Source: Fundidesulfovibrio agrisoli
GTDB taxonomy: Bacteria > Desulfobacterota > Desulfovibrionia > Desulfovibrionales > Desulfovibrionaceae
Assembly: GCF_022808715.1 (NCBI RefSeq)
Contig: NZ_JAKZKX010000008.1
Location: 1 to 64,000, forward strand
Length of the DNA: 64,000 bases
Reading direction: 5' to 3'
Below the pieces are notes generated by a model. The model was not told the DNA's origin and searched no databases. It saw nothing but the letters and a program-made list of their open reading frames with translations. Shown piece after piece: positions 1 through 64,000 of this stretch (positions within the stretch are counted from its first letter, which is position 1; every line of letters starts with the position of its first letter). Made by a program: the position numbers and the translations under genes.

Positions 1-193
1 GGCCGGGCGGAATCGATGGGCGGCCCTTGTCGGAATAGAAGGGGTTGCACAGCTTCTCGGCGAAGACGTCGAAGCCGGACTTACGTAGGATCAGCTGGAG
101 ACGGTCGTAAAAGGCGTGTCCGCGTGACCTGGGAATTTCATCCCAGGCCAAATACATCTTCCCTTGCTGGTCGCCCTGACGGTCAAGACCCAT
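1..193 (-). CDS. DDE transposase, N-terminal fragment (cut by window edge)
   Basis: The minus-strand ATG at 191-193 lies 7 nt after a perfect GGAGG, and an open frame of 64 codons runs off the left edge. The readable protein contains MYLAWDEIPRSRGHAFYDRL and further on a KGRPSIPPG stretch. This matches the N-terminal (InsH-like) region of IS1182/IS5-type transposases, whose next segment, not visible here, holds the DDE catalytic domain. It would move its own insertion sequence. It lies only 37 bp beyond the stop codon of a broken phage-type integrase and points the same way, so an IS probably landed just downstream of that integrase. The IS end should fall in 194-230, but no inverted repeat can be defined without the other end. 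Family placement is from memory of the sequence pattern. Confidence 0.75.
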   Translation of the reverse strand, partial: MGLDRQGDQQGKMYLAWDEIPRSRGHAFYDRLQLILRKSGFDVFAEKLCNPFYSDKGRPSIPPG

Positions 194-230
194 CGCTTCA
201 CCTCCGCCCGCTCGATGGCCGGATTCTCGG

Positions 231-1427
231 TCACTTGGCAGTGTTTTTCAACACGCAGCTAAGCATGTCTAGGATCACAGACTGTTTTGCGGCCACATCC
301 TCCGGTATGAGGTGAGCGTAACGCTGGGTCATCTCAATCCGCCTGTGGCGCATGAGCGTCTGAAGCTCGTAGAGGGTCACTTTCCCGCTCTGTGCGTGCC
401 AGCTTGCGAAGCTGTGGCGCAGGGTGTGAAAAATGGCCCTCATTGTTTCGGGGGTGTCCTCTTTGTTGAGTCCAAAGGCCGTGCAGACGCGCTGGAAGGT
501 GTCGGAGAGGGTGACGATCCGCTTCCCGTTCCGAGCCCTGAAGAGTAGGGCGCTGGGCCCGGTGACGTAGTTCTGGAGCATCCCGAACAGGGAGCCGTCA
601 GGATCATGGACGCGAACCAGTTCCCGCCTGCCGCCCTTGCCCGTCAGGTGGATGACGCCATGCTCTGGCTGGAGGTCTGCCCCTGTCAGGCTGAACAGCT
701 CTGTGGCCCTCAGCCCTGTCCGCAGGGAGAGCAAGGCCATGTCATGAAGTTGTTGAGAATGTCGCTCAAGTTCCTCAAGTAACGCCTGAGCTTCCTAGGG
801 GCTGAAGAACCTGACGCGCTCGTTGTTGAGCTTGCCGACGCTAGTTCCGCGCTTCTCGTTAAACTCAAAGGGGTTCATGTCCCGCCAACGATTCTTGACC
901 TCCAGGGCGTGCGTCACAACGCGACGAGCCAGGGCAAGAATGTGCTTCACCGACTGAGGAGAGAGGGCCTTGAGCTTGTCGGTCTTGAACGTGGCGACGT
1001 CGCTGGGGTCGATGTGAATGAGCTTGCGGCCACCAAACGGGGCTGCGAGGTGCAGGCGGTAACGGTTCTCTTCAGGGACGATGTGCTTACCCTGCAGTTT
1101 AGCCCAGGTCCGGTAGAGTTCCCAGCAGTCATCAAGGGTGGGAGAACCCGCCTTGAGCGACGGCACTTCCCCATTAGCAATGCTTGCTTTTCGCTGGGTC
1201 AGGATTTCGAAGGCCTTCCGGGCAGTCATTCCGGTGCTGGACCGGCCCACCTTCTCTGTGACGGTTTTGCCGTTCACGAAGTAGATGATCTCCCAGGCCC
1301 GATCCGGTTTCTTGCCATGAAAAGTGGCAAGCTCCCGAAAGTAGACGCCCCTGTAGCGGTCCCCGGCCTTCTCCCTCTGCGTGGTTCCCATGCTCGGGGT
1401 CATATCCAAGGCATTGCTACTAGGCAA
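231..1427 (-). pseudogene. Phage-type tyrosine integrase split by one in-frame amber codon
   Basis: Two open stretches, 795-1427 and 231-740, are in the same frame. They are joined by codons 741-794 and interrupted only by TAG at 795-797. Read through, the junction is ERVRFFSP-stop-EAQALLEELERHSQQLHD followed by the catalytic half. That half has the first Arg (TGLRATEL), HTLRHSFASW (HxxR) and MRHRRIEMTQRYAHL (His and the Tyr nucleophile). The N-terminal half (about 210 residues) is the arm-binding and core-binding region. A Gln or Glu codon one base from TAG would restore a normal integrase of about 398 residues. The 1427 start is TTG; ATG codons at SMGTTQ or DMTPSM are alternatives. It reads away from tRNA-Arg(CCG) 72 bp upstream, the classical position for an element integrated at a tRNA 3' end. 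It is a nonsense pseudogene unless amber is suppressed. Confidence 0.85.
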
Positions 1428-1431
1428 TGCC
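1410..1431. repeat. Perfect inverted repeat over the integrase start
   Basis: GGCATTGC and GCAATGCC (8 bp each) flank the 6-nt spacer TACTAG and overlap the TTG/ATG start region of the integrase. The repeat could be an operator or an RNA hairpin limiting integrase translation. This is inferred from position only. Confidence 0.45.
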
Positions 1432-1453
1432 GCTTGCTTATGTCTTGCTTTTC

Positions 1454-1490
1454 AAAGAAGAAGGGGTCTAGGTGTGCAACCTAAACCCCT
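1454..1490 (-). terminator. Probable terminator of tRNA-Arg
   Basis: Downstream of the tRNA on the minus strand, AGGGGT (1462-1467) pairs with ACCCCT (1485-1490), with an inner AGGT/ACCT. On the minus strand the stem is followed by the pyrimidine-rich TCTTCTTTG. This fits a rho-independent terminator. It lies between the tRNA and the integrase. Confidence 0.5.
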
Positions 1491-1498
1491 GTAATCTT

Positions 1499-1575
<77 letters not shown>

Positions 1576-1612
1576 GAAGAGCAGATTCAACTATGCCCAG
1601 CCTGTGTGAAAG

Positions 1613-3100
1613 TCAACCTTGGCGTACCAGGCCGACCACCTTTTTCTGGTCCTGCACGTTGGAGACGCAGACCATGTTGCGCCCGTTGGACTTGGCCAGG
1701 TAGAGCGCCTCGTCCGCCCTGCGGATCAGCTCTTCCTTGCGTGAGAGCGCGCCCGGCGTGAGCGTGGCCACGCCGATGGAGCAGGTCACCTGGAACTGCT
1801 TGTCCGCGTACTGGAAATTCTTGTGCTCGATCTTGCGGCGCAGGCGCTCGGCCAGCACCCAGGCCTGGTCCTCGTTGGTCTGCGGCATGATGACCACGAA
1901 CTCCTCACCGCCGTAGCGGGCAGCGAAGTCCGTCTCCCGGCAGGATTCCTCCAGGATGGCCCCGATGTCCTTGAGCACCAAGTCGCCCGCCTGGTGCCCC
2001 AGGGTGTCGTTGATGGACTTGAAGTGGTCCAGGTCGAACAGCAGCAGGCTCAGGCTTTGCCGATAGCGCTGGTGGCGCTTGAGCTCGTCGGCGATCTTGT
2101 CGTCAAAGGATTGACGATTATGGATGAGGGTGAGCCCGTCGTGGTCCGCCTTGGTCTTGACCTCGCGAAACAGCATGGCGTTGCGCAGGGCCAACGCCAG
2201 GTGGTTGGCGGCGGCCGTGAGCGAGGTTACGTGGTCCTTGCCGAGGCGCAGATCCTTGTCCTTGCTGATGGCCAGGCAGCCGAAGGCGCTTCCCGCGACC
2301 TTGAGGGGCAGCAGCACCGTGGTCTGCGGGGAGGGCAGGGTGAGGCAGTCCTCCGGCAGGGCCTGGTTCAGATTCTCCACCGTGAAGCCGTCCACCGGGC
2401 CTCCGGCCAGTTTGACGGAGCTTGCCAGCAGGTAGTCGATCCAGGTCTGTCTGCTTTGCTGGTCATGGCAGGGGGCCAGGAACAGCTCGCCAACCAGCCT
2501 GCCGTCGTCGCCGGGCTGCCAGAACGCGCCCTGCAGGCCGTGCACGGGGAAGAGCAGGCTCAGGTCCTCCCTGGCGTTGGCCAGGATGATGCTCGGTTCG
2601 AGCGACTGGGAGGCCCTGGTGAGCACGGTGTTCAGAAAGATGATCTGGTCCGTCTTGCGGGCCAGGAGCTCGCGCTCGAGCATGATCTCGCGGGTCATGC
2701 TGAAGATGTCGTCGTAGAGGCCGCGCACTTCCTTGGCCCTGAACACCGCGTCGCGGATCTTGTTGGTCGAGACGGGCGGGGTGAGCGCGGTGAGGAAGCC
2801 GAGCTCCAGGATCTCCTCCACGTCCGGGCCTTCGTGGGGGCCGTCGAGAATGAGCACGCGCTGGGTGAGCTCCCAGTCGCGCAGGTGCCTGCGGGAGGAG
2901 GGCGGCAGGGCGTTCCACACGGACAGAGGCACCCAGACCGTCAGGGGGCTGGTCTTGTCCATGTCGCGCCTGGAGGGCAGCGCGTTCACGGGCCAGTTGC
3001 GCATCTGATAGCCGGGGCCGAGCGCCTGCTCCAGTTCCTTCATGAATTCGTCGCTCAGGCCCAGGCCCCAGATGAGCTCGGTACGGTTGCCGCGTCGCAT
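1613..3100 (-). CDS. GAF-GGDEF diguanylate cyclase
   Basis: Predicted to make cyclic di-GMP from two GTP. The C-terminal GGDEF domain has the active signature GGEEF at about residues 397-401 and an RETD inhibitory site (RxxD) five residues before it. Synthesis and product feedback are therefore both expected. Residues 1 to about 125 look like a degenerate response-regulator-type fold. About 150-320 fits a GAF-like sensor, and a short helical linker follows. I chose ATG at 3098-3100 (495 residues) because CGGAGG lies 7 nt upstream; an open frame extends 15 codons further up without such a site. No transmembrane segment is evident, so it is probably cytoplasmic. The ligand of the GAF region is unknown. 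Genes on either side are unrelated. Confidence 0.88.
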   Translation of the reverse strand: MRRGNRTELIWGLGLSDEFMKELEQALGPGYQMRNWPVNALPSRRDMDKTSPLTVWVPLSVWNALPPSSRRHLRDWELTQRVLILDGPHEGPDVEEILELGFLTALTPPVSTNKIRDAVFRAKEVRGLYDDIFSMTREIMLERELLARKTDQIIFLNTVLTRASQSLEPSIILANAREDLSLLFPVHGLQGAFWQPGDDGRLVGELFLAPCHDQQSRQTWIDYLLASSVKLAGGPVDGFTVENLNQALPEDCLTLPSPQTTVLLPLKVAGSAFGCLAISKDKDLRLGKDHVTSLTAAANHLALALRNAMLFREVKTKADHDGLTLIHNRQSFDDKIADELKRHQRYRQSLSLLLFDLDHFKSINDTLGHQAGDLVLKDIGAILEESCRETDFAARYGGEEFVVIMPQTNEDQAWVLAERLRRKIEHKNFQYADKQFQVTCSIGVATLTPGALSRKEELIRRADEALYLAKSNGRNMVCVSNVQDQKKVVGLVRQG

Positions 3101-3228
3101 GTCGATCCTCCGGTTGGTGCGTGGCTCCATTTCGCCGGACATCATGCAACATGCGGGCCAGCGCTGAAAAATTCACCGTTTCCGGGCGAAGGCTGGCATG
3201 TCGGCACGCCTTGTGCTTCATAGGAGGC

Positions 3229-4872
3229 ATGGGAATAAAGCGCATATGGGCCAGCCTGGACCCCTTCTTCGAGCAGGGGCCCGTCATGGGCAGGACACAG
3301 GCCAACGCGGGCTTTCTCGACGGGCTGCTGCGCCTGGACCCTTACGACGCCTACCGCTTCTATCTTCCCTCGAAGGCGGCCTGCGAGGCCCTGAAAACGG
3401 AGCTCGCGCGGCGGCATCCCTCTCTCCTGGAACGGGGCGGGGTGGAGGTGGCCACCCGCCGGAGCCTGCCCGCCGCCCTGGCCGCCGACGACCATCACGC
3501 ATTCCATCTCTCGGACTGCATCGTGATGCCGGGCTTTTTGGCCGCGCTGCGCAACGCCCGCTCCGGGCAAATTTTTCCCATCACATCGGTCACGCATTCC
3601 CTGAGCTACGCCCGCTACGGCCAGGATTTCCTCAAGCACCTGAGCCCCTGCACCAGCCCCCGCGACGCGGTGGTGGCCACTTCCCGGGCCGGGGCCGAGG
3701 TGGTGCGCGCCTACTACCGCAGCCTGCGCGAGGGCTACGGGCTGGACCCGGATCGATTCCCCGAACCCAGGGTGGAGCACATCCCCCTCGGTGTGGACCT
3801 GCAAGGCTACGCGCCTCCAGGAGAGGAGGCCCGCCGGGCCGCGCGCGCCGAGGCGGGCTACGGCGGGGAGACGGTGTTCCTGGTTCTGGCCAGGCTGTGC
3901 CACAGCTCCAAGATGGATTTCCTGCCCATCCTGCGGGCCTTCCAGCGCGTGCTCATGGGCTGCGCGCCCCAAGAGGGCGTTCGCCTCGTGCTGGCCGGAT
4001 GGACCGACGAGGAGGACTGGGGGCGGCGCGCCCTGGAGGACATGGCCCGCAACATCGGCCTGCCCCTCAGCGTGGAGGAGCGCCCCAGCCACGAGCGCAA
4101 GCTGCTGCTCTACGCGGCGGCCGACGTGTTCCTGTCGCCCTCGGACAACCTGCAGGAGACCTTCGGCCTGACCCTGCTGGAGGCCCAGGCCATGGGCCTG
4201 CCCGTCATCGCCTCCGATTTCGACGGGTACCGCGACCTGGTGCGCCACGAAGCCACCGGCCTGCTCGTGCCCGCCACCGGGCTCGGTCTCACCACCGAGG
4301 TGGATCTGCTGGCCCCCCTGAGCTTCGACAACCACACGCATCTGTTGCTGGCCCAGCGCCTGGCCGTGGACGTGCCCTCCATGGCCGAGGCCATCGCCCG
4401 CCTGGCCGGAGACGCAAACCTCAGGCGGGAGATGGGTCAGCGGGCCAGGTCCGGGATGGCCGGATACTCCTGGGAGGCCATCGCCACGCGGCACGTGGAG
4501 CTCTGGGAACGGCTCCGGGAGCTGCCCGTCCCCCGGCCGGGAGCGGCAGCGCACCCCATGTCCGTGCCTTACTCCGCCGTATTCGGGGGCTACCCGTCGC
4601 ACAGCCTGGAGACGTCGCCGCCGCTGGTGCTCAGCCGCCTGGGCAACGCCGTGTACAGGGGGCAGGATTTCCCGGTGGTCTATGAAGGGCTGGAGGGCGT
4701 GCTGCCCATGGAGGCCCTGCGCCCGCTGCTGGTGCTGGCGCGCAAACCCCTGCCCGCGCTCGCGCTGTGCGAGCGGCTGCGGGCGGCGGCACCGGAGATC
4801 GATGAGGAGCAGGCCCGGGCCATGCTGCTCTGGTGCCTCAAGCACGACCTCCTGGAGCGCGGCCGTGACTGA
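3229..4872 (+). CDS. GT4-family glycosyltransferase with C-terminal extension
   Basis: Probable cytoplasmic glycosyltransferase transferring sugar from a nucleotide-sugar donor, for a surface polysaccharide or glycoprotein. The GT-B fold is recognised by the donor-site motif LSPSDNLQETFGLTLLEAQA (EX7E type) and GLPVIASDFDGYRDLV, near residues 304-340. About 100 residues after the catalytic part (from about residue 445) do not belong to the usual GT4 domain. They look like a small helical or winged-helix module ending LLWCLKHDLLERG. The start at 3229 follows an AGGAGG that is very close (1-2 nt), so initiation may be inefficient or slightly misassigned. The stop overlaps the next glycosyltransferase by 8 bp, so the two are probably co-translated. 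Acceptor and donor are not predictable. Confidence 0.85.
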   Translation: MGIKRIWASLDPFFEQGPVMGRTQANAGFLDGLLRLDPYDAYRFYLPSKAACEALKTELARRHPSLLERGGVEVATRRSLPAALAADDHHAFHLSDCIVMPGFLAALRNARSGQIFPITSVTHSLSYARYGQDFLKHLSPCTSPRDAVVATSRAGAEVVRAYYRSLREGYGLDPDRFPEPRVEHIPLGVDLQGYAPPGEEARRAARAEAGYGGETVFLVLARLCHSSKMDFLPILRAFQRVLMGCAPQEGVRLVLAGWTDEEDWGRRALEDMARNIGLPLSVEERPSHERKLLLYAAADVFLSPSDNLQETFGLTLLEAQAMGLPVIASDFDGYRDLVRHEATGLLVPATGLGLTTEVDLLAPLSFDNHTHLLLAQRLAVDVPSMAEAIARLAGDANLRREMGQRARSGMAGYSWEAIATRHVELWERLRELPVPRPGAAAHPMSVPYSAVFGGYPSHSLETSPPLVLSRLGNAVYRGQDFPVVYEGLEGVLPMEALRPLLVLARKPLPALALCERLRAAAPEIDEEQARAMLLWCLKHDLLERGRD

Positions 4873-6007
4873 CAAGCCCGCCATTCACCACCACATGCTC
4901 CTGGAGCGTCGCGGCGGCGCGGCCGCTGTTGCCCGCTCGTTGGCTGCGGCTCAGCGCGAATCCTCCTGGGAGGTGACGCTGAGTTGCGAAGCCCGTGAGC
5001 CCGCGCCTGAAGGGGGCGATGCCCTGGGCGGCAGCCCCGATACGGTTTTGGTGGAGCCCGGGCGCGTGGCCTTCGAGGCCCCGGCCGGGGCCGTGACGCA
5101 TGTGCACGCCACCACGGACTGGGCGGCCCTGCTGGAGGGCTTCCTTGCCGCCGGGCGGAAACCGCTGCTCACGGTGCACGATTGTTCGCTGTTCACAGGC
5201 GGGTGCGTTTACCCGCTGGACTGCCCCAAGCGGGAGCGGGGCTGCCCCGACCCCTGCCCCAGGGGATTCGCGGATTCCGCCAGGGTTCTGGCCGTGAAGC
5301 TCGACCTGGTGCGCAGGCTCAAGCCCATGCTGGTCTCCCCGTCGGCCTGGCTGGCGCGCCAACTGCGTCAGGTGTGGCCGGACTGCCGGGTCAGGGTGGC
5401 GCCCAACGGCGTGCGCGTCCCCCTCGAACTGGAGGACAAGCTCGCAGCGAGGGCTGCGTTCGGCATCGCCCCACAGGCCAGGACGGCCCTCTTCCTGGCC
5501 CACGGCGGCGTGCGCGCGGCCTACAAGGGCGGCGGGCGCATCGAAGACATCTTTGCCAAGCTGCGGGAGCTGGCGCCCGGCACTCTCGGCGTGGTGGCCG
5601 GAGGGGACGAGAGCCGCATGGTCGAAGGCTTGGCCGTATTTCCCTATCTCGAAGGCGAGAGGCTGCGCTCGCTCATGCGCGCGGCAGACGTGCTGGTGTA
5701 CCCAACCTTGGCGGACAACCACCCGCTGGTGGTGCTGGAGTCCATGGCCCAGGGCGTGCCGGTGGCCGCATACGGGGTGGGTGGGGTACCTGAGCAGATG
5801 ACGGACGGCGTGGAAGGGTTCGTGGTCCCGCCGGGTGACGAGCCCTGGCTTGCCGGAGCGTGCGCCCGGCTGCTCTGCGACCAGGGCCTGGCCAGGGGAA
5901 TGGGCCGGGAGGCCCGCGCCAGGGCGCTGCGCCACTTCACGGTGGAGCGCATGGCCCTGGATTACTGGCGCATCACCGAAAAAATGGCGGCGGAAGCCCT
6001 CCGATAA
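4865..6007 (+). CDS. GT4-family glycosyltransferase (WcaC-like N-terminal motif)
   Basis: Second glycosyltransferase of a two-gene unit, 380 residues from a GTG start inside the end of the previous gene; CTGGAG lies just upstream. It carries the TVHDCSLFTGGCVYPLDC stretch followed by a Cys cluster (GCPDPCP), typical of WcaC-type GT4 enzymes. The C-terminal donor-binding motif is ADVLVYPTLADNHPLVVLES followed by GVPVAAYGVGGVPEQM. It likely adds a sugar in the same glycan pathway as its neighbour. A short hairpin and T-rich tract follow the gene. The substrate is unknown, and the four-cysteine cluster could be structural or metal-binding. Confidence 0.85.
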   Translation: MTDKPAIHHHMLLERRGGAAAVARSLAAAQRESSWEVTLSCEAREPAPEGGDALGGSPDTVLVEPGRVAFEAPAGAVTHVHATTDWAALLEGFLAAGRKPLLTVHDCSLFTGGCVYPLDCPKRERGCPDPCPRGFADSARVLAVKLDLVRRLKPMLVSPSAWLARQLRQVWPDCRVRVAPNGVRVPLELEDKLAARAAFGIAPQARTALFLAHGGVRAAYKGGGRIEDIFAKLRELAPGTLGVVAGGDESRMVEGLAVFPYLEGERLRSLMRAADVLVYPTLADNHPLVVLESMAQGVPVAAYGVGGVPEQMTDGVEGFVVPPGDEPWLAGACARLLCDQGLARGMGREARARALRHFTVERMALDYWRITEKMAAEALR

Positions 6008-6026
6008 GGACAACCGCCGCACCAAA

Positions 6027-6055
6027 CCGGGTGAAGTCCACCCGGAATCAGTTTT
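6027..6055 (+). terminator. Terminator after the glycosyltransferase pair
   Basis: CCGGGTG (6027-6033) pairs with CACCCGG (6039-6045) across a 5-nt loop, followed by AATCAGTTTT. It lies 20 bp after the second glycosyltransferase stop and faces a convergent gene. Confidence 0.55.
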
Positions 6056-6079
6056 ACAGGCGGCAAAGCGCCCGCGCGG

Positions 6080-6313
6080 TCAGGACTGGGCGGACCAGGC
6101 GATCTCGACCTTCAGCGACCCCTTGCAGCCGCCTTCCTTGGACTTGAGCTTGCCCTTGCATTCCACTTTGACTTCGTTGCCCACCGCGATGCATCCGCCC
6201 TCGGCGGGAAACCCGCCCTGGGCCAGGGAATCGGCCATTTGGCGCAGCAGCACCGCGGCGTCGTAACGAAGCATTTTATCCTCGATGTTCAAGAAAACGG
6301 TCTTTTCAGACAT
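6080..6313 (-). CDS. Amphi-Trp domain-like small protein
   Basis: 77-residue protein starting at ATG 6311-6313 with GGAGG 6 nt upstream. The pattern is an N-terminal MSEKTVFLNIEDKMLR helix region, then LLRQMADSLAQGG, then alternating charged and hydrophobic beta strands ending KVEIAW. This resembles the short amphi-Trp domain proteins common in archaea and sulfate reducers, whose function is unknown. It differs in carrying three cysteines in the strand region. No signal peptide, so cytoplasmic. It stands alone, convergent with the glycosyltransferases. Confidence 0.6.
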   Translation of the reverse strand: MSEKTVFLNIEDKMLRYDAAVLLRQMADSLAQGGFPAEGGCIAVGNEVKVECKGKLKSKEGGCKGSLKVEIAWSAQS

Positions 6314-6946
6314 GGTGTCCTCCTGTGTGGCTAATTTCAAATTTCTAGACCATCCTGCCACAGCTTGCATGACATTTGGAAGAAATTAGCGCCGGGAGCG
6401 TCGCAAGATTCCTGGCCCCGGCCCAAGGGCGAGTCCTTCACTGCCTGCTTGCCCGAGAACGCCGGAGTTCTGACACCCGAAAGGGGTCATTCGCTGTCTG
6501 CCATCCAGGAACTGTTCCGGTAGGCTATTTTTTCCCGCCTGGGCCGGAGACGGCCTCGCGGTGCCTCGCTGGGAAGCCTCAGACCACCCTTTGTGCGGGC
6601 GTGGGCGGAATTTTTTTCATCTTCCCGCTTCAGCTGACCGTATTAGCAATTACTAATAATTCTTGATTGCTAGGTGGCCTGATAAAGCCGGAGGGGCCTC
6701 GTGGCTGCCGAGCGGGCCGGCGCCTGGCGTCAGATTTCCGAGCGCAAGCGCACGGCATTTGCAGGACCACCGCAAGCGCTCCCCGGCGGGACCGTTCCAC
6801 CCTCCCCAGGCCGTCTCAGATGCCTGCGGAGCTGATAGCTCCGCAAGCAGCCCCATCCCTCGCAGCCTCATCCCGCCGGAACGGCGGACTTCGGCCGCAT
6901 GGCCGTCTCGTCCGCCCGTATGGAAAATCCACAACGAGGGGTAGTT
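6314..6946. other. Intergenic region, 633 bp, no convincing gene
   Basis: No open frame with a ribosome site or recognisable protein was found here. It holds the upstream regions of the two flanking divergent genes. An AT-rich stretch (6640-6672) contains the inverted repeat TAGCAAT/ATTGCTA, and a hairpin GCGGAGCT-GAT-AGCTCCGC lies at 6825-6843. The plus-strand sequence near 6535 (GGCTATTTTTTCCCG) is promoter- or terminator-like but not assignable. An unannotated small RNA is possible. Confidence 0.4.
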
Positions 6947-7498
6947 ATGATTTCCAAGTGCACGCTGCTGCTGGTCGCCGCCGCCCTGGCCGTCGCCGGG
7001 CCGGGTTGCGTCAGGGACACCGCCATGAACGGCAGGTTCGCAAGCGCCAAAGCCGGAACCCCGTCCGAGTCTGAGATCAGCCTGACCCACAAGCCCGGGC
7101 AGTCCAGGAACCCGGCACAATTGGGCAGAACCTATGCAGAGCTTGAGGAGGACCTCCAGACCGGCATGTTCGCCGGAATCCTGCGCTTTGTGCGCAGGGC
7201 TGGCGGGTCCAGGCGTAGCCAGCAGGCCCCGGAGGATACGGCGCGGACCGACGCGGCTGGTTCGGGCCTGATGGAGGCATCCTCTGGGATGGGCCGTGCG
7301 GTGCGTCCCGCGAGTTACGAGCCGGGCTCAGGAGGGAATCAGGCGCGGGGCCTCCTCTTCAATGATGCGGACAGGGCGGGTTCGGGCCAGATCCCGGGCC
7401 AAATACCGGGCCGTGCGGCGCGAAATTATACCCCCGTGGATCCATTGGACATGAACTCGGGAACCGTGCAAAAAGAATTCGTCGCCCTCAACCAATAA
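6947..7498 (+). CDS. Putative exported lipoprotein of unknown function
   Basis: 183 residues from ATG 6947, after a GAGGGG stretch. The N-terminus MISKCTLLLVAAALAVAGPGC is a basic plus hydrophobic signal followed by Cys21. The -3 residue (Gly) is not the Leu/Val of a perfect lipobox, so a lipoprotein is probable rather than certain. The rest is polar, low-complexity and rich in Gly, Ser, Arg and Gln, with no recognised domain. The next gene, a periplasmic rhodanese, starts 20 bp later on the same strand and the two may be co-transcribed. I do not recognise a family. Confidence 0.6.
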   Translation: MISKCTLLLVAAALAVAGPGCVRDTAMNGRFASAKAGTPSESEISLTHKPGQSRNPAQLGRTYAELEEDLQTGMFAGILRFVRRAGGSRRSQQAPEDTARTDAAGSGLMEASSGMGRAVRPASYEPGSGGNQARGLLFNDADRAGSGQIPGQIPGRAARNYTPVDPLDMNSGTVQKEFVALNQ

Positions 7499-7517
7499 GC
7501 ATCAGCAAGGGAGAAAT

Positions 7518-8093
7518 ATGCGCAAGTTTGCTTCAGTTCTCGTCGCCGTGTTCCTGCTGTCCGGGCTTTGCGCCGCCACCGCCTCCGCCCAGGGCGCGGC
7601 CCCGGCGGACACCCGGAAGCACACCACCCTCGGCAAGTACTGCAACGCCATGGAAGCCTACATCATGTACCGTGGCAAGCCCAAGGAAGTGGCCATCCTG
7701 GATGTGCGCACCCCCGAGGAGTACGATTTCGTGGGTCACGCCGAGATGGCCGCGAACGTCCCCGTGAAGCTCTGCACCACCAAGTTCGACGCCGAGAAGA
7801 AGCACTACGGCATGGCCGACAACCCGGATTTCGTGGCCCAGGTCTCCAAGCGCTACGGCAAGGACGCCACCATCCTGGTGATGTGCCGCAGCGGTCAGCG
7901 CGCGGCCGTGGCCGTCAACCTGCTGGCCCAGGCCGGTTTCACCAATGTGTACAACGTAGTGGACGGTTTCGAGGGCGACGCCGTGAACGACCCCGAGAGC
8001 GTCTTCAACGGCAAGCGCATGCGCAACGGCTGGAAGAACTACGGCCTGCCCTGGACCAACGCGCTCAACCCCGAGCTGGTCTGGTCAAAGTAG
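7518..8093 (+). CDS. Periplasmic rhodanese-like protein
   Basis: 191 residues with a clear Sec signal peptide cleaved near ATASAQ. A single rhodanese domain follows: AILDVRTPEEYDFVGH (substrate entry strand) and the active loop MCRSGQRAA with catalytic Cys123. It probably carries persulfide sulfur or acts on thiosulfate, sulfide or cyanide in the periplasm; the acceptor is unknown. AGGGAG precedes the ATG at good spacing. Length fits single-domain exported rhodaneses. Next upstream is a putative lipoprotein gene, and a strong hairpin terminator follows, so the two may form a short operon. Confidence 0.88.
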   Translation: MRKFASVLVAVFLLSGLCAATASAQGAAPADTRKHTTLGKYCNAMEAYIMYRGKPKEVAILDVRTPEEYDFVGHAEMAANVPVKLCTTKFDAEKKHYGMADNPDFVAQVSKRYGKDATILVMCRSGQRAAVAVNLLAQAGFTNVYNVVDGFEGDAVNDPESVFNGKRMRNGWKNYGLPWTNALNPELVWSK

Positions 8094-8117
8094 GGAAGGC
8101 ATTCCCCGGTGAGGCAA

Positions 8118-8151
8118 GGGCCGCCGCTCCCAGGGGAGCGGCGGCCCTTTT
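8118..8151. terminator. Strong bidirectional terminator
   Basis: GGGCCGCCGCTCC (8118-8130) pairs with GGAGCGGCGGCCC (8135-8147), followed by TTTT. It lies between the convergent rhodanese and ridA genes and can serve the plus-strand gene. The minus-strand side lacks a strong T run. Confidence 0.85.
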
Positions 8152-8174
8152 CGTTGCCAACCGCGGCGGGCTTT

Positions 8175-8561
8175 TCAGCCCTTGCGGGCGATCACCTCGA
8201 TCTCCACGAGCACGTCTTTGGGCAGCCTGGCCACCTCCACGCCGGAGCGGGCGGGGAAGGGCGGTTTGAAGTAGCTGGCGTAGACCTCGTTAACGGCCTG
8301 GAAGTCCTCCATGTTCTTGAAGAACACCGTGGCCTTGACCACCGCGTCCAGGCCCAGTCCGGCCGCCTCCAGCACGGCGCAGATGTTGTCGAGCACCTGG
8401 CGGGCCTGGTCAGCGGCTCCGCCGACCACGATCTGGCCGGTGGCGGGGTCTATGGGTATCTGGCCGGAACAGAACAGCAGGTCGCCAGCCCAGACGGCCT
8501 GGGAGTAAGGGCCGATGGCGGCGGGGGCCTTGTCCGTGCTGACGCTTCGCTTCTCGCTCAT
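8175..8561 (-). CDS. ridA: RidA-family reactive enamine/imine deaminase
   Basis: 128-residue member of the Rid/YjgF family, which hydrolyses reactive 2-iminobutanoate or enamine intermediates made by PLP enzymes and so protects the cell. Seen here: the conserved IGPYSQAV near the N-terminus, [15 protein letters not shown], and [18 protein letters not shown] with the family's catalytic Arg. The start ATG at 8559-8561 has GGAGG 9 nt upstream; an upstream in-frame TTG is less likely. It is divergent from serB, and both touch amino-acid metabolism. Confidence 0.9.
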
Positions 8562-8702
8562 GGCGGTCAACCTCCGTTTTTCTTCTTTTTGTAGCCCATT
8601 GCCGTGCCGAGGCCAAGCGCCCGGGCCGCCGCGTCACCCGGCGCATTTACGCCACGCCTGTTTTATGAAAAAAGAGCGCCTCGAACGCACAAGGAATCCC
8701 TC

Positions 8703-9914
8703 ATGAAAGACATCCTCCTGGTACACATATTCGGCGCGGACAGGACGGGCATCGTCTCCAGCTTCTCCAACCTCCTGGCGGAGTACGGGGCGGACATCCT
8801 GGACGTGGGCCAGGCCGTCATCCACGACGACCTCTCCCTGGGCATGCTCATCCGCATCCCGGAGGACGCCCAGTCCGCCGCCGTGGTCAAGGATCTGCTC
8901 TACGCCGCCCACGAGATGGGCATCAGCTGCAAGTTCACCCCCGTGAGCGCGGAGGATTACAGCTCCTGGGTGGATTCCGCGGGCAAGCCGCGCTGGATCG
9001 TCTCCCTGCTGGGGCGCACCATCAGCGCGGAGCAGGTGGCGGCCGTGACCAGCGTGATCTCCCAGAACGGGCTGAACATCCAGTCCATCAACCGGCTCAC
9101 CGGCCGCCCAACCCTCACGGAGACTGACCCGCAGCGCCCGGCCTGCATCGAGTTCTCGGTGCGCGGCGAGCCCGTGGACGTTGCGGCCATGCGCAAGGCC
9201 TTCCTGGCCATCGCGGCCCGCCTGGGTGTGGACATCGCCCTGCAGGAGGACAACGCCTTCCGCCGCAACCGGCGCCTGGTGGCCTTCGACATGGATTCCA
9301 CGCTGATCCGCGTGGAGGTGATCGACGAGTTGGCCAAGGCCTGGGGCGTGGGCGAGCAGGTGGCGGCCATCACCGAGTCGGCCATGCGCGGCGAGTTGGA
9401 CTTCAAGCAGAGCCTGCGCAGGCGGCTCAGCCTGCTCAAGGGCATGCCCGCCACCATGCTGGAGTCCGTCGCGGCGGGGATTCCCCTCAACGACGGGGCC
9501 GAGAAGCTGGTGAAGAACCTCAAGCGCTTCGGCTACAAGACCGCGATCATCTCCGGCGGGTTCACCTATTTCGGCGAGCTGCTGCAATCGCGCCTTGGAA
9601 TCGACTACGTCCACGCCAACAAGCTGGAGATAGCGGACGGCCTGCTCACGGGCAACGTGGAGGGCGAAATCGTGGACGCCCAGCGCAAGGCGGCCTGCCT
9701 GCGCGAGATCGCGTCCAAGGAGAACATCTCCCTGCTGCAGACCATCGCCGTGGGCGACGGCGCCAACGACCTGCCCATGCTCAACCTGGCGGGCCTGGGC
9801 ATCGCCTTCAGGGCCAAGCCCGTGGTCAAGGAGGGGGCGGGGCACGCCATCAGCACCCTGGGGCTCGATGCGGTGCTCTATCTGCTCGGCTTCCGCGACA
9901 GGGATATGGCCTGA
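8703..9914 (+). CDS. serB: Phosphoserine phosphatase with N-terminal ACT domains
   Basis: Catalyses the last step of serine synthesis, O-phosphoserine to serine. Residues 1 to about 180 form a regulatory ACT region opening with the KDILLVHIFGADRTGIVSSF type of sequence. The HAD phosphatase follows with the nucleophile motif DMDSTLIRVEVIDE (from about residue 196), ISGGFTYF (motif II) and VGDGANDLPML (motif IV). At 403 residues it is the long, two-domain form. ATG 8703 follows an AAGGAA sequence. A strong terminator lies downstream, so it is probably monocistronic; serine feedback through ACT is likely from the family. Confidence 0.95.
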   Translation: MKDILLVHIFGADRTGIVSSFSNLLAEYGADILDVGQAVIHDDLSLGMLIRIPEDAQSAAVVKDLLYAAHEMGISCKFTPVSAEDYSSWVDSAGKPRWIVSLLGRTISAEQVAAVTSVISQNGLNIQSINRLTGRPTLTETDPQRPACIEFSVRGEPVDVAAMRKAFLAIAARLGVDIALQEDNAFRRNRRLVAFDMDSTLIRVEVIDELAKAWGVGEQVAAITESAMRGELDFKQSLRRRLSLLKGMPATMLESVAAGIPLNDGAEKLVKNLKRFGYKTAIISGGFTYFGELLQSRLGIDYVHANKLEIADGLLTGNVEGEIVDAQRKAACLREIASKENISLLQTIAVGDGANDLPMLNLAGLGIAFRAKPVVKEGAGHAISTLGLDAVLYLLGFRDRDMA

Positions 9915-9945
9915 GGCAAAAGAAGTCTGACTGTTCGTTCGCCGT

Positions 9946-9982
9946 GGGCCGGAGCTAGCTGGAAGCTCCGGCCCTATTGTTT
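9946..9982 (+). terminator. Terminator after serB
   Basis: GGGCCGGAGCT (9946-9956) pairs with AGCTCCGGCCC (9964-9974), followed by TATTGTTTT. Confidence 0.88.
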
Positions 9983-10255
9983 TGCCATGCCTGGTTTCCC
10001 TCTGTTGTTTTTTACATTTATGTCTTGCTAATTTTTTCACAAGATGGCATAGGGCCGTCACCAATTTGATTCGACTCTGGTCGTGCTAGTGTATCTGCGC
10101 GGCTTCGTCGAAAATAACGCATATGCTCCTATGCGTTTACTGTATATTACAACAACAACCCAGTTTTTTGTCTGCTCTCTGTCTGTGTGACTGCATTTCG
10201 AATTGATTGTTTGCAGAGTGGAAATTAGCATACACTTTACATTGTCGAGGTGTAT
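9975..10255. other. AT-rich promoter region upstream of the cytochrome gene
   Basis: The serB terminator ends here. The remainder is AT-rich compared with the chromosome and has no gene. A weak sigma-70-like pair (TTGATT, 17-nt spacer, TAGCAT) lies about 10202-10230, upstream of the GAGG ribosome site of the tetraheme cytochrome. The low GC could also mark a regulator-binding region. Confidence 0.35.
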
Positions 10256-10708
10256 ATGAATCGACTGGTTGTTGTTGTTTGGATCGTCTCTATATTCCTC
10301 GCGCCATCCTTCGCCTGTGCCCAGGCTGTCTATGTCGGCAGCAAGGCCTGTGGCGAATGTCATTCCGCCCAGTTCGATAGCTTCTCGAAGTATTCCAAGA
10401 AGGCCCATTCCTGGAATTCCATCGCCGTCATGATTCCCAAGCTCACGCAGGCCGAAATCGAAGGCTGTTATGAATGCCACACCACGGGCTACAAGAAGCC
10501 TGGCGGCTTCGTGAGCAAGGACAAGACCCCCGAACTTTCCGACGTGGGCTGCGAAACCTGCCACGGCCCCGGCTCCGCACATGCCGCCAGCAGCGACCCC
10601 AAGCTGATAAAACCCAAGCCTCGCCTTTCCGATTGCGTCGTCTGCCACAACTCGCAGCGCGTGTCGGACTTCAAGTTCAAGCCTCTCGTGGCGTCTGGGG
10701 CGCACTAG
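10256..10708 (+). CDS. Exported tetraheme cytochrome c
   Basis: 150-residue protein with a signal peptide (basic start, hydrophobic core, cut near SFACAQA). It has four CxxCH heme c sites: CGECH (Cys32), CYECH (Cys71), CETCH (Cys99) and CVVCH (Cys127). HTTGY and HGPGS after the second and third sites resemble the cytochrome c554 / multiheme fold (His ligands spaced from the motif). It is expected to shuttle electrons in the periplasm. ATG 10256 has GAGG 5 nt upstream. It lies 121 bp before a chemoreceptor that also carries a heme c motif, and the two probably share a transcript. The partner is inferred from position only. Confidence 0.9.
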
Positions 10709-10829
10709 CTTTCCGGCCTCTCTGCGCGATGGATTTTCTCCATGCGCAGGGCGGTTCCGGGGCGCTTGTTCCACATCCAGCTCGTGGGCCGGCTCAGGCA
10801 TCTGGGCAATGATCCCATGTGGAGTCCGT

Positions 10830-12845
10830 ATGTTCCTCGCCAAATCGATTAACGCAAAGATCGCGATCCTCGTCGCTTCCATTTCCCTGGCCGTTTTCGG
10901 CGTCATCATCGTTTTCAACGCGGCCTCCCAGAAGAGCATGCTGCGACATTCCATCGAGTCCGCCTCCGAGGAGCTGGCCGATCTCGTCTACATGGATATC
11001 GCCAAGCCCATGGTAGTGGGCGACAACGCCTCCACAGCCGGGGAGTTCTCCGAAATACGGGAGAAATTCCCCCGGATAACGGCCTACATGACCAACTTCA
11101 AAGGCAACGTGACGTACGCCACCGACAATTCGGCGGTCCGCAAGGACATCGCCACCGTGCTCTCGGACTCGGCGCTGCTTACCGAGGTCAAGCGCGCCCT
11201 CGCGGCCCCGGTCAAAACCTCCATCATGGCGGAGGAGGGCGGCAAGCGCAGCAGCGCGCGGATCATCAGCATCCCCAACGCCGAACGCTGCCACCACTGC
11301 CATGGCTCGAGCCAGCCCATCCTGGGCCAGATCGTGCTGCTCAACGACGTCTCCGCCGAGTGGCGGGAAGCCGACTCCCACATCATGACCACCGCCCTGG
11401 TGGGCCTGGGCGGCCTGGTGCTGCTGGTGGGCACGTGCATATACGCCATCAGGCGGCTGCTGGTCTCCAAGGTGACCTCCATCGCGCACGGCTGTTCGCG
11501 CGTGGTGGATGGCGACTTCTCCGTGAACTTCGCGGTCACCGGGCAGGACGAACTGGCCACCCTGGCCCAGAGCCTGGGCATGATGGTGGCGGACCTCAAG
11601 AACAAGCTCGGCTTCTCGGGCGGCGTGCTCAAAGCCATCCCGACCCCGTGCGTGCTGGTGGGGCCTGACCACAAGGTTCTGTGGCTCAACACCCTGATCT
11701 GCGACCTGCTGGAAAAGGACGGCACCCCCGAGACCTACATCGGCCAGCGGCCCGGCGTCTTCTTCTGGAACGACGAGACCCGCTTCACCATAGCCGACCA
11801 GGCCATCGAGGAGCGCCGGGAGTTCCGTGGCAAGCGCGAGCGGGTCTGCCCGTCCGGCAAGGTGGTCCACGCCAACGTGGTGACCACCCCGTTCTTCGAC
11901 ATGGATGGCGAGATCCTCGGCTCCATCATGTTCTGGGAGGACATCACGGAGCTGCACGTGCAGCAGGAGCGCATCAAGCAGCAGCACGAGACCCTGGCCC
12001 ACGCCGCCCAGCGCGCCGACCAGATCGCCATGGGTCTGGCCTCGTCCGCGCGGCTGCTCTCCGAACAGATCGAGGAGGCCAGCGCCGGTTCCGGCATGCA
12101 GCGCGAGCGCATCCAGGAGACGGCCACCGCCGTGGAGGAGATGAACGCCTCCATCCTGGAGGTGGCGCGCAATTCCGGCGACGCCTCGGGCAGCGCGGAC
12201 AGCGCCCGGCAGAAGGCCGAACAGGGCCAGGCCATCGCCAGAAGCTCCATCGAGTCGATCATGGGGGTTCGGGAGCAGGCCGAAGCCATCAGGCACAGCC
12301 TGCATGCCCTGGGGGATCAGGTGGCCAGCGTGGGCAGCGTGATGAACATCATCAACGACATCGCCGACCAGACCAATTTGCTGGCCTTGAATGCCGCCAT
12401 CGAGGCGGCCCGCGCGGGGGACGCCGGGCGCGGCTTCGCCGTGGTGGCGGACGAGGTGCGCAAGCTGGCGGAAAAGACCATGCACGCCACCGGCGAGGTC
12501 AACGCCGCCATCGTGGGCATCCAGAACGCCACCAGAGCGAACATCGACATGATGGAGGCGGCAGGCCGCGAGATCGAAACCGGGGCGGACATGGTGAACA
12601 AGGCGGGCGATGCCCTGGCGAGCATCGTGGCCGTTTCCGTGAGCACCGCCGACATGATCCGCTCCATCGCCACGGCTGCGGAGCAGCAATCGTCCGCATC
12701 GGAGGAGATCACCCGCTCCGTGGACGACGTGAACCGCATCGCCGACGAAAACAGCTCCATCATGCGGGAGTTGGCCAGGGCCACGGAGGACGTGGCGGAA
12801 CTGGCCAGATCCATCGAATCCGTGATCCGCGAGATGCAGGGCTGA
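10830..12845 (+). CDS. Methyl-accepting chemotaxis protein with periplasmic heme c motif (DcrA-like)
   Basis: 671 residues. TM1 is at about 14-34, then a periplasmic sensor, TM2 at about 184-204, HAMP, a PAS domain (about 270-385) and the cytoplasmic signalling hairpin. The hairpin tip reads [20 protein letters not shown]. The periplasmic part holds ERCHHCHGS, a CxxCH site (Cys154, Cys157, His158), so a covalent heme c is expected. This is the arrangement of Desulfovibrio DcrA, an oxygen/redox chemoreceptor. The PAS may bind a second cofactor. It would signal through CheA to the flagella. The start ATG 10830 follows GGAG. The tetraheme cytochrome upstream could pass redox state to it (inference). 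A strong terminator follows. Confidence 0.92.
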
Positions 12846-12886
12846 CCCGGCCCCCGGGCCATCCAGCGGCGAACCGCGTTCAAGGG

Positions 12887-12923
12887 GCCGCCCGCCAGCT
12901 TGGGCGGGCGGCTCTTGCGTTTT
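12887..12923 (+). terminator. Terminator after the heme chemoreceptor
   Basis: GCCGCCCGCC (12887-12896) pairs with GGCGGGCGGC (12903-12912), followed by TCTTGCGTTTT. Confidence 0.85.
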
Positions 12924-13095
12924 GAGACGCAAAACCAGCCCTGGATGGCATGCTTGCTCCCCTTTGGGCGTTCGCGGGGGCGTGCCCGCCACCGTGCCCT
13001 AATCGAGAGGGGGGGCGTCTCACTCCGTTCCAAATTGGTAAGGGGTTGCCGGACGGATGATGGCCGAGCTGCTGCCCGGAGGGCTTCGGCGGAGG

Positions 13096-13359
13096 TTAGA
13101 GCAGCTCCTTCAAGGCCTCCCGGACGCGCATTTCGAGCCTGTCATAGTAATGGGCGCCGTACAGCGCCTCGTCGCGGCAGGCGGCCTCATCGCTCAGTCT
13201 GCTCGAAAGCAGGCCGTAGACCTCCCAGATGTCACGGGCCATGGACAGGAACACCTCCGGAGAACGGACCGCCGGATGCTCCTGCTGGCCCAGCAATTCG
13301 AGCAACTGGGCGACAGGCGCGAGTTTGCTCAGATACGATATGTCCCTGTACGTGATCAT
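13096..13359 (-). CDS. Small hypothetical protein
   Basis: 87 residues from ATG 13357-13359, with AAGG 6 nt upstream. The predicted protein is helical and acidic (MITYRDISYLSKLAPVAQLL, then LGQQEHPAVRSPEVFLSMAR) with no signal peptide, cysteine cluster or known domain. AT-rich promoter-like sequence (13395-13460) precedes it. It lies between two chemoreceptor genes, but that is not evidence of a chemotaxis role. I do not recognise it; codon usage looks like the surrounding chromosome. Confidence 0.55.
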   Translation of the reverse strand: MITYRDISYLSKLAPVAQLLELLGQQEHPAVRSPEVFLSMARDIWEVYGLLSSRLSDEAACRDEALYGAHYYDRLEMRVREALKELL

Positions 13360-13482
13360 GTCCAACCTTGCCGTATGCGCATTGCTCAGGCCGCAATGCC
13401 CTATGCGGCGGTAGTAATATTAAATACTATATTCGTCAAGGGTATAAATATAACATTGCATGTCGTGGCCGGGTGAAATGGA

Positions 13483-13506
13483 AAAGGCCCGGTTGCCCGG
13501 GCCTTT
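13483..13506 (-). terminator. Terminator of the second chemoreceptor
   Basis: AAAGGCCCGG (13483-13492) pairs with CCGGGCCTTT (13497-13506) around a 4-nt loop. On the minus strand it is followed by TCCATTTC after the closing T run. It sits 28 bp beyond the stop of the minus-strand chemoreceptor. Confidence 0.8.
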
Positions 13507-13533
13507 GCTGTGCATCGGCGCGATTGTGGAAGC

Positions 13534-15588
13534 CTACATCCCCAGGGCCGCCGTGGCGCCGCCCCCGCGCATGCCCGCGATGACCCGCTGCAACTTGCCG
13601 GCCTGGTTGGCCAGGTCGGCCACGGCGTCGGCCGAGTGAGCCATGGTCTGGGCGGTCTCCTCGGAGATGCGGTTGATGTCCGCCACGGAGGAGTTGATCT
13701 CGCCGCTGGCGGCGGACTGCTGCTCGGCGGCCGTGGCGATGTTGTGGACTTCGAGCGACGTGGTGTCGGCCAGGTTCACGATCTCCTCGAGGGACTCGCC
13801 CGATGTCTCCGCCAGCCTGGTCACCTTGTCGATGAACTGGGCGGTTGCGTCCACGTTGGCCATGTTCTCCTTGGCTTCGTTCTGGATGCCCGAAATGGAG
13901 GACTCCACCTCGTGGGTGGCGGCCATGGTCTTCTCGGCCAGTTTGCGCACTTCGTCGGCCACAACGGCGAAGCCGCGCCCGGCGTCTCCCGCGCGGGCCG
14001 CCTCGATGGCGGCGTTCAGCGCCAGCAGGTTGGTCTGGTCCGCTATGTCGGTGATCACGTTCAGGATGCGCCCGATGCTCAGGGCGCGATCCTCCAGCGA
14101 GGCCATGCGGTCCTTGAGGGAAAGGGCCTGCGAGCGAACCTGCTCCATGGAGGCGATGACCTCCTTGACCACGCTCATACCCTCCTGGGCCTTGGTCCTG
14201 GCCGAGTCGGAGCGTTGGGCCGCGGCCTGGGCGTTGCGGGCCACCTCGGTGACGGTGGCGTTCATCTCCTCCATGGCGGTGGCCGTCTCCGCGGCGCGGC
14301 CTCGCTGCATGTCCGCTCCGCGGGAGGCCTGCTCCACCTGGGCGGAGAGCTCCTCGCTGGCGGAGGAGACGGCCTCGGCCACCAACTCCGCGTCGGAGGC
14401 GGTCTTGAGGAGCTGCTCCTGCTGGCTGGCGATCAGTTCTTCCTGCTCTTTGATGGCGGTGAGATCCATCCATACGGAGATGGTGCCCAGGATGTTGCCC
14501 TGTTCGTCGGAGAAGGGCGCCGAGGAGATGCGGGCGTGCCGCTTGGAACCCTTGTGGGTGGTGAAATCCATTTCCGTGGTCAGGGTGCGGCCTTCGCGCA
14601 GGGCTTTCGTGGAGAGCGTCTCGCGCTTGGAGTCGCCCCAGATGAAGCCGCCGGACGTCTGCCCGGTGTAATCCTCGGGCTTGCCCCCGCGTTCGATCAG
14701 GTCCACCATGAGCTGGTTGGTGAAGAGGGTGGTGTCTTCCTTGGAGAAAACGGAGCAGGGCACGGTGAAGCCCTTGAGCACGCCGGTGGCGAAGGACATC
14801 TCCTCCTTGATCTTGCAGAGCATGTCCAGAATGGACTTCTGGAGCTTGCCGAGCTCGTCCTCGCTGTCCACCTCCACGCAGGCGGCGAGGTTGCCCGCGG
14901 CGACGCTCTCGGCGAGGTGCTGGGTGGCCCTCAGCCGCCGAGTGATGCGCCGGGGCAGCAGCAGGGCCGCGCCCAGGCCCAGGATGACGACCGCGATGGA
15001 GAGGACGAGCACCTTGAACTCGCCCTTTTCGGCGTCCGACACCACCTTGGAGCTATTCTGCAGCCCGTGGGTCTGGGTAAGCTCAGTGAGCTTGTCCAGG
15101 CTGTCCATAGCCTCGTTAAAGCGCTTGGAGGAGTCGCCGGACATCAGCACTGAGGCCTCCTCCCGCTTGCCGGAGGTGGCGAGCTGCACCACCTTCTCGC
15201 TCACGGGCAGGAATTCCTTCCACTTGGCGGAGAACTGGCGCAGCAGATCAGTGCAGTCCTTGGTGAGGGCCAGCTTGACAAGCTTGGCCTCGGCGGCTTC
15301 CAGGGTCTGCTTGGCCTTGGCGATCCTGCCCATTGCCTTGGAGCGCTCAGCCTCGGTGTCGGATAGAATGTAGCGGAACTCGGCGCGCCTGAAGTCGTTG
15401 GCGGCTCTGCTCATGTCGGCGCTGACCGCCATTGCCGGGGACCACACGGCCGCCACTTCGGCGGAATCGTTGCTGATTCCGGAAAGAACGTAATGGTTGC
15501 TGACGACGATGACGAGCGTGAGGGCCACCAGACTGAGAAAGCCCGATACGAGTTTGATGAAAATGCTCACGTCGCGGAATAGATTCAT
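13534..15588 (-). CDS. Methyl-accepting chemotaxis protein (4HB sensor, HAMP, PAS)
   Basis: 684 residues starting at ATG 15586-15588, after a G7 run serving as ribosome site. TM1 is at about 12-32. A four-helix-bundle type periplasmic sensor (about 35-190) has no heme motif. TM2 (about 194-212) is followed by HAMP, a PAS region (about 270-385) and a complete signalling domain with [20 protein letters not shown]. The cytoplasmic half is closely similar in design to the heme chemoreceptor 0.7 kb away, so they are likely paralogues with different sensors. The ligand is unknown. No CheR-tethering pentapeptide is seen at the C-terminus (ends [10 protein letters not shown]). Confidence 0.92.
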
Positions 15589-15896
15589 AGCCCCCCCATT
15601 CTCATAGCCCAATAGATTAGAAGCAGCCCCCCCAGGCCGTGTGCTTCTCCTATCCATGGGAGTTGACGAAAACAAGTGAAATAATTCACTGGCAATGCGC
15701 CATATATCTGATTTTCTTAAATAGGTGAAGCACAACTGGTGCGAGGCTGTTTTCGCTGTGCAGAAGAAGATCACTCAGGATGAACACAACGTTACACGGA
15801 TGTGTCAAATACAGCCTAGAATGCATCCAGGCCGCTTGGCGATACTGTGCCGGTGGACAGTGCGTATCGTTGTGGGATTGTGTACCGGGTAATGAA
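15589..15896. other. Intergenic region upstream of the chemoreceptor
   Basis: No gene seen. Two runs of C (CCCCCCC at about 15591 and 15643) flank an AT-rich section. On the minus strand this region must contain the chemoreceptor promoter. I found no sigma-28 consensus (TAAA and GCCGATAA). Confidence 0.35.
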
Positions 15897-15924
15897 AAAC
15901 CGGCCGGATTACTCCGGCCGGTTT
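15897..15924 (-). terminator. Terminator of the SNF2 helicase gene
   Basis: AAACCGGCCGGA (15897-15908) and TCCGGCCGGTTT (15913-15924) form a 12-bp stem with a 4-nt loop. It lies 55 bp beyond the helicase stop; on the minus strand the stem ends in a T run. Confidence 0.85.
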
Positions 15925-15978
15925 CCAGTTCGAAATTGAACCCGGCGAGTCTGTTTTCAAGACAATGCGCTCGGCGGG

Positions 15979-18900
15979 CTACACCTCGAAGAGCATCTCC
16001 AGGTCGTTGCGGGTCAGGCTCTTCCAGGCGTCCTGCCCGGGGATGATGGCCTCGGCCACGCCTTTCTTCATCTCCTGAAGCTTCAATATCTTCTCTTCCA
16101 CCGTATTGGAGCAGATGAGCTTGTAGGCGAACACCTGCCGCTTCTGGCCGATGCGGTGGGTCCGGTCGGTGGCCTGATTCTCCACGGCGGGGTTCCACCA
16201 GGGGTCGTAGTGGATCACGTAGTCCGCGCTGGTCAGGTTCAGGCCGGTGCCGCCCGCCTTCAGGGAGATCAGGAAGATGGGGATTTCCGGCGTGTTGTTG
16301 AAGCGGTCCACCTGCTCGAAGCGGTCCTTGCTGGAGCCGTCCAGGTAGGCGAAGGGGGTCTGGTTGATCTGCAGCCAACTGCGGATGATGTGCAGCATCT
16401 GCACGAACTGTGAGAACACCAGCACCTTGTGGCCTTCCTCCACGATGTCGGTGACGAGGTCCTTGAAGGTGTCGAACTTGCCGGAGGGCAGGTTGGTGTT
16501 CACGCCGGGCATGTCCAGCTTGAGGAGCCTGGGGTGGCAGCAGATCTGGCGCAGCTTGAGCAGGGCGTCCAGGATCGACATCTGGGACTTGGCCATGCCC
16601 TTTTCGTCCACGTCCTTGAGCACCTGGTCGCGCAGCTTCTTGGCCAGGGCGGAGTAGAGCTCGGCCTGCTCCTCGATGAGGGCGCAGTACTGGACGTTCT
16701 CCACCTTGGGCGGCAGGTCCTTGGCCACCTCGGACTTGGTCCTGCGCAGGATGAAGGGCTTCACGCGCCCGCGCAGGTAGTCCAGGGTTTCCTCGTCGCC
16801 ATCCTTGATGGGCTTGACGATGCCGCGCTGGAAGGAGTTCTGGCTGCCCAGGAAGCCCGGCATCAGGAATTCGAAGAGGCTCCAGAGCTCGAAGAGGTTG
16901 TTCTCAATGGGCGTGCCCGAGAGGCACAGGCGCATCTTGCCGTTGAGGCGTCGCACCGAACGTGCGGTGATGGTGTTGGGATTCTTGATGTTCTGGGCTT
17001 CGTCCAGAATGATGGCGTTGAACTCGAAGTTGAGCAGCTCGTCCAGGTCGCGGCGGAGCAGGGCGTAGGTGGTTATCACCAGGTCCGACTCGGCGATCTT
17101 CTTGAACATGCCCTCGCGCTTGGCCCCGTACACGATGAGCCGCTTGAGCTGCGGCACGAACTTCTCCGCCTCGCGGTCCCAGTTGGGGAGCACCGAGGTG
17201 GGCACCACGATGAGGTTGGGAGCCTGGTGCCCGCGGGTGGCCATGTGCAGGACGAAGGTGAGAGTCTGCACGGTCTTGCCCAGGCCCATCTCGTCCGCCA
17301 GGATGCCGCCGAACCCGTAGTCCCGCAGGAAGTTGAGGTAGGAGAGGCCCTGGACCTGGTAGGGGCGCAGCTGGGCGTTGAGGCCCTTGGGCACGGTAAC
17401 CGGCGTGATCTCCTGGAAGCTGTGGATCTTCTCGCGCAGGGAGTTCCAGAAGGAGTCCGTGTGGGCTTCGGGCAGATCCTCCAAGATCTTGTCCAGCACC
17501 GGGGCCTCGAACTGCTTGAAGCGCGTCTGGGGCGGCTTGTCCGGGTCGTAGCCCAGGGCCCTCAGCTTGTGGCCGATGCGCTTGAGCCAGCTTTCGGGCA
17601 GGCTGGTGTAGGAGCCGTCCTTGAGCTGGACGTAGCGCTTGCCCTGGGTCCAGGCCTTCCAGATCTTGTCGATGGGCACGCGCTGGTCGTCGTATTGGAC
17701 GGCCAGCTCCAGGTCGAACCACTTCTCCTTCTCGTCGGACTCCACCTCGGCCACGATGACCGGCTGGGAGAGGCGCACCTTGTAGCGGGTCAGGTTCTTC
17801 TCGCCGAAGACGCGGTATTTTTCGATGAGCTTGGGGTAGGCGTCCAGCAGGAAGACGATGGCCTCTTCGGGCTCCAGGAACCAGTTGGCGTTGTTGCGCG
17901 GCTGGAAGTTCATCTCCTGCAGTTGCGAGATCAGGGCCGCCTCGGCGTCCTGGTCGCGGGCCATGAGGTAGCTCTTGCCCTCGAAGGTGTAGGAGCCGGT
18001 CTGCAGTTCGGGGTTTGGGCCTTCCTGGTAGATTTCGCCGTGCTCGGTCTCGTAGATGTTCTGCACCTGCATGGTGAGCAGGCTGCCTTCCTCGTCCAGG
18101 AACAGCTTGGGGCTGTAGTTGGCGGGCAGGAAGCTGGGCTGCATGCGCTCCAGGAATTCCTTCTGGCCGTGCAGGTCGGAGGCGGGGAACTTGGTCCAGA
18201 CCCGGTCGAGGAATTCGGAGACGTCCGCGTTGGGGATGACGGGCTGGTTCTCAACCATGTCGCGGATGAACTGCGGGGGCAGGCCGGTCTGCACCGGGTA
18301 GAACCCCTTGTTCCAGCAGACCCACAGGGGCAGCTGCCCGTAGAAGAGCGCCTCCTGGCCCTGGATGGCGAAGGGCGCCTTGCCTGGGCGCGCCAGGTAG
18401 ATGTCGAAGTGCAGGCCCTGCTCCTCGTCGAGGATGGGCCGCAGTTGCAGGCGCATGGTGGAGGACTCGATGCGCACGGGCTGGTCCGTGTCCTGCCAAT
18501 AAAGATAGTATTCCTTGCCCACGGCCCACAGGAACCAGGAGATCAGGCCGGGGGGGATGTCCACCCGGTGGCCCCGGTAGTCGAGGTAGTGGCCGATCTG
18601 CTCCGCCACCAGGGGCAGGCTGGGGGCTGTTTCGCACCAATCCGGGTTCTGGATGATCTGTTCCAGGGTGATCTCGGTGTGCACCTGGGACAGGCCGGAC
18701 TTGTTCTGGCGGCCCCGGAAGAACGCCACCTGCAGGCGGCCCAGCTCGGGGTAGAAGCGGTATATGATGTAGTGCTTGCCCGGTTCGGGCTCGAAGGCCG
18801 TCGCGAAGAAGCCGCGGAAGCTCTGCCGCCATTCGGTCTTGGGCTTGGCGTCGCCCGCGGCGACCTGTTGTTTGCTGCTTTCGAGGGACTTTATGTATTT

Positions 18901-19200
18901 GAGCGCAGTGGCGCCCACGTGGCGGCAGACGCCCGAGAAGGAGTCGGGACAATTGCAGAAGAATGTGACAGTCTCGTCTTCGAGGTTGAGGCCGAGTTCG
19001 GAAGTGTAGACTTGGAAGTCTTCCCCCTGGACTTGTCCCTCCACATCCCAGTATTGCTCTCTTTTCTTGACGTCGATTTTTTGGACGCCGTCCTGCGCGA
19101 CGATTGAATGCGAACCGTCGATGATATATTCGGGAATCGTCTCCCGGACAAACTCCTGGAGGAGCCGCTTGGCTTTGCTCTCCTCGCTGGTAAGGGCCAT
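15979..19200 (-). CDS. SWIM zinc-finger SNF2/RapA-type helicase
   Basis: 1073-residue superfamily 2 ATPase. An N-terminal SWIM zinc finger is visible (Cys82, Cys84, Cys92, His94 in CNCPDSFSGVCRHVGA). A long middle region of bacterial SNF2-associated type follows. The SNF2 motor has DEMGLGKT (motif I, about 637), DEAQ (motif II, about 731), LSGTPIENN (motif III) and the C-terminal part ending in DRTHRIGQKRQVFAY (motif VI, arginine finger). Such proteins remodel protein-DNA or RNA-polymerase complexes; the exact role of bacterial SWIM-SNF2 proteins is not settled. No phage-defence partners are adjacent. It is divergent from the solute-binding protein gene 75 bp away. Confidence 0.92.
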   Translation of the reverse strand: MALTSEESKAKRLLQEFVRETIPEYIIDGSHSIVAQDGVQKIDVKKREQYWDVEGQVQGEDFQVYTSELGLNLEDETVTFFCNCPDSFSGVCRHVGATALKYIKSLESSKQQVAAGDAKPKTEWRQSFRGFFATAFEPEPGKHYIIYRFYPELGRLQVAFFRGRQNKSGLSQVHTEITLEQIIQNPDWCETAPSLPLVAEQIGHYLDYRGHRVDIPPGLISWFLWAVGKEYYLYWQDTDQPVRIESSTMRLQLRPILDEEQGLHFDIYLARPGKAPFAIQGQEALFYGQLPLWVCWNKGFYPVQTGLPPQFIRDMVENQPVIPNADVSEFLDRVWTKFPASDLHGQKEFLERMQPSFLPANYSPKLFLDEEGSLLTMQVQNIYETEHGEIYQEGPNPELQTGSYTFEGKSYLMARDQDAEAALISQLQEMNFQPRNNANWFLEPEEAIVFLLDAYPKLIEKYRVFGEKNLTRYKVRLSQPVIVAEVESDEKEKWFDLELAVQYDDQRVPIDKIWKAWTQGKRYVQLKDGSYTSLPESWLKRIGHKLRALGYDPDKPPQTRFKQFEAPVLDKILEDLPEAHTDSFWNSLREKIHSFQEITPVTVPKGLNAQLRPYQVQGLSYLNFLRDYGFGGILADEMGLGKTVQTLTFVLHMATRGHQAPNLIVVPTSVLPNWDREAEKFVPQLKRLIVYGAKREGMFKKIAESDLVITTYALLRRDLDELLNFEFNAIILDEAQNIKNPNTITARSVRRLNGKMRLCLSGTPIENNLFELWSLFEFLMPGFLGSQNSFQRGIVKPIKDGDEETLDYLRGRVKPFILRRTKSEVAKDLPPKVENVQYCALIEEQAELYSALAKKLRDQVLKDVDEKGMAKSQMSILDALLKLRQICCHPRLLKLDMPGVNTNLPSGKFDTFKDLVTDIVEEGHKVLVFSQFVQMLHIIRSWLQINQTPFAYLDGSSKDRFEQVDRFNNTPEIPIFLISLKAGGTGLNLTSADYVIHYDPWWNPAVENQATDRTHRIGQKRQVFAYKLICSNTVEEKILKLQEMKKGVAEAIIPGQDAWKSLTRNDLEMLFEV

Positions 19201-19274
19201 GTCGCGCGTTACTCCGTTTCAGACCATTGCGTGATTGATCTCAACCCAAGTGCCATTGCCTAACACGATACTCT

Positions 19275-20954
19275 ATGGATTTTTTTTCGCAAATCAAGCA
19301 TTTCTCCCTCACGGGTGGGTTTTTGGGCCCACGGGGGCGCATCCGCGCGCTGATATTGGCCTTTGTCGCCTCACTGGCGGCCCCGGCATGGGCCCAGCAG
19401 GGGATATCAGGGCAGGAAAGCGAGGTTCCGACCCCCGGGGGACGCATCGTGATGGCCACCATCGGCGAACCAACCAACCTGATTCCGCCCCTGGCGACGG
19501 ACTCGTCCTCCCACGCGGTCTCCTCGCTGCTCTACGTTTCGCCGCTGCGCTACGACAAGAACATCCACATAGAGCCCTACGCCGCGGAATCCTTCGAGGT
19601 GCTCGACGGGGGCAGGCATTTCCGCTTCAAGCTGCGCGAGAACATCCGCTGGACCGACGGCCAGCCCCTGACCGCCGAGGACGTGGAGTTCACCTACAAG
19701 CTCATGGTGGACCCCAACACCCCTACGGCCTACGCAGGGGACTTCCTGGCCATCAAGGAGTTCAGGCTCACCGGGCGCTACACCTTCGAGGTCTTCTACG
19801 AGAAGCCCTTCGCCAGGGCCGTCTCCACCTGGGCCTCGGACATCCTGCCCAAGCACCTGCTGGCCGGCGAGGATCTCTCCAACACCAAGTTCGCGCGCAA
19901 CCCCGTGGGGGCCGGGCCGTACATCCTCAAACAGTGGGTGGAGAACCAGCGCGTGGTGCTGGAGGCCAACCCCGACTATTTCGAGGGGCCGCCCTATATC
20001 AAGGAAGTGGTCTACCGCTCCGTGCCTGACCAGACCACCCAGTTCCTGGAGCTCAAGGCCGGCAACCTGGACACCATCGACCTCACCCCGCCCCAGTACC
20101 TGTTCCAGACGGGCGGCCCCAAGTGGGAGGCGGGCTGGCGCAAGTACCGCTACCTGGCCTCTGCCTACACCTACCTGGGCTACAACCTCGCCCACCCCTT
20201 GTTCCGCGACAAGGCGGTGCGCCAGGCCCTGGCCCACGCCATCGACAAGCGCGAGATCATCAAGGGCGCGCTCATGGGCCTGGGCGAGCCCACCATCGGT
20301 CACTTCAAGCCCGACTCCTGGGCCTATGACCACGACATCAAGGACTACCCCTACGATCCCGGCCAGGCGCTCATGATGCTGGCCCAACTGGGCTGGAAGC
20401 GCGAGAGCCCCACAGGGCCGCTGATGAAGGATGGCCGCCCCTTCGCCTTCGCCATCTTCACCAACCAGGGCAACGAGCAGCGCATCAAGGCAAGCGCCAT
20501 CATCCAGAACCAACTGGCGCGCATCGGCATCCAGGTGAAGGTGCGTACCATCGAGTGGGCCACCTTCATCAAGGAGTTCGTGGACCAGCGCCGCTTCGAG
20601 GCGGTGCTTCTGGGCTGGTCCATCCCGCAGGACCCGGACGCCTTCGACGTCTGGCACTCCTCCAAGACGGCCAAGCCCGGGCTCAACTTCGTGGGCTATT
20701 CCAACCCGGAGGCCGACTCCCTGCTGGAGGAAGGCCGCAACATGATCGACCCGGCCCTGCGCAAGCCCGTGTACGACCGCTTCCAGGAGATCCTCCACGA
20801 GGATCAACCCTACTGCTTCCTGTACACTCCCTACGCGCTGCCCATCATCTCCGCGCGGGTGCACGGCGTGGAGCCCGCCCCGGCGGGCATTACCTGGAAC
20901 TTCATCCGCTGGTGGATACCCACCGCACAACAAGGCGTGGCATACTCGCAATGA
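19275..20954 (+). CDS. Family 5 (peptide/oligopeptide) extracellular solute-binding protein
   Basis: 559 residues. A signal peptide ends near AAPAWAQQ. The SBP_bac_5 fold then shows the hallmark GRIVMATIGEPTNLIPPL opening, IRWTDGQPLTAEDVEFTYKL and GAGPYILKQW. It would deliver a peptide-like or nickel-type substrate to an ABC permease, but no permease or ATPase gene is next to it. It may therefore work with a transporter encoded elsewhere or as an orphan sensor. Its TGA stop overlaps the ATG of the Rel gene (ATGA), implying translational coupling of a nutrient-binding protein with a stringent-response enzyme. Confidence 0.9.
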   Translation: MDFFSQIKHFSLTGGFLGPRGRIRALILAFVASLAAPAWAQQGISGQESEVPTPGGRIVMATIGEPTNLIPPLATDSSSHAVSSLLYVSPLRYDKNIHIEPYAAESFEVLDGGRHFRFKLRENIRWTDGQPLTAEDVEFTYKLMVDPNTPTAYAGDFLAIKEFRLTGRYTFEVFYEKPFARAVSTWASDILPKHLLAGEDLSNTKFARNPVGAGPYILKQWVENQRVVLEANPDYFEGPPYIKEVVYRSVPDQTTQFLELKAGNLDTIDLTPPQYLFQTGGPKWEAGWRKYRYLASAYTYLGYNLAHPLFRDKAVRQALAHAIDKREIIKGALMGLGEPTIGHFKPDSWAYDHDIKDYPYDPGQALMMLAQLGWKRESPTGPLMKDGRPFAFAIFTNQGNEQRIKASAIIQNQLARIGIQVKVRTIEWATFIKEFVDQRRFEAVLLGWSIPQDPDAFDVWHSSKTAKPGLNFVGYSNPEADSLLEEGRNMIDPALRKPVYDRFQEILHEDQPYCFLYTPYALPIISARVHGVEPAPAGITWNFIRWWIPTAQQGVAYSQ

Positions 20955-23131
20955 TCCGCATCAACGAAATCATGGACAAGGTCGCGCCGTACATGTCCCA
21001 GGCCGACCAGGACCTCATCACCAAGGCCTACGTGTATTCGGCCACGGCACACGCCGGTCAGGTGCGTCTCTCCGGCGAACCCTATCTCTCGCACCCCCTG
21101 GAGGTGGCCAACATCCTGGCGGAGATGCGCCTGGACGCCCCCAGCGTGGCCGCGGGACTGCTCCACGACACCGTGGAGGACACGATAGCCACCATCGACG
21201 AGATCGAGGAGCAGTTCGGCGAGGAAGTGGCCGACATCGTTGACGGTGTCACCAAGATCAGCCTGATGACCTTCGAGAGCAAGGAGGAGGCCCAGGCCGA
21301 GAACATCCGCAAGATGGTCCTGGCCATGGCCGAAGACATCCGGGTCATCCTGGTCAAGCTGGCGGACAGGCTGCACAACATGCGCACCCTGGACTTCCAG
21401 AAGCTCATGAAGCAGCAGCTCATCAGCCAGGAGACCATGGACATCTACGCCCCGCTGGCCAACAGGCTGGGCCTGCACAGGCTTAAAGTGGAACTTGAGG
21501 ATCTCTCGTTCAAGTACCTCAAGCCCGACGTCTACGACCAGCTCTACCAGGGCGTCTTCCAGCACGAGGTGCTCAACGACGAGTACATCGCCAAGGTCAT
21601 AGCCATCATCAACACGCTCATGGACGAGAACGCCATCAAGGCCCGCGTGCACGGCCGCAAGAAGCATCTCTGGTCCATCCACAACAAGATGAAGGCCCAG
21701 GGGCTCGACCTGGAGCAGGTGCACGACATCGTGGCCTTCCGCATCATCGTGGCCAGCCTCAAGGACTGCTACGCCGCCCTGGGCCTGGTGCACTCCCTGT
21801 GGAAGCCGGTGCACGGCCGCTTCAAGGACTACATCTCCATGCCCAAGGCCAACATGTACCAGAGCCTGCACACCACCGTGATCGGGCCGGACGGCGAGCG
21901 CATCGAGATACAGATCCGCACCGAGGAGATGAACCAGCTGGCCGAATACGGCGTGGCCGCCCACTGGGCCTACAAGGAGCGCAGCAAGGCGGGCAAGATG
22001 GCCGCCAAGGACGCCGAGCGCTTCACCTGGCTGCGCCAGATCATGGACTGGCAGCGCGAGGCCACGGACTCCAAGGAGTTCATGCACTCCCTGCGCTATG
22101 ACCTCTTCCAGGAGGAGGTCTACGTTTTCACGCCCAAGGGCGAGGTCAAGGAGATGCCCGAGGGCGCCACCCCAGTGGACTTCGCCTACGCCATCCACAC
22201 CGAGGTGGGCAGCCACTGCACCGGGGCCAAGGTCAACGGCAAGCTGGTCCCCCTTTCCTCCACGCTGCACAACGGCGACACCGTGGAGATCATCACCGAC
22301 AAGCACCGCCACCCCAGCAAGGACTGGCTCAAGTTCGTCAAGACCGCCAAGGCCCGCACCCGCATCAAGCACTGGGTCAAGACCCAGGAGCGCTCCGAGG
22401 CCATCTCCCTGGGCAAGGAGCTTCTGGAGAAGGACGGGCGCAAGATGGGCGTGAACGTGCAGAAGGTGCTCAAGGAGAACGGCTTCGCCCCCATCTGCGC
22501 CGAATACAACTTCCCCAGCGTGGAGGAGCTGTTCGTGGCCATCGGCTACGCAAAGCTCACGCCGCGCAAGGTGTTGCGCGCCTTCCTGCCCAAACCGGAC
22601 GCCACGGCCAAGCCCGAAGCCGCCGAGGAGCACGCCGCCCAGGAGGCCGCCAAGGCCAAGGGCGGGGGCGAGTCCATCAAGATCAAGGGCGTGGACAACC
22701 TGCTGGTAAGCTTCGCGGGCTGCTGCAACCCCCTGCCCGGCGATCCTGTTGTCGGCTACATCAGCCGGGGCAGGGGAGTCATCGTGCACACCCACGATTG
22801 CCCGAACCTCATGCGTCTGGAGCCGGAGCGCCTGATGCAGGTCTCCTGGGAGGGCCACGAAGAGAAGCCCTATCCGGCCAAGATCGTCATCCTGGCCCAC
22901 AACAAGAAGGGCGTGCTGGCCAAGATAACCGCCATACTCACCGAACAGGGCGTGAACATCGACGCCGGCTCCTTCACCTCCATGGTGGACGGCCGCACGG
23001 AGATATCCCTGACCGTGGAGGTCAAAGACTCCTCCCACCTGTACCGCACCATCGACCAGTTGCGCAGGCTGCACGAGGTGGTGGAGGTCAAGCGCACCGT
23101 GGAGGACAGGGCCGGGAACATCCAGGATTGA
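20951..23131 (+). CDS. rel: Bifunctional (p)ppGpp synthetase/hydrolase (Rel/SpoT)
   Basis: 726 residues with all the long-RSH parts. The HD hydrolase has HPLEVA and HDTVEDT (His72, Asp73, Glu76, Asp77). The synthetase has MPKANMYQSLHTTVIGPDGE and EIQIRTEEMN. TGS follows (VYVFTPKGEVKEMPEGATPV), then a helical/zinc-finger region with SFAGCCNPLPGD, and a C-terminal ACT domain (about 655-726). The intact HD motif argues for a bifunctional enzyme rather than a synthetase-only RelA. It makes the alarmone from ATP and GTP/GDP on starvation and degrades it otherwise. The start overlaps the stop of the solute-binding protein by 4 bp. Confidence 0.95.
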   Translation: MIRINEIMDKVAPYMSQADQDLITKAYVYSATAHAGQVRLSGEPYLSHPLEVANILAEMRLDAPSVAAGLLHDTVEDTIATIDEIEEQFGEEVADIVDGVTKISLMTFESKEEAQAENIRKMVLAMAEDIRVILVKLADRLHNMRTLDFQKLMKQQLISQETMDIYAPLANRLGLHRLKVELEDLSFKYLKPDVYDQLYQGVFQHEVLNDEYIAKVIAIINTLMDENAIKARVHGRKKHLWSIHNKMKAQGLDLEQVHDIVAFRIIVASLKDCYAALGLVHSLWKPVHGRFKDYISMPKANMYQSLHTTVIGPDGERIEIQIRTEEMNQLAEYGVAAHWAYKERSKAGKMAAKDAERFTWLRQIMDWQREATDSKEFMHSLRYDLFQEEVYVFTPKGEVKEMPEGATPVDFAYAIHTEVGSHCTGAKVNGKLVPLSSTLHNGDTVEIITDKHRHPSKDWLKFVKTAKARTRIKHWVKTQERSEAISLGKELLEKDGRKMGVNVQKVLKENGFAPICAEYNFPSVEELFVAIGYAKLTPRKVLRAFLPKPDATAKPEAAEEHAAQEAAKAKGGGESIKIKGVDNLLVSFAGCCNPLPGDPVVGYISRGRGVIVHTHDCPNLMRLEPERLMQVSWEGHEEKPYPAKIVILAHNKKGVLAKITAILTEQGVNIDAGSFTSMVDGRTEISLTVEVKDSSHLYRTIDQLRRLHEVVEVKRTVEDRAGNIQD

Positions 23132-23178
23132 GCGGAATCCCGCGTTCGTCCGCAACCAATTTCCGGAGCCGACCAGGC

Positions 23179-24894
23179 ATGAACATCGACAGAAGGCGTA
23201 ACAAGATGAACCTGCCGTGCCTCATGGCCTCGCCCGAACGGGCCAAGGAGCTCAAAACCCTATCCGTGGGCTTCCCGTCCGTCTCCCTTTCCGTCCAGGC
23301 CCTCGGCGACCTGGAAATGATCCTGAGCGGGGCCTATGCACCATTGGAGGGCTTTCTCTCCAAAGCGGATTACGAGAGCGTGCTGGACGGTATGCGCCTG
23401 GCCGACGGGCGCTTCTGGCCCATGCCCGTCTGCCTGGAGGCGGAGAGCGGGCAGGCGGCGAAATTCAAGCCCGGCGACAGCCTGGCCCTGCGCGACGGCG
23501 AAGGCTTCATGCTGGCCGTGATGCACCTCGAGGAGGCCTGGAAGCCTGACCTGGCCCGGGAGGCCCGCGCCGTCTACGGCACGGACGACCCGGCCGCGCA
23601 CCCGGGCGTGCGCAGGCTTCTGGAGCGGCCGGACCTGACCTACCTCTCCGGCCGGATCGAAGGGCTGCACCTGCCCCAGCACGTTGATTTCGGCGGCCTG
23701 CGCCACCAGCCCGCCGACGTGCTGCGTTCGGCGGACGCCTCCGGCTGGGTGCGGGTGCTGGGCGTGACGCTGGACTGCGACCTTCACGGCGGCTTGCGGG
23801 AGAGCCTGATGCTCGCGGCCAGGCGCGTCGGTGGCAGCATCCTGGCGCTCTCCACCGTCAACCGCGACCTGCTGGGCTGGGACGACCACTTCACCTCGGT
23901 TCGCTGCATGAGCGCCTTCGCCGAGGCTTTCCCCCGCGACATGCTGCGCCTGACCCTCAGCCCCATGTGCGAACGCCTGGCCGGACCCAGGCAGGCCCTG
24001 CTGGAGGCCTGCGTGTTCGGCAACTTCGGCTGCACGCACATGCTGGTGCGCAACACCCACGCGGATCCGGCCCCCGCCGGTCAGACCCCGTTCTACCCCG
24101 GTGGGGAGGCGCAGCGGCTCGTCGCCCTGCACGCGGCGGAAACCGGAGTGGAATGCGTGGCGCCGGAGGAGATGGTCTATCTGGAGAGCCGCGCGCAGTT
24201 CGTGCCGGCCTCTTCGGTGCCCAGCGACGATGCGGGCGTGAGGTCCGTCGAGCCCTCGGAGTTGCGGCGCAGGCTGGAGTTCGGGCTGGAAATACCCACC
24301 TGGTGCTGCCCGCCGGGCGTCGTGCGGGAGCTGCGCCACGCCTTTCCGCCCAGGAGCGAGCAGGGCTTCACCATCTTCATCACCGGGTATTCCGGGGCGG
24401 GCAAGTCCACCCTGGCCAAGATCCTCCACGTGAAGCTCATGGAGCTGCGCCAGCGGCCCGTAACCCTGCTGGACGGCGACATCGTGCGCAAGATGCTCTC
24501 CAGCGAGCTCGGGTTCTCCCGCGAGCACCGGATGCTCAACATCCGGCGCATGGGCTACGTGGCCAGCGAGATCACCAAGAACAGGGGCGTGGCCATCTGT
24601 TCGCCCATCGCGCCCTACGCGGAAGCCCGCCGCGACGCCCGGGCCATGGTCGAAAAGTACGGTGGATTCATCGAGGTGCACCTGTGCACGCCCATCGAGG
24701 TCTGCATCCAGCGCGACCGCAAGGGCATCTACGCCAAGGCCAGGGCGGGGCTCATCAAGGGCGTCACCGGCATAGACGACCCCTACGAAACGCCCGCCGC
24801 GCCCGAACTGCGGCTGGACACCACCAGCATGAGCGCGGCGGAGACCGCACACGAGGTGCTGCTGTTCCTGGAACAGGGCGGCTACATAGGGTAG
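23179..24894 (+). CDS. Fused ATP-sulfurylase-like domain and APS kinase
   Basis: 571 residues, the same order and length as Aquifex-type ATP sulfurylase/APS kinase fusions. The C-terminal kinase looks intact: P-loop GYSGAGKST (about 403-411), LLDGDIVRKML, LGFSREHR, NIRRMGYVA, SPIAPYAEAR and KARAGLIKGVTGIDDPYETP, so it should phosphorylate APS to PAPS. The N-terminal sulfurylase fold is recognisable, but its active site is lost. Where the family has QTRNPxHRAH this protein has TLDCDLHGGL (197-206), and GRDHAG is RNTHAD (291-296). Sulfurylase activity is therefore unlikely. A sulfate reducer needs a separate, active Sat, not in this window. Start 23179 (GGAG 12 nt upstream) or ATG 23206. Confidence 0.88.
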   Translation: MNIDRRRNKMNLPCLMASPERAKELKTLSVGFPSVSLSVQALGDLEMILSGAYAPLEGFLSKADYESVLDGMRLADGRFWPMPVCLEAESGQAAKFKPGDSLALRDGEGFMLAVMHLEEAWKPDLAREARAVYGTDDPAAHPGVRRLLERPDLTYLSGRIEGLHLPQHVDFGGLRHQPADVLRSADASGWVRVLGVTLDCDLHGGLRESLMLAARRVGGSILALSTVNRDLLGWDDHFTSVRCMSAFAEAFPRDMLRLTLSPMCERLAGPRQALLEACVFGNFGCTHMLVRNTHADPAPAGQTPFYPGGEAQRLVALHAAETGVECVAPEEMVYLESRAQFVPASSVPSDDAGVRSVEPSELRRRLEFGLEIPTWCCPPGVVRELRHAFPPRSEQGFTIFITGYSGAGKSTLAKILHVKLMELRQRPVTLLDGDIVRKMLSSELGFSREHRMLNIRRMGYVASEITKNRGVAICSPIAPYAEARRDARAMVEKYGGFIEVHLCTPIEVCIQRDRKGIYAKARAGLIKGVTGIDDPYETPAAPELRLDTTSMSAAETAHEVLLFLEQGGYIG

Positions 24895-24968
24895 GGGGAA
24901 CCGCCATTTCCCGCGGGGTTTTTCAGCAAAATGCCGCGGGCGGCTCCATCAGGCTCGGGGGGCGCGGG

Positions 24969-25463
24969 CTATTCGCTGATGCCCACGGCGAGGTTCATTT
25001 CCGCGTTGAGCGCGCCTTCACCCGTCTTGTTCAGGATCAGGCTGCGCACCCGCACGCCCGCGGGGTCGTCCTCGATGTCCTTGAGGAAGTCCAGCAGGTT
25101 CTTGAGGTCCACGCCGTTCATCTTCACATCCAGTTGCGACTCGCGCTTGTTGCCCGGCAACTGCTTGGTGCTGGGCTGCATGGAGGTGATGTTGCCCTTG
25201 AGTTCGTGGGTGGTGGCCAGGGAGTCCACCCGGCCGAAGAGTGAGAAATCCGCCGGAGGGGCCGGCTTCTGCTGGTATTCAGACGACTTGCCAAGCCTGG
25301 TCTGCAACGTCTTGGCCTGGGCGAGCTGCTGCGCTGCCTCGACAAGCTGCCTGTCCAGGCGGGTGGAACGCTCCGAAAATGGCTGGATCACCCAAGCCCA
25401 AAGCCCGATGATGACCGCCAATCCGCCCACGGCGTAGAGTCCGTGCTGTCTGGTGAGGTTCAT
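24969..25463 (-). CDS. gspM: Type II secretion protein M (GspM-like)
   Basis: 164 residues: a short cytoplasmic start, one transmembrane helix (about 11-28) and a periplasmic coiled-coil plus ferredoxin-like domain. That is the GspM/PilO architecture. In type II secretion GspM pairs with GspL in the inner-membrane assembly platform. Sequence conservation is weak, so the call rests on topology and on being the last gene after gspL, with a 4-bp overlap. A loose GC-rich hairpin (CCCGCGG/CCGCGGG) follows the gene, without a good T run. Confidence 0.75.
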   Translation of the reverse strand: MNLTRQHGLYAVGGLAVIIGLWAWVIQPFSERSTRLDRQLVEAAQQLAQAKTLQTRLGKSSEYQQKPAPPADFSLFGRVDSLATTHELKGNITSMQPSTKQLPGNKRESQLDVKMNGVDLKNLLDFLKDIEDDPAGVRVRSLILNKTGEGALNAEMNLAVGISE

Positions 25464-26935
25464 TGCGCACCTGCCGCGCCGGGCCGATGGGCCACGTTCA
25501 TGTCCATGCGGAATTCGACGCCAGTCCTGTCCTGAGTGGGTTTGACACCCTTGATGTCCACTTCCTTGAACACCTTGGAGGCGATGAGCTTGCGCTTGAT
25601 CTCCTCCACGGCGTTGAAGTCCTTGGCCTGCGCGTCGATGGAGATGTGGCCGTCATCGAAGGACAGGCGCAGCAGCTTGACGCCCAGGTTGGGCGGGATG
25701 CTCCTGTGCAGGGCCGCCAGCACGGGCAGGGCCACGGAGGCCTTTCCGGCGGCGAAATCAAGTTCTTCCTGTTGGCGTTCGTTGACCATGCGGCGCATGA
25801 TGGAGAGCTTCTGGTCCACGCCCAGGTTGGCCGGGGCCTCGGGGAGGGCGGCCGAAACGATGGCGTTGGTCTGGTCCCGCAGGGTCTTGAGCTCGTCGGA
25901 CTTCCTCATCTGACCCAGCACTGTGGTCAGAATGGCGCTCAACGCCAGCACGGCGGCGGCGGCCCCCACGAGGGCGATCATCCGCTTGAGGGTCTTGCGT
26001 CCGATGGCGGGGGGCGAACCCGGATGCAGGAAATCCAGGCCGGGGCAGAGCCCCAGGGCCATGCGCGCCGCTCCGTAAAGCCCCAGCGCCGTACAGCCGA
26101 GCTCGCGCAACGCAGGGTTCTCGTGGAAGGCCTTGGGGAAGGTTATCCTGTGGGGCTCGATCCCCCCAAGCGCCAGCCTGACGGCGTTCAGACAGCACTC
26201 CGGGGGCTCCTCGCCGTGCGGGCGGCCCACGGCGGCCGTCTCCACAGAGTCGTAGCCGGTGGCGACCACGGTCAAGGCGCCAAGCCTGATCTCCTCGGCC
26301 AGGATGCGTACCGTCTCCTCGGAGGAGCAGTCCTCGATTGGCACGCGCCTCCAGAACAGGGGCTGGCCGTCGCAGCGCAGAAGGATGTCCACGTGCTTCG
26401 CGGCGGGCAGCAGCGTCAGTCCGGGGGGGTGGGCCTGCGGGGCGTCCTCCGCCAGGGCCGCGTCCTCCCCGGCGATGTCCAGGCTGGCCAGCGTGGTCTC
26501 GAAGCCCTCCTCCAGGAGGGCGGCCACGAGATCCTCAACGAAGTCGCGGTCGATGGCCGCCGCGATCACGGTCTTGCCGGGGCCGTGCAGGGGCGTCTCC
26601 GAGAAGGCGGTGAGCTGCGTGTCTGCCGGGTCGGGCAGCCCGGACTCCATCAGGTGCCCCAGCACCGAGCCGATCTTGGCCCGCTGCGTGAACGGCAGAT
26701 AGAGCCTGCGGAACACCGCCCTGGAGGCGTCCAGCGCCAGGGCCAGGGTTTCCTGCAGCATGCCGTTGGCCTGCGCCAACTGGCGGATGGCCTGGGCTAT
26801 TTCGCGCGGGCCCGCGTCGTCGGGCAGATCGCCCCGCGCATAGCCTCCGAACTCCAGGCCGCGCGGATGGCGCGAGAGCTTCAGCAGGGCGATATGGTCC
26901 TGGGCCACGAGGGCGACGAGGGCGGTGACGTGCAT
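25460..26935 (-). CDS. gspL: Type II secretion protein L (GspL, PilM-PilN-like)
   Basis: 491 residues. The N-terminal half is an actin-like (PilM/GspL cytoplasmic) domain. A transmembrane helix lies at about 318-340 (ALVGAAAAVLALSAILTTVL). The C-terminal periplasmic part is PilN/GspL-like. It should link the secretion ATPase GspE to the inner-membrane platform. It is placed between gspK and gspM and overlaps gspM by ATGA. The start ATG 26933-26935 has only a weak ribosome site and may rely on translation of gspK 16 bp upstream. Confidence 0.8.
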   Translation of the reverse strand: MHVTALVALVAQDHIALLKLSRHPRGLEFGGYARGDLPDDAGPREIAQAIRQLAQANGMLQETLALALDASRAVFRRLYLPFTQRAKIGSVLGHLMESGLPDPADTQLTAFSETPLHGPGKTVIAAAIDRDFVEDLVAALLEEGFETTLASLDIAGEDAALAEDAPQAHPPGLTLLPAAKHVDILLRCDGQPLFWRRVPIEDCSSEETVRILAEEIRLGALTVVATGYDSVETAAVGRPHGEEPPECCLNAVRLALGGIEPHRITFPKAFHENPALRELGCTALGLYGAARMALGLCPGLDFLHPGSPPAIGRKTLKRMIALVGAAAAVLALSAILTTVLGQMRKSDELKTLRDQTNAIVSAALPEAPANLGVDQKLSIMRRMVNERQQEELDFAAGKASVALPVLAALHRSIPPNLGVKLLRLSFDDGHISIDAQAKDFNAVEEIKRKLIASKVFKEVDIKGVKPTQDRTGVEFRMDMNVAHRPGAAGAQ

Positions 26936-26951
26936 AGGGCCTATCTGTATC

Positions 26952-27989
26952 CTACTGTACCTGCAGGTACAACAGCGCGATGGGCTGCGGCCTGTTCGAA
27001 TTGAGCTGCCGCTTGAACACTGCGTGGGCCCTGGAGGTGACGGAGCCGGACGAACATTCCAGGTCCGCCGAGAAATAGAGGCTGCGCGTGGTGAACATGC
27101 CCAGCTGCACCTCCTCCTTGCCCAGGCCCTGCACGATGGGGCCGAGCCAGTCCGTGCCTTCGAGCCGGGGCCGGTTGGAGGGCGTCCGCCTGAATGTGTC
27201 CACGGTTCTGGCGAAATCCTCCGCCTTGTCCTGGTCCAGCCCCACGGCCAGGGCCGCCAGCACGGGCAGGGGGGCGGTGTTCACGTTGACCAGCCCGCTG
27301 GACCAGATGGTCACCAGATCCTTGAGGCCCACTTCACCCGGGCGGCCGTAGTACAGCTCGTCGCTGACGCCCTTCACCAGCCGCAGCTCCGCCACTGTGT
27401 CCAGCGCGCCGCCCTTCACCCGGTAGGGCAGCCCGGCGTTCAGGTAGGGCTCGTCCGCCTGGACCAGGTCGGCGGTCTTGGCGGGGGAGGTCATCCAGGA
27501 CTCCAGGGCCGAGGTGATGGCCTCCGCCCGGGCGGAATCCAGCAGGAAAGGCCGCCCGCGCAGCAGGCGCAGGAAGGCCTCGCGGTAGACCTGGTGCCCC
27601 TTCATGTCCGGGTGGATGGAGTTGATGGGCAGTTTGCCCGTCTCATCCACGATGCGGCCCTTGAGCTTGTCCCCGAAGAACCACGCTCCCGGGACGTTGT
27701 CCCCGGCCGGAAACACGTCCCAGCTTTCGCCGAGGTAGTCCGATCCGGTCAGGGAGGCGTCGCGCATGAGCACCTTGCCCGCGCTGAGCACCGCGGATTC
27801 CACCATGAGCCTGGCCTGGACGCGGCTGAGCGCGGCCTGGGCCCCGAACACCTCGGCCTCCGCGCTGGAGATGATGCGCACCGTCAGCGAGGCCAGCAGC
27901 CCCGTGAGGATGAGCACGTAGATCAGGGCCGCGCCCGATTGCCCGGCACCTGCCTGCACGGCGGCGGCCTTGCCGCGCGCGGGCATCAT
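26952..27989 (-). CDS. gspK: Type II secretion minor pseudopilin GspK
   Basis: 345 residues from ATG 27987-27989, which overlaps the gspJ stop (ATGA). The short basic leader ends at QSG, followed by AALIYVLILTGLLASLTVRI. Position +5 lacks Glu, as usual for GspK. The large GspK-type globular domain includes DETGKLPINSIHP and GLVNVNTAPLPVLAALA, the SAM-like helical insert that caps the pseudopilus tip. It would form the tip complex with GspI and GspJ. Confidence 0.88.
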   Translation of the reverse strand: MMPARGKAAAVQAGAGQSGAALIYVLILTGLLASLTVRIISSAEAEVFGAQAALSRVQARLMVESAVLSAGKVLMRDASLTGSDYLGESWDVFPAGDNVPGAWFFGDKLKGRIVDETGKLPINSIHPDMKGHQVYREAFLRLLRGRPFLLDSARAEAITSALESWMTSPAKTADLVQADEPYLNAGLPYRVKGGALDTVAELRLVKGVSDELYYGRPGEVGLKDLVTIWSSGLVNVNTAPLPVLAALAVGLDQDKAEDFARTVDTFRRTPSNRPRLEGTDWLGPIVQGLGKEEVQLGMFTTRSLYFSADLECSSGSVTSRAHAVFKRQLNSNRPQPIALLYLQVQ

Positions 27990-28711
27990 TTCTGCCCCCC
28001 CAGGGGGCCAGGAGGTATGGCGCGAACCGGCAGGTTTGCCACCAGCTCCAGGGGGAAGACCCGGTTCTCCTTGCCGTGCACCTGCCCTGTCAGCCGTACC
28101 TGGACCGGAATCTGCCACTCCCCGGAGAGCATGCGGGAGCGGTTCTCCCAGGTGGCGGTGGCTTCGCCCGTGCTGGAGAAGAACATGATCGCGGGGTCGG
28201 TGACGCGCCGTACTATCTCGACGTCGGTCACCGGGCGGTCCTTCCCTGCGCGCCAGGGCATCTCTGCGTAGGGCCATTCCCGCCGGCACAGCGTGTATTC
28301 GCCGGTGTGTTCCGGGTCGTCGCGCAGCACGTACTCCACCCGGACGATGGCCATGGAGGGGAAGCTGTCGCGGAAATCGAGGCTGGAGGCCGACGCAAAG
28401 GCCATAACCACGTCTTCGTCGGACGGGGTGTCCATGTCCTTGGGCCTGTTGCGCCCGCCCACGAAGGAGAGGAAGGTGGTGGCCGCGTTGCGGTTGGAGT
28501 CCGAGTAGAGCACGGAGCCCAGGTCGTTCTTGAAGAGCCAGGCGCTTATCCTGAGCTGTTGGCTCAGTTGCAGCCGCTCCTCCACGTCGGCGGCGGTGTC
28601 CGTGACGCGGGAGAGAACGGCGTAGCTGCCCATGAAGATCATGCCCGTAATCAGCAGGGCTATCATGACCTCCACCAGGGTGAAGCCGGCCTGGGCGCAT
28701 CGCCTCGTCAC
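27986..28711 (-). CDS. gspJ: Type II secretion minor pseudopilin GspJ
   Basis: 241 residues with a GTG start that overlaps the gspI stop (GTGA). The prepilin site is AGFTLVEVMIALLITGMIF: Gly/Phe cleavage and Glu at +5. The rest fits the GspJ globular domain, which joins GspI and GspK at the pseudopilus tip. It is co-directional and overlapping on both sides. Confidence 0.85.
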   Translation of the reverse strand: MTRRCAQAGFTLVEVMIALLITGMIFMGSYAVLSRVTDTAADVEERLQLSQQLRISAWLFKNDLGSVLYSDSNRNAATTFLSFVGGRNRPKDMDTPSDEDVVMAFASASSLDFRDSFPSMAIVRVEYVLRDDPEHTGEYTLCRREWPYAEMPWRAGKDRPVTDVEIVRRVTDPAIMFFSSTGEATATWENRSRMLSGEWQIPVQVRLTGQVHGKENRVFPLELVANLPVRAIPPGPLGGQK

Positions 28712-29085
28712 GGGCGCACCAGCAGCCTGCTGAGGGTGACCTGGTTGATCTCACCGGTGCCCCAGGTGACCTTCACGGTGAGCAGGGGAAGGTCCGGGTC
28801 GGCGGGGCCGTTCTTCACCTCGAGCGACCATTGCATGTCCTGGTCCGGTTCGGGGAACTGGCCCGTGCCACCGGGCAGGTTGCCGGGGCCCTTGAGTTCC
28901 GCCTCGGCCACGATGCGCGCGGCCAGCACGGAGGCGCGCTCGATCTGGGCCGCGCGGATGCGCTGGTCCTGAAGTTTGGCCAGAGAAGCCAGGAGGGTGA
29001 CCATGACGATGGAGATGATGGCCACCGCCACCAGGGATTCGATGATGGTCAGGCCGGACTGGCGGGAACCGGAGGATGGGGCCAT
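28708..29085 (-). CDS. gspI: Type II secretion minor pseudopilin GspI
   Basis: 125 residues. The prepilin motif QSGLTIIESLVAVAIISIVM has Gly/Leu instead of the usual Gly/Phe cleavage pair but keeps Glu at +5. The size and the FPEPDQDMQWSLEVKNG pattern fit GspI. It overlaps gspJ and follows gspH with 3 bp between. Confidence 0.83.
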   Translation of the reverse strand: MAPSSGSRQSGLTIIESLVAVAIISIVMVTLLASLAKLQDQRIRAAQIERASVLAARIVAEAELKGPGNLPGGTGQFPEPDQDMQWSLEVKNGPADPDLPLLTVKVTWGTGEINQVTLSRLLVRP

Positions 29086-29088
29086 GGC

Positions 29089-29742
29089 CTACTGGTCCTT
29101 TTGGTCCTTGGTGTCGGAGCTGGTGACACTGGCCCAGGGGGTCAGGAGCGGGCGGTAGCGCTTGCGGAAGGCCTCCAGCTCCTGCGATTCGCTGCGCGTG
29201 CCGAACCGCAGGGAGGAGCCCACGGCCTCCATCACGGCGACCTTCTTGCCGCCCGCCTCGGACTTCTCCGGGAACACGAGCAGGAAGGGCTCCACCAGCC
29301 CCACGGGGTACACGTCGATCCGCAACGGCTTGCCTTCCTCCTTGGACTGGCCCACGGGCGTCAGCCATGCTTCTGGGCGGAAAGCTGCGGGCAGGGGCAG
29401 GCGCTCGGCCTTGATGCTGCTCTTCATCGGCGCGCCCCTCTTGACCATCACCGCCAGGGACTTGCCCGGGTCGATGGTGAGCTGCCAGGCCTCGCCGGAG
29501 AGGATGGCGTCGGTCATGCCCCTGTGGACCAGCCCGGTGATGCGGCGCACGGTGGACCTGTCGCTCTCGCTGCCCATGACCGCGTTGATGGCGGGCAGGG
29601 CCAGGCCCACGGCCAGGCCCATGATGAGCATCACGAAGGCCAGCTCCAGGAGGGTGAACCCCGCCTGGCCCCCCGGGCGCGCCTGCCGGGGCGCGTCCGG
29701 GGCCGGGAGGCCGGTCCTGCCGTGAGGCGGGTTGAGGCGCAT
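29089..29742 (-). CDS. gspH: Type II secretion minor pseudopilin GspH
   Basis: 217 residues. An unusually long leader (about 27 residues) precedes the prepilin site QAGFTLLELAFVMLIMGLAV (Gly/Phe, Glu at +5). The rest fits a GspH/FimT-like domain but is longer than typical GspH (about 150-190), with a polar C-terminal tail. It lies between gspG and gspI in the usual order. Confidence 0.82.
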   Translation of the reverse strand: MRLNPPHGRTGLPAPDAPRQARPGGQAGFTLLELAFVMLIMGLAVGLALPAINAVMGSESDRSTVRRITGLVHRGMTDAILSGEAWQLTIDPGKSLAVMVKRGAPMKSSIKAERLPLPAAFRPEAWLTPVGQSKEEGKPLRIDVYPVGLVEPFLLVFPEKSEAGGKKVAVMEAVGSSLRFGTRSESQELEAFRKRYRPLLTPWASVTSSDTKDQKDQ

Positions 29743-29756
29743 GCTGGCGGCCGGGG

Positions 29757-30227
29757 CTAGTTGATTTCCCAGCTCTTGATGTCCGCGTTGGGGCCTTCGC
29801 CGCCCGGCTGGCCGTCCGCTCCGAGGCTCACGATCTCGAAGTCGTTGTGCTCGCCGGGGGAGATGTAGATGAACTCGTTGTTCCAGGGGTCCTTGGGCAG
29901 GGGGCCGTCCAGGTAGCCGCGCGGCGGATAGTTCTGGGGCACGCGGCCCATTGTGGGCTTCTCCTTGAGGGCCTTCAGGCCCTGCTCGGTGGTGGGGTAG
30001 ACCCCGTTGTCGAGCTTGTACTGTTTGATGGCCATGGAGAGGCTCTCGATCTGGGCCTTGGTCTTGACCACCTTGGCCTTGTCCGGCTGGTCGATGAAGC
30101 GCGGCACCACCAGCCCGGCGAGGACGCCGAGGATGACGATGACGACCATCATTTCGATGAGCGTGAAGCCGGACTGGGAACGGCGGAAACGCGCCGCGAA
30201 GCGGTTGCTGGTCGGGTTGGGATGCAT
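29757..30227 (-). CDS. gspG: Type II secretion major pseudopilin GspG
   Basis: 156 residues from ATG 30225-30227 with AAAGGAG 6 nt upstream. The leader is followed by SQSGFTLIEMMVVIVILGVL (prepilin cleavage, Glu at +5). The GspG core is nearly canonical: NGVYPTTEQGLKALKEKP, PPRGYLDGPLPKDPW and the calcium-site region SLGADGQPGGEGPNADI. It polymerises into the secretion pseudopilus after processing by a prepilin peptidase (not encoded here). Confidence 0.95.
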   Translation of the reverse strand: MHPNPTSNRFAARFRRSQSGFTLIEMMVVIVILGVLAGLVVPRFIDQPDKAKVVKTKAQIESLSMAIKQYKLDNGVYPTTEQGLKALKEKPTMGRVPQNYPPRGYLDGPLPKDPWNNEFIYISPGEHNDFEIVSLGADGQPGGEGPNADIKSWEIN

Positions 30228-30252
30228 GGATACTCCTTTGGCGATTGGGAGC

Positions 30253-31488
30253 TCAGCCAATGAGGCTGCTCATTTCGAAAATCGGAAGCATGACGGCCAC
30301 CACCATGAAGGCCACCACCGCGCCCATGGCCAGAATCAGGGCGGGCTCCACCACGGAGCTGGCGGCGGTGACGCGGTTCTCCACTTCGGCCTCCAGCATC
30401 CTGGCCACGGTGAGCAGCATGGTGTCCAACTGGCCGCTCTGTTCGCCCGCTGAGGCCAACTGGAGCACGATGGGCGAGAACACGCCCGTGGCCCGCATGG
30501 GTTCCGTGATGCCCGCACCCTGCTGGGCCTTCTCGCGGACTGCGGCCATGGCCTCGGTGAACACGGTGTTGCCCGCCACGGCCGCGCCGATGTCCACGGC
30601 GTCCAGCAGGGTCACGCCCTGCTTGAGGCAGGTGCCCAGCGAGCGCGTCAGGCGGGCCATGGCCGCCTCGTGCACGATGGGGCCGATCACCGGCAGGTGG
30701 AGGATGATGCGGTCCAGCACGCGGCGCACCGCCGGGATGCGCATCACCCTGAGCATGGCCAGGAACAGGCCCACAAGGCCGCCCAGCATCAGCGGCCAGT
30801 AGGAGCGCATGAAATCCGTCACCGCTATCAGGATCACCGTGGGCACCGGCAGGTCGCGCTTGAGGTCGATGAAGATGCGCGTCACCTCGGGAATCACGTA
30901 GAGCAGCAGAATTGAGATGACCAGCGCCCCGAAGACCAGGATGAAGCATGGGTACATCATGGCCGCCTGGAGCTTGCGCTTCAGGGCGTACTGCCGCTCC
31001 AGGTACGTGGAGAGGTTGGACATGACGATCTGCAGCGTGCCCGAGGATTCGCCCGCCCGGACCATGTGGATGTACGTGTCCGGGAAGACGCGCGGATGCT
31101 CGGCCAGGGCCGCCGAGAGCTCCCAGCCTTCCTTCACGCGCTCCAGAATGTGGGAGAACACGCGCTGCGCGGGCGCCGTCGGCATGTTTTCGATAAGACC
31201 GGAAAGGGCCTTGTCCAGCGGCAGGCCCGCCTCCAGCAGCGTGGCCAGGACCTGCGTGGCCCCCGTGAGCTGCTGGCGCGTCACGCCGGAGAAAAGCACG
31301 GGCATCTGCCAGCCCGAACGGGTCGGGGTTTTCTCCACCACGGCGTCGGCCTGGGCGGCGCTCAGGCTCTTGACGAAGAGCTTGCGCTGCAACAGTGCAT
31401 GCCGGGCGGAGGCGGCGCTGTCCGCCGCGAGGATGCCCTTGCAGTTCTTGCCCAGGGCGTCGATGGCCACGTATTCGAATACTGGCAT
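30253..31488 (-). CDS. gspF: Type II secretion inner-membrane protein GspF
   Basis: 411 residues with the duplicated GspF/PilC domain and three membrane segments (about 175-200, 225-245, 380-405). Signatures: ATLLEAGLPLDKALSGL, VRAGESSGTLQIVMSNL, and in the second repeat LKQGVTLLDAVDIG and SAGEQSGQLDTMLL. It is the platform protein under the pseudopilus. In most type II systems gspD and gspE come just before gspF; here gspC does, and D and E are not in the window. Confidence 0.95.
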   Translation of the reverse strand: MPVFEYVAIDALGKNCKGILAADSAASARHALLQRKLFVKSLSAAQADAVVEKTPTRSGWQMPVLFSGVTRQQLTGATQVLATLLEAGLPLDKALSGLIENMPTAPAQRVFSHILERVKEGWELSAALAEHPRVFPDTYIHMVRAGESSGTLQIVMSNLSTYLERQYALKRKLQAAMMYPCFILVFGALVISILLLYVIPEVTRIFIDLKRDLPVPTVILIAVTDFMRSYWPLMLGGLVGLFLAMLRVMRIPAVRRVLDRIILHLPVIGPIVHEAAMARLTRSLGTCLKQGVTLLDAVDIGAAVAGNTVFTEAMAAVREKAQQGAGITEPMRATGVFSPIVLQLASAGEQSGQLDTMLLTVARMLEAEVENRVTAASSVVEPALILAMGAVVAFMVVAVMLPIFEMSSLIG

Positions 31489-31500
31489 GGTGTCGCCGTC

Positions 31501-31989
31501 TTACGGTTTTTTCTTGAGGACTTCCTGCTGCCCCTGGCGCAGCAGGACCATGTGGTCGTCCTCGATGGAGAGCACCACCGCCTCACCCAGGGCCTGGCCC
31601 ACGGAGACGTTCTTGGGCGCCCTGGAGGACTTGTCCACCAGGAAGGCCATGCTCCACTGCGGGTCGGTGTGCACCGCGGTGCCGATGAGGTCGTAGGCCA
31701 CGGAGGAGTCGGGCAGGGCGGCGTCATCGCTGGGGGCTTCGACGGCCTCCTTGCGGACTGCGCTGAAGAGGTTTCGGCTGACGATGGCCTCCACGTCCCC
31801 GCCGCCGGAAAGGTCTCCCTTGGCGGCACCGGGGCCGCCCTGGCCGGCCGGGGCCGGAGACTCGATGCCCGCCTTGCCCGCGGGAAGCGTGGGCGAAGTG
31901 AAGAGCCCCTTGGCCACGATCATGGCCGAGATGGCGCAAAGCAGCGCGGTGAGCGCGTAGCTCACGGCCTTGAGGGAGAACTCCGACAT
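31501..31989 (-). CDS. gspC: Type II secretion protein C (GspC-like)
   Basis: 162 residues from ATG 31987-31989 (AGGAGG upstream). One transmembrane helix (about 9-28) is followed by a Pro/Gly-rich linker and an HR-type domain (AIVSRNLFSAV then YDLIGTAVHTDPQWSMAFLV). The C-terminal PDZ or coiled-coil module of many GspC proteins is absent. It would couple the inner-membrane platform to the outer-membrane secretin. First gene of the cluster, 12 bp from gspF. Confidence 0.82.
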   Translation of the reverse strand: MSEFSLKAVSYALTALLCAISAMIVAKGLFTSPTLPAGKAGIESPAPAGQGGPGAAKGDLSGGGDVEAIVSRNLFSAVRKEAVEAPSDDAALPDSSVAYDLIGTAVHTDPQWSMAFLVDKSSRAPKNVSVGQALGEAVVLSIEDDHMVLLRQGQQEVLKKKP

Positions 31990-32080
31990 CACGGCCTCCT
32001 GCGGGCGGGCCGCCCGGCTGACGCCCGGCGGGGCCTCACGGCCTGGCTCCACATGCGATTGTCAGCGACGCCAGGCAGCC

Positions 32081-33079
32081 TCAATTGCAGAGACCCAGTT
32101 TCTTGGACTCGTCATACCGTTCGCACAGGCCGAGCATGCAGGCGACGCTCAAGTCCTCGCAGCCCTTGTTCGGGTTGTTGGTGCGCATCAGCAGCAAGCC
32201 CCGGTTGTAGTATGCCTCGGCGAAGTTGGACTTCAAGTACAGGGCCTGCGCGTAGTCCTGCAGGGCGCCTTGCACGTCGTTGAGCTGCTCGAGGATGATG
32301 GCCCTGTTGTAGTAGAGGTCGGGATCGCGCGGGGAGGCCTTCACGGCGGCGTCGAGGGCTTTGCGCGCATCGGGGAAGCGCTTGATGGTCCAGTAGATTT
32401 CGGCCTTGTTGGCCAGGGCCGGGGCGAAATCCACCTGGAGGGAGAGCAGCTTGTCGTAATCCGCCAGGGCCCGGTCGAAGTCCTTCAGGCGCTGATAGGC
32501 GATGGCCCTGTTGAACAGGCCCTCGAAGTTGCGGTTTTCGCTCAGGCGCAGGGCCATGTTGAAGTCGTTGAGGGCCTTCTCGTTCTGGCCCAGGCTGAGA
32601 TAAGCCAGGCCCCTGTTGTTGTAGGCCTTGAGCATGGAGCCGTCCAGGGAGAGGGCCTGGGTGAAGTATTCGACGGCGCGGTCCGCCTTGTTGAGCTTGT
32701 AGGCGGCCGTGCCCAGGTTGAACCAGGCCGTGGCGGAGCGGGAGTTTCTCTGCGTCACCTGCTCGAAGTCCTTGTAGGCCAGGTCGTACTGGTAGAGCTG
32801 GAAATAGGCCTGCCCGCGCAACTGGTAATCGGCGGCGGACTGTTGCGAGCCGCTCAGGTGCATGGTCATTTGCTGGACGACCTTCTCAGGGTCGTCCATG
32901 CGCATGGCGTCCGCCTCGCGGGTGGCGGGAGGCTGCTTGACAGTCTGGTTGCAGCCGCCCAGCAGCGCAAGGCCCAGAAAGGCCAGCAGCAGGGGCCGCA
33001 GAAGACGTCGGACGGCATGGCGTTGAGCGGCATCGGAGGGGACGGCCTGGCGGAGCGGGTGGTGTATGGTGTGCAACAC
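32081..33079 (-). CDS. TPR-repeat lipoprotein
   Basis: 332 residues from GTG 33077-33079 (AAGG 5 nt upstream; a longer frame exists without a ribosome site). A hydrophobic stretch ends in the lipobox LALLGGC. About six to seven tetratricopeptide repeats follow, such as ATAWFNLGTAAYKLNKADRA and LKAYNNRGLAYLSLGQNEKA. It is likely an outer-membrane or periplasmic scaffold. Directly upstream of gspC on the same strand, it could be the pilotin/PilF-like factor for secretin assembly. That role is inference from position and fold; general TPR lipoproteins are common. Confidence 0.8.
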   Translation of the reverse strand: MLHTIHHPLRQAVPSDAAQRHAVRRLLRPLLLAFLGLALLGGCNQTVKQPPATREADAMRMDDPEKVVQQMTMHLSGSQQSAADYQLRGQAYFQLYQYDLAYKDFEQVTQRNSRSATAWFNLGTAAYKLNKADRAVEYFTQALSLDGSMLKAYNNRGLAYLSLGQNEKALNDFNMALRLSENRNFEGLFNRAIAYQRLKDFDRALADYDKLLSLQVDFAPALANKAEIYWTIKRFPDARKALDAAVKASPRDPDLYYNRAIILEQLNDVQGALQDYAQALYLKSNFAEAYYNRGLLLMRTNNPNKGCEDLSVACMLGLCERYDESKKLGLCN

Positions 33080-33214
33080 GTGGACCTTTTTTGATATGTT
33101 TTGTCTCACGGACGCTGTGATGTCAACGCGTGCTCCGCTCCAAACGCCCGGAATCAGGGGGCCGTACCGCGGAAACACCCTGAAGTCGGGCGGCCAGCGC
33201 CGCGCGCGCCTGGT

Positions 33215-34804
33215 TCACAGGGGCGCGTAGCTCAGGGGCAGGCTCAGGAAGAAGGGCCACTGCGATCCGAGCGCCGTCTGCACCGGGGCGAAACCGATAG
33301 TGGGCGAAACCGTGCTGGTCGTCTGCCCGGTGGTCGTTGTGGTCGTTGTCGTGGTCGTGGTGGTCGCCAGGGTTGTGGAGTTGACGACTGCGTTGCCCGC
33401 CACCGCCTGCAGGCTGGCGGCCTTGGCGCGGTCGTTGGCGGCGTCGGTGTTCAGGCTGCTCTGGAGCCCGAGGTCGGTGGTGGTGGCGGCCATGTCCGAC
33501 TCGATGGCGGCGCGCAGGGTGTAGAGCCCGGCGTACTCGGGCGAAAGGTTGATGGCCTTGGTGGCCTGGGCCAGCGCGTTCTGCAGGAGCTGCTGGTTGC
33601 CGGGGTTGGTTGGCGAGGCCGTACCGGTCTGGATTTTCCACTGGGCGTAGTAGGTCAGGGAAATGTTGCCCACGATGTCGGCGTTGCCCGGCGCGATGCC
33701 CAGAGCCTGGTTCAGGTCGTTCAATGCGTTCTGGTAATTGAGGATCTGCAGCCAATAAATGCCGCGGGAAGTGAGCGCGAAGTCGGACCCGGGGGACTGG
33801 GCCACGGCCCCGTTGAGCTGCGAGAGCGCCAGCGAGGAGCCGCCCTGGCCCGCATAGGCCAGCCCCAGGCCCGCCTGGCCGACCACGTTCAGGGCGTCCA
33901 GCGTGAGAGCCTGGGAGAAGGTGGCGTCGGCCGCGGTGAACTGGGCGGTGTGCAGGTTGGTCAGGCCCTGCTCCAGCCAGGAAGGAAGGATCTTGGATTT
34001 GTTGCCCTGCTGGAGCGCGGTGCAGGTGGCCAGCGGCAGGATGGTCTGGGCGATCATCTGGTTCTGCTGCTGCTTGGCGGCGTTTTCAGCGGCTTCCTTC
34101 TGGTCGAGGTTTTCGGACACGGGCAGCTTGATGGAGCTCCCGGAGGACCCGAACGCGGACACGGTGCCGGAGGAGCTGCTGCTCGAGGTAGACGTGGTGC
34201 CTGTGGTCGTCGTGCCGGTTAGGGAGCTGCTGGACGTGGTGGTCCCGGTGGTTGTGCCAGTTGTGCCGGTGGTGGTGCCGGTGGTGCTGGTGGCGGTGGT
34301 CGTCCCGGGAACAAGGAACGACGAGCCGAGGGCCAGCGAGGAGTACAGGTAGGGCGAGATGAGGCCGTCGTTGTAGTAATAGTTGTTCGTGGTGTTGCCC
34401 AGTGCGTCCTGCAAGGTGTTGTTGATGAGGTACTGGTCGCAGAGGGTGGAATTGCGATAGAGCTCGCCAGCGCGGCGCGCGTCCGACCTGGCCTGGCTGT
34501 AGGAGCCCAGATAGAATTCGGCCATGGCGCGCAGCAGGAACGCGTCGGCGTTTTCGTTGTTGCTCAGGCGCAGGGCCTTGTTGCTGGCGATGAGGGAGTT
34601 TGAGTACTGCCCGCTGTTCAGGCTGTCGCGCGCGATGACCAGCAGGGTGTTCACATCGTTGGCGGCGATCACTGCGGAGGAGGCGTCCTGCGCCGGGGAC
34701 GGAGCGGGAGCAGCAAGGCAAACCCACAGCAGAACCGGCAGGGAGTAAACGCAGGCCCGGACGATGCGGGCCAGGCGGTGACGGATGTCCGTGCGTATCG
34801 GCAT
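33215..34804 (-). CDS. Exported TPR protein with Thr/Ser-rich linkers
   Basis: 529 residues from ATG 34802-34804 (GAGG 6 nt upstream). A signal peptide ends near PAPSPAQDAS. TPR-like helical repeats flank a Thr/Gly/Ser low-complexity linker (about residues 165-220). A second, almost pure Thr tract lies close to the C-terminus (about residues 482-495). It is probably periplasmic or surface exposed. The linkers suggest flexible tethering or O-glycosylation, which is inference. It is transcribed toward the TPR lipoprotein and gsp genes, 135 bp ahead of the lipoprotein, so it may act with that secretion system. No family recognised beyond TPR. Confidence 0.75.
   Translation of the reverse strand: MPIRTDIRHRLARIVRACVYSLPVLLWVCLAAPAPSPAQDASSAVIAANDVNTLLVIARDSLNSGQYSNSLIASNKALRLSNNENADAFLLRAMAEFYLGSYSQARSDARRAGELYRNSTLCDQYLINNTLQDALGNTTNNYYYNDGLISPYLYSSLALGSSFLVPGTTTATSTTGTTTGTTGTTTGTTTSSSSLTGTTTTGTTSTSSSSSSGTVSAFGSSGSSIKLPVSENLDQKEAAENAAKQQQNQMIAQTILPLATCTALQQGNKSKILPSWLEQGLTNLHTAQFTAADATFSQALTLDALNVVGQAGLGLAYAGQGGSSLALSQLNGAVAQSPGSDFALTSRGIYWLQILNYQNALNDLNQALGIAPGNADIVGNISLTYYAQWKIQTGTASPTNPGNQQLLQNALAQATKAINLSPEYAGLYTLRAAIESDMAATTTDLGLQSSLNTDAANDRAKAASLQAVAGNAVVNSTTLATTTTTTTTTTTTGQTTSTVSPTIGFAPVQTALGSQWPFFLSLPLSYAPL
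33328..33370. repeat. Trinucleotide-like repeat coding a poly-Thr tract
   Basis: Imperfect GTC/GTT/GTG/GGT repeats on the plus strand encode about a dozen consecutive Thr near the C-terminus of the exported TPR protein. Codon variation makes slippage less likely than in a pure repeat. Confidence 0.6.
34178..34306. repeat. Low-complexity Thr/Gly/Ser-coding repeat
   Basis: Imperfect repeats of a TTG/GTT-type unit encode blocks such as TTTGTTGTTTGTTT and a Ser run in the same exported TPR protein. It is a likely site of length variation between strains. Confidence 0.6.
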
Positions 34805-34989
34805 GGCGGACCTCAATGAAGTCATGGTTGTCGGAAGCGTACCAAAGTTAAATCCCAGGCGGTGAATTGTCAATCTGACTGACCGTCCGCCAGGACCGCC
34901 TTGTCAGCCAGGGGGATAGTGTGTATCGCCCTTGCGTCGAAGCGCGTTTGCACGTGGCTTTGCCCTATTCTTCCGGAAAAAACCAGCGA

Positions 34990-35799
34990 ATGAACAAGAA
35001 TTCATCCTCACCCATCGGCATCTTCGACTCCGGCGTGGGGGGCCTCACCGTGGCCCGCGCCGTGATGGAGCGCCTGCCGCGCGAAAGCGTGCTCTATTTC
35101 GGAGACACCGCCCGCGTGCCCTACGGCGTGAAATCCAAGGACATCATTTCGCGCTACGCAGTGGAAATCGCCAAGTTTCTGCTGGAGAAGCGGGTGAAGA
35201 TGCTGATCATCGCCTGCAACACCATGGCCGCGGTAGCCTACGACGCCGTCCGGGCGCTCTCCGGGGTACCCGTGCTGGAGGTCATCGACGCGGGGGCGCG
35301 CACCGCCGTGGCCCACACCCGCAACCATCGCATCGGGATCATCGCCACGCCCTCCACCACCTCCAGCGGGGCCTACCTGCAGGCCATCCAGCGCTACGAG
35401 CACGACGGCATGTTCATCACCACCCAGGCCTGTCCGCTGTTCGTGCCCCTGGTTGAGGAAGGCTGGACCGAGCACCCCGTCACCCGGCTCACGGCGTTCG
35501 AATACCTCACGCCGCTGCTGGCGCAGAACATCGACACGCTGGTGCTGGGGTGCACGCATTACCCGCTGCTCAAGCCCATGCTCCAGTCCGTGATGGGGCC
35601 GGGGGTGCAGCTTGTGGACTCGGCCGAGGCCATCTCCCTGCGCGCCGAGGCGCTGCTGCGGGAGATGGATATGGAGAACACCTCGGGCGAGCCGCCCAGC
35701 CACGTGTTCCACGTGACGGACGTGCCCCACCGGTTCCAGGAGGTCGGCGAGCGCTTCCTGGGAAGGCCGCTGGACCGGGTGGAACTGGTGAGCCTGTAG
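34990..35799 (+). CDS. murI: Glutamate racemase
   Basis: Converts L- to D-glutamate for peptidoglycan precursors, in the cytoplasm. 269 residues with the family landmarks IGIFDSGVGGLTV, YFGDTARVPYG, the first catalytic Cys in IIACNTMAA (Cys76) and the second in LVLGCTHYPLL (Cys188). ATG 34990 gives the canonical N-terminus; its ribosome site is weak (GGAA 12 nt upstream). Divergent from the exported TPR gene and convergent with the SUI1-domain gene. Confidence 0.95.
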   Translation: MNKNSSSPIGIFDSGVGGLTVARAVMERLPRESVLYFGDTARVPYGVKSKDIISRYAVEIAKFLLEKRVKMLIIACNTMAAVAYDAVRALSGVPVLEVIDAGARTAVAHTRNHRIGIIATPSTTSSGAYLQAIQRYEHDGMFITTQACPLFVPLVEEGWTEHPVTRLTAFEYLTPLLAQNIDTLVLGCTHYPLLKPMLQSVMGPGVQLVDSAEAISLRAEALLREMDMENTSGEPPSHVFHVTDVPHRFQEVGERFLGRPLDRVELVSL

Positions 35800-35814
35800 C
35801 CTGGGCCGGGCCCC

Positions 35815-36180
35815 TCAGCCGCCCGCCAGTTTGACCGTGTAGCCCAGCTTCTTCAGTTCCAGGGCCAGGGCCTCCCTGTGGTCGCCCTGGATCTCGATCA
35901 CGCCTTCCTTGATGGCCCCGCCCGCGCCGCAGCGCTGCTTCAACTGCTTCGCCAGCTTCTCCAGGGCCTCGCCCTGCAGGGGCAGGCCTGTGATGAGGCT
36001 GACGCCCTTGCCCTTGCGCCCCTTGGTCTGGCGCATGATCCTCACGATGCCGTCTCCCGGAGCGGAGGCTTTGCGTGTCGCGCACACGCACCCCGACGCG
36101 GGCTTGCCGCAGGCCGGGCACATGCTGCCGTGTTCGGTGGAGTAGACCGGGCCGGAGTTGTTCCTGTCACGTTGGTTCAT
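35815..36180 (-). CDS. SUI1-domain translation initiation factor-like protein (YciH type)
   Basis: 121 residues. A Cys-containing N-terminus (MCPACGKPASGCVC, a possible zinc ribbon) is followed by a SUI1/eIF1 fold with TKGRKGKGVSLITGLPLQGE, LAKQLKQRCGAGGAIKEGVI and IQGDHREALALELKKLGYTV. Bacterial YciH is thought to affect start-codon selection or stress translation. The start ATG 36178-36180 has only a weak AGAG site. It is convergent with murI, 15 bp apart. Confidence 0.9.
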   Translation of the reverse strand: MNQRDRNNSGPVYSTEHGSMCPACGKPASGCVCATRKASAPGDGIVRIMRQTKGRKGKGVSLITGLPLQGEALEKLAKQLKQRCGAGGAIKEGVIEIQGDHREALALELKKLGYTVKLAGG

Positions 36181-36313
36181 GCACTTCTCTTGGCTGTCGG
36201 GATTCGCAGGCGTGCGGGTGATGACACCCTGCCGCCCGGTGGTTTCGCGCTCCGCAATGACCGAGCTGCCGCGCCATGTCCAAACATAAATGTCCCCGGC
36301 GGGCTGGCGATGT

Positions 36314-37642
36314 TCAGCGGTGCCCGCCGCCCCTGCCGCCCCCGCCGTGTCCTCCGTCCGGGCCTCCGTAGCCTCCGGAAGAGGACGGCCCTGGCCCGAC
36401 ATACGGATTCTGGAAGTGTCCGCCCTGCGCGGGAGCCGGCGGAGGCCCGGGCGGCCTCCCCGGGTTGGCCGCCGGGAGGGAACCCTCGCGGCCGCCCCAG
36501 CCGTGCTGGGTCCCCTCGGGATGGGGTTGATGGGCGGGCGGCGGAGTCACGGCGGCGGGCGGCGTCTGGCCCCCAGGGTACCCCCTGAAGCCTGGCGGCG
36601 GCGCGGCCACAGCCGGGGGCTCCATATGGGGCTGCGGAACCGCCGCTGCGGGGGGAGCCACCCGGGCCGGGGGCGTGCCCACCGGGGGCGGAACGTGCGT
36701 GGGGGGCGCTGCCGGCGCGGGAGCCGGAAAGCGCCCGGGAGGCGCGGCCACACCCGGAGGGGGAGGCGCGGCCGGGCCGCGCGGTATCGGTGTGGCCGCC
36801 GTTCCGGGCTGGCCGTAGCGCTGCCGCGCCGGGCCGTAGGTGTAGCCGTATCCCCGACGGTGTGCGGTTTCGTACACCCAGGGCCTGTAGGCGGGCGCGC
36901 CAGTGACAACGCCCCGGTTGAACGGCGCCACGCGGTACGGGTTCACGACGATGCTGCGGCGGTGGAAATCGAAGCGGCTCCAGTCGGTAATTGCGATGCC
37001 TACGACCACCCCGGCCGCGAACACGACCCCGTAACGGGGATAGTAGCCAGGGAACCAGGCCAGGGGCTGATAGGCCGGATACCACCAGGAACCGTAGACC
37101 GTCAGCGGGTCGTAATAGGGGACGTACACCACCCCTGCGGCCGCCGGCTCCACCAGGATGTAGCCCCCCTGATCGGTCACGCTCTGCTGCGAGCCGGAGG
37201 CAAGCGACCCGGCGTCCTGGGCTCTGCGGCGCAACTCCTGGATGACGTCCGTCACCTCGGCCTGTTCCGTCAGAAACGCCTCACCCAGCCTGGCGGTGTT
37301 GTCCATGTTGCGGACCATCTCCGACAGCACGGCCGGATAGTGGCAGAGGGATTTGACGCTGGGGTCCCAGGGCTGGTCCAGCAGGGCTGCGTTGAGGCGG
37401 TCGGCGTCGAGGCCGGGGTACTGCCGCAGCCACTCGTCCGCTTCCTGGAGCTCGCCGGGATAGGTGGAAGCCATGAGGATCTGCGAGAGCAGAGGGTCGG
37501 GGTAAAGCGCGATGGGCGCGAGAAGCTGGGCCAGCTCCGCCCGGGAGAAGGAGCCTGAGCCGGGCTGTGCGCAGGCGGGACCTGGGATTGTCCAGGCCGC
37601 CAAGAGCACGGCGGAGAGCATCGCGATTCGAAATTTCATCAT
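36314..37642 (-). CDS. Exported DUF3300 protein with Pro-rich tail
   Basis: 442 residues: a signal peptide (cut near GPACAQP), then the DUF3300 domain with LLAPIALYPDPLLSQILMAS, YPGLDADRLNAALLDQPWDP and YVPYYDPLTVYG. From about residue 290 a Pro/Ala/Gly-rich tail follows, ending in a Gly/His-rich stretch. Function of the family is unknown; the tail suggests cell-wall or surface exposure and the His residues could bind metal. It stands alone. Confidence 0.85.
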   Translation of the reverse strand: MMKFRIAMLSAVLLAAWTIPGPACAQPGSGSFSRAELAQLLAPIALYPDPLLSQILMASTYPGELQEADEWLRQYPGLDADRLNAALLDQPWDPSVKSLCHYPAVLSEMVRNMDNTARLGEAFLTEQAEVTDVIQELRRRAQDAGSLASGSQQSVTDQGGYILVEPAAAGVVYVPYYDPLTVYGSWWYPAYQPLAWFPGYYPRYGVVFAAGVVVGIAITDWSRFDFHRRSIVVNPYRVAPFNRGVVTGAPAYRPWVYETAHRRGYGYTYGPARQRYGQPGTAATPIPRGPAAPPPPGVAAPPGRFPAPAPAAPPTHVPPPVGTPPARVAPPAAAVPQPHMEPPAVAAPPPGFRGYPGGQTPPAAVTPPPAHQPHPEGTQHGWGGREGSLPAANPGRPPGPPPAPAQGGHFQNPYVGPGPSSSGGYGGPDGGHGGGGRGGGHR

Positions 37643-37945
37643 GGTGGCCTCCAGGCCCCCCTTGGCGGAAGGTCCGGTTACTTTGAGCCGTTACGGGCGC
37701 ACAAGCCCGCCCGGCCCGATTCTGACAAGATAACGCCATCCCGGAGGGATGCCAATGGCGGCCATGAGGGAATCCCTGCCGTCATGCCTTGTGGGGTCCC
37801 GATTCGTTTTGTATAGGTTACGGGTTCGGGGTGCGCGCCACCAAAATGGGTCCAGATATCAGCACACTTCGTGCTGGGACGCGCACCGTAGCCTTATCAA
37901 CTCAACGCGGTTTTCCATTTTGTCGGTCTTGAAAAGGAGATTCTC
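37643..37945. other. Intergenic region between divergent genes
   Basis: 303 bp without a gene. It contains the upstream regions of the DUF3300 gene (minus) and the Met-rich protein gene (plus). A small inverted repeat CAGCA/TGCTG at about 37862-37878 is followed by a T-rich stretch ending in AAAAGGAG, the ribosome site of the next gene. Confidence 0.4.
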
Positions 37946-38419
37946 ATGTTCAAGGGTGCGAATTATGTCACTGCAACTCTTCTGGCGGTTGGCCTTTGTC
38001 TTCTGCCGCAACTTGCGGTCGTTTCTTTCGGCATGGATATGACCTCTGGTGTGCCTCGCGTCGGCGATACGTCCAAAAGAGATGCAAAGGCGCAAGCTGA
38101 TGCGAAAATGAAGTATGATTCCGTGAATAAGGGCGTTGATACGATGGTTGAAGGTTCAGACATGATGCTCAAGAAAGACAAACAGGCGATGTCTGAAGGG
38201 CAGAAGCTGATTGCCAAAGGGTACAAGATGGTCAGGTCATCCGCGCCGAAGGACAAGGGCGGCATGAAGATGATGAGCGGCGCGGACATGATGATGAAGG
38301 CCTCGGAGCTTATGATGGGAAGTTCCGACGCGGAGATGAAGCAGGGCGAGGGCATGATGAAGGAAGGCGTCTATACGCTTCTTGAAGGGAAAGGGATGCT
38401 GATGGATGGTGTGAAATAA
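37946..38419 (+). CDS. Methionine-rich exported protein of unknown function
   Basis: 157 residues, ATG after AAAAGGAG (7-8 nt). An N-terminal signal-like hydrophobic segment is followed by a highly helical Lys/Met-rich body. About 22 of 157 residues are Met, many paired or tripled (GSDMMLKK, GGMKMMSGADMMMKASELMM, GEGMMKEG). There is no cysteine. Periplasmic Met-rich helices often bind Cu(I) or Ag(I), or serve as oxidation sinks; here that is inference. A strong terminator lies 130 bp downstream. I do not recognise a family. Confidence 0.65.
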   Translation: MFKGANYVTATLLAVGLCLLPQLAVVSFGMDMTSGVPRVGDTSKRDAKAQADAKMKYDSVNKGVDTMVEGSDMMLKKDKQAMSEGQKLIAKGYKMVRSSAPKDKGGMKMMSGADMMMKASELMMGSSDAEMKQGEGMMKEGVYTLLEGKGMLMDGVK

Positions 38420-38847
38420 GGAATTTTCCGCTTTTTGCCGGCGAGGTATGCGCCAAACCGCAGCGGACAACCCGGTTCCGGTGCATCTTGCCTTTGTTGC
38501 TTGTTCGAACACCTTCCGGCGACAGCGGATGGCACGCTCCGTAAGGGGGACGACCTTTCTTGGGGTCGTCCCTTTTCTTTTGGCCGCCCCACGGTGTCCG
38601 GTTGCATCGATCCGGCGGCTTGCCCACACACCTCTCCAAATATTCCCTGGCAGGTTCCAGCATTATGTTCCTAATGCATGCCCATGCTATGGGCATGACA
38701 CGGACTTGTTCGAGAAATGGCTTGAACGGGTCATCCGGCTGGCCTAGAGGTGGTACACTCGGCGACCGGCCCTGGAGCGCAGGTGGCATACGCCGGCACC
38801 GGCCTAGCCATGACCTGACTTTCTGTTCGGTATCAAAGGAGAATGTC
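38420..38847. other. Intergenic region, 428 bp
   Basis: Holds the terminator at 38547-38572 and the promoter region of the YcaC-like hydrolase. Overlapping open frames here have no ribosome sites and read as arginine- and proline-rich shadows. No gene is supported. Confidence 0.45.
38547..38582 (+). terminator. Rho-independent terminator
   Basis: GGGACGACC (38547-38555) pairs with GGTCGTCCC (38564-38572), followed by TTTTCTTTTGG. It ends the Met-rich protein transcript. Confidence 0.85.
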
Positions 38848-39495
38848 ATGAAGACGGAGCTGCTCAACCCTCAAAACAGCGCGGTCATTTTCATCGACCA
38901 TCAGCCGCAGATGACTTTCGGCGTGGAGAGCATCGACCGCCAGACGCTTTTCAACAACGTCCTGCTGCTGGCCAAGGCGGCCAGCATTTTCAAGGTGCCC
39001 ACCATCCTCACAACCGTGGAAACCAAGAGTTTCTCGGGCAACATGTGGCCGCAATTGCTGGATGTCTTCCCAGGGCAGGAGCCCATCGAACGCACCAGCA
39101 TGAATTCCTGGGAGAGTACGAGCTTCGTTGAGGCCGTAGCCGCCACAGGCCGCAAGAAACTGGTCATCGCGGCCCTCTGGACCGAGGTCTGCCTGGCCTT
39201 CCCCGCGCTGGAGGCCTTGGGCGCGGGCTACGAAGTCTACGCGGTGGAGGACGCCTCGGGCGGCACCAGCGTCACCGCCCACAACGCCGCCATGCGCCGG
39301 ATGGAGCAGGCCGGGGCCGTGCCGGTCACGGCGCTGCAGGTGCTGCTGGAATACCAGCGCGACTGGGCTCGCAAGGAGACTTATGACGCAGTGCTGGCCG
39401 TGGTGAAGGAGCACGCGGGCGCGTACGGCCAGGGCGTGGAGTACGCCTACACCATGGTGCACGGTGCGCCCGCCAGCCGGGCCAAGGGCACATGA
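38848..39495 (+). CDS. Isochorismatase-family hydrolase (YcaC-like)
   Basis: 215 residues, ATG 38848 with AAAGGAG upstream. The cysteine-hydrolase fold shows AVIFIDHQPQMTFGV (catalytic Asp), VPTILTTVETKSFSGNMWPQ and the nucleophile in ALWTEVCLAFPALEAL. The pattern follows E. coli YcaC closely, including NAWD-like MNSWES and the C-terminal EYQRDWARKE. YcaC-type enzymes are oligomeric with unknown substrate; nicotinamidase is a less likely reading. Monocistronic by context. Confidence 0.88.
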   Translation: MKTELLNPQNSAVIFIDHQPQMTFGVESIDRQTLFNNVLLLAKAASIFKVPTILTTVETKSFSGNMWPQLLDVFPGQEPIERTSMNSWESTSFVEAVAATGRKKLVIAALWTEVCLAFPALEALGAGYEVYAVEDASGGTSVTAHNAAMRRMEQAGAVPVTALQVLLEYQRDWARKETYDAVLAVVKEHAGAYGQGVEYAYTMVHGAPASRAKGT

Positions 39496-39682
39496 GAGCG
39501 GATTATGCGCCCCGGCCGCGATCACGAAGATAGCGGCCAGGATGTTCGAACCATCCGCGCCAGTGAGCGTAATTGAACGGGGCCGTCCGGTCAGCCGCGC
39601 GCCATAACGAAGAAACCCGGGCCATTGAGCCCGGGCTATCAGTGCGACTACAGGGTATCGTGGACGAATTGTGAAGGTAAGA
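39496..39682. other. Intergenic region before the genomic island
   Basis: Chromosomal-GC spacer after the YcaC-like gene. It contains a hairpin CCCGGGC/GCCCGGG (39616-39635) that on the minus strand is followed by TTTCTTCG, a possible terminator. A T-arm-like fold at 39540-39556 is not part of a tRNA. GC content falls sharply after about 39702. Confidence 0.4.
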
Positions 39683-39702
39683 TGGCGAGGGTGTCCGTCG
39701 AA
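39683..39702. repeat. Possible left attachment sequence, diverged from the tRNA-Ser 3' end
   Basis: TGGCGAGGGTG-N4-TCGAA here resembles TGGCGGAGAGGGTG-N4-TCGAA at the tRNA-Ser 3' end (45755-45777), with a 3-nt gap. GC drops right after it. The match is imperfect, so this is tentative. Confidence 0.35.
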
Positions 39703-39755
39703 TTGATGCTATAACTATCTGTAATTAAGTGATTTATTGAATGTGGTTCTTGTGG

Positions 39756-39775
39756 GTTACCCGCAAAGTTACCCG
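39756..39775. repeat. Two direct GTTACCCG repeats (possible integrase arm sites)
   Basis: GTTACCCG occurs at 39756-39763 and 39768-39775, each followed by CAAA. The same octamer recurs several times next to the integrase at 45599-45651. Confidence 0.55.
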
Positions 39776-39928
39776 CAAATAATTTTTCTTCCACTTTTTT
39801 TCAAACTTCTTGATGCCCCTTCAGTCCTTGCGGATTGGTCCCGAAACCCCACATTTTAAGCAACGTCGACGATCACACTCGCGAAAGCCTGACCCAAGCT
39901 TTATAGCGACAGAATGGAAACATGTTCA

Positions 39929-40960
39929 TCAATTTGCCCCCCTAGTTGAATCCGCAGTGAGACTTACCCCATGTAACGTGCCACACTGCTTCCCAGAATC
40001 GTCACGCGGTCCAGTCGAAAATGCATTGACAAGCCTTCCTGTTACAGTTCCGTTTCCATCAACTGTTTCAAGGAAAACCGTTCCAAGCTGATCAACGACA
40101 ACACTCTGTCCATTACCATTGATTGTTTTTGTAAGTACGACAGTAACAACGCGGGGACTATTCGATGGGTCTCCAAACTTTGGATTGCTGCCAACAATAG
40201 ATTTTGTCGCGGAATCCCATTTGGCATCAGAATCTTGATTAAATAAATAATCAAATCCTCTTTTATTATCTTGCTTCATCTTCCCTGGTTCAGTACGGAT
40301 AACATCCCCTTGACTGTATGCCTCGTTTACACAAGTAATAATATTATTATAGTAGTCCTTCGCCCCACTTGAGGACCCAAGCCTAATCGAACCATGCCAA
40401 TTACTAGTTATGCCTGCATCAGTGTACACAGTTACAGATGTACCAACATCTGCGTTTGTGAACGATGTGGGCCGATATACAGCCCAAGGCTTTAAGCAAT
40501 TTGTACTTTTAATGCAGTAGATAGAAGCTCTTGCTGTCGCAGTGACATCTGCTTGGTTTTTGTTAACAATCTGAGCGAGGAAAAGACGGACGGGATTCCC
40601 TCTTTGAGCAGTAAGTCCTGCTGTAACCTCTACAAATCCAAGCCCATTTGTATCTATAACAACATCATTGATTTGCATTGCGGCCGCTGGGTTGTCTGCT
40701 GCCTTTATATTTTCATGTCCAAATTCCAGCGCTTCAGACGCAACGTCTGAGCGCACCTTATTCGTGACAGTGCCATAACCAACTAGCTTCACAGCGCCTG
40801 CCATAGCCGCAGCATCGACTGCAGCCTGTAATTGACCACGCTTTAATTTCAAGTAACCTAGATCAACCGCAAACGCACCAAATCCTGCAAGAACAATTAG
40901 TGATATGGCCACCAACACCGACACGGAACCGCTTTCATTTCGAAATTTCGCCTTCTGCAT
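39929..40960 (-). CDS. TadG-like pilus-assembly/pseudopilin protein on the island
   Basis: 343 residues from ATG 40958-40960 (AGGA 7 nt upstream). The N-terminus SGSVSVLVAISLIVLAGFGA continues as AVDLGYLKLKRGQLQAAVDA, the TadE/TadG hallmark: one membrane helix plus the conserved D-x-G and Q-x-A-A-D-A-A motif. The rest is Asn/Thr/Val-rich, suiting an extracellular beta domain. No other tad/flp genes are nearby, so it is an orphan that might use a host system. Its low GC contrasts with flanking genes and suggests recent transfer. The promoter region upstream is very AT-rich (TTAATATATTATAAAC). Confidence 0.75.
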   Translation of the reverse strand: MQKAKFRNESGSVSVLVAISLIVLAGFGAFAVDLGYLKLKRGQLQAAVDAAAMAGAVKLVGYGTVTNKVRSDVASEALEFGHENIKAADNPAAAMQINDVVIDTNGLGFVEVTAGLTAQRGNPVRLFLAQIVNKNQADVTATARASIYCIKSTNCLKPWAVYRPTSFTNADVGTSVTVYTDAGITSNWHGSIRLGSSSGAKDYYNNIITCVNEAYSQGDVIRTEPGKMKQDNKRGFDYLFNQDSDAKWDSATKSIVGSNPKFGDPSNSPRVVTVVLTKTINGNGQSVVVDQLGTVFLETVDGNGTVTGRLVNAFSTGPRDDSGKQCGTLHGVSLTADSTRGAN

Positions 40961-41587
40961 GTCAATTCCTAGTCGCAATGCTGTATAAGAGTTTATAATA
41001 TATTAACCATTCCACGCACAGCAGAAATCAAGTGGTACTAACAAGCTACTCTATGTCCATCCGTCGAAAACTCACCAAACATAGTGCCACCTGGCACGTT
41101 GTGCGCAATACCATGCAAACCAAAATTGAAAAAAACAAACCAACAACAAGCATGCGGAAAACAATAATCATTGCATGTCGCCACACCTTTTAAACTTGAT
41201 AACGCGCGACAGCAGGAACAACAGATGACCGCACTCTACCAATCTCTTAGCCCACCCCTGTGAACTATGTGGGCATCTTATTCTGTGACTTCAGCCACTT
41301 AACAACCGAACTACTTTAGTCGCGATATATAAATTAGAAGTACGAACAACACAACCCCCATGTAAACAGTCGATGAGTACGTGTATCCAACTCTCGCCCC
41401 CCCTTATACACATACTATTCTGCTTGGTCAGCACGCCAGGGCGAGGCATCGGGCCAAGCGCGCTCGTGAATCCGAATGACAGCCTCGATTCACGCATTTT
41501 AAACCTCGCCCATGAACGGCAAGCGCCCCGGCTACTTATCCTGGCAGTCGCGGGGCGTCTGTTTTGCATCCGTCAGCAAGACGGACA

Positions 41588-41707
41588 TTACAGGCTGAAT
41601 ACCCACTCGCTCGCGGTGCCTGCCTGCTTCCCGGTGACGGTGCCATGCGCCGTGAGGCTCTGAATCGCGCGCGTAGTTGTGCATGATACGGGCTTACGGC
41701 ATGTCAT
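41588..41707 (-). CDS. Possible 39-residue small protein
   Basis: A short frame starting at ATG 41705-41707 with AGGA 9 nt upstream and ending TAA. The protein ends AIQSLTAHGTVTGKQAGTAS-EWVFSL, a composition that looks more like real coding sequence than the shadows around it. It lies downstream of the Cys-rich gene but beyond that gene's terminator. No family recognised; it may be a phage relic. Confidence 0.3.
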   Translation of the reverse strand: MTCRKPVSCTTTRAIQSLTAHGTVTGKQAGTASEWVFSL

Positions 41708-41752
41708 TTCAAATCATCCTGCTCGGCATGTCGCGCCAATCGCAAACCAAAC

Positions 41753-41780
41753 AAAACGCCCCCGGATTTCTCCAGGGGCG
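41753..41780 (-). terminator. Terminator of the island's AlpA-containing gene group
   Basis: CGCCCC and GGA (41757-41766) pair with TCC and GGGGCG (41771-41780) around TTTC with one mismatch. On the minus strand TTTTGTTTGG follows. It lies 17 bp beyond the Cys-rich gene's stop. Confidence 0.75.
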
Positions 41781-41796
41781 CTCGCTGTCTCGGTGA

Positions 41797-42300
41797 TCAG
41801 GAAGGGGCCTTTTTCACTTCATAAGGGGGCTTCTGCTTGACCCTGGCATGTATTCCCCCGTCAGAAGGCTTAGGATTCATCCTAGTGCCAGAATCGGGCT
41901 GTGGAGCACTGAAGTTCATCTGCCGTTTGCCCTGCTCGCTGCGCTTCCTGCGGACCTCTTTGCTGACGTTGGGGTTGCGGCCCAGTCGGTACGGCCAGAG
42001 GGGGCAGGGCGGGATATGGTCATACGGCGTGTTCGCGTCACAGTCCTTGGGGCCGTCTGGCATGCAGTCCCGGCAACGTGCCTTGATGGCCTTGAGCAGA
42101 GAGCGGGAAACCTTGGGCGGTATCTTCCCAAAGCGGTAATGCCAGAGGTCGCAGGGATGCCGCTTGTCTGGCCCGGAGACGCACAGGGCGACCTCACGGG
42201 ATGACCCGCCAGAACACCAGACACAGAACGCCCGGATGGCATCCAGCGGAGAGCGGCGCTTACCCTGGAACACGTTCGCGGTGTCTTTAGGCTTCCGCAT
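41797..42300 (-). CDS. Cys-rich phage/island protein with two tandem zinc-binding-like repeats
   Basis: 167 residues. Two consecutive units share a plan. The first has FCVWC, ALCVSG, then HPCDLWHYRFGK; the second has CRDCMPDG, KDCDAN, then PPCPLWPYRLGR. Each offers CxxC plus two further Cys, likely a zinc site. The basic tail (VRRKRSEQGKRQ) ends in a segment with APQPDSGTRM. DNA or RNA binding is a fair guess but not shown. The start overlaps the end of the upstream HTH gene by 14 bp. Similar proteins occur in Desulfovibrio prophages as I recall; function unknown. Confidence 0.65.
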   Translation of the reverse strand: MRKPKDTANVFQGKRRSPLDAIRAFCVWCSGGSSREVALCVSGPDKRHPCDLWHYRFGKIPPKVSRSLLKAIKARCRDCMPDGPKDCDANTPYDHIPPCPLWPYRLGRNPNVSKEVRRKRSEQGKRQMNFSAPQPDSGTRMNPKPSDGGIHARVKQKPPYEVKKAPS

Positions 42301-42853
42301 GTTCTACCTCCAGGGCTTCCGCGATCCTCGCGGCCTCTTCCCGTGTCAGCGCCTCGCGCCTAGCCCCATATGCTTTCGCCTGCTCTAGCGTTTTCAGTTC
42401 TTCCCGAAATGGTGATTTGCGGTGTGCGTTGCCTGGTCCTTCGGAGGTGCAATTGTCGCACTTCGGAAGTGCAACGGTTGCACTCAAACCATTAAAGAAC
42501 CAGCGAGCCGAAGAATTCGTGCGCCTGTGAGTGACAACCCCCTTTTCTTCCAGGCCAGCTAAGGCAGTTCGCACCGTCCGCAGGCTGAGTCCAGTTTCAG
42601 AAGCAACTACCTTTCCCGAAGGATTGCATAGTCCTGTGACTGAATTCCTGTGCCAAATGAGACATGCGGCAACCCACTTTTCAGACGGTGTAAGGTCATT
42701 GTTAGCCATGATGGCTTGCATCAGACTGACGTTATTGTGCTTGACGCCTTGAGGGTGGTCCTGCATGGATGGGGTGCTTACTTCCCCTTTCCTGTTTTCA
42801 GCATTACCCCGGTTGCAGCCGGGGTTTTGCTGTTTCTGGGGGGCGCTATTCAT
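42287..42853 (-). CDS. HTH-domain (helix_turn_helix_36 type) replication-like protein
   Basis: 188 residues from ATG 42851-42853 (AGGGGG 6 nt upstream). The start overlaps the end of the AlpA-like gene by 8 bp. The central domain reads NDLTPSEKWVAACLIWHRNS, then GLCNPSGKVVASETGLSLRT with a winged helix ending GLEEKGVVTH. That is typical of phage and plasmid replication or regulator proteins. The N-terminus is Gln/Asn-rich and the C-terminus is an Ala/Glu helix. Likely the island's replication or control protein; no helicase or primase domain is present. Confidence 0.7.
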   Translation of the reverse strand: MNSAPQKQQNPGCNRGNAENRKGEVSTPSMQDHPQGVKHNNVSLMQAIMANNDLTPSEKWVAACLIWHRNSVTGLCNPSGKVVASETGLSLRTVRTALAGLEEKGVVTHRRTNSSARWFFNGLSATVALPKCDNCTSEGPGNAHRKSPFREELKTLEQAKAYGARREALTREEAARIAEALEVEHAEA

Positions 42854-43085
42854 GCGCTGCCCCCTGGCCCGAGGCCAGACGTTCCACCAGGGCGTCAATC
42901 TGACTCTCGGGCCATGCCACAGCACGGGCTCCGAGTTTCACCGGGCGGGGGAACACTCCCTGGCGCACGAGGTCGAGGAAACGGCTCCGCTTGTAGCCTA
43001 CACGGTGAAGGACTTCAGGAAGACGGACAAGCCGGTCATGGGGAAAACGGGGAGGCTGCTGTTTCTGTTGAGCATCTGCTTGCAT
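42846..43085 (-). CDS. AlpA-family excision/regulatory protein
   Basis: 79 residues with a MerR-like HTH: RLVRLPEVLHRVGYKRSRFL, then VRQGVFPRPVKLGARAVAWP and ESQIDALV. That is the AlpA (CP4-57 type) signature. AlpA proteins activate or accompany integrase-driven excision of P4-like islands, which matches the P4-type integrase here. Upstream region 43086-43205 would hold its promoter. Confidence 0.85.
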   Translation of the reverse strand: MQADAQQKQQPPRFPHDRLVRLPEVLHRVGYKRSRFLDLVRQGVFPRPVKLGARAVAWPESQIDALVERLASGQGAAHE

Positions 43086-43205
43086 AAAGTCTCCTTTTTG
43101 CCCGCCATTGGCCGTATTCGACCCATGGAGGACTATGATGGAGACTGCCTAGCTCAGTACAGGGGAGGACAATCAATCAGGACAATGCGGTTGTCCTGGG
43201 GACAA

Positions 43206-43634
43206 TTATTTGTCCTGGGGGAGGACACTGGATAATCCAGCAAGCGCTTCCTTTGCCTGCGCCACGTCCCGGCGTATATATCTGCCATGTCTGGCTTCAG
43301 AGTACTCTTGTTTAGGCCAAAGTATGGCCGCAATCTCACGATTTGTCTTGCCTAGCATTTTCAATCCATAAGCGGCGACACCCCTTTTAATGTTGGTTGA
43401 CGAAATACTCATGTCAATGTCGGCCAAGTTTTCATCCACATCGCGAACTACTGCTTGCGGTATCGTTTTTTGCAGGGAATTTACCATGCTTTCTAGCATG
43501 TCAATCCGCGCTTCGGCGGATTCATATGCCTGGAAATTGTCAGCTATGAATTCAAACAGATCAATATTATCGGCAATATACTCGAGTTTCTTTTCCCGTT
43601 CGGCTTGTGCCTGTAATGCCCAATCGCTGACCAT
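43206..43634 (-). CDS. Hypothetical island protein
   Basis: 142 residues from ATG 43632-43634 (AGGGGG upstream). The N-terminal half is an acidic coiled coil (EREKKLEYIADNIDLFEFIA, ESAEARIDMLESMVNSLQKT). The C-terminal half, GYGLK-like LKMLGKTNREIAAILWPKQE followed by SEARHGRYIRRDVAQAK, resembles a HTH/homeodomain-like DNA-binding segment. It may be a phage-type regulator or terminase-small-subunit-like protein; I do not recognise it further. Confidence 0.6.
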   Translation of the reverse strand: MVSDWALQAQAEREKKLEYIADNIDLFEFIADNFQAYESAEARIDMLESMVNSLQKTIPQAVVRDVDENLADIDMSISSTNIKRGVAAYGLKMLGKTNREIAAILWPKQEYSEARHGRYIRRDVAQAKEALAGLSSVLPQDK

Positions 43635-43910
43635 AGTAGCCCCCTGTAACTGTTCCCTTTGAAAGAACCCCGGCCAGCCCGTCAGGGTCACGGGTATTCA
43701 GGGCGGGTAGCTATTCCGCCCCTAGGCAGGGGAGGTTTATCGACTTATGGCATGTCAGCTTCCACAGGTCCACAGACCTATTTAGCCCTCAAAATTCTCT
43801 GAATAGCCTGGAGGCCGCGAGAGGTGGTTGCGAGTGATCCTAGAGCCTGAATCGGTCTGTGGAGCAGGGATTTGCCAAGCACTAAAGGTGCCGCTGCCTC
43901 GCCAGTTGGG

Positions 43911-44246
43911 CTACGCCTGCTGGCTGGCCTTGGGTGTGAACTTCGCGCCCAGGTATTCGCGGCGGTCCATGCCGACGAAGTGAAGCTTCCGATGATAGAG
44001 CCCTACAACCCCCAAGTGCTCCAGCACTCCCTTGTCGAAGGCTTCTAGGCGATCCTCGGCGGCACGAATGAGGCGTTCCAGTATCATGAGGCTCCCCACT
44101 ACTTCTTGGTCGTCTTGATGGTGCCAATAGATTCTGTCCACGGCCTCCTTGAGCGGTGCAAGAGCCATGTAAATGGTTTCGTCCAGGGTTTCGGCGATCA
44201 AATCCTTGCCCTTGTCTTCTGCTGTCGTTACCAGTTCGTCAGCCAT
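43911..44246 (-). CDS. Hypothetical island protein ending in an amber codon
   Basis: 111 residues from ATG 44244-44246 with an excellent GGAGG 7 nt upstream. Predicted all-helical (LAPLKEAVDRIYWHHQDDQE, LIRAAEDRLEAFDKGVLEHL) with no known domain. It stops at TAG 43911-43913. The same frame stays open for about 43 more codons and encodes AWQIPAPQTDSGSRI, which echoes APQPDSGTRM in the Cys-rich island protein. The true gene may once have been longer, or the two share a repeat. It is the first gene after the integrase, 92 bp downstream. Confidence 0.65.
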   Translation of the reverse strand: MADELVTTAEDKGKDLIAETLDETIYMALAPLKEAVDRIYWHHQDDQEVVGSLMILERLIRAAEDRLEAFDKGVLEHLGVVGLYHRKLHFVGMDRREYLGAKFTPKASQQA

Positions 44247-44338
44247 GATCGCACCTCCATGCGGTTACGGTGAGGCCGGGCCGGGGTGCGTCACCACCCC
44301 CGCCGGGCCGTTATACTGGCCGCCCCCTCCGGGCTGTT

Positions 44339-45568
44339 TCAGCTCACGCTTTCACGGTGGATCGGGACCACCTTCACGCCAGATTTTAAAACTGCCAAAA
44401 ACTCAGCCCATGCCTGCATCATCTTGCGCCGCTCGGGGAGGTGCCCGGCCCGGTTGTATGCGGCCTTGACCTTGTTGCGCTCCGCATGGGCAAGCTGGCG
44501 CTCGATCACGTCCGAAGGCCAGCCTTGCTCATGGAGCAGTGTAGAGGCCATCGCCCGGAAGCCGTGCCCGGTCATCTCCTCTTTCGAGTAGCCCAGGCGG
44601 CGGAGTGCGGCGTTGATGGTGTTTTCACTCATGGGCCTGTCTTGCGTGCGCCCGGACGGGAAGCAGTAGCGCCCGCGCCCCGTCAGCGGCTGTAGCTCCC
44701 GCAGGATCGCCACGGCTTGCTTGGAGAGGGGCACGATATGCGCCTCGCGCATCTTCATCTTCTCGGCAGGGATGCGCCATTCCGCTGCCTCAAGGTCGAA
44801 CTCCGACCACTCAGCCCGGCGCAGCTCGCCAGGACGCACGAAGGTCAGCGGGGCCAGCTTGAGCGCAGCCTGTGTCTCCGGGGTGCCGGAATAGCCGTCT
44901 ATCGCCCTGAGCAGGGCGGCAACCTCGCGGGGGTCGGTGATGGAGGCGAAGTTCTTCGGCTTGCCCTTGGAGAGCGCGCCGCGAAGGTCTGAGGCGGGGT
45001 CACGTTCGCAACGGCCCGTGGCGACGGCATAGCGGAACACTTGGCCGCAGAGAGTGCGCAACCTCCGCGCCGTCTCCTCCGCTCCGCGCGACTCCACCCG
45101 GCGCAGCACGGCCAGCAGTTCCGAGGCGCTGATTTCCTTGATTTGCCTGCGGCCCAGGAAGGGGAATACGTCCAGCTCCAGGCGGGAAATGTTCGTCTTG
45201 GCGGTGCGTTCGGTCCATGAGGACGCTATGCGGGCGTGCCACTCGCGGGCCACGGCCTCGAAGGTGTCCGCCTGCTCCGCCTCCAGGGCCTTGCCATCCT
45301 TGCGCGCCTGGGAAGGGTCAACACCGTTCGCAAGGAGCTTCCGGGCTTCGTCGCGGCGCTCCCTGGCTTCCTTCAAGGCAACGTCCGGGTAGACGCCAAG
45401 GGAAAGCATCTTCTCCTTGCCCTCGAAACGGTAGCGCAGTCGCCACCACTTGCCGCCGTTGGGGCGAACTTCAAGGACAAGGCCGCGCTCGTCAGCCATC
45501 TTGTAAGGCTTGGGACCGGGTTTGGCGTTTTTGACCGCAATGTCAGTCAAATAGCTCTTCGTGGGCAT
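44339..45568 (-). CDS. P4-type tyrosine integrase
   Basis: 409 residues from ATG 45566-45568 (GGAGG 6 nt upstream). An N-terminal DUF4102 arm-binding domain (LTDIAVKNAKPGPKPYKMAD, SLGVYPDVALKEARERRDEA) precedes a core-binding domain and the catalytic domain. The latter has Arg in TFVRPGELRRAEW, HGFRAMASTLLHEQGW (HxxR), and His/Tyr in AHAERNKVKAAYNRAGH. All catalytic residues are present, so it should be active. It reads away from tRNA-Ser(CGA), 187 bp from the tRNA 3' end; repeats in between may be its arm sites. Confidence 0.93.
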   Translation of the reverse strand: MPTKSYLTDIAVKNAKPGPKPYKMADERGLVLEVRPNGGKWWRLRYRFEGKEKMLSLGVYPDVALKEARERRDEARKLLANGVDPSQARKDGKALEAEQADTFEAVAREWHARIASSWTERTAKTNISRLELDVFPFLGRRQIKEISASELLAVLRRVESRGAEETARRLRTLCGQVFRYAVATGRCERDPASDLRGALSKGKPKNFASITDPREVAALLRAIDGYSGTPETQAALKLAPLTFVRPGELRRAEWSEFDLEAAEWRIPAEKMKMREAHIVPLSKQAVAILRELQPLTGRGRYCFPSGRTQDRPMSENTINAALRRLGYSKEEMTGHGFRAMASTLLHEQGWPSDVIERQLAHAERNKVKAAYNRAGHLPERRKMMQAWAEFLAVLKSGVKVVPIHRESVS

Positions 45569-45598
45569 GGCAGCCTCCAAACCTCGCACCAGGAATGG

Positions 45599-45651
45599 GT
45601 TACCCGTGCGGGTAAGTCTGTTACCCCGATTGTTACCCGCACGGTTACCCG
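45599..45651. repeat. GTTACCCG repeat cluster beside the integrase (possible attP arm sites)
   Basis: Direct copies at 45599-45606, 45620-45627 (last base C), 45632-45639 and 45644-45651, with an inverted CGGGTAA at 45609-45615. The cluster lies between the integrase start and the tRNA, and matches the pair at 39756-39775. Confidence 0.6.
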
Positions 45652-45754
45652 GATGTCAACGGACCATAGCGGACTAGCCCGGACCGTTCGGCCCAGGCTT
45701 ACGTTGTGATTTCAGGTGGTTTCTGACTTTGTCGGACTTGCTTGGAAGGTGATT

Positions 45755-45848
45755 TGGCGGAGAGGGTGGGATTCGAACCCACGTGCAGGTTATTAGCCCA
45801 CAAACCGATTTCGAGTCGGTCCCGTTACGGCCACTTCGGTACCTCTCC
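45755..45848 (-). tRNA. tRNA-Ser (anticodon CGA)
   Basis: The acceptor GGAGAGG pairs with CCTCTCC, the discriminator is G and CCA is encoded (45755-45757). The anticodon stem ACCGA/TCGGT encloses CTCGAAA, anticodon CGA for codon UCG. A long variable arm (about 17 nt) and the T-arm GTGGGTTCGAATCCCAC mark it as serine-type. It is the attachment site for the island to its left. Confidence 0.95.
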
Positions 45849-45994
45849 GCGCCGTGAAGGAAAGGCACCTTAGTGAAAACGGGGCGCTCTGGCAAGCGTT
45901 CCGTGCGCTGAAAACGGGGCGTCCGGAGGTCTGTGTCTGGGGTCGCTGTGGCGGGCCGCTTGGATGTAAATATATCCGGCAGCGGAATGCGCGC

Positions 45995-46516
45995 TTAATT
46001 TTTTCGCGCCTTGCGCCGGGCCGCGAAAAAGCGCGAGAGCGTCGCTCCGCATTCGTGGGCCAGCACGCCCTCGAGCACTGCCGGGCGGTGGTTCGTGAAG
46101 GGCAGGGCGGCCCCGTCCAGGTTGGAGACCAGGGCCCCGGCCTTGGGGTCGCGCGCGCCGAAGACCACGCCGTCCAGTCGGGCGTGGATCACCGCTCCCA
46201 CGCACATAAGGCAGGGCTCCAGGGTCACGGCAAGGATGCAGCCGCCCAGGCGGTAGTTGCCGAGCGCCTGCCCGGCCTGGCGGATGGCCAATATTTCAGC
46301 GTGGGCCGTGGGGTCGTTCAGTTCGATTGAGGCGTTGCGGGCCTGCGCCAGAATCCGGCCCGTGGCGGCCTCGATCACCAGCGCCCCCACCGGAGCCTCG
46401 CCCGCCTTGCCCGCAAGCCAGGCCTGGCGCAGGGCGCGGGCCATCACCGCCCTCCAGGACCGCCATCCGGCAGGGGGGGTGTTGGCGTCCAGCGCGAGGG
46501 TGCGTGGGGAATTCAT
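45995..46516 (-). CDS. tadA: tRNA-specific adenosine deaminase
   Basis: Makes inosine at the wobble base of tRNA-Arg(ACG). 173 residues with the cytidine-deaminase-like zinc site: HAE (His72, Glu74) and PCLMC (Cys102, Cys105). LNDPTAHAEILAIRQA and LTLEPC-like AVTLEPCLMCVGAVIHARL are typical. It is somewhat longer than E. coli TadA at the N-terminus. Located 59 bp downstream of purQ on the same strand; a hairpin separates them. Confidence 0.92.
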   Translation of the reverse strand: MNSPRTLALDANTPPAGWRSWRAVMARALRQAWLAGKAGEAPVGALVIEAATGRILAQARNASIELNDPTAHAEILAIRQAGQALGNYRLGGCILAVTLEPCLMCVGAVIHARLDGVVFGARDPKAGALVSNLDGAALPFTNHRPAVLEGVLAHECGATLSRFFAARRKARKN

Positions 46517-46528
46517 CCGTTTCGAGGA

Positions 46529-46556
46529 GCGGGCGCATCCCGAAGAATGCGCCCGC
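46529..46556 (-). terminator. Hairpin between purQ and tadA
   Basis: GCGGGCGCAT (46529-46538) pairs with ATGCGCCCGC (46547-46556), 8-nt loop. No T run follows on either strand, so it may attenuate or stabilise the transcript rather than terminate it. Confidence 0.5.
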
Positions 46557-46574
46557 GGACGTTGCGGCCTGGGA

Positions 46575-47387
46575 TCAGGCGTTTTCCTTCAGGTGGCGCA
46601 CGGCGTTCTCCAGGATGGAGATGCCGAGCTTCGGCGTCTCGCCGCGCATCCACCCCGGGTGGTTGGTGGGGTGGTTGAAGGCCTCGGGATGGGGCATGAG
46701 CCCCAGGATGCGCCCGGAGGGGTCCGTGAGGCCGGCGATGGCCATGGGCGACCCGTTGGGGTTGGCCGGGTACTCCATGGTGGGCTTGCCGGTTGCCGGG
46801 TCGGCGTACTGCAGGGCGATGAGGTTCTCGGTGACGATGCGCGAGAAGGTGGCGTTGTCCTCGGGGATGATCATGCCCTCGCCGTGGCGCACCGGAAGGT
46901 CCAACTGGTCCAGGCCCTTGGTGAACACGCAGGGGCTGGCCTGGTTGACGCGCACGGTGACCCAGCGGTCCTCGAAGCGGCCGGAGTCGTTGTTGGAGAG
47001 GGTGACCTGGCGCTCGAAATATTTTCCGTCCAGGGCGGGCAGCAGCCCGAGCTTCACCAGCAGTTGGAAGCCGTTGCAGATGCCCAGGATCAGGCCGCCG
47101 TCCTCGAAGAAGGTGCGAAGCTGGCCCAGCAGGGCCTCGCCCTCGGCTGTTTTTGCATATTTCCAGCGGATGGCTCCGGCCTGGCCCGCGCCAAGGTCGT
47201 CGCCGTCGAGGAACCCGCCGGGAAAGATGAGGAAGTTGTAGCCGGGCAGGCGCACCCGTCCGGCCGTGATGTCGGAAAAATAGACGATGTCGGTCTGGTC
47301 GGACCCCGACAAATTGGCCGCGTGGGCGGACTCCGCCTCGCAGTTGGTGCCGTATCCGGTGATGACCAGGGTTCTGACTCGGGCCAT
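46575..47387 (-). CDS. purQ: Phosphoribosylformylglycinamidine synthase glutaminase subunit
   Basis: Supplies ammonia from glutamine to PurL for the fourth step of purine synthesis. 270 residues from ATG 47385-47387 (GGAG upstream). Class I glutamine amidotransferase landmarks: nucleophile Cys in ILGICNGFQLLVKLGLLP, His-Glu in GLMPHPEAFNHPTNHPG, and the N-terminal LVITGYGTNCE. It is of the longer PurQ type (about 260-270 residues). Divergent from pyrG with 139 bp between them, so both nucleotide genes share a control region. Confidence 0.93.
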   Translation of the reverse strand: MARVRTLVITGYGTNCEAESAHAANLSGSDQTDIVYFSDITAGRVRLPGYNFLIFPGGFLDGDDLGAGQAGAIRWKYAKTAEGEALLGQLRTFFEDGGLILGICNGFQLLVKLGLLPALDGKYFERQVTLSNNDSGRFEDRWVTVRVNQASPCVFTKGLDQLDLPVRHGEGMIIPEDNATFSRIVTENLIALQYADPATGKPTMEYPANPNGSPMAIAGLTDPSGRILGLMPHPEAFNHPTNHPGWMRGETPKLGISILENAVRHLKENA

Positions 47388-47412
47388 GAAAGTCGCTCCA
47401 GGGGTTTCTTGA

Positions 47413-49160
<1,748 letters not shown>

Positions 49161-49161
<1 letters not shown>

Positions 49162-49703
49162 TGAGGAGGCGCGCCCGGCCCGGCTTGACGAGCCGGGCGC
49201 TCCGCCTTGCCAGGGATGTGCGCATCCTGGTCCTGGATGTGGACGGGGTGCTCACCGACAACCGGGTGCTCTACGACGCCGACGGCCTGGTGCTGAAGAG
49301 CTTCAGCGTGCTCGACGGCCTGGGCATCAAGCTCTTGCAGCGCGCGGGCTTCGAGGTGGCGGTCATCAGCGGCCTGGACAACGCCCAGGCCCGGCGCCGC
49401 CTCAATGAGCTCGGCGTGGCCGAATTCAACGGCGGCCACAGGCGCAAGCTCCCCATCCTGGAGGACATGCTGCGCGCCCGCGGCCTTGACATGAGCCATG
49501 TGGCCTACATGGGCGACGACCTGCTGGACCTGCCGGTCATGGCCGCCGTGGGCCTGCCCATGGCCCCGGCAGACGCCCAGCCCGAGGCCCTGCGCCTGGC
49601 GGCCTGGATATCGCGCAAGCCCGGCGGTTGTGGCGCGATCCGCGAGGCGGTGCGCCTGTTGCTGACCGCACGAGGGGCCGACATGGCCCAACAGGAGGTT
49701 TGA
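49161..49703 (+). CDS. kdsC: 3-deoxy-D-manno-octulosonate 8-phosphate phosphatase
   Basis: 180 residues of the tetrameric HAD subfamily: VRILVLDVDGVLTDNRVLYD (nucleophile Asp motif), FEVAVISGLDN (motif II) and VAYMGDDLLDLPVMAAVGLP (motif IV). It releases phosphate from KDO-8-P for lipopolysaccharide core synthesis. It starts on the last base of pyrG. In relatives I recall kdsA and lptCAB next to it before rpoN; here rpoN follows after about 115 bp. Confidence 0.93.
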
Positions 49704-49765
49704 GCCCAGGGACACCTTGCGTGAACCTAGAAATTAGTGCATAAGCAGCCTTCGCGGCGGATATT

Positions 49766-49782
49766 CGGCATTTTTCTTGCTA
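49766..49782 (+). promoter_or_regulatory. Possible sigma-54 (-24/-12) promoter of rpoN
   Basis: CGGCATTTTTCTTGCTA has GG at 49667+100 (49767-49768) and GC at 49779-49780 with exactly 10 bases between, matching TGGCAC-N5-TTGCW except the first base. Transcription would start near 49792, just ahead of the GAGGAGG ribosome site and the chosen rpoN ATG at 49819. This suggests RpoN controls its own operon. Confidence 0.5.
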
Positions 49783-49818
49783 GCCGTCATGTTCCGTACC
49801 GAGGAGGATACCCGGCCG

Positions 49819-51258
49819 ATGGCCCTGGAGCTCAGACAGCAACTCAAACTCTCTCAGCAGCTGGTGATGACCCCCCAGTTGCAGCAGGCTATCAAGCTGT
49901 TGCAGCTGTCCCGTCTGGAACTGATGGAGACCGTGCAGCAGGAGCTGCTCGAGAACCCGCTGCTGGAAGAGGTGCTCGTCGAGGATGAGCGTCCCGCCCC
50001 GACCATCGCCGAGGATTCCCACTCCCCCGACGCCACCACGGATGAAGGCGCCATGCAGCGCGAGCTGCTCAAGACCGCCGAGTGGGACGACTACATCGGC
50101 GACTTCGCCTCCACCTCCCGCCAGGCCACCGTGCGCGAATACGAAGCCCCGGAAGAGGGCTTCTCCTTCGAGGCCAGGCTGACCTCCAAGACCTCCCTCG
50201 AGGGTCACCTCTCCTGGCAGATCAATCTTTCCGAATTCACCCAACAGGAACGGGCCGTGGCCGACGCCATCGTCGGCAACCTGGACCACATGGGCTATTT
50301 CCGCTCCTCCCTGGAGGAAATCGCCCAGGAGACGGGAGCGGACGAGCCCCTGGTGGAATCCGTGCTGTACAGGCTGCAGCGTTTCGACCCCGTGGGCGTG
50401 GCAGCCCGCAGCCCGCAGGAGTGCCTGCTGGTGCAGCTCGAGGTCTACGGCTATACGGACCCCATCCTGCTGGAGATCGTGCGCGAACACCTCGAAGACC
50501 TTGAGAAAAAGCGCTACAAGCCCCTGGCCAAGAAGTTCAAGCTGAGCCTGGAGGACATCAAGCAATACCTTGATATCATCCAGTCGCTGGACCCCATGCC
50601 GGGCTCGCACTTCAGCTCCTCCGAGCCGGTCTACGTGAACCCGGACGCCTTCGTGTACAAGTACGGGGACGACTTCGTCATCGTGCTCAACGAGGACGGG
50701 CTGCCCAAGCTCCAGCTTTCGCCCTATTACATGGAGGACATGAGCCGCTCCTCCACCGGCTCCGACAAGGACTACCTCCAGGACAAGATGCGCTCCGCCC
50801 AGTGGCTGATGAAGAGCCTCTACCAGCGCCAGCGCACGCTGTTCAAAGTGCTGGAGAGCATCGTCAAGTTCCAGCGCGGCTTCTTCGAGCACGGCGTGAC
50901 CAAGCTCAAGCCACTGATCCTCAAGGACGTGGCCGACGACATCGGCATGCACGAGTCCACCGTGAGCCGCATCACCACGAGCAAATACGTGGCCACTCCG
51001 CACGGCATCTACGAACTCAAGTTCTTCTTCAACTCCTCGCTGGAACTCGACGACGGCACCTCCGTGGGCTCCGAGTCGGTCAAGGCGCTCATCAAGCAGC
51101 TCATCGCCACCGAGGACTCCAAAAAGACCATCAGCGACGAGCAAATCGCCGAGATTCTCAAACAGAAGTTGCAAGTCAACATCGCACGCCGTACTGTGGC
51201 AAAGTACAGAATGGCCATGGGGATCGAGTCGTCGTCCAAACGCAAGGAAATTCTCTAA
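49819..51258 (+). CDS. rpoN: RNA polymerase sigma-54 factor
   Basis: 479 residues with all three regions. The Gln/Leu-rich activator-responsive start is LELRQQLKLSQQLVMTPQLQ. The core-binding and HTH domain follows. The terminal RpoN box ARRTVAKYR is at about 456-464. ATG 49819 gives the canonical N-terminus and follows GAGGAGG (11 nt); upstream in-frame starts would lie before the predicted promoter start site. It heads a probable operon with hpf, ptsN, rapZ and PTS genes, the arrangement known from many proteobacteria. Confidence 0.97.
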   Translation: MALELRQQLKLSQQLVMTPQLQQAIKLLQLSRLELMETVQQELLENPLLEEVLVEDERPAPTIAEDSHSPDATTDEGAMQRELLKTAEWDDYIGDFASTSRQATVREYEAPEEGFSFEARLTSKTSLEGHLSWQINLSEFTQQERAVADAIVGNLDHMGYFRSSLEEIAQETGADEPLVESVLYRLQRFDPVGVAARSPQECLLVQLEVYGYTDPILLEIVREHLEDLEKKRYKPLAKKFKLSLEDIKQYLDIIQSLDPMPGSHFSSSEPVYVNPDAFVYKYGDDFVIVLNEDGLPKLQLSPYYMEDMSRSSTGSDKDYLQDKMRSAQWLMKSLYQRQRTLFKVLESIVKFQRGFFEHGVTKLKPLILKDVADDIGMHESTVSRITTSKYVATPHGIYELKFFFNSSLELDDGTSVGSESVKALIKQLIATEDSKKTISDEQIAEILKQKLQVNIARRTVAKYRMAMGIESSSKRKEIL

Positions 51259-51296
51259 AACCCCGCATCCCCATGCGGTAAGACCTTGGAGGCTCT

Positions 51297-51836
51297 ATGA
51301 ACATCGCATTCCACTTCAAGAATTTCGAACCTTCCCCCGGCCTGCGGGAATACGCCAGCAAGCGTTTCGAGAAGCTTTCAAAATACATGAGCAACGCCGA
51401 CAACGCCGAGATGGTCGTCACCCTGCTGGTCGAGAAGACCCGCCAGATCATCGACGTGGTGCTGGACGCCGACGCCATGCACATTTCCGCCCATGAGCGC
51501 TCCGACGACATGTACTCCACCGTGGACCTCATCACCGACAAGCTCGAGGCGCAGATCCGCAAGATGCGCGAGAAGATGAAGGACCGCCGCAAGCAGCCCG
51601 AGGCCCCCGTGACCATGGGCGTTGTCAGCTTCGACGAGGCGGGCAAGGTCAACGCCATCGAGGAGTCCGACAAGTACAACCCCAAGCCCATGAGCGTGGA
51701 CGAGGCCGCCGAGCAGGTCAACGCCATGAAGTACGAGTTCCTGGTGTTCCAGAACGCCGACACCGACCGCATCAACGTGATCTACAAGCGCAAGAACGGC
51801 GACTTCGGCCTGATCGACCCTGGAGTATCCAACTGA
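51297..51836 (+). CDS. hpf: Ribosome hibernation promoting factor, long form
   Basis: 179 residues. The N-terminal S30AE/RaiA domain (MNIAFHFKNFEPSPGLREYA, DMYSTVDLITDKLEAQIRKM) blocks the decoding site of idle ribosomes. The C-terminal domain (about 125-179, MKYEFLVFQNADTDRINVIY) is that of long HPF, which dimerises 70S into 100S. TTGGAGG precedes the ATG. A small hairpin CCGCAT/ATGCGG (51263-51278) lies in the 38-bp gap after rpoN. The stop overlaps ptsN (TGATG). Confidence 0.95.
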   Translation: MNIAFHFKNFEPSPGLREYASKRFEKLSKYMSNADNAEMVVTLLVEKTRQIIDVVLDADAMHISAHERSDDMYSTVDLITDKLEAQIRKMREKMKDRRKQPEAPVTMGVVSFDEAGKVNAIEESDKYNPKPMSVDEAAEQVNAMKYEFLVFQNADTDRINVIYKRKNGDFGLIDPGVSN

Positions 51837-52288
51837 TGCGCCTGGCCGAGTACCTCCGCAAGGACTTCGTGCTCGACAGCCTCGCGGCCGATGGCAAGCC
51901 CGAAGTGCTTGCCGAACTCGTGGCCCCGGTGGCGCGGGTCTTTCCGGATATCGACGCCCAGAAGGCGCTGCGCGTGCTGCTGGACCGCGAGAGCCTCGGC
52001 ACCACGGGCATAGGCGACGGCGTCGCCATCCCGCACGGCAAGATGGACTCCCTCAAGGAGATCGTCATCGTGGCGGGGCGCAGCACCGGCGGGGTCGACT
52101 TCGAAGCCCTGGACCACAAGCCCTGCCGCATCTTCTTCCTGGTGCTCGCACCCGAACACGTTGCCGGCATGCACCTGCGCATCCTGGCGCAGATCTCGCG
52201 CCTGCTTTCGGACGAGAGCTTCCGGGGGGCCTTCCTGGACGCCCCGGACCAGGAGGGGCTCTGGCGGGTGCTCACGAGCCACGCCTGA
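51836..52288 (+). CDS. ptsN: PTS nitrogen-regulatory EIIA (EIIA-Ntr)
   Basis: 150 residues of the fructose/mannitol-type EIIA fold, with the phosphorylatable His67 in GDGVAIPHGKMDSLKEIVIV. In this operon context it is a regulatory phosphocarrier rather than a sugar transporter. Its ATG overlaps the hpf stop by one base, so the two are translationally coupled. Confidence 0.95.
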   Translation: MRLAEYLRKDFVLDSLAADGKPEVLAELVAPVARVFPDIDAQKALRVLLDRESLGTTGIGDGVAIPHGKMDSLKEIVIVAGRSTGGVDFEALDHKPCRIFFLVLAPEHVAGMHLRILAQISRLLSDESFRGAFLDAPDQEGLWRVLTSHA

Positions 52289-52327
52289 TAAGCGTCATGT
52301 ACTTGCGCCGGTAATCTGCTACTGTCC

Positions 52328-52358
52328 GTCCCCGCCGCGCCCAGAGCGCGGCGGGGAC
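52328..52358 (+). other. 13-bp RNA hairpin between ptsN and rapZ
   Basis: GTCCCCGCCGCGC and GCGCGGCGGGGAC form a perfect 13-bp stem with loop CCAGA, 28 nt before the rapZ ATG. There is no T run, so it is not a simple terminator; it may be an attenuator, processing site or protein-binding RNA element. Confidence 0.7.
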
Positions 52359-52385
52359 TTCCATATTCACAAGGAGCGTGCCGCT

Positions 52386-53273
52386 ATGGACTCCGGCGCG
52401 AACAGGCTTTCCGTGGTGGTCATCACCGGGCTTTCAGGCTCGGGAAAATCCACCGCCATCAACGTTTTCGAGGACATGGGCTACTTCTGCGTGGACGGCC
52501 TGCCCGCCATGCTCATGCCCAAGCTCGTCACCCTCTTCGACGAGCAGTCCGCGCACCGCTACCGGGGCCTGGCCCTGGGCATGGACGTGCGCCAGGCCGA
52601 CTTCGACTCCGACTGGCTGGACGCCCTCGAAACCCTCAAATCCTCCGGCAACCCGCCGCAGATCATCTTCACCGAGGCCTCCACCCGGGAGATCATGCGC
52701 CGTTACGCCACCACCCGCCGCCCGCACCCCTTCGAGTCCGAAGGCTACGGGCTGGGCGAGGCCGTGGAGGAGGAGCGCCGCCGCATGGCCCCCCTGCGGG
52801 ACGCCGCCGACCTGGTGATGGACACCACCGACTTTTCCATTCATGACCTGCGCCGCCAGCTCCACGAAAAATGGATGTTCCTCGAGGGCAAAGGCCCGGA
52901 CATGAAGGTGCACATCATGAGCTTCGGGTTCAAATACGGGCTGCCCACGGAGTCCGACCTGCTCTTCGACCTGCGCTTCCTGCCCAACCCCTATTTCGAG
53001 CCCTCGCTCAAGGAGATGTCCGGCAAGGACGCCCTCGTGGCAGACTATGTGCTCAAGTCCGAGGAGGGCAGGCAATTCCTCCCGAAATTCCTGGATTTCC
53101 TCTCCGGCCTGATCCCCCTCTACGCCAAGGAGGGGCGCTACAGGCTGACCATCGCCCTGGGCTGCACCGGAGGCAGGCACCGCTCCGTGGCCACGGCCGA
53201 GGCCCTCTTTGACACATTGCGGAAGGCGGGATACACCGTCTCCCTGGAACACAGGCATATCGAAAAAGGCTGA
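52386..53273 (+). CDS. rapZ: RNase adapter/nucleotide-binding protein RapZ
   Basis: 295 residues. The N-terminal Walker A is GLSGSGKS (15-22) and the middle has EEERRRMAPLRDAADLVMDT. The conserved C-terminal domain contains VHIMSFGFKYGLPTESDLLF, DLRFLPNPY and IALGCTGGRHRSV, where E. coli RapZ binds RNA and amino-sugar. In enterobacteria it controls glucosamine-6-phosphate synthase through small RNAs; in this lineage the target is unknown. AAGGAG precedes the start. It lies between ptsN and the mannose-type PTS genes. Confidence 0.95.
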   Translation: MDSGANRLSVVVITGLSGSGKSTAINVFEDMGYFCVDGLPAMLMPKLVTLFDEQSAHRYRGLALGMDVRQADFDSDWLDALETLKSSGNPPQIIFTEASTREIMRRYATTRRPHPFESEGYGLGEAVEEERRRMAPLRDAADLVMDTTDFSIHDLRRQLHEKWMFLEGKGPDMKVHIMSFGFKYGLPTESDLLFDLRFLPNPYFEPSLKEMSGKDALVADYVLKSEEGRQFLPKFLDFLSGLIPLYAKEGRYRLTIALGCTGGRHRSVATAEALFDTLRKAGYTVSLEHRHIEKG

Positions 53274-53283
53274 CAGACCAACG

Positions 53284-53721
53284 ATGAGCGATACTTCTTC
53301 CGTTCCCGCCGCAGTCGGCGTGGTCATCGTGACCCACACCGACTACGGCCAGAAAATACTGGCCGCGGCGGAAATGATCCTAGGGCAACAGCGGAATGTG
53401 CGCACCGTCAGCGTGGAGGTCGGCGTCGACACCACGCAGACCGTGCAGATTCTCGACGCCTCCATCAAAGAGGTGGAGCAGGGCGGCGGCGTGATCATCC
53501 TCACGGACATGTTCGGAGGCACCCCCACCAACCTGTCCCTCTCCCTCATGGCGCAGCACACCATCGAGGTGGTCACGGGCGTGAACCTGCCCATGCTCAT
53601 CAAGATTCTCTCCTCCCGCTTGAAACCGCTCGCGCAACTGGCCGCCGAGGCCAAGACCGCGGGGGTGCAGGGCATCGTGGTCGCCGGCGAGATCCTGCGG
53701 AAAAAGGTGGCCGGGGAATAA
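53284..53721 (+). CDS. PTS mannose/fructose/sorbose-type EIIA
   Basis: 145 residues with the EIIA-Man fold: phosphorylatable His18 in VVIVTHTDYGQKIL and the strand IILTDMFGGTPTNLSLSL. It receives phosphate from HPr and passes it to EIIB. It starts 10 bp after rapZ and is followed by EIIB after 3 bp. The incomplete permease that follows makes a regulatory use possible. Confidence 0.93.
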   Translation: MSDTSSVPAAVGVVIVTHTDYGQKILAAAEMILGQQRNVRTVSVEVGVDTTQTVQILDASIKEVEQGGGVIILTDMFGGTPTNLSLSLMAQHTIEVVTGVNLPMLIKILSSRLKPLAQLAAEAKTAGVQGIVVAGEILRKKVAGE

Positions 53722-53724
53722 CGC

Positions 53725-54180
53725 GTGGTCTGGGTCCGCATCGACAACAGGCTGGTGCACGGCCAGATCATCGAGGCGTGGCTGCCCTACACCGACGCCC
53801 GGACGCTGGTGGTGGGCAACGACGATCTGGCCAAGGACGAGCTGCGCCAGCAGATCATGTCCATCGCCATACCCCTGGGCGTGGAAATCGTTTTTCTGGA
53901 GGTCGCCCAGGTGGGCGCCTACCTTGAGGATAAGAAGCTCCGCGACAAAAACGTCCTGGTGCTCTTCGCCGACTGCCGCGACGCCACCAGGAGCCGCAAG
54001 GCCGGGCTTGGCTACGCCTGCCTGAACCTGGGCAACCTGCACTACGGGCCGGGCAAGCGGCAGGTCTGCCAGCATATCGCCCTGAGCAAGGACGACGAGC
54101 TCTGCCTTGAGGGCCTCCAGGCGGAGGGAGTGAGCATCGATTACCGCTGCATCCCCAGCGACCCAGCCGAACTCGGCTGA
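53725..54180 (+). CDS. PTS mannose/fructose/sorbose-type EIIB
   Basis: 151 residues from GTG 53725. The start MVWVRIDNRLVHGQIIEAWL contains the active His12 of the family. VVGNDDLAKDELRQQIMSIA and LNLGNLHYGPGKR follow the EIIB-Sor/Man pattern. It would move phosphate from EIIA to the sugar. A short hairpin and C/T-rich stretch (54181-54225) separate it from the EIIC remnant. Confidence 0.92.
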   Translation: MVWVRIDNRLVHGQIIEAWLPYTDARTLVVGNDDLAKDELRQQIMSIAIPLGVEIVFLEVAQVGAYLEDKKLRDKNVLVLFADCRDATRSRKAGLGYACLNLGNLHYGPGKRQVCQHIALSKDDELCLEGLQAEGVSIDYRCIPSDPAELG

Positions 54181-54282
54181 CGGCCCCGCAAGACGGGGAG
54201 GGCGACGCTGAATGGGCTTTTCTTTTCCCGGCGGGGCGGGTATGGCTTGTGGGCTTGAAATCCTGAAGACCGGGATGAAACG

Positions 54283-54977
54283 ATGGAAATAGACGCCACC
54301 CTTTTCCCCTACGTTCTCGCCAACGCTTTTTTTTTGCCCTCTTTTCCTGCTTCCGCTTCCTGATCAACCTTCCCTTGCTGGACAGGCCCCTGGCCGTGGG
54401 CTTCTTCTGGGGCGCGGTCACGGGCGACTTCACCGTGAGCCTGGGCGTCAGCCTCTTCTTCGAACTCGTCTGGCTTGACCTCTTTCCCGCCGGCACCATC
54501 ATCCCGCCCCAGTCCCTGGCCCCCACGCTGGCCAGCCTGGCCGTGGTGCGCCACTTCGACATAACGCAGCCCGCCGTGGCCGCGCTGGTCATGGTGGCCT
54601 CCCTGCCGCTGGGTTTGCTCTTCGCCCAGTTGGAGCGCTACCATCGGCAGTACGAAAACCGCGCGCACTCGAGCCTGCTGGTCTGGGCGCGCTATCCCTC
54701 CAGGTCGTTCGGGCCAGTGAAGCTTACGCGCAACTCGATCCTTGTCATGGCCCCGCTGAACATCGTCGTGTTCGCCCTGTCGCTCACGCTGCTCACGGCC
54801 TTCACCGCGGTCATGCTGCCCATGGTTTCGCCCCTGCTGGGGCGCATCCCCATGACCTGGCCGCACCTATGGGTCATCGCCAGCATCGGCGCGGTGCTCT
54901 CGCTGCGGCACCGGCCCGCCTACGCGATCCTGCTGGGGGGCGTGGGCCTGGCTCTGGCCAGCCGCCTTGTGCATTGA
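54283..54977 (+). pseudogene. PTS mannose-type EIIC, frame broken at a T9 run
   Basis: ATG 54283 opens MEIDATLFPYVLANAFF in one frame, which ends at a TGA after 25 codons. The rest of the protein (ALFSCFRFLINLPLLDRPLA onward, to 54977) is in another frame. The switch falls exactly in the nine T at 54327-54335; ten T would give one continuous membrane protein of about 231 residues. Sequence VTGDFTVSLGVSLFFELVWL and PAGTIIPPQSLAPTLASLAV match EIIC-Sor family permeases. It could be a real pseudogene, a phase-variable or slippage-expressed gene, or a base-calling error. No EIID gene follows. Confidence 0.8.
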
Positions 54978-55074
54978 GGATACGTTCCGCTGAGGATCGT
55001 ACTTGGCAAGGACCAACCTTTGTGATATTTGGCGCAAGTTCATTTCGCATAATCACCTCAGGAGGGATTCGAAC

Positions 55075-55998
55075 ATGGCAGCCTACGTTGTTGGACACAA
55101 AAACCCGGACACCGACTCCATCACCGCGGCGATTGCCGTCGCCGACCTGATGACCAAGCGCGGCATCGAAGCCGTCGCCGCGGCCCAGGGCAAGACCAAC
55201 CCTGAGACCGACTTCGTTCTCGGCAAGTTCGGCGTGAAGGCCCCCGAGATCGTCACCGACGCCACCGACAAGAAGATCATCCTTGTCGACCACTCCGACC
55301 TGGCTCAGAGCCTGGAGAACCTCTCCAAGGGCGAGATCCTGGGCGTCGTGGACCACCACAAGCTGGGCGACGTGACCACCCCCAACCCGCTGGAAATGTG
55401 GGTCTGGCCCGTGGGCTGCACCGGCACCATCATCAGCAGCATGTATGACTTCTACGGCATCGAGATGCCCAAGGCCATCGCCGGCATCGTGCTGTGCGCC
55501 ATCCTGTCCGACACCGTCATGTTCAAGTCCCCCACTTGCACCCCCGAAGACAAGAAGGCCTGCGACAAGCTGGCCAAGATCGCGGGCGTGTCCGACATGA
55601 TGGCTCTGGGCATGGAGATGTTCAAGGTGAAGTCCGCCGTGGACGGCACCCCCATCCGCGACCTGGTCTACCGCGACTACAAGGACTTCAACATGTCCGG
55701 CACCGGCGTTGGCATCGGCCAGCTGGAAGTCGTGGACCTGTCCATTCTGGACAAGTACAAGGCCGACCTGCAGGCCGACATCGTCAAGGTGAAGACCGAG
55801 AAGGGCCTGCACTCCGTGTTCCTGCTGCTCACCGACATCATGAAGGAAGGCTCCGAGATGCTGATCGCCTCCGACGACCCCTCCGTGGTCGAGAAGGCTT
55901 TCGGCCTGAAGCCCGCCGGCACCTCCGTGTGGATGCCCGGCGTCATGAGCCGCAAGAAGGACGTGGTTCCCAAGTTCGAGAAGGTGTTCGGCGCCTAG
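55075..55998 (+). CDS. ppaC: Manganese-dependent inorganic pyrophosphatase (family II)
   Basis: 307 residues of the DHH phosphoesterase superfamily: YVVGHKNPDTDSITAAIAVA, IILVDHSD, the DHH motif in GVVDHHKLGD, and the C-terminal substrate domain with VMSRKKDVVP. It has no CBS domains. It splits pyrophosphate, and in sulfate reducers pulls ATP sulfurylase toward APS. A very good AGGAGGG site precedes ATG 55075 and a strong terminator follows, suggesting high expression. Confidence 0.97.
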   Translation: MAAYVVGHKNPDTDSITAAIAVADLMTKRGIEAVAAAQGKTNPETDFVLGKFGVKAPEIVTDATDKKIILVDHSDLAQSLENLSKGEILGVVDHHKLGDVTTPNPLEMWVWPVGCTGTIISSMYDFYGIEMPKAIAGIVLCAILSDTVMFKSPTCTPEDKKACDKLAKIAGVSDMMALGMEMFKVKSAVDGTPIRDLVYRDYKDFNMSGTGVGIGQLEVVDLSILDKYKADLQADIVKVKTEKGLHSVFLLLTDIMKEGSEMLIASDDPSVVEKAFGLKPAGTSVWMPGVMSRKKDVVPKFEKVFGA

Positions 55999-56027
55999 TC
56001 GCCCCCTGACCGGGCATAAGTCCGTCC

Positions 56028-56068
56028 GGCCCGGAGCGGGAAACCGCTCCGGGCCTTTTTGTTTTTTT
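56028..56068 (+). terminator. Strong terminator after ppaC
   Basis: GGCCCGGAGCGG (56028-56039) pairs with CCGCTCCGGGCC (56044-56055), then TTTTTGTTTTTTT. Confidence 0.93.
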
Positions 56069-56075
56069 CAGCGGG

Positions 56076-56636
56076 CTAGTGAGAGGCGGTGGCTTGCGCG
56101 GCGCGGACCTGGCGGATGAGCTCCAGGGCCTCGGGGGAGGGGCGGCGCTCGATTCTGCGGTATTCGCGGCAGTCCCGGCTGCGCTCCATCATGCGCAGGT
56201 CGCACAGTTGGCGGCGCAGCAGGGCGTGGTCCTCGAAGAGGTGCAGGGCGGCCAGGGCCTCGTTGATGCCCGCTTCATTCAGCACTGCGCCAGGGCTCAG
56301 GCGAGACCAGATCACCCACAGGCAGGGCTCGCGGTGGCTGAACTTGCCCGGCCAGCGGATCAGGCGGCCCTGGGCGTCGAAGTAGCGGCACATGCGCCGG
56401 ATGCGCACGTAGTCGACCGCGGGTTCGGCCGCCTGGGGCACAGGCTGGGCCAGCTTCAGGCGCGCCACGCAGTCGGCCCGGTAGTGCTGGAAGTTGCGGA
56501 ACCCGGCGGCGCGGGCCAGCATGTTCATCAGTTCCAGGTGGCTCGGGGTGGTTTCGGCCTGCTGGAGCTGGCTGCGCAGGGAGCGCGCGCACGCGCCGAT
56601 GTCCTCGGCGTGGAAGGGCATGGGGATACGAGACAT
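56076..56636 (-). CDS. DUF2087-domain protein
   Basis: 186 residues from ATG 56634-56636 (AAGGAT upstream). The C-terminal half fits DUF2087: RRMCRYFDAQGRLIRWPGKF, a run with NEAGINEALAALHLFEDHAL and REYRRIERRPSPEALELIR. DUF2087 often occurs fused to HTH domains and may bind nucleic acid. The N-terminal half (about 1-75, HLELMNMLARAAGFRNFQHY) is helical and unrecognised. It is convergent with ppaC and stands alone. Confidence 0.82.
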   Translation of the reverse strand: MSRIPMPFHAEDIGACARSLRSQLQQAETTPSHLELMNMLARAAGFRNFQHYRADCVARLKLAQPVPQAAEPAVDYVRIRRMCRYFDAQGRLIRWPGKFSHREPCLWVIWSRLSPGAVLNEAGINEALAALHLFEDHALLRRQLCDLRMMERSRDCREYRRIERRPSPEALELIRQVRAAQATASH

Positions 56637-56848
56637 CGCTTATCCTTTGAGCGTGCCTGTCCTGGAGAGGATTCCGGTGATCGCCGACTTCCGGACCGGC
56701 ACGGGATAAGGTGTCGGTGGAATTGATGCGTGGCAGGTTTAGCTCCCCCGAAGGGGCGGCGATGCCTCGGTGAACTGCCGACCGAGGCCCTCGTAGCGCA
56801 AGGCCGAAGGTTTGGCAATCGGGGAGGCATGAATCGGGTGAGAGCTTC

Positions 56849-57063
56849 TTGGGGAGGCGCTGCCTCCCCAAACCCCACCGGCAGGGGAGTGACTCCCCTG
56901 CACCCCCAACGGCTTCGCTACGTTCTCAGGAGTCTGCCAGGGAAAGCGGCATAAATAATTGAGGCCGCCCCTAGGGGGCGGCCTCAAAGTATTGACGAGT
57001 TGGAAGCGAGCATGCCGGAAGGGCCGTCCCATATGGGATTCCAAAGGGAGGAACTCCCTTTGG
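56849..57063. repeat. Cluster of similar palindromes (REP-like)
   Basis: TTGGGGAGGC-GCT-GCCTCCCCAA (56849-56871), GCAGGGGAG-TGA-CTCCCCTGC (56881-56901) and CCAAAGGGA-GGAAC-TCCCTTTGG (57041-57063) share a GGGAG core and small loops. They look like members of a dispersed intergenic palindromic family rather than terminators of a gene. Copies elsewhere in the genome cannot be checked here. Confidence 0.6.
56959..56987 (-). terminator. Hairpin downstream of dapA, terminator-like
   Basis: TTGAGGCCGCCCC (56959-56971) pairs with GGGGCGGCCTCAA (56975-56987), 13 bp with a 3-nt loop. On the minus strand it is followed by TTATTTATG, so it best serves the dapA transcript. Confidence 0.65.
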
Positions 57064-57099
57064 CCGCCGGAGGCTTCTTCTCTCCCTCCCCTCTTCCTT

Positions 57100-57984
57100 C
57101 TACGCGGCGATCAGCCCAGCCTTGCGCAGAACCTCGGCCAGCTTGGCCTCGTTCTCGCCGGAAAGGCCCACCAGCGGCAGCCGTATCTCGGGGCTGATGC
57201 GGCCCATGAGCCCCAGCGCAGCCTTGACCGGGATGGGGTTGGTCTCAAGGAACATGGCCCGGTTGATGGGGGCCAGCTTGTAGTGCAGCCGCTTGGCCTT
57301 CTCGATGTCGCCCTTGCGCCAGGCCTTGCAGAGCTTGCGCATCAGGCCCGGGGCCACGTTGGAGCTCACCGAGATGACGCCGTGGCCGCCGACCGCCAGG
57401 GTGGGCAGCACGGTGAAGTCGTCCCCGGAGAGGATGATGAAATCATCGCCGCAGTATTCGATCAGGTCGGAGACCTGGCAGAGGTTGCCGGTGGCCTCCT
57501 TGATGCCCACCACCTCGGGGGCCTGCTTGCGCAGGGCGGCCACGGTCTGGGGCAGCAGGTTCACGGCGGTGCGGCCGGGCACGTTGTAGACGATGATGGG
57601 CATGGGCACTTCCTTGGCGATGGCCTTGAAGTGCTCGATGAGCCCAGCCTGCGTGGGCTTGTTGTAGTAGGGCGTGATGAGCAGGGCCCCGTCGGCTTTG
57701 GCGTTTTTGGCGCAGCGGGTCAGGTCGATGGCCTCGATGGTGTTGTTGGACCCGGCCCCGGCGAGCACCGGAACGCGGCCTTTCACCTGATCCACGCAGA
57801 TGCGCACGACCTGCTCGTGCTCGGCGTGGGAGAGGGTGGGGGACTCGCCGGTGGTGCCGCAGGGGACCAAACCGTCGATGCCCTCTTCGATCTGCCATTC
57901 GATGTGCGCACGGTACGCTTCCTCGTCGACCTTGCCGTTCTTGAACGGGGTCACGAGCGCCGTGAAGGCTCCTGAAAACTGCAT
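57100..57984 (-). CDS. dapA: 4-hydroxy-tetrahydrodipicolinate synthase
   Basis: Condenses pyruvate with aspartate semialdehyde in lysine/diaminopimelate synthesis. 294 residues from ATG 57982-57984 (GGAGG 5-6 nt upstream). TIM-barrel lyase motifs: GLVPCGTTGESPTLSHAEHE, ITPYYNKPTQAGL, the Tyr of IIVYNVPGRT and the Schiff-base Lys in VVGIKEATGN. Last gene of the prfB-to-dapA minus-strand group, 48 bp after the selenoprotein gene. Confidence 0.97.
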   Translation of the reverse strand: MQFSGAFTALVTPFKNGKVDEEAYRAHIEWQIEEGIDGLVPCGTTGESPTLSHAEHEQVVRICVDQVKGRVPVLAGAGSNNTIEAIDLTRCAKNAKADGALLITPYYNKPTQAGLIEHFKAIAKEVPMPIIVYNVPGRTAVNLLPQTVAALRKQAPEVVGIKEATGNLCQVSDLIEYCGDDFIILSGDDFTVLPTLAVGGHGVISVSSNVAPGLMRKLCKAWRKGDIEKAKRLHYKLAPINRAMFLETNPIPVKAALGLMGRISPEIRLPLVGLSGENEAKLAEVLRKAGLIAA

Positions 57985-58032
57985 TCTGCCCTCCAAAAGG
58001 TTCGGGGTCGCAGGGTCGGCCCGGGGGCCGGG

Positions 58033-58938
58033 TTACTGCTTCGCGGTCTTGTCGCCGGGGTCGGGGACGTTCTGCAGCAGCTCCGTCATTTCCTGATCCG
58101 GCTGGATCTTCTCGTCCAGGATCAGGGCCTGGGTCGTATAATTGCTGCCCATCTCCCACTTGAAGTTCCTGTCGCCGGGCATGGCGAGCAGGTCAAGCGT
58201 GTAGATGGCCTTGCCCTTGCTGTAGCTGTGCATCCAGAGCAGGCGTCCGCTCACGTAAGGCTTGGCGGAGAAGCCCACACCGGGGCCGCTGCCGAGAAGC
58301 ACGTCGAGGTCCGGCCGGGTCTTCTCCAGATAGTTCGACTCGGCCTGCACGCCCCAGGGGCTCACGCCGATGACCATCACGGACTGGGAGCGCAGCTCCT
58401 TGATCTTGCGGTTGATGGCCTGGGCCTGGTCATCCGTGGGGCCGTCGCCCAATTTCTTGCTCATGGGAAAGAACACGACGCCGATCTTGCCCTTGGGCGA
58501 GTCGATGAGCTGCGTCCTGGGCTCCTTGGGGTCGAGTGTCACCCAGCCCTTGGGGGCGGCGATGCCCATGGAGGCCAGTTTGGCGGCCTCGGCCGGGGTG
58601 AGCGCCCCCGCATCGTAATGCAGGGAGTCGTACGCCTTGACCAGGGGGGCGTAGGCCTCATCCACGGCGTGGTCCGCTCCGTCATCGGAGATGAATTCAT
58701 AACCGCCCGCGATGAAGATCGCAGCCGGCGCGGAACCGGCGGCGGGACGGTACTGCTTGAAAGCGCTGGCCCTCCGGGTCAGCCCACCGATGGTGTGGTT
58801 GCCTCAGGTGGGGCAGGGCTTGAGGTAGCCCCAGCTGTTGCCCGAAAAGACGATAGTGAGCACCGGCTCGGCCAGGGCGTACCCGGCCAGGGCCGAAACG
58901 AGAAGCAAAGCGGCGAAAAACGCCGAAACGTAACGCAT
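58033..58938 (-). CDS. UshA-like exported protein, probable selenoprotein (in-frame UGA, CxxU)
   Basis: Reading from ATG 58936-58938 gives a signal peptide (MRYVSAFFAALLLVSALAGY, cut near ALAEP) and then SGNSWGYLKPCPT. UGA at 58804-58806 (codon 45) comes next, and the same frame stays open to TAA at 58033: GNHTIGGLTRR, then FIAGGYEFISDDGADHAVDE and on. With UGA as selenocysteine the protein has 301 residues and a CPTU redox motif (Cys42, Sec45). The body resembles the N-terminal metallophosphatase region of UshA/5'-nucleotidase proteins; I recall a family annotated UshA-like (seleno)protein in sulfate reducers. Without recoding it would be a 44-codon stub. Located 10 bp after the HU/IHF gene. 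Confidence 0.85.
58784..58806 (-). promoter_or_regulatory. Selenocysteine UGA and candidate bacterial SECIS
   Basis: Just 3' of the UGA (58804-58806) the transcript can form a small hairpin, CCAC (58795-58798) with GUGG (58784-58787) around an ACCAUCG loop. A bacterial SECIS would be expected within about 40 nt of the UGA. The fold is short, so the element needs a proper search. Confidence 0.45.
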
Positions 58939-58948
58939 GAGGCAGAAC

Positions 58949-59224
58949 CTACTTGTTGAGAAATTCCTTGAGTTCCTTGCCGGGCCTGAAGAAGGGCAGG
59001 CGCTTGGGGGCGACGTTGACCACTTCCCCGGACTTGGGGTTGCGGCCGGTGTAGCCCTTGTATCCTTTGACCTTGAAGCTGCCGAAGCCGCGAATCTCCA
59101 CGCGGTCCCCGTCTACGAGGGCCTGTTTGATGGAATCGATGAACGAGTTGACCACGGCGGAGGCTTCGTCGGCGTGGATGTCGCGGCTTTCGGCCAGGGT
59201 GTTGATAAGCTCGCTTTTGTTCAT
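58949..59224 (-). CDS. HU/IHF-family DNA-binding protein
   Basis: 91 residues: MNKSELINTLAESRDIHADE, VEIRGFGSFKVKGYKGYTGR, NPKSGEVVNVAPKRLPFFRP and GKELKEFLNK. The beta-arm signature with RNPKSGE is of IHF-beta type, but HU is possible. It bends DNA and organises the nucleoid. GGAG is 9 nt upstream. It lies between flhG and the selenoprotein gene, all co-directional. Confidence 0.93.
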   Translation of the reverse strand: MNKSELINTLAESRDIHADEASAVVNSFIDSIKQALVDGDRVEIRGFGSFKVKGYKGYTGRNPKSGEVVNVAPKRLPFFRPGKELKEFLNK

Positions 59225-59326
59225 TGCTTTCTCCGTATCGGCTTATCCGGTGTTCAGCCGGCTGCCAGGGTTGAAACGGAAATTGACGTTTTCGTTTCTA
59301 TCGCGGATACGGCGCAAGCAGTCAAG

Positions 59327-60154
59327 TTAACCATGCGTTATTTTTTTCAAAATCGCTTTTTCCGCCAACTCGGGCCTGCACTCGGCCCTGTGACGGGCGA
59401 TCTTGATGGCCAGGCTGAGGATGTCCTGCGAGGCCCTGCACTTCGGGGCGTGCTTGATCAGGGGGGTCTGCCTGCGCACGGCTTCAGGAACGTTCGGGTC
59501 ACTGTGCACGCAACCCATGTAGCTGATATCGAGCCCCAGGAAGCGCTTGCAGGCTCCGGCAAGGCGCTCGAAGGTCAGCTGGCCCTCCTTTGGGTCGCTG
59601 ACCTGGTTGACCACCACCTGGAAGTCCGAGATGCCGTGCTGGGAGTTGAGCACCTTGATGACGGCGTAGCTGTCCGTGAGGGAGGTGGGCTCCGGGGTGA
59701 CCACCATGATGCGCATGCGCGTCATGGCCGCCAGGGAGAGCACGGTCTTGCCGATGCCCGCGCCCAGGTCGAAGACGATGTAGTCGTATTCCCCCAGCGC
59801 CGAATTCAGCTTGGAGAACACGGAGTCGCGCATGTCGTCGTCGAGCTCCAGAAGTTCGGGCACGCCGCTGGCGGCGGGCAGGAAGTCGAACCCCTCCGGC
59901 TCCACGCAGGCCACCACGTCCGCGGGGGTCACCCCGGGTTGGAGCAGGTCCTGCAGGTTCTTCTCCGGCGAGATGCCCAGGAGCACGTCCACGTTGGCCA
60001 GGCCCACGTCGAAGTCCATCATGAGCATGCGGTAGTTGGCGCGGTAGAGCGCGTAGGAAAGATTGAGCGCCAGGTTGCTCTTGCCCACCCCTCCCTTGCC
60101 GGAAAGGATGCACAGGCTCATGGTGCAGCGTGGGTTCGCGGATTGCTTGCTCAT
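59327..60154 (-). CDS. flhG: MinD/ParA-type ATPase FlhG
   Basis: 275 residues with a deviant Walker A, LSGKGGVGKSNLALNLSYAL, and the MinD-like DFDVGLANVDVLLG and YIVFDLGAGIGKTVL. The sequence follows FlhG/FleN, which sets flagellar number and location through FlhF and the flagellar switch. The C-terminus has basic residues rather than an obvious amphipathic MinD membrane helix. ATG overlaps the TGA of the diguanylate cyclase (ATGA), linking motility and c-di-GMP. No flhF is in the window. Confidence 0.85.
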   Translation of the reverse strand: MSKQSANPRCTMSLCILSGKGGVGKSNLALNLSYALYRANYRMLMMDFDVGLANVDVLLGISPEKNLQDLLQPGVTPADVVACVEPEGFDFLPAASGVPELLELDDDMRDSVFSKLNSALGEYDYIVFDLGAGIGKTVLSLAAMTRMRIMVVTPEPTSLTDSYAVIKVLNSQHGISDFQVVVNQVSDPKEGQLTFERLAGACKRFLGLDISYMGCVHSDPNVPEAVRRQTPLIKHAPKCRASQDILSLAIKIARHRAECRPELAEKAILKKITHG

Positions 60155-61017
60155 TTCTCTGGCCCCGTGAAAAGAAACTGTTTTTCCTGCGCATGCACGA
60201 GGGTTGCCTGAGGGGCCTGCAGGAGGTCGGGAATGGGAGCCTTGACGATGCGGTTCTTGCCCTGGGCCTTGGCCTCGTAGAGCGCCTTGTCCGCCATGGC
60301 CACGAACTGCTCCACCGAAAGCGGCAGCTTGCCTTTGGTGCAGACTACGCCGGCGGAACAGGTGACCTGCACGGGCGCTTCCGCACCGTCGCAGAGCACG
60401 GATTGTTCGCGCAAGGCGTCGAACATGCGCTCCAGGGAGGCTTCGGCCTGCACCAGGCCGGAGCCCGGCAGTATCAGGGCGAACTCCTCGCCGCCGATGC
60501 GCGCGGCCAGGTCGTAGCCGCGCTTGCCGCCCAGCATGATCCCCGAGAGCATTGTCAGCACGCGGTCGCCGCAGATGTGGCCGTAGGTGTCGTTTACCGC
60601 CTTGAAGTCGTCCAGGTCCAGGATGGCCAGGGAGAGGTTGTTCCCGGCCCGGTGGGCGCGCTCCAGCTCCATCTTGAGGGTCTTCTCGAAGGCCCGGCGG
60701 TTGGCCAGCCCGGTCAGGGGGTCGTGGCGGGTCTGGTGGGTGAGCTCCTCAAGGGTGCGCTGGATGCGCGAGAGGTGCCTGGTGGCGTCCCCTTTGGCGG
60801 GCAGGGCCAGCCACTGCTGGAATTGGCCCTCCTGGCAGATGTGCTCCCAGTCGTCGAAGTCCAGCCCCATGCAGAGCCGTACCAGGATCAGCCCGTCCTC
60901 GCCGTCGCCGACGGAGGCCAGACCCTGGTGTTCGAGGGCCCCGCGCAGGCGCGTGAGCTCCTCCAGAACCTCCCGGCTGCGCTGGGAGAGGGGGGCTGGG
61001 GCCTTATTTCCCGGCAT
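60151..61017 (-). CDS. GGDEF diguanylate cyclase
   Basis: 288 residues from ATG 61015-61017, which lies inside the last codons of prfB (14-bp overlap). The N-terminal about 115 residues are helical and unrecognised. The GGDEF domain has RHDPLTGLANRRAFEKTL, LDLDDFKAVNDTYGHICGDR and the active GGEEF (175-179). RGYD five residues earlier is a complete RxxD inhibitory site. Expected to make c-di-GMP and be product-inhibited. Coupled to flhG downstream. Confidence 0.9.
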   Translation of the reverse strand: MPGNKAPAPLSQRSREVLEELTRLRGALEHQGLASVGDGEDGLILVRLCMGLDFDDWEHICQEGQFQQWLALPAKGDATRHLSRIQRTLEELTHQTRHDPLTGLANRRAFEKTLKMELERAHRAGNNLSLAILDLDDFKAVNDTYGHICGDRVLTMLSGIMLGGKRGYDLAARIGGEEFALILPGSGLVQAEASLERMFDALREQSVLCDGAEAPVQVTCSAGVVCTKGKLPLSVEQFVAMADKALYEAKAQGKNRIVKAPIPDLLQAPQATLVHAQEKQFLFTGPEK

Positions 61018-62120
61018 GGAAGTGCAGGAGATAGTCCCGGATGAAGGGGTCGATGTCGCCGTCGAGCACCGCATCCACGTCTCCAGCCTCGCAGTAGGTT
61101 CGATGGTCCTTCACCAGCCGGTAGGGTTGCAGCGTGTAGGTGCGGATCTGGCTGCCGAACCCGATGGCGTCCTTGGATTCGTACTCCGCCTGCCGCAGGG
61201 CCTGCTGCTTCTTGATCTCCAGGTCGTACAGGCGCGCCTTGAGCACCTTGTAGGCCGATTCCTTGTTGCGATGCTGGGACTTCTCGTTCTGGCACTGCAC
61301 CACGATGCCCGTGGGCAGATGGGTCAGGCGGATGGCGGAGCTGGTCTTGTTGACGTGCTGCCCGCCGGGGCCGCTGGCCCTGAACACGTCCACGCGCACG
61401 TCCTCCTCGCGGATGTCGATCTGGATGTCGGCGCCCGCGTCGGGGTAGACGTCCACCGAGGCGAAAGAGGTGTGGCGGCGGCCCGAGGAGTCGAAGGGCG
61501 AGATGCGGATGAGGCGGTGGATGCCCTTTTCCGCCTTGAGGAAGCCGTAGGCGTAAGCCCCGTTGATCTGCAGCGTCACGGACTTCACCCCGGCCTCGTC
61601 GCCGGGCAGGAAGTCCAGCATGTCCACGCCGAACTCGTGGCGTTCGCACCAGCGGCGGTACATGCGAAGGAGCATCTCGGCCCAGTCCTGCGCTTCGGTG
61701 CCGCCCGCGCCGGGGTGGATCTCCAGGATGGCCCCGGAGGCGTCCTCCGAGCCGGAGAGCAGCGTGGCCAGTTCGGCCGCGCGCACCTGCCCGGCGAGCA
61801 CGACGAGTTGGTCCTGCAGGGCCTGGAGCACCTCCTGGCTGGCGTCGTCCTGGGCCATGGCGAGCCACTCGTCCAGGTCATCCCTGGAGGCGCGCAGGGC
61901 CTCGAACTGGGCGATCTTGCCGGTCAGGTCGCTTTTTTCGCGCAGGAAGGGGGTGAGGCGCTCGGGGTTCTGCCAAGCCTCGGGCTTGGAGAGCTCGGCT
62001 TCTATGGATTCGAGGCGCTTGGCCTTGCCTTCCAGGTCAAAGCCGCCCCCAGAGGGAGTCGAACTGGTCCTGGAGGTCTTTGGCCTGGCCTTTGAGATCG
62101 GGATACTGCAGCAGTGCCAT
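61004..62120 (-). CDS. prfB: Peptide chain release factor 2, programmed +1 frameshift
   Basis: Recognises UGA and UAA stops. ATG 62118-62120 opens 27 codons ending WGRL, then in-frame TGA (62037-62039). The slippery CTT-TGAC with a GGGGGCGG Shine-Dalgarno-like stretch just before is the classic RF2 autoregulation site. A +1 shift continues with DLEGKAKRLESIEAELSKPE and the remaining 344 residues to 61004, total about 371. The main domain has ASGPGGQHVNKTSSAIRLTH with the catalytic GGQ. Starts 6 bp after lnt. Confidence 0.97.
62037..62050 (-). promoter_or_regulatory. prfB frameshift site
   Basis: On the minus strand GGGGGCGG-CTT-TGA: an internal ribosome-pairing sequence ending 0-2 nt before the CTT slip codon at 62040-62042 and the TGA at 62037-62039. 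Confidence 0.9.
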
Positions 62121-62125
62121 ATGTG

Positions 62126-63649
62126 TTACGTGTCGCGCTCGCGTTTGGTCGTGATTGCCGAACGGAGGAACAACGCCAGGGCCGCCAATGCCGCCCCGGC
62201 CTCGATCCAGCCGTGCAGGCGGTGGTAGGGGGATGTCTCCGAGACGAGCGTGACGCCGGACACGGCCATGGCCGTCTGCGTGAACAACGCCGTTTCGGAG
62301 AGGATGCGCCCCTTGGGATCGATCAGGGCCGTAATGCCCGTGTTGGTCGCCCGCAACATGGAGCGATTCTGCTCCACGCAGCGCAAGGTTGCAAGCTCCA
62401 GATGCTGCCTCGGGGCGGCCGAGCGGCCGAACCAGGCGTCGTTGGAGATGCTCACCAGGATGTTGGCCCCGTCCTCGACCCGCTGTTGGGCCAATTCCGG
62501 AAAGATCACCTCATAGCAAATCAGCATGCCCATGGCAAGGCGGCCGCTCCTGAGCGGCGCGACCCGCACCCCCGGGGTGAAGGCCCCCACGCCCTGGAGC
62601 AGAAACGACAGGATGGGAACGTCGCGCCCGAAGGGGGCGTATTCGCCGAAGGGCACGAGGTGCTGCTTCTCGTAGTGGCTTTCGCCGCCGTCCGGGGCGA
62701 AGAGGTAGGCGCGGTTGAAGATGTCCGCCTCCCGGCTCGTGCGCTCGTAGCCCGGCGCCCCGGCCAGCAGCGGCACCCCGGCCTTGCGCACGAAGGCCCG
62801 CACCATGTCGGACTCGCGGCTGGCGTCCTGCACGAAGAAGGTCAGGGAGGTCTCCGGCCAGATGACGATGTCGGGGGAGGCGGCCAGCAGGGGGGCGGTC
62901 AGATCGATGTAGGTCTGAACCGCGCGGGGCAGCAACTCCTCGTTCCATTTGGCGGCCTGGTCGATGTTGCCCTGGGCCAGCACCGCGGAGACGGTCCCGG
63001 TGGAGGGCACGGGACGCTCAACGGCCCAAAGCCCGTAGCCGAACACGCCCATGGCCAGCAGGCAGGCGGCCACCCTGGGGGCCGCGCCGGGCCCGGCGGA
63101 CCATACGCCGCAGGCGGCCAGCAGGCCGGAAAGCCCGTAAGAACCCACCACGCCCGCCGCCTGGATGGCCGCAGGCCATGGCGCCAGGGCCACGGCCAGG
63201 GGCAGCCAGGGAAAGCCGGAGAACAACCAGCCGCGCAGGGCCTCGATGGCGGTCCAGGCCAGGCCAGCCATCACGCCCAGGGCCATCGGCCCGAGCCCGC
63301 CGCGCGCAGCGCGCAGCATCCAGCAGAACAGGGCGGTGTACAGGCCAAGCACCGCCCCCAGCAGCAGGGGGCAAGGCACCGCCAGAACCCACGGGAGGGA
63401 GCCGAAGTCGTGCCCTGGGATGGCCGTCCAGTAGAGGCTGGCCGCCGCACCCAGGGAACCGGCCAACCAGCCGGATTTGGCGGCCTTGCCCGGGGTTGGG
63501 GCCTGGCGCGCAATGCAGGCCAGACCCAGCGGCACCAGAAGCACCAGCGCCGGGAACCTGCCCCACGGGTTGGCGAAGGCGAAAAAGCCCGCCGCCGCGA
63601 CGAGAAGCACCAGAGCCCAGCCAGCGTCAGGCCGGGAAATCGGTCTCAT
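62126..63649 (-). CDS. lnt: Apolipoprotein N-acyltransferase
   Basis: 507 residues. Several N-terminal membrane segments (about 10-215) are followed by a periplasmic nitrilase domain. The catalytic Glu is in DIVIWPETSLTFF, Lys in YEKQHLVPFGEYAPFG and Cys in GMLICYEVIFPELA. A C-terminal membrane helix (about 475-495) closes the protein. It adds the third acyl chain to lipoproteins. The start overlaps the end of corC by 23 bp. Confidence 0.95.
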   Translation of the reverse strand: MRPISRPDAGWALVLLVAAAGFFAFANPWGRFPALVLLVPLGLACIARQAPTPGKAAKSGWLAGSLGAAASLYWTAIPGHDFGSLPWVLAVPCPLLLGAVLGLYTALFCWMLRAARGGLGPMALGVMAGLAWTAIEALRGWLFSGFPWLPLAVALAPWPAAIQAAGVVGSYGLSGLLAACGVWSAGPGAAPRVAACLLAMGVFGYGLWAVERPVPSTGTVSAVLAQGNIDQAAKWNEELLPRAVQTYIDLTAPLLAASPDIVIWPETSLTFFVQDASRESDMVRAFVRKAGVPLLAGAPGYERTSREADIFNRAYLFAPDGGESHYEKQHLVPFGEYAPFGRDVPILSFLLQGVGAFTPGVRVAPLRSGRLAMGMLICYEVIFPELAQQRVEDGANILVSISNDAWFGRSAAPRQHLELATLRCVEQNRSMLRATNTGITALIDPKGRILSETALFTQTAMAVSGVTLVSETSPYHRLHGWIEAGAALAALALFLRSAITTKRERDT

Positions 63650-64000
63650 CCTGGTCCTGCTCCGGCAAGGGTTCCGCCAGGACCCAGCTCACGGCTCTCT
63701 TGTTGGCTTCGGTGACGGTGAATTTGTAGCCCGCGGCCTCGAAGGCGTCGCCCTGCCTGGGGACGCGCCCGCCCAGGTCGCTCAGGTAGCCGCCGAGGGT
63801 TTCCATCTGCTCGGATTCGAGGCTGATGCCGAAGCGCTCCTCCAGTTCCTCCAGGGGGAATCGCCCGCTCAGGCGCAGGCGGCCGTCGCCCAGTTCCTGA
63901 AATTCCGGGGGCCTGGTGGGGTCGTGCTCGTCCTCGATCTCGCCCACGATCTCTTCCAGCACGTCCTCCAGGGTCACCAGGCCGGAGGTGCCGCCGTATT
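63627..64000 (-). CDS. CorC/HlyC-type CBS and transporter-associated domain protein, C-terminal part
   Basis: The gene enters from the right edge. The visible 124 residues begin YGGTSGLVTLEDVLEEIVGE, the end of a CBS pair, followed by IEDEHD. The CorC_HlyC domain comes next (GDGRLRLSGRFPLEELEERF, YLSDLGGRVPRQGD, FTVTEANKRAVSWV). Such proteins accompany magnesium or cobalt efflux or act as membrane regulators; corC upstream of lnt is a common proteobacterial order. The N-terminus is outside the window. Confidence 0.9.
   Translation of the reverse strand, partial: YGGTSGLVTLEDVLEEIVGEIEDEHDPTRPPEFQELGDGRLRLSGRFPLEELEERFGISLESEQMETLGGYLSDLGGRVPRQGDAFEAAGYKFTVTEANKRAVSWVLAEPLPEQDQDETDFPA

What the first reader, a model, noticed from the sequence alone, without database searches (positions are those of the whole stretch)
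58033..58938. Probable selenoprotein: UGA inside a CPTU redox motif of an UshA-like exported protein
The frame is coding on both sides of a single TGA: signal peptide and SGNSWGYLKPCPT before, about 256 residues after. A CxxU motif is exactly where a selenocysteine would be useful. It lies in a gene group with HU, flhG and dapA in a likely sulfate reducer, a group rich in selenoproteins. A standard gene caller would report only the downstream 210 residues and miss the signal peptide and the active motif. A periplasmic selenoprotein with a thiol-type motif joined to an UshA-like fold is functionally open.
Basis: partly seen in the sequence, partly recalled or inferred. Interest (0 to 1): 0.82.

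Follow-up and report, generated by a model that had tools for sequence, protein, structure and literature searches.

The report
Known selenoprotein, UshA-like family 2
The stop codon inside this gene is almost certainly read as the rare amino acid selenocysteine; the protein belongs to an already named but functionally unstudied family of exported selenoproteins found in relatives of sulfate-reducing bacteria.

Summary
Window 58938-58033 (minus) is a 301-codon frame with a probable signal peptide and one in-frame TGA (codon 45) in PCPTUG. Selenocysteine is strongly supported: the genome has tRNA-Sec, selA, selB and selD; of 99 copies read, 82 have TGA and 17 TGC (Cys) there, with at least five exchanges on a tree; a SECIS-type hairpin 28 nt downstream is fully paired in 74 of 82 Sec but 2 of 17 Cys copies. 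However, the family is already known: NCBIfam NF049981, 'UshA-like (seleno)protein family 2', 292.6 bits against a cut-off of 140, listed as CxxU in a 2026 review. Added here: the domain is homologous to the 5'-nucleotidase catalytic domain, but the metal ligands are almost all lost, two positions being mostly aromatic. It is therefore probably a metal-free periplasmic selenol/thiol redox protein and not a phosphatase. That is inference; substrate and partner are unknown. A c554-type cytochrome partner is a weak, testable guess.

The parts
58033..58938 (-). UshA-like selenoprotein family 2 gene, 301 codons plus TAA
   Evidence: open frame with one TGA; NF049981 292.6 bits, cut-off 140
58870..58938 (-). 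Probable signal peptide (residues 1-23, ALA|E type cleavage site), assigned by eye
   Evidence: sequence inspection only; no signal-peptide predictor was on hand
58804..58806 (-). Sec UGA, codon 45, in the PCPTU motif
   Evidence: TGA in 82 of 99 copies read (this one included), TGC in the other 17
58765..58783 (-). SECIS-type hairpin GCTGACCC-GGA-GGGCCAGC; the loop GGA begins after 28 nt from the UGA; one A.C mismatch in this copy
   Evidence: -8.3 kcal/mol
58949..59224 (-). HU/IHF-family DNA-binding protein gene, directly upstream
   Evidence: same place in 60 of 68 copies, this one included
57100..57984 (-). dapA, directly downstream
   Evidence: (364 bits, cut-off 206), 66: downstream in 58 of 68 copies, this one included
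59327..60154 (-). MinD/FlhG-type ATPase gene, syntenic neighbour
   Evidence: upstream in 63 of 68 copies, this one included

Best explanation
This is a genuine selenoprotein of the known family NF049981 (UshA-like selenoprotein family 2). SelB, guided by a hairpin 28 nt downstream, inserts Sec at UGA-45. The product is exported by a signal peptide. Its domain derives from the catalytic domain of 5'-nucleotidases, but the metal-binding residues are lost, and a CPxU motif sits in the loop after the first strand, near the former metal site. The most likely activity is a metal-free periplasmic selenol/thiol oxidoreductase: the Sec selenolate attacks a disulfide, peroxide or sulfur substrate, and Cys42 resolves the selenenyl-sulfide. 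Supported by computation: the Sec reading, homology to the nucleotidase domain, and loss of the metal ligands. Inferred: export, the motif's place in the fold, the redox chemistry. Unknown: substrate and electron partner.
For: NF049981 at 292.6 bits, cut-off 140. Sec machinery: tRNA-Sec TCA, selB 366.8 bits, selA 603.9, selD 331.7 with its own TGA. 186 of 348 class genomes match the family, 180 over the cut-off. Of 99 copies read, 82 have TGA and 17 TGC; a 97-row tree needs 5 Sec/Cys changes, 4 forced by well-supported branches. Of 40 genomes chosen for comparison, 15 of 16 with a selA match have a TGA copy, while 11 of 24 without one have only TGA-free matches. Hairpin: 97.1% of cells paired against 29.5-53.2% when slid; all six pairs in 74 of 82 Sec but 2 of 17 Cys copies; Arg56 is CGG/AGG in 60 of 64 Sec copies against 31.6% of 953 other Arg codons of these genes. 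Homology: hhalign 98.9%, E 3e-17, to UshA-type proteins. Former ligand positions in 68 copies: Asp in 3 at 34, His in 0 at 36, Asp in 0 at 80, Asn in 1 at 115, His in 2 at 194; the GHxH stretch has no counterpart (gap). Cys42 is kept in 98 of 99 copies.
Against: No experiment on the family was found in the papers searched. 13 of the 24 genomes without a selA match still have a TGA copy; most are incomplete drafts, but G081, G056 and G329 are 93, 94 and 96% complete. Conversely, 6 of the 17 Cys copies lie in genomes that do have selA. The window's hairpin has an A.C mismatch after 3 bp, short of a strict 4-bp upper stem. Folding energy against synonymous shuffles is only weakly low (mean z -1.03 over 62 Sec copies) and does not separate them from 6 Cys copies. 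Covariation is slight: 1 of 6 pairs, in one sequence, changes on both sides, and 35 of 500 shuffles do as well; 10 of 500 reach the observed pairing. One Sec copy, L097, has PIKAU without the Cys partner, which does not fit a simple CxxU mechanism. The structure model was unusable (pLDDT 43.6), so the place of the motif rests on a profile alignment.
Confidence: 0.82

Rival explanations
1. The TGA is a plain stop or a disabling mutation: a decayed gene whose downstream part is expressed from an internal start.
For: A standard ORF list gives in this frame only the downstream 210-aa ORF.
Against: The TGA is conserved at this codon in 82 of 99 copies read, congeners included, and the rest have TGC; the leader and motif upstream are conserved; the genome has the Sec machinery.
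Confidence: 0.02
2. A selenoprotein whose Sec and Cys bind a metal or other cofactor, so that the domain stays a hydrolase or becomes a metal carrier.
For: It keeps homology to the 5'-nucleotidase domain; E81 and W195 are nearly invariant (67 and 66 of 68); the Cys partner is missing in L097 while Sec stays.
Against: The canonical metal ligands are almost all lost; positions 36 and 80 are aromatic in 56 and 63 of 68. Sec in place of Cys is usually kept for redox catalysis (general knowledge, not tested here).
Confidence: 0.15
3. A selenol/thiol redox protein that exchanges electrons with a stand-alone c554-type multiheme cytochrome, as the cytochrome-like C-terminal part of the family 1 model (NF041198) suggests.
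For: Positions 401-519 of NF041198 match a stand-alone cytochrome in this window (10256-10708; Cytochrome_C554, E 7.5e-20). The N-terminal part of NF041198 matches this protein (E 1e-10). Over 348 class genomes: both 146, family 2 only 40, cytochrome only 39, neither 123.
Against: The association is not corrected for kinship. 40 of 186 genomes with the selenoprotein lack the cytochrome at E <= 1e-10, and 39 have the cytochrome alone. The two genes are 47 kb apart. In 120 class genomes none has a family 1 protein over its cut-off, so the fusion itself was not seen here, only the model.
Confidence: 0.2

Closest known systems
NCBIfam NF049981, UshA-like (seleno)protein family 2
   Same: Full-length match at twice the cut-off, same CxxU motif
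   Different: Nothing of note; it looks like an ordinary member. One A.C mismatch in its hairpin stem.
NCBIfam NF041198, UshA-like (seleno)protein, PCGU (family 1; UshA-like, CxU, in PMC2398784, passages seen)
   Same: N-terminal homology, residues 10-115, E 1e-10
   Different: Below its cut-off (40.9 of 275 bits); CxU and not CxxU; the model has 519 positions with a cytochrome-like C-terminal part
5'-nucleotidase / UshA catalytic domain (COG0737), with SoxB
   Same: Homologous domain by profile comparison; weak direct matches to venom 5'-nucleotidase 5h7w (E 0.02) and SoxB 2wdc (E 0.37)
   Different: Metal ligands almost all lost, no C-terminal second domain (301 aa against about 550), CPxU motif gained

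Membership tests
NF049981 UshA-like (seleno)protein family 2 | Whole-protein score over the curated cut-off (140 bits) | tested here: met
   292.6 bits, model 1-262 of 262
NF049981 UshA-like (seleno)protein family 2 | CxxU motif as listed in PMC13188914 | tested here: met
   PCPTU, codons 41-45
Bacterial selenoprotein | Sec machinery in the genome (selA, selB, selC, selD) | tested here: met
Bacterial selenoprotein | Cys homologues at the Sec position | tested here: met
   17 of 99 copies read, all TGC
Bacterial selenoprotein | bSECIS model: loop 3-9 nt, G in the first two loop positions, 16-37 nt from the UGA, MFE <= -7.5, upper stem 4-16 bp (PMC13188914, Fig. 2 legend) | tested here: inconclusive
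   Loop GGA, spacing 28 nt and -8.3 kcal/mol are met; the stem is 3 bp, A.C mismatch, 4 bp in the window, while all six counted pairs form in 74 of 82 Sec copies
Bacterial selenoprotein | Sec shown in the protein | not testable with these tools
   Needs 75Se labelling or mass spectrometry
5'-nucleotidase (UshA) family | Dimetal-site ligands in NDxH, GD, GNHE, (S/T)H, GHxH (ligand roles recalled; positions read off) | tested here: not met
   N34, W36, Y80, P115, P194 and a gap at GHxH in the window protein; family counts
NF041198 UshA-like (seleno)protein (family 1) | Score over the cut-off (275 bits) | tested here: not met
   40.9 bits

The most novel reading that the evidence does not exclude
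A metallophosphoesterase-type domain that shed its metal site, repacked it with aromatic residues and took on a Cys-Sec pair, becoming a periplasmic selenol oxidoreductase that is not a thioredoxin-type protein, perhaps serving a c554-type cytochrome and kept in a largely fixed housekeeping gene neighbourhood (lnt, prfB, flhG, HU, dapF or dapA).
Probability: 0.35. Interest if true: 0.6.

Novelty: already known. Interest (0 to 1): 0.35.

Why it matters
The family is catalogued, but in the papers found I saw no function for it. A selenoprotein built on a metal-free nucleotidase domain would be an uncommon redox scaffold. The natural Sec/Cys pairs, including tandem Cys and Sec copies in one genus, make the value of selenium directly testable. 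For annotation, it is one more gene that standard callers cut short.

Tried and rejected
Structure: a two-row alignment (window and L061) gave pLDDT 43.6, so no fold search was run. Pfam: no family over its gathering score; the best was AhpC-TSA at E 0.12, and over 38 relatives only scattered weak hits, AhpC-TSA in 4 (best E 0.024); taken as chance. Rfam: 5 hits in 58600-59000, all far below gathering and unrelated. Folding energy against synonymous shuffles did not discriminate; pair and codon counts were used instead. Plasmid records: no match. Genome contigs gave one relative only. Pseudogene or sequencing error: considered and rejected (conserved TGA, Cys homologues). Nucleotidase activity: considered and judged unlikely (ligands lost).

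Selection and dropped rows. The copies read are not a random sample: 30 best-scoring loci, 38 family regions picked by genus and TGA status, L061, and 30 loci of 40 genomes picked for selA status. Four duplicate loci (L066, L067, L083, L087) were dropped. L073 and L097 lacked the pattern PCP.[UC]G; they were added for and are absent from the 68-row alignment and the tree. So Cys42 in 68 of 68 is so by construction; the fair count is 98 of 99. L103 and L106 (duplicates of L099 and L093) were left out. Genomes whose copies were not read: those without a locus id, G177 and G341 among them.

Full report
Observation. The minus-strand frame 58938-58033 holds 301 codons and a TAA, with one TGA at codon 45 in PCPTUG. 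A plain ORF list gives in this frame only the downstream 210 residues. A signal peptide is evident by eye (MRYVSAFFAALLLVSALAGYALA|EP); no predictor was on hand.

Known family. The read-through protein matches NCBIfam NF049981, 'UshA-like (seleno)protein family 2', at 292.6 bits over model positions 1-262 of 262 (cut-off 140). It is the only paper in the held library that names the accession. Another UshA-like selenoprotein family, with CxU, appears in a 2008 marine survey and a 2022 review (PMC2398784, PMC9312934; passages seen) and as NF041198; the present protein scores 40.9 bits there, far below the 275-bit cut-off.

Sec machinery. The window's genome (52 contigs, listed as 100% complete) has tRNA-Sec with anticodon TCA, selB, selA and selD, itself with an in-frame TGA. 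The organism is very probably in the Desulfovibrionaceae: genome G198, of the same genus, has a contig of the same length (17,272) as the named record WSYE01000037.1, a Desulfovibrionaceae MAG. That it reduces sulfate was not tested.

Spread. 186 of 348 genomes of the class match the family, 180 over the cut-off. selA matches 280 of 348. By sets: both 162, family only 24, selA only 118, neither 44. In genus g18 many genomes have selA, but only G142 appears among the family's matches, and that weakly. So selA does not imply the family. Of the 40 genomes searched again, 15 of 16 with a selA match have a TGA copy; the exception, G183, has only a weaker selA match (E 7e-63). Of 24 without one, 11 have only TGA-free matches and 13 have at least one TGA copy (G329 has both kinds). 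Those 13 tell against a clean rule; most are incomplete drafts, but three are 93-96% complete.

Cys at the Sec position. Of 99 copies read, 82 carry TGA and 17 TGC at this codon. Eleven of the 17 come from the genomes, 10 of them without a selA match, but 24 of those 40 genomes were picked for lacking selA. The other six lie in genomes that have selA. In genus g21, TGA copies and TGC copies occur in different genomes. In genus g39, Cys and Sec copies lie in tandem. A tree of 97 rows needs at least 5 Sec/Cys changes, 4 of them forced by well-supported branches (quick method, many weak deep branches). One Sec copy, L097, has PIKAU, without the Cys partner; L122 has PCATU.

SECIS. In 64 aligned Sec copies (57 distinct) the RNA after the UGA can form a six-pair stem (columns 26-31 with 35-40) around a three-base loop that begins after 28 nt. 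97.1% of cells pair, against 29.5-53.2% when partners are slid by 1-3 columns; under shuffling within columns the mean is 96.5% and 10 of 500 shuffles reach the observed value, and covariation is slight. So the support comes from conservation and codon choice more than from covariation. Arg56 is CGG or AGG in 60 of 64 and Arg55 is CGG in 50 of 64, against 31.6% and 20.4% of 953 other Arg codons in these genes (related sequences, not independent). All six pairs form in 74 of 82 Sec copies and 2 of 17 Cys copies, and 5 of the 17 Cys copies have two extra residues between codon and stem. The window's own hairpin folds at -8.3 kcal/mol with one A.C mismatch. It meets the published bSECIS constraints on loop, G position, spacing and energy, but not a strict unbroken 4-bp stem (PMC13188914, Fig. 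2 legend). Energies against synonymous shuffles are weak (mean z -1.03 for 62 Sec copies) and the 6 Cys copies are not clearly different.

Domain and chemistry. A profile of 68 family members aligns over residues 19-297 with 13 UshA-type proteins found by similarity to the NF041198 model, some of which lack NDxH (hhalign 98.9%, E 3e-17). A profile of 38 members finds venom 5'-nucleotidases (E 0.02, 0.03) and SoxB (0.37) weakly in the PDB. At the former metal positions the window protein has N34, W36, Y80, P115 and P194, and the GHxH stretch falls in a gap. Over 68 members: position 34 is Asp in 3; 36 has no His and is aromatic in 56; 80 has no Asp and is aromatic in 63; 115 is Asn in 1; 194 is His in 2. 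E81 is kept in 67 and W195 in 66 of 68. Cys42 is kept in 98 of 99 copies. Hence the claim: a probably metal-free domain with a Cys-Sec pair, most likely a redox protein. The chemistry is inferred, not shown. The structure prediction with two rows was unusable (pLDDT 43.6).

Neighbourhood. In 68 copies, the window's included, an HU-type gene starts 250-300 nt upstream in 60, a FlhG-type gene lies upstream in 63 and dapA downstream in 58 (tblastn matches, and about half of the loci hold only 1.5 kb of flank). prfB and lnt lie further up in most longer loci; L099 and L100 show prfB and HU without flhG. In 11 of 12 loci inspected where dapA is further away or absent, the next long ORF looks by eye like diaminopimelate epimerase, dapF (no family search). 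Three second copies (L064, L080, L094) show none of these neighbours and form their own clade. The neighbourhood is housekeeping and says little about function.

A possible partner. The NF041198 model ends in a part (positions 401-519) that matches a stand-alone c554-type cytochrome at 10256-10708 of this window. Over 348 genomes the cytochrome (E <= 1e-10) and the selenoprotein occur together in 146, apart in 40 and 39, and neither in 123. This is not corrected for kinship, and no family 1 protein over its cut-off was found in 120 class genomes. It is a lead, not a finding.

Verdict. The finding is real and the reading as a selenoprotein is right, but the family is already catalogued. The added points are the loss of the metal site, a hairpin that tracks Sec and not Cys, repeated Sec/Cys exchange, and the conserved gene order.

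Noticed in passing
window 10256-10708 (+): Stand-alone small c554-type multiheme cytochrome (Cytochrome_C554, E 7.5e-20) that also matches the C-terminal part of NF041198; a second one lies on contig C12.
   Followed up: partly
L097 (G018) 5346-5393: Sec copy with PIKAU: the Cys partner is missing but Sec and the hairpin are kept.
   Followed up: no
L073, L075, L077, L093: Sec copies in which only 4 of the 6 common stem pairs form; L077 and L093 fold into a similar alternative stem with an earlier loop.
   Followed up: no
L089, L090, L091, L102 (genus g39): Tandem Cys and Sec copies of the gene; in L089, L090 and L091 the Cys copy lies next to HU.
   Followed up: partly
L114 (G045): Sec copy with LARRK in place of LARRA and almost none of the common stem (1 of 6 pairs), so its SECIS, if any, must differ.
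   Followed up: no
genus g18 of the class: Many genomes have selA, yet only one, weakly, matches this family, so it is dispensable there.
   Followed up: no
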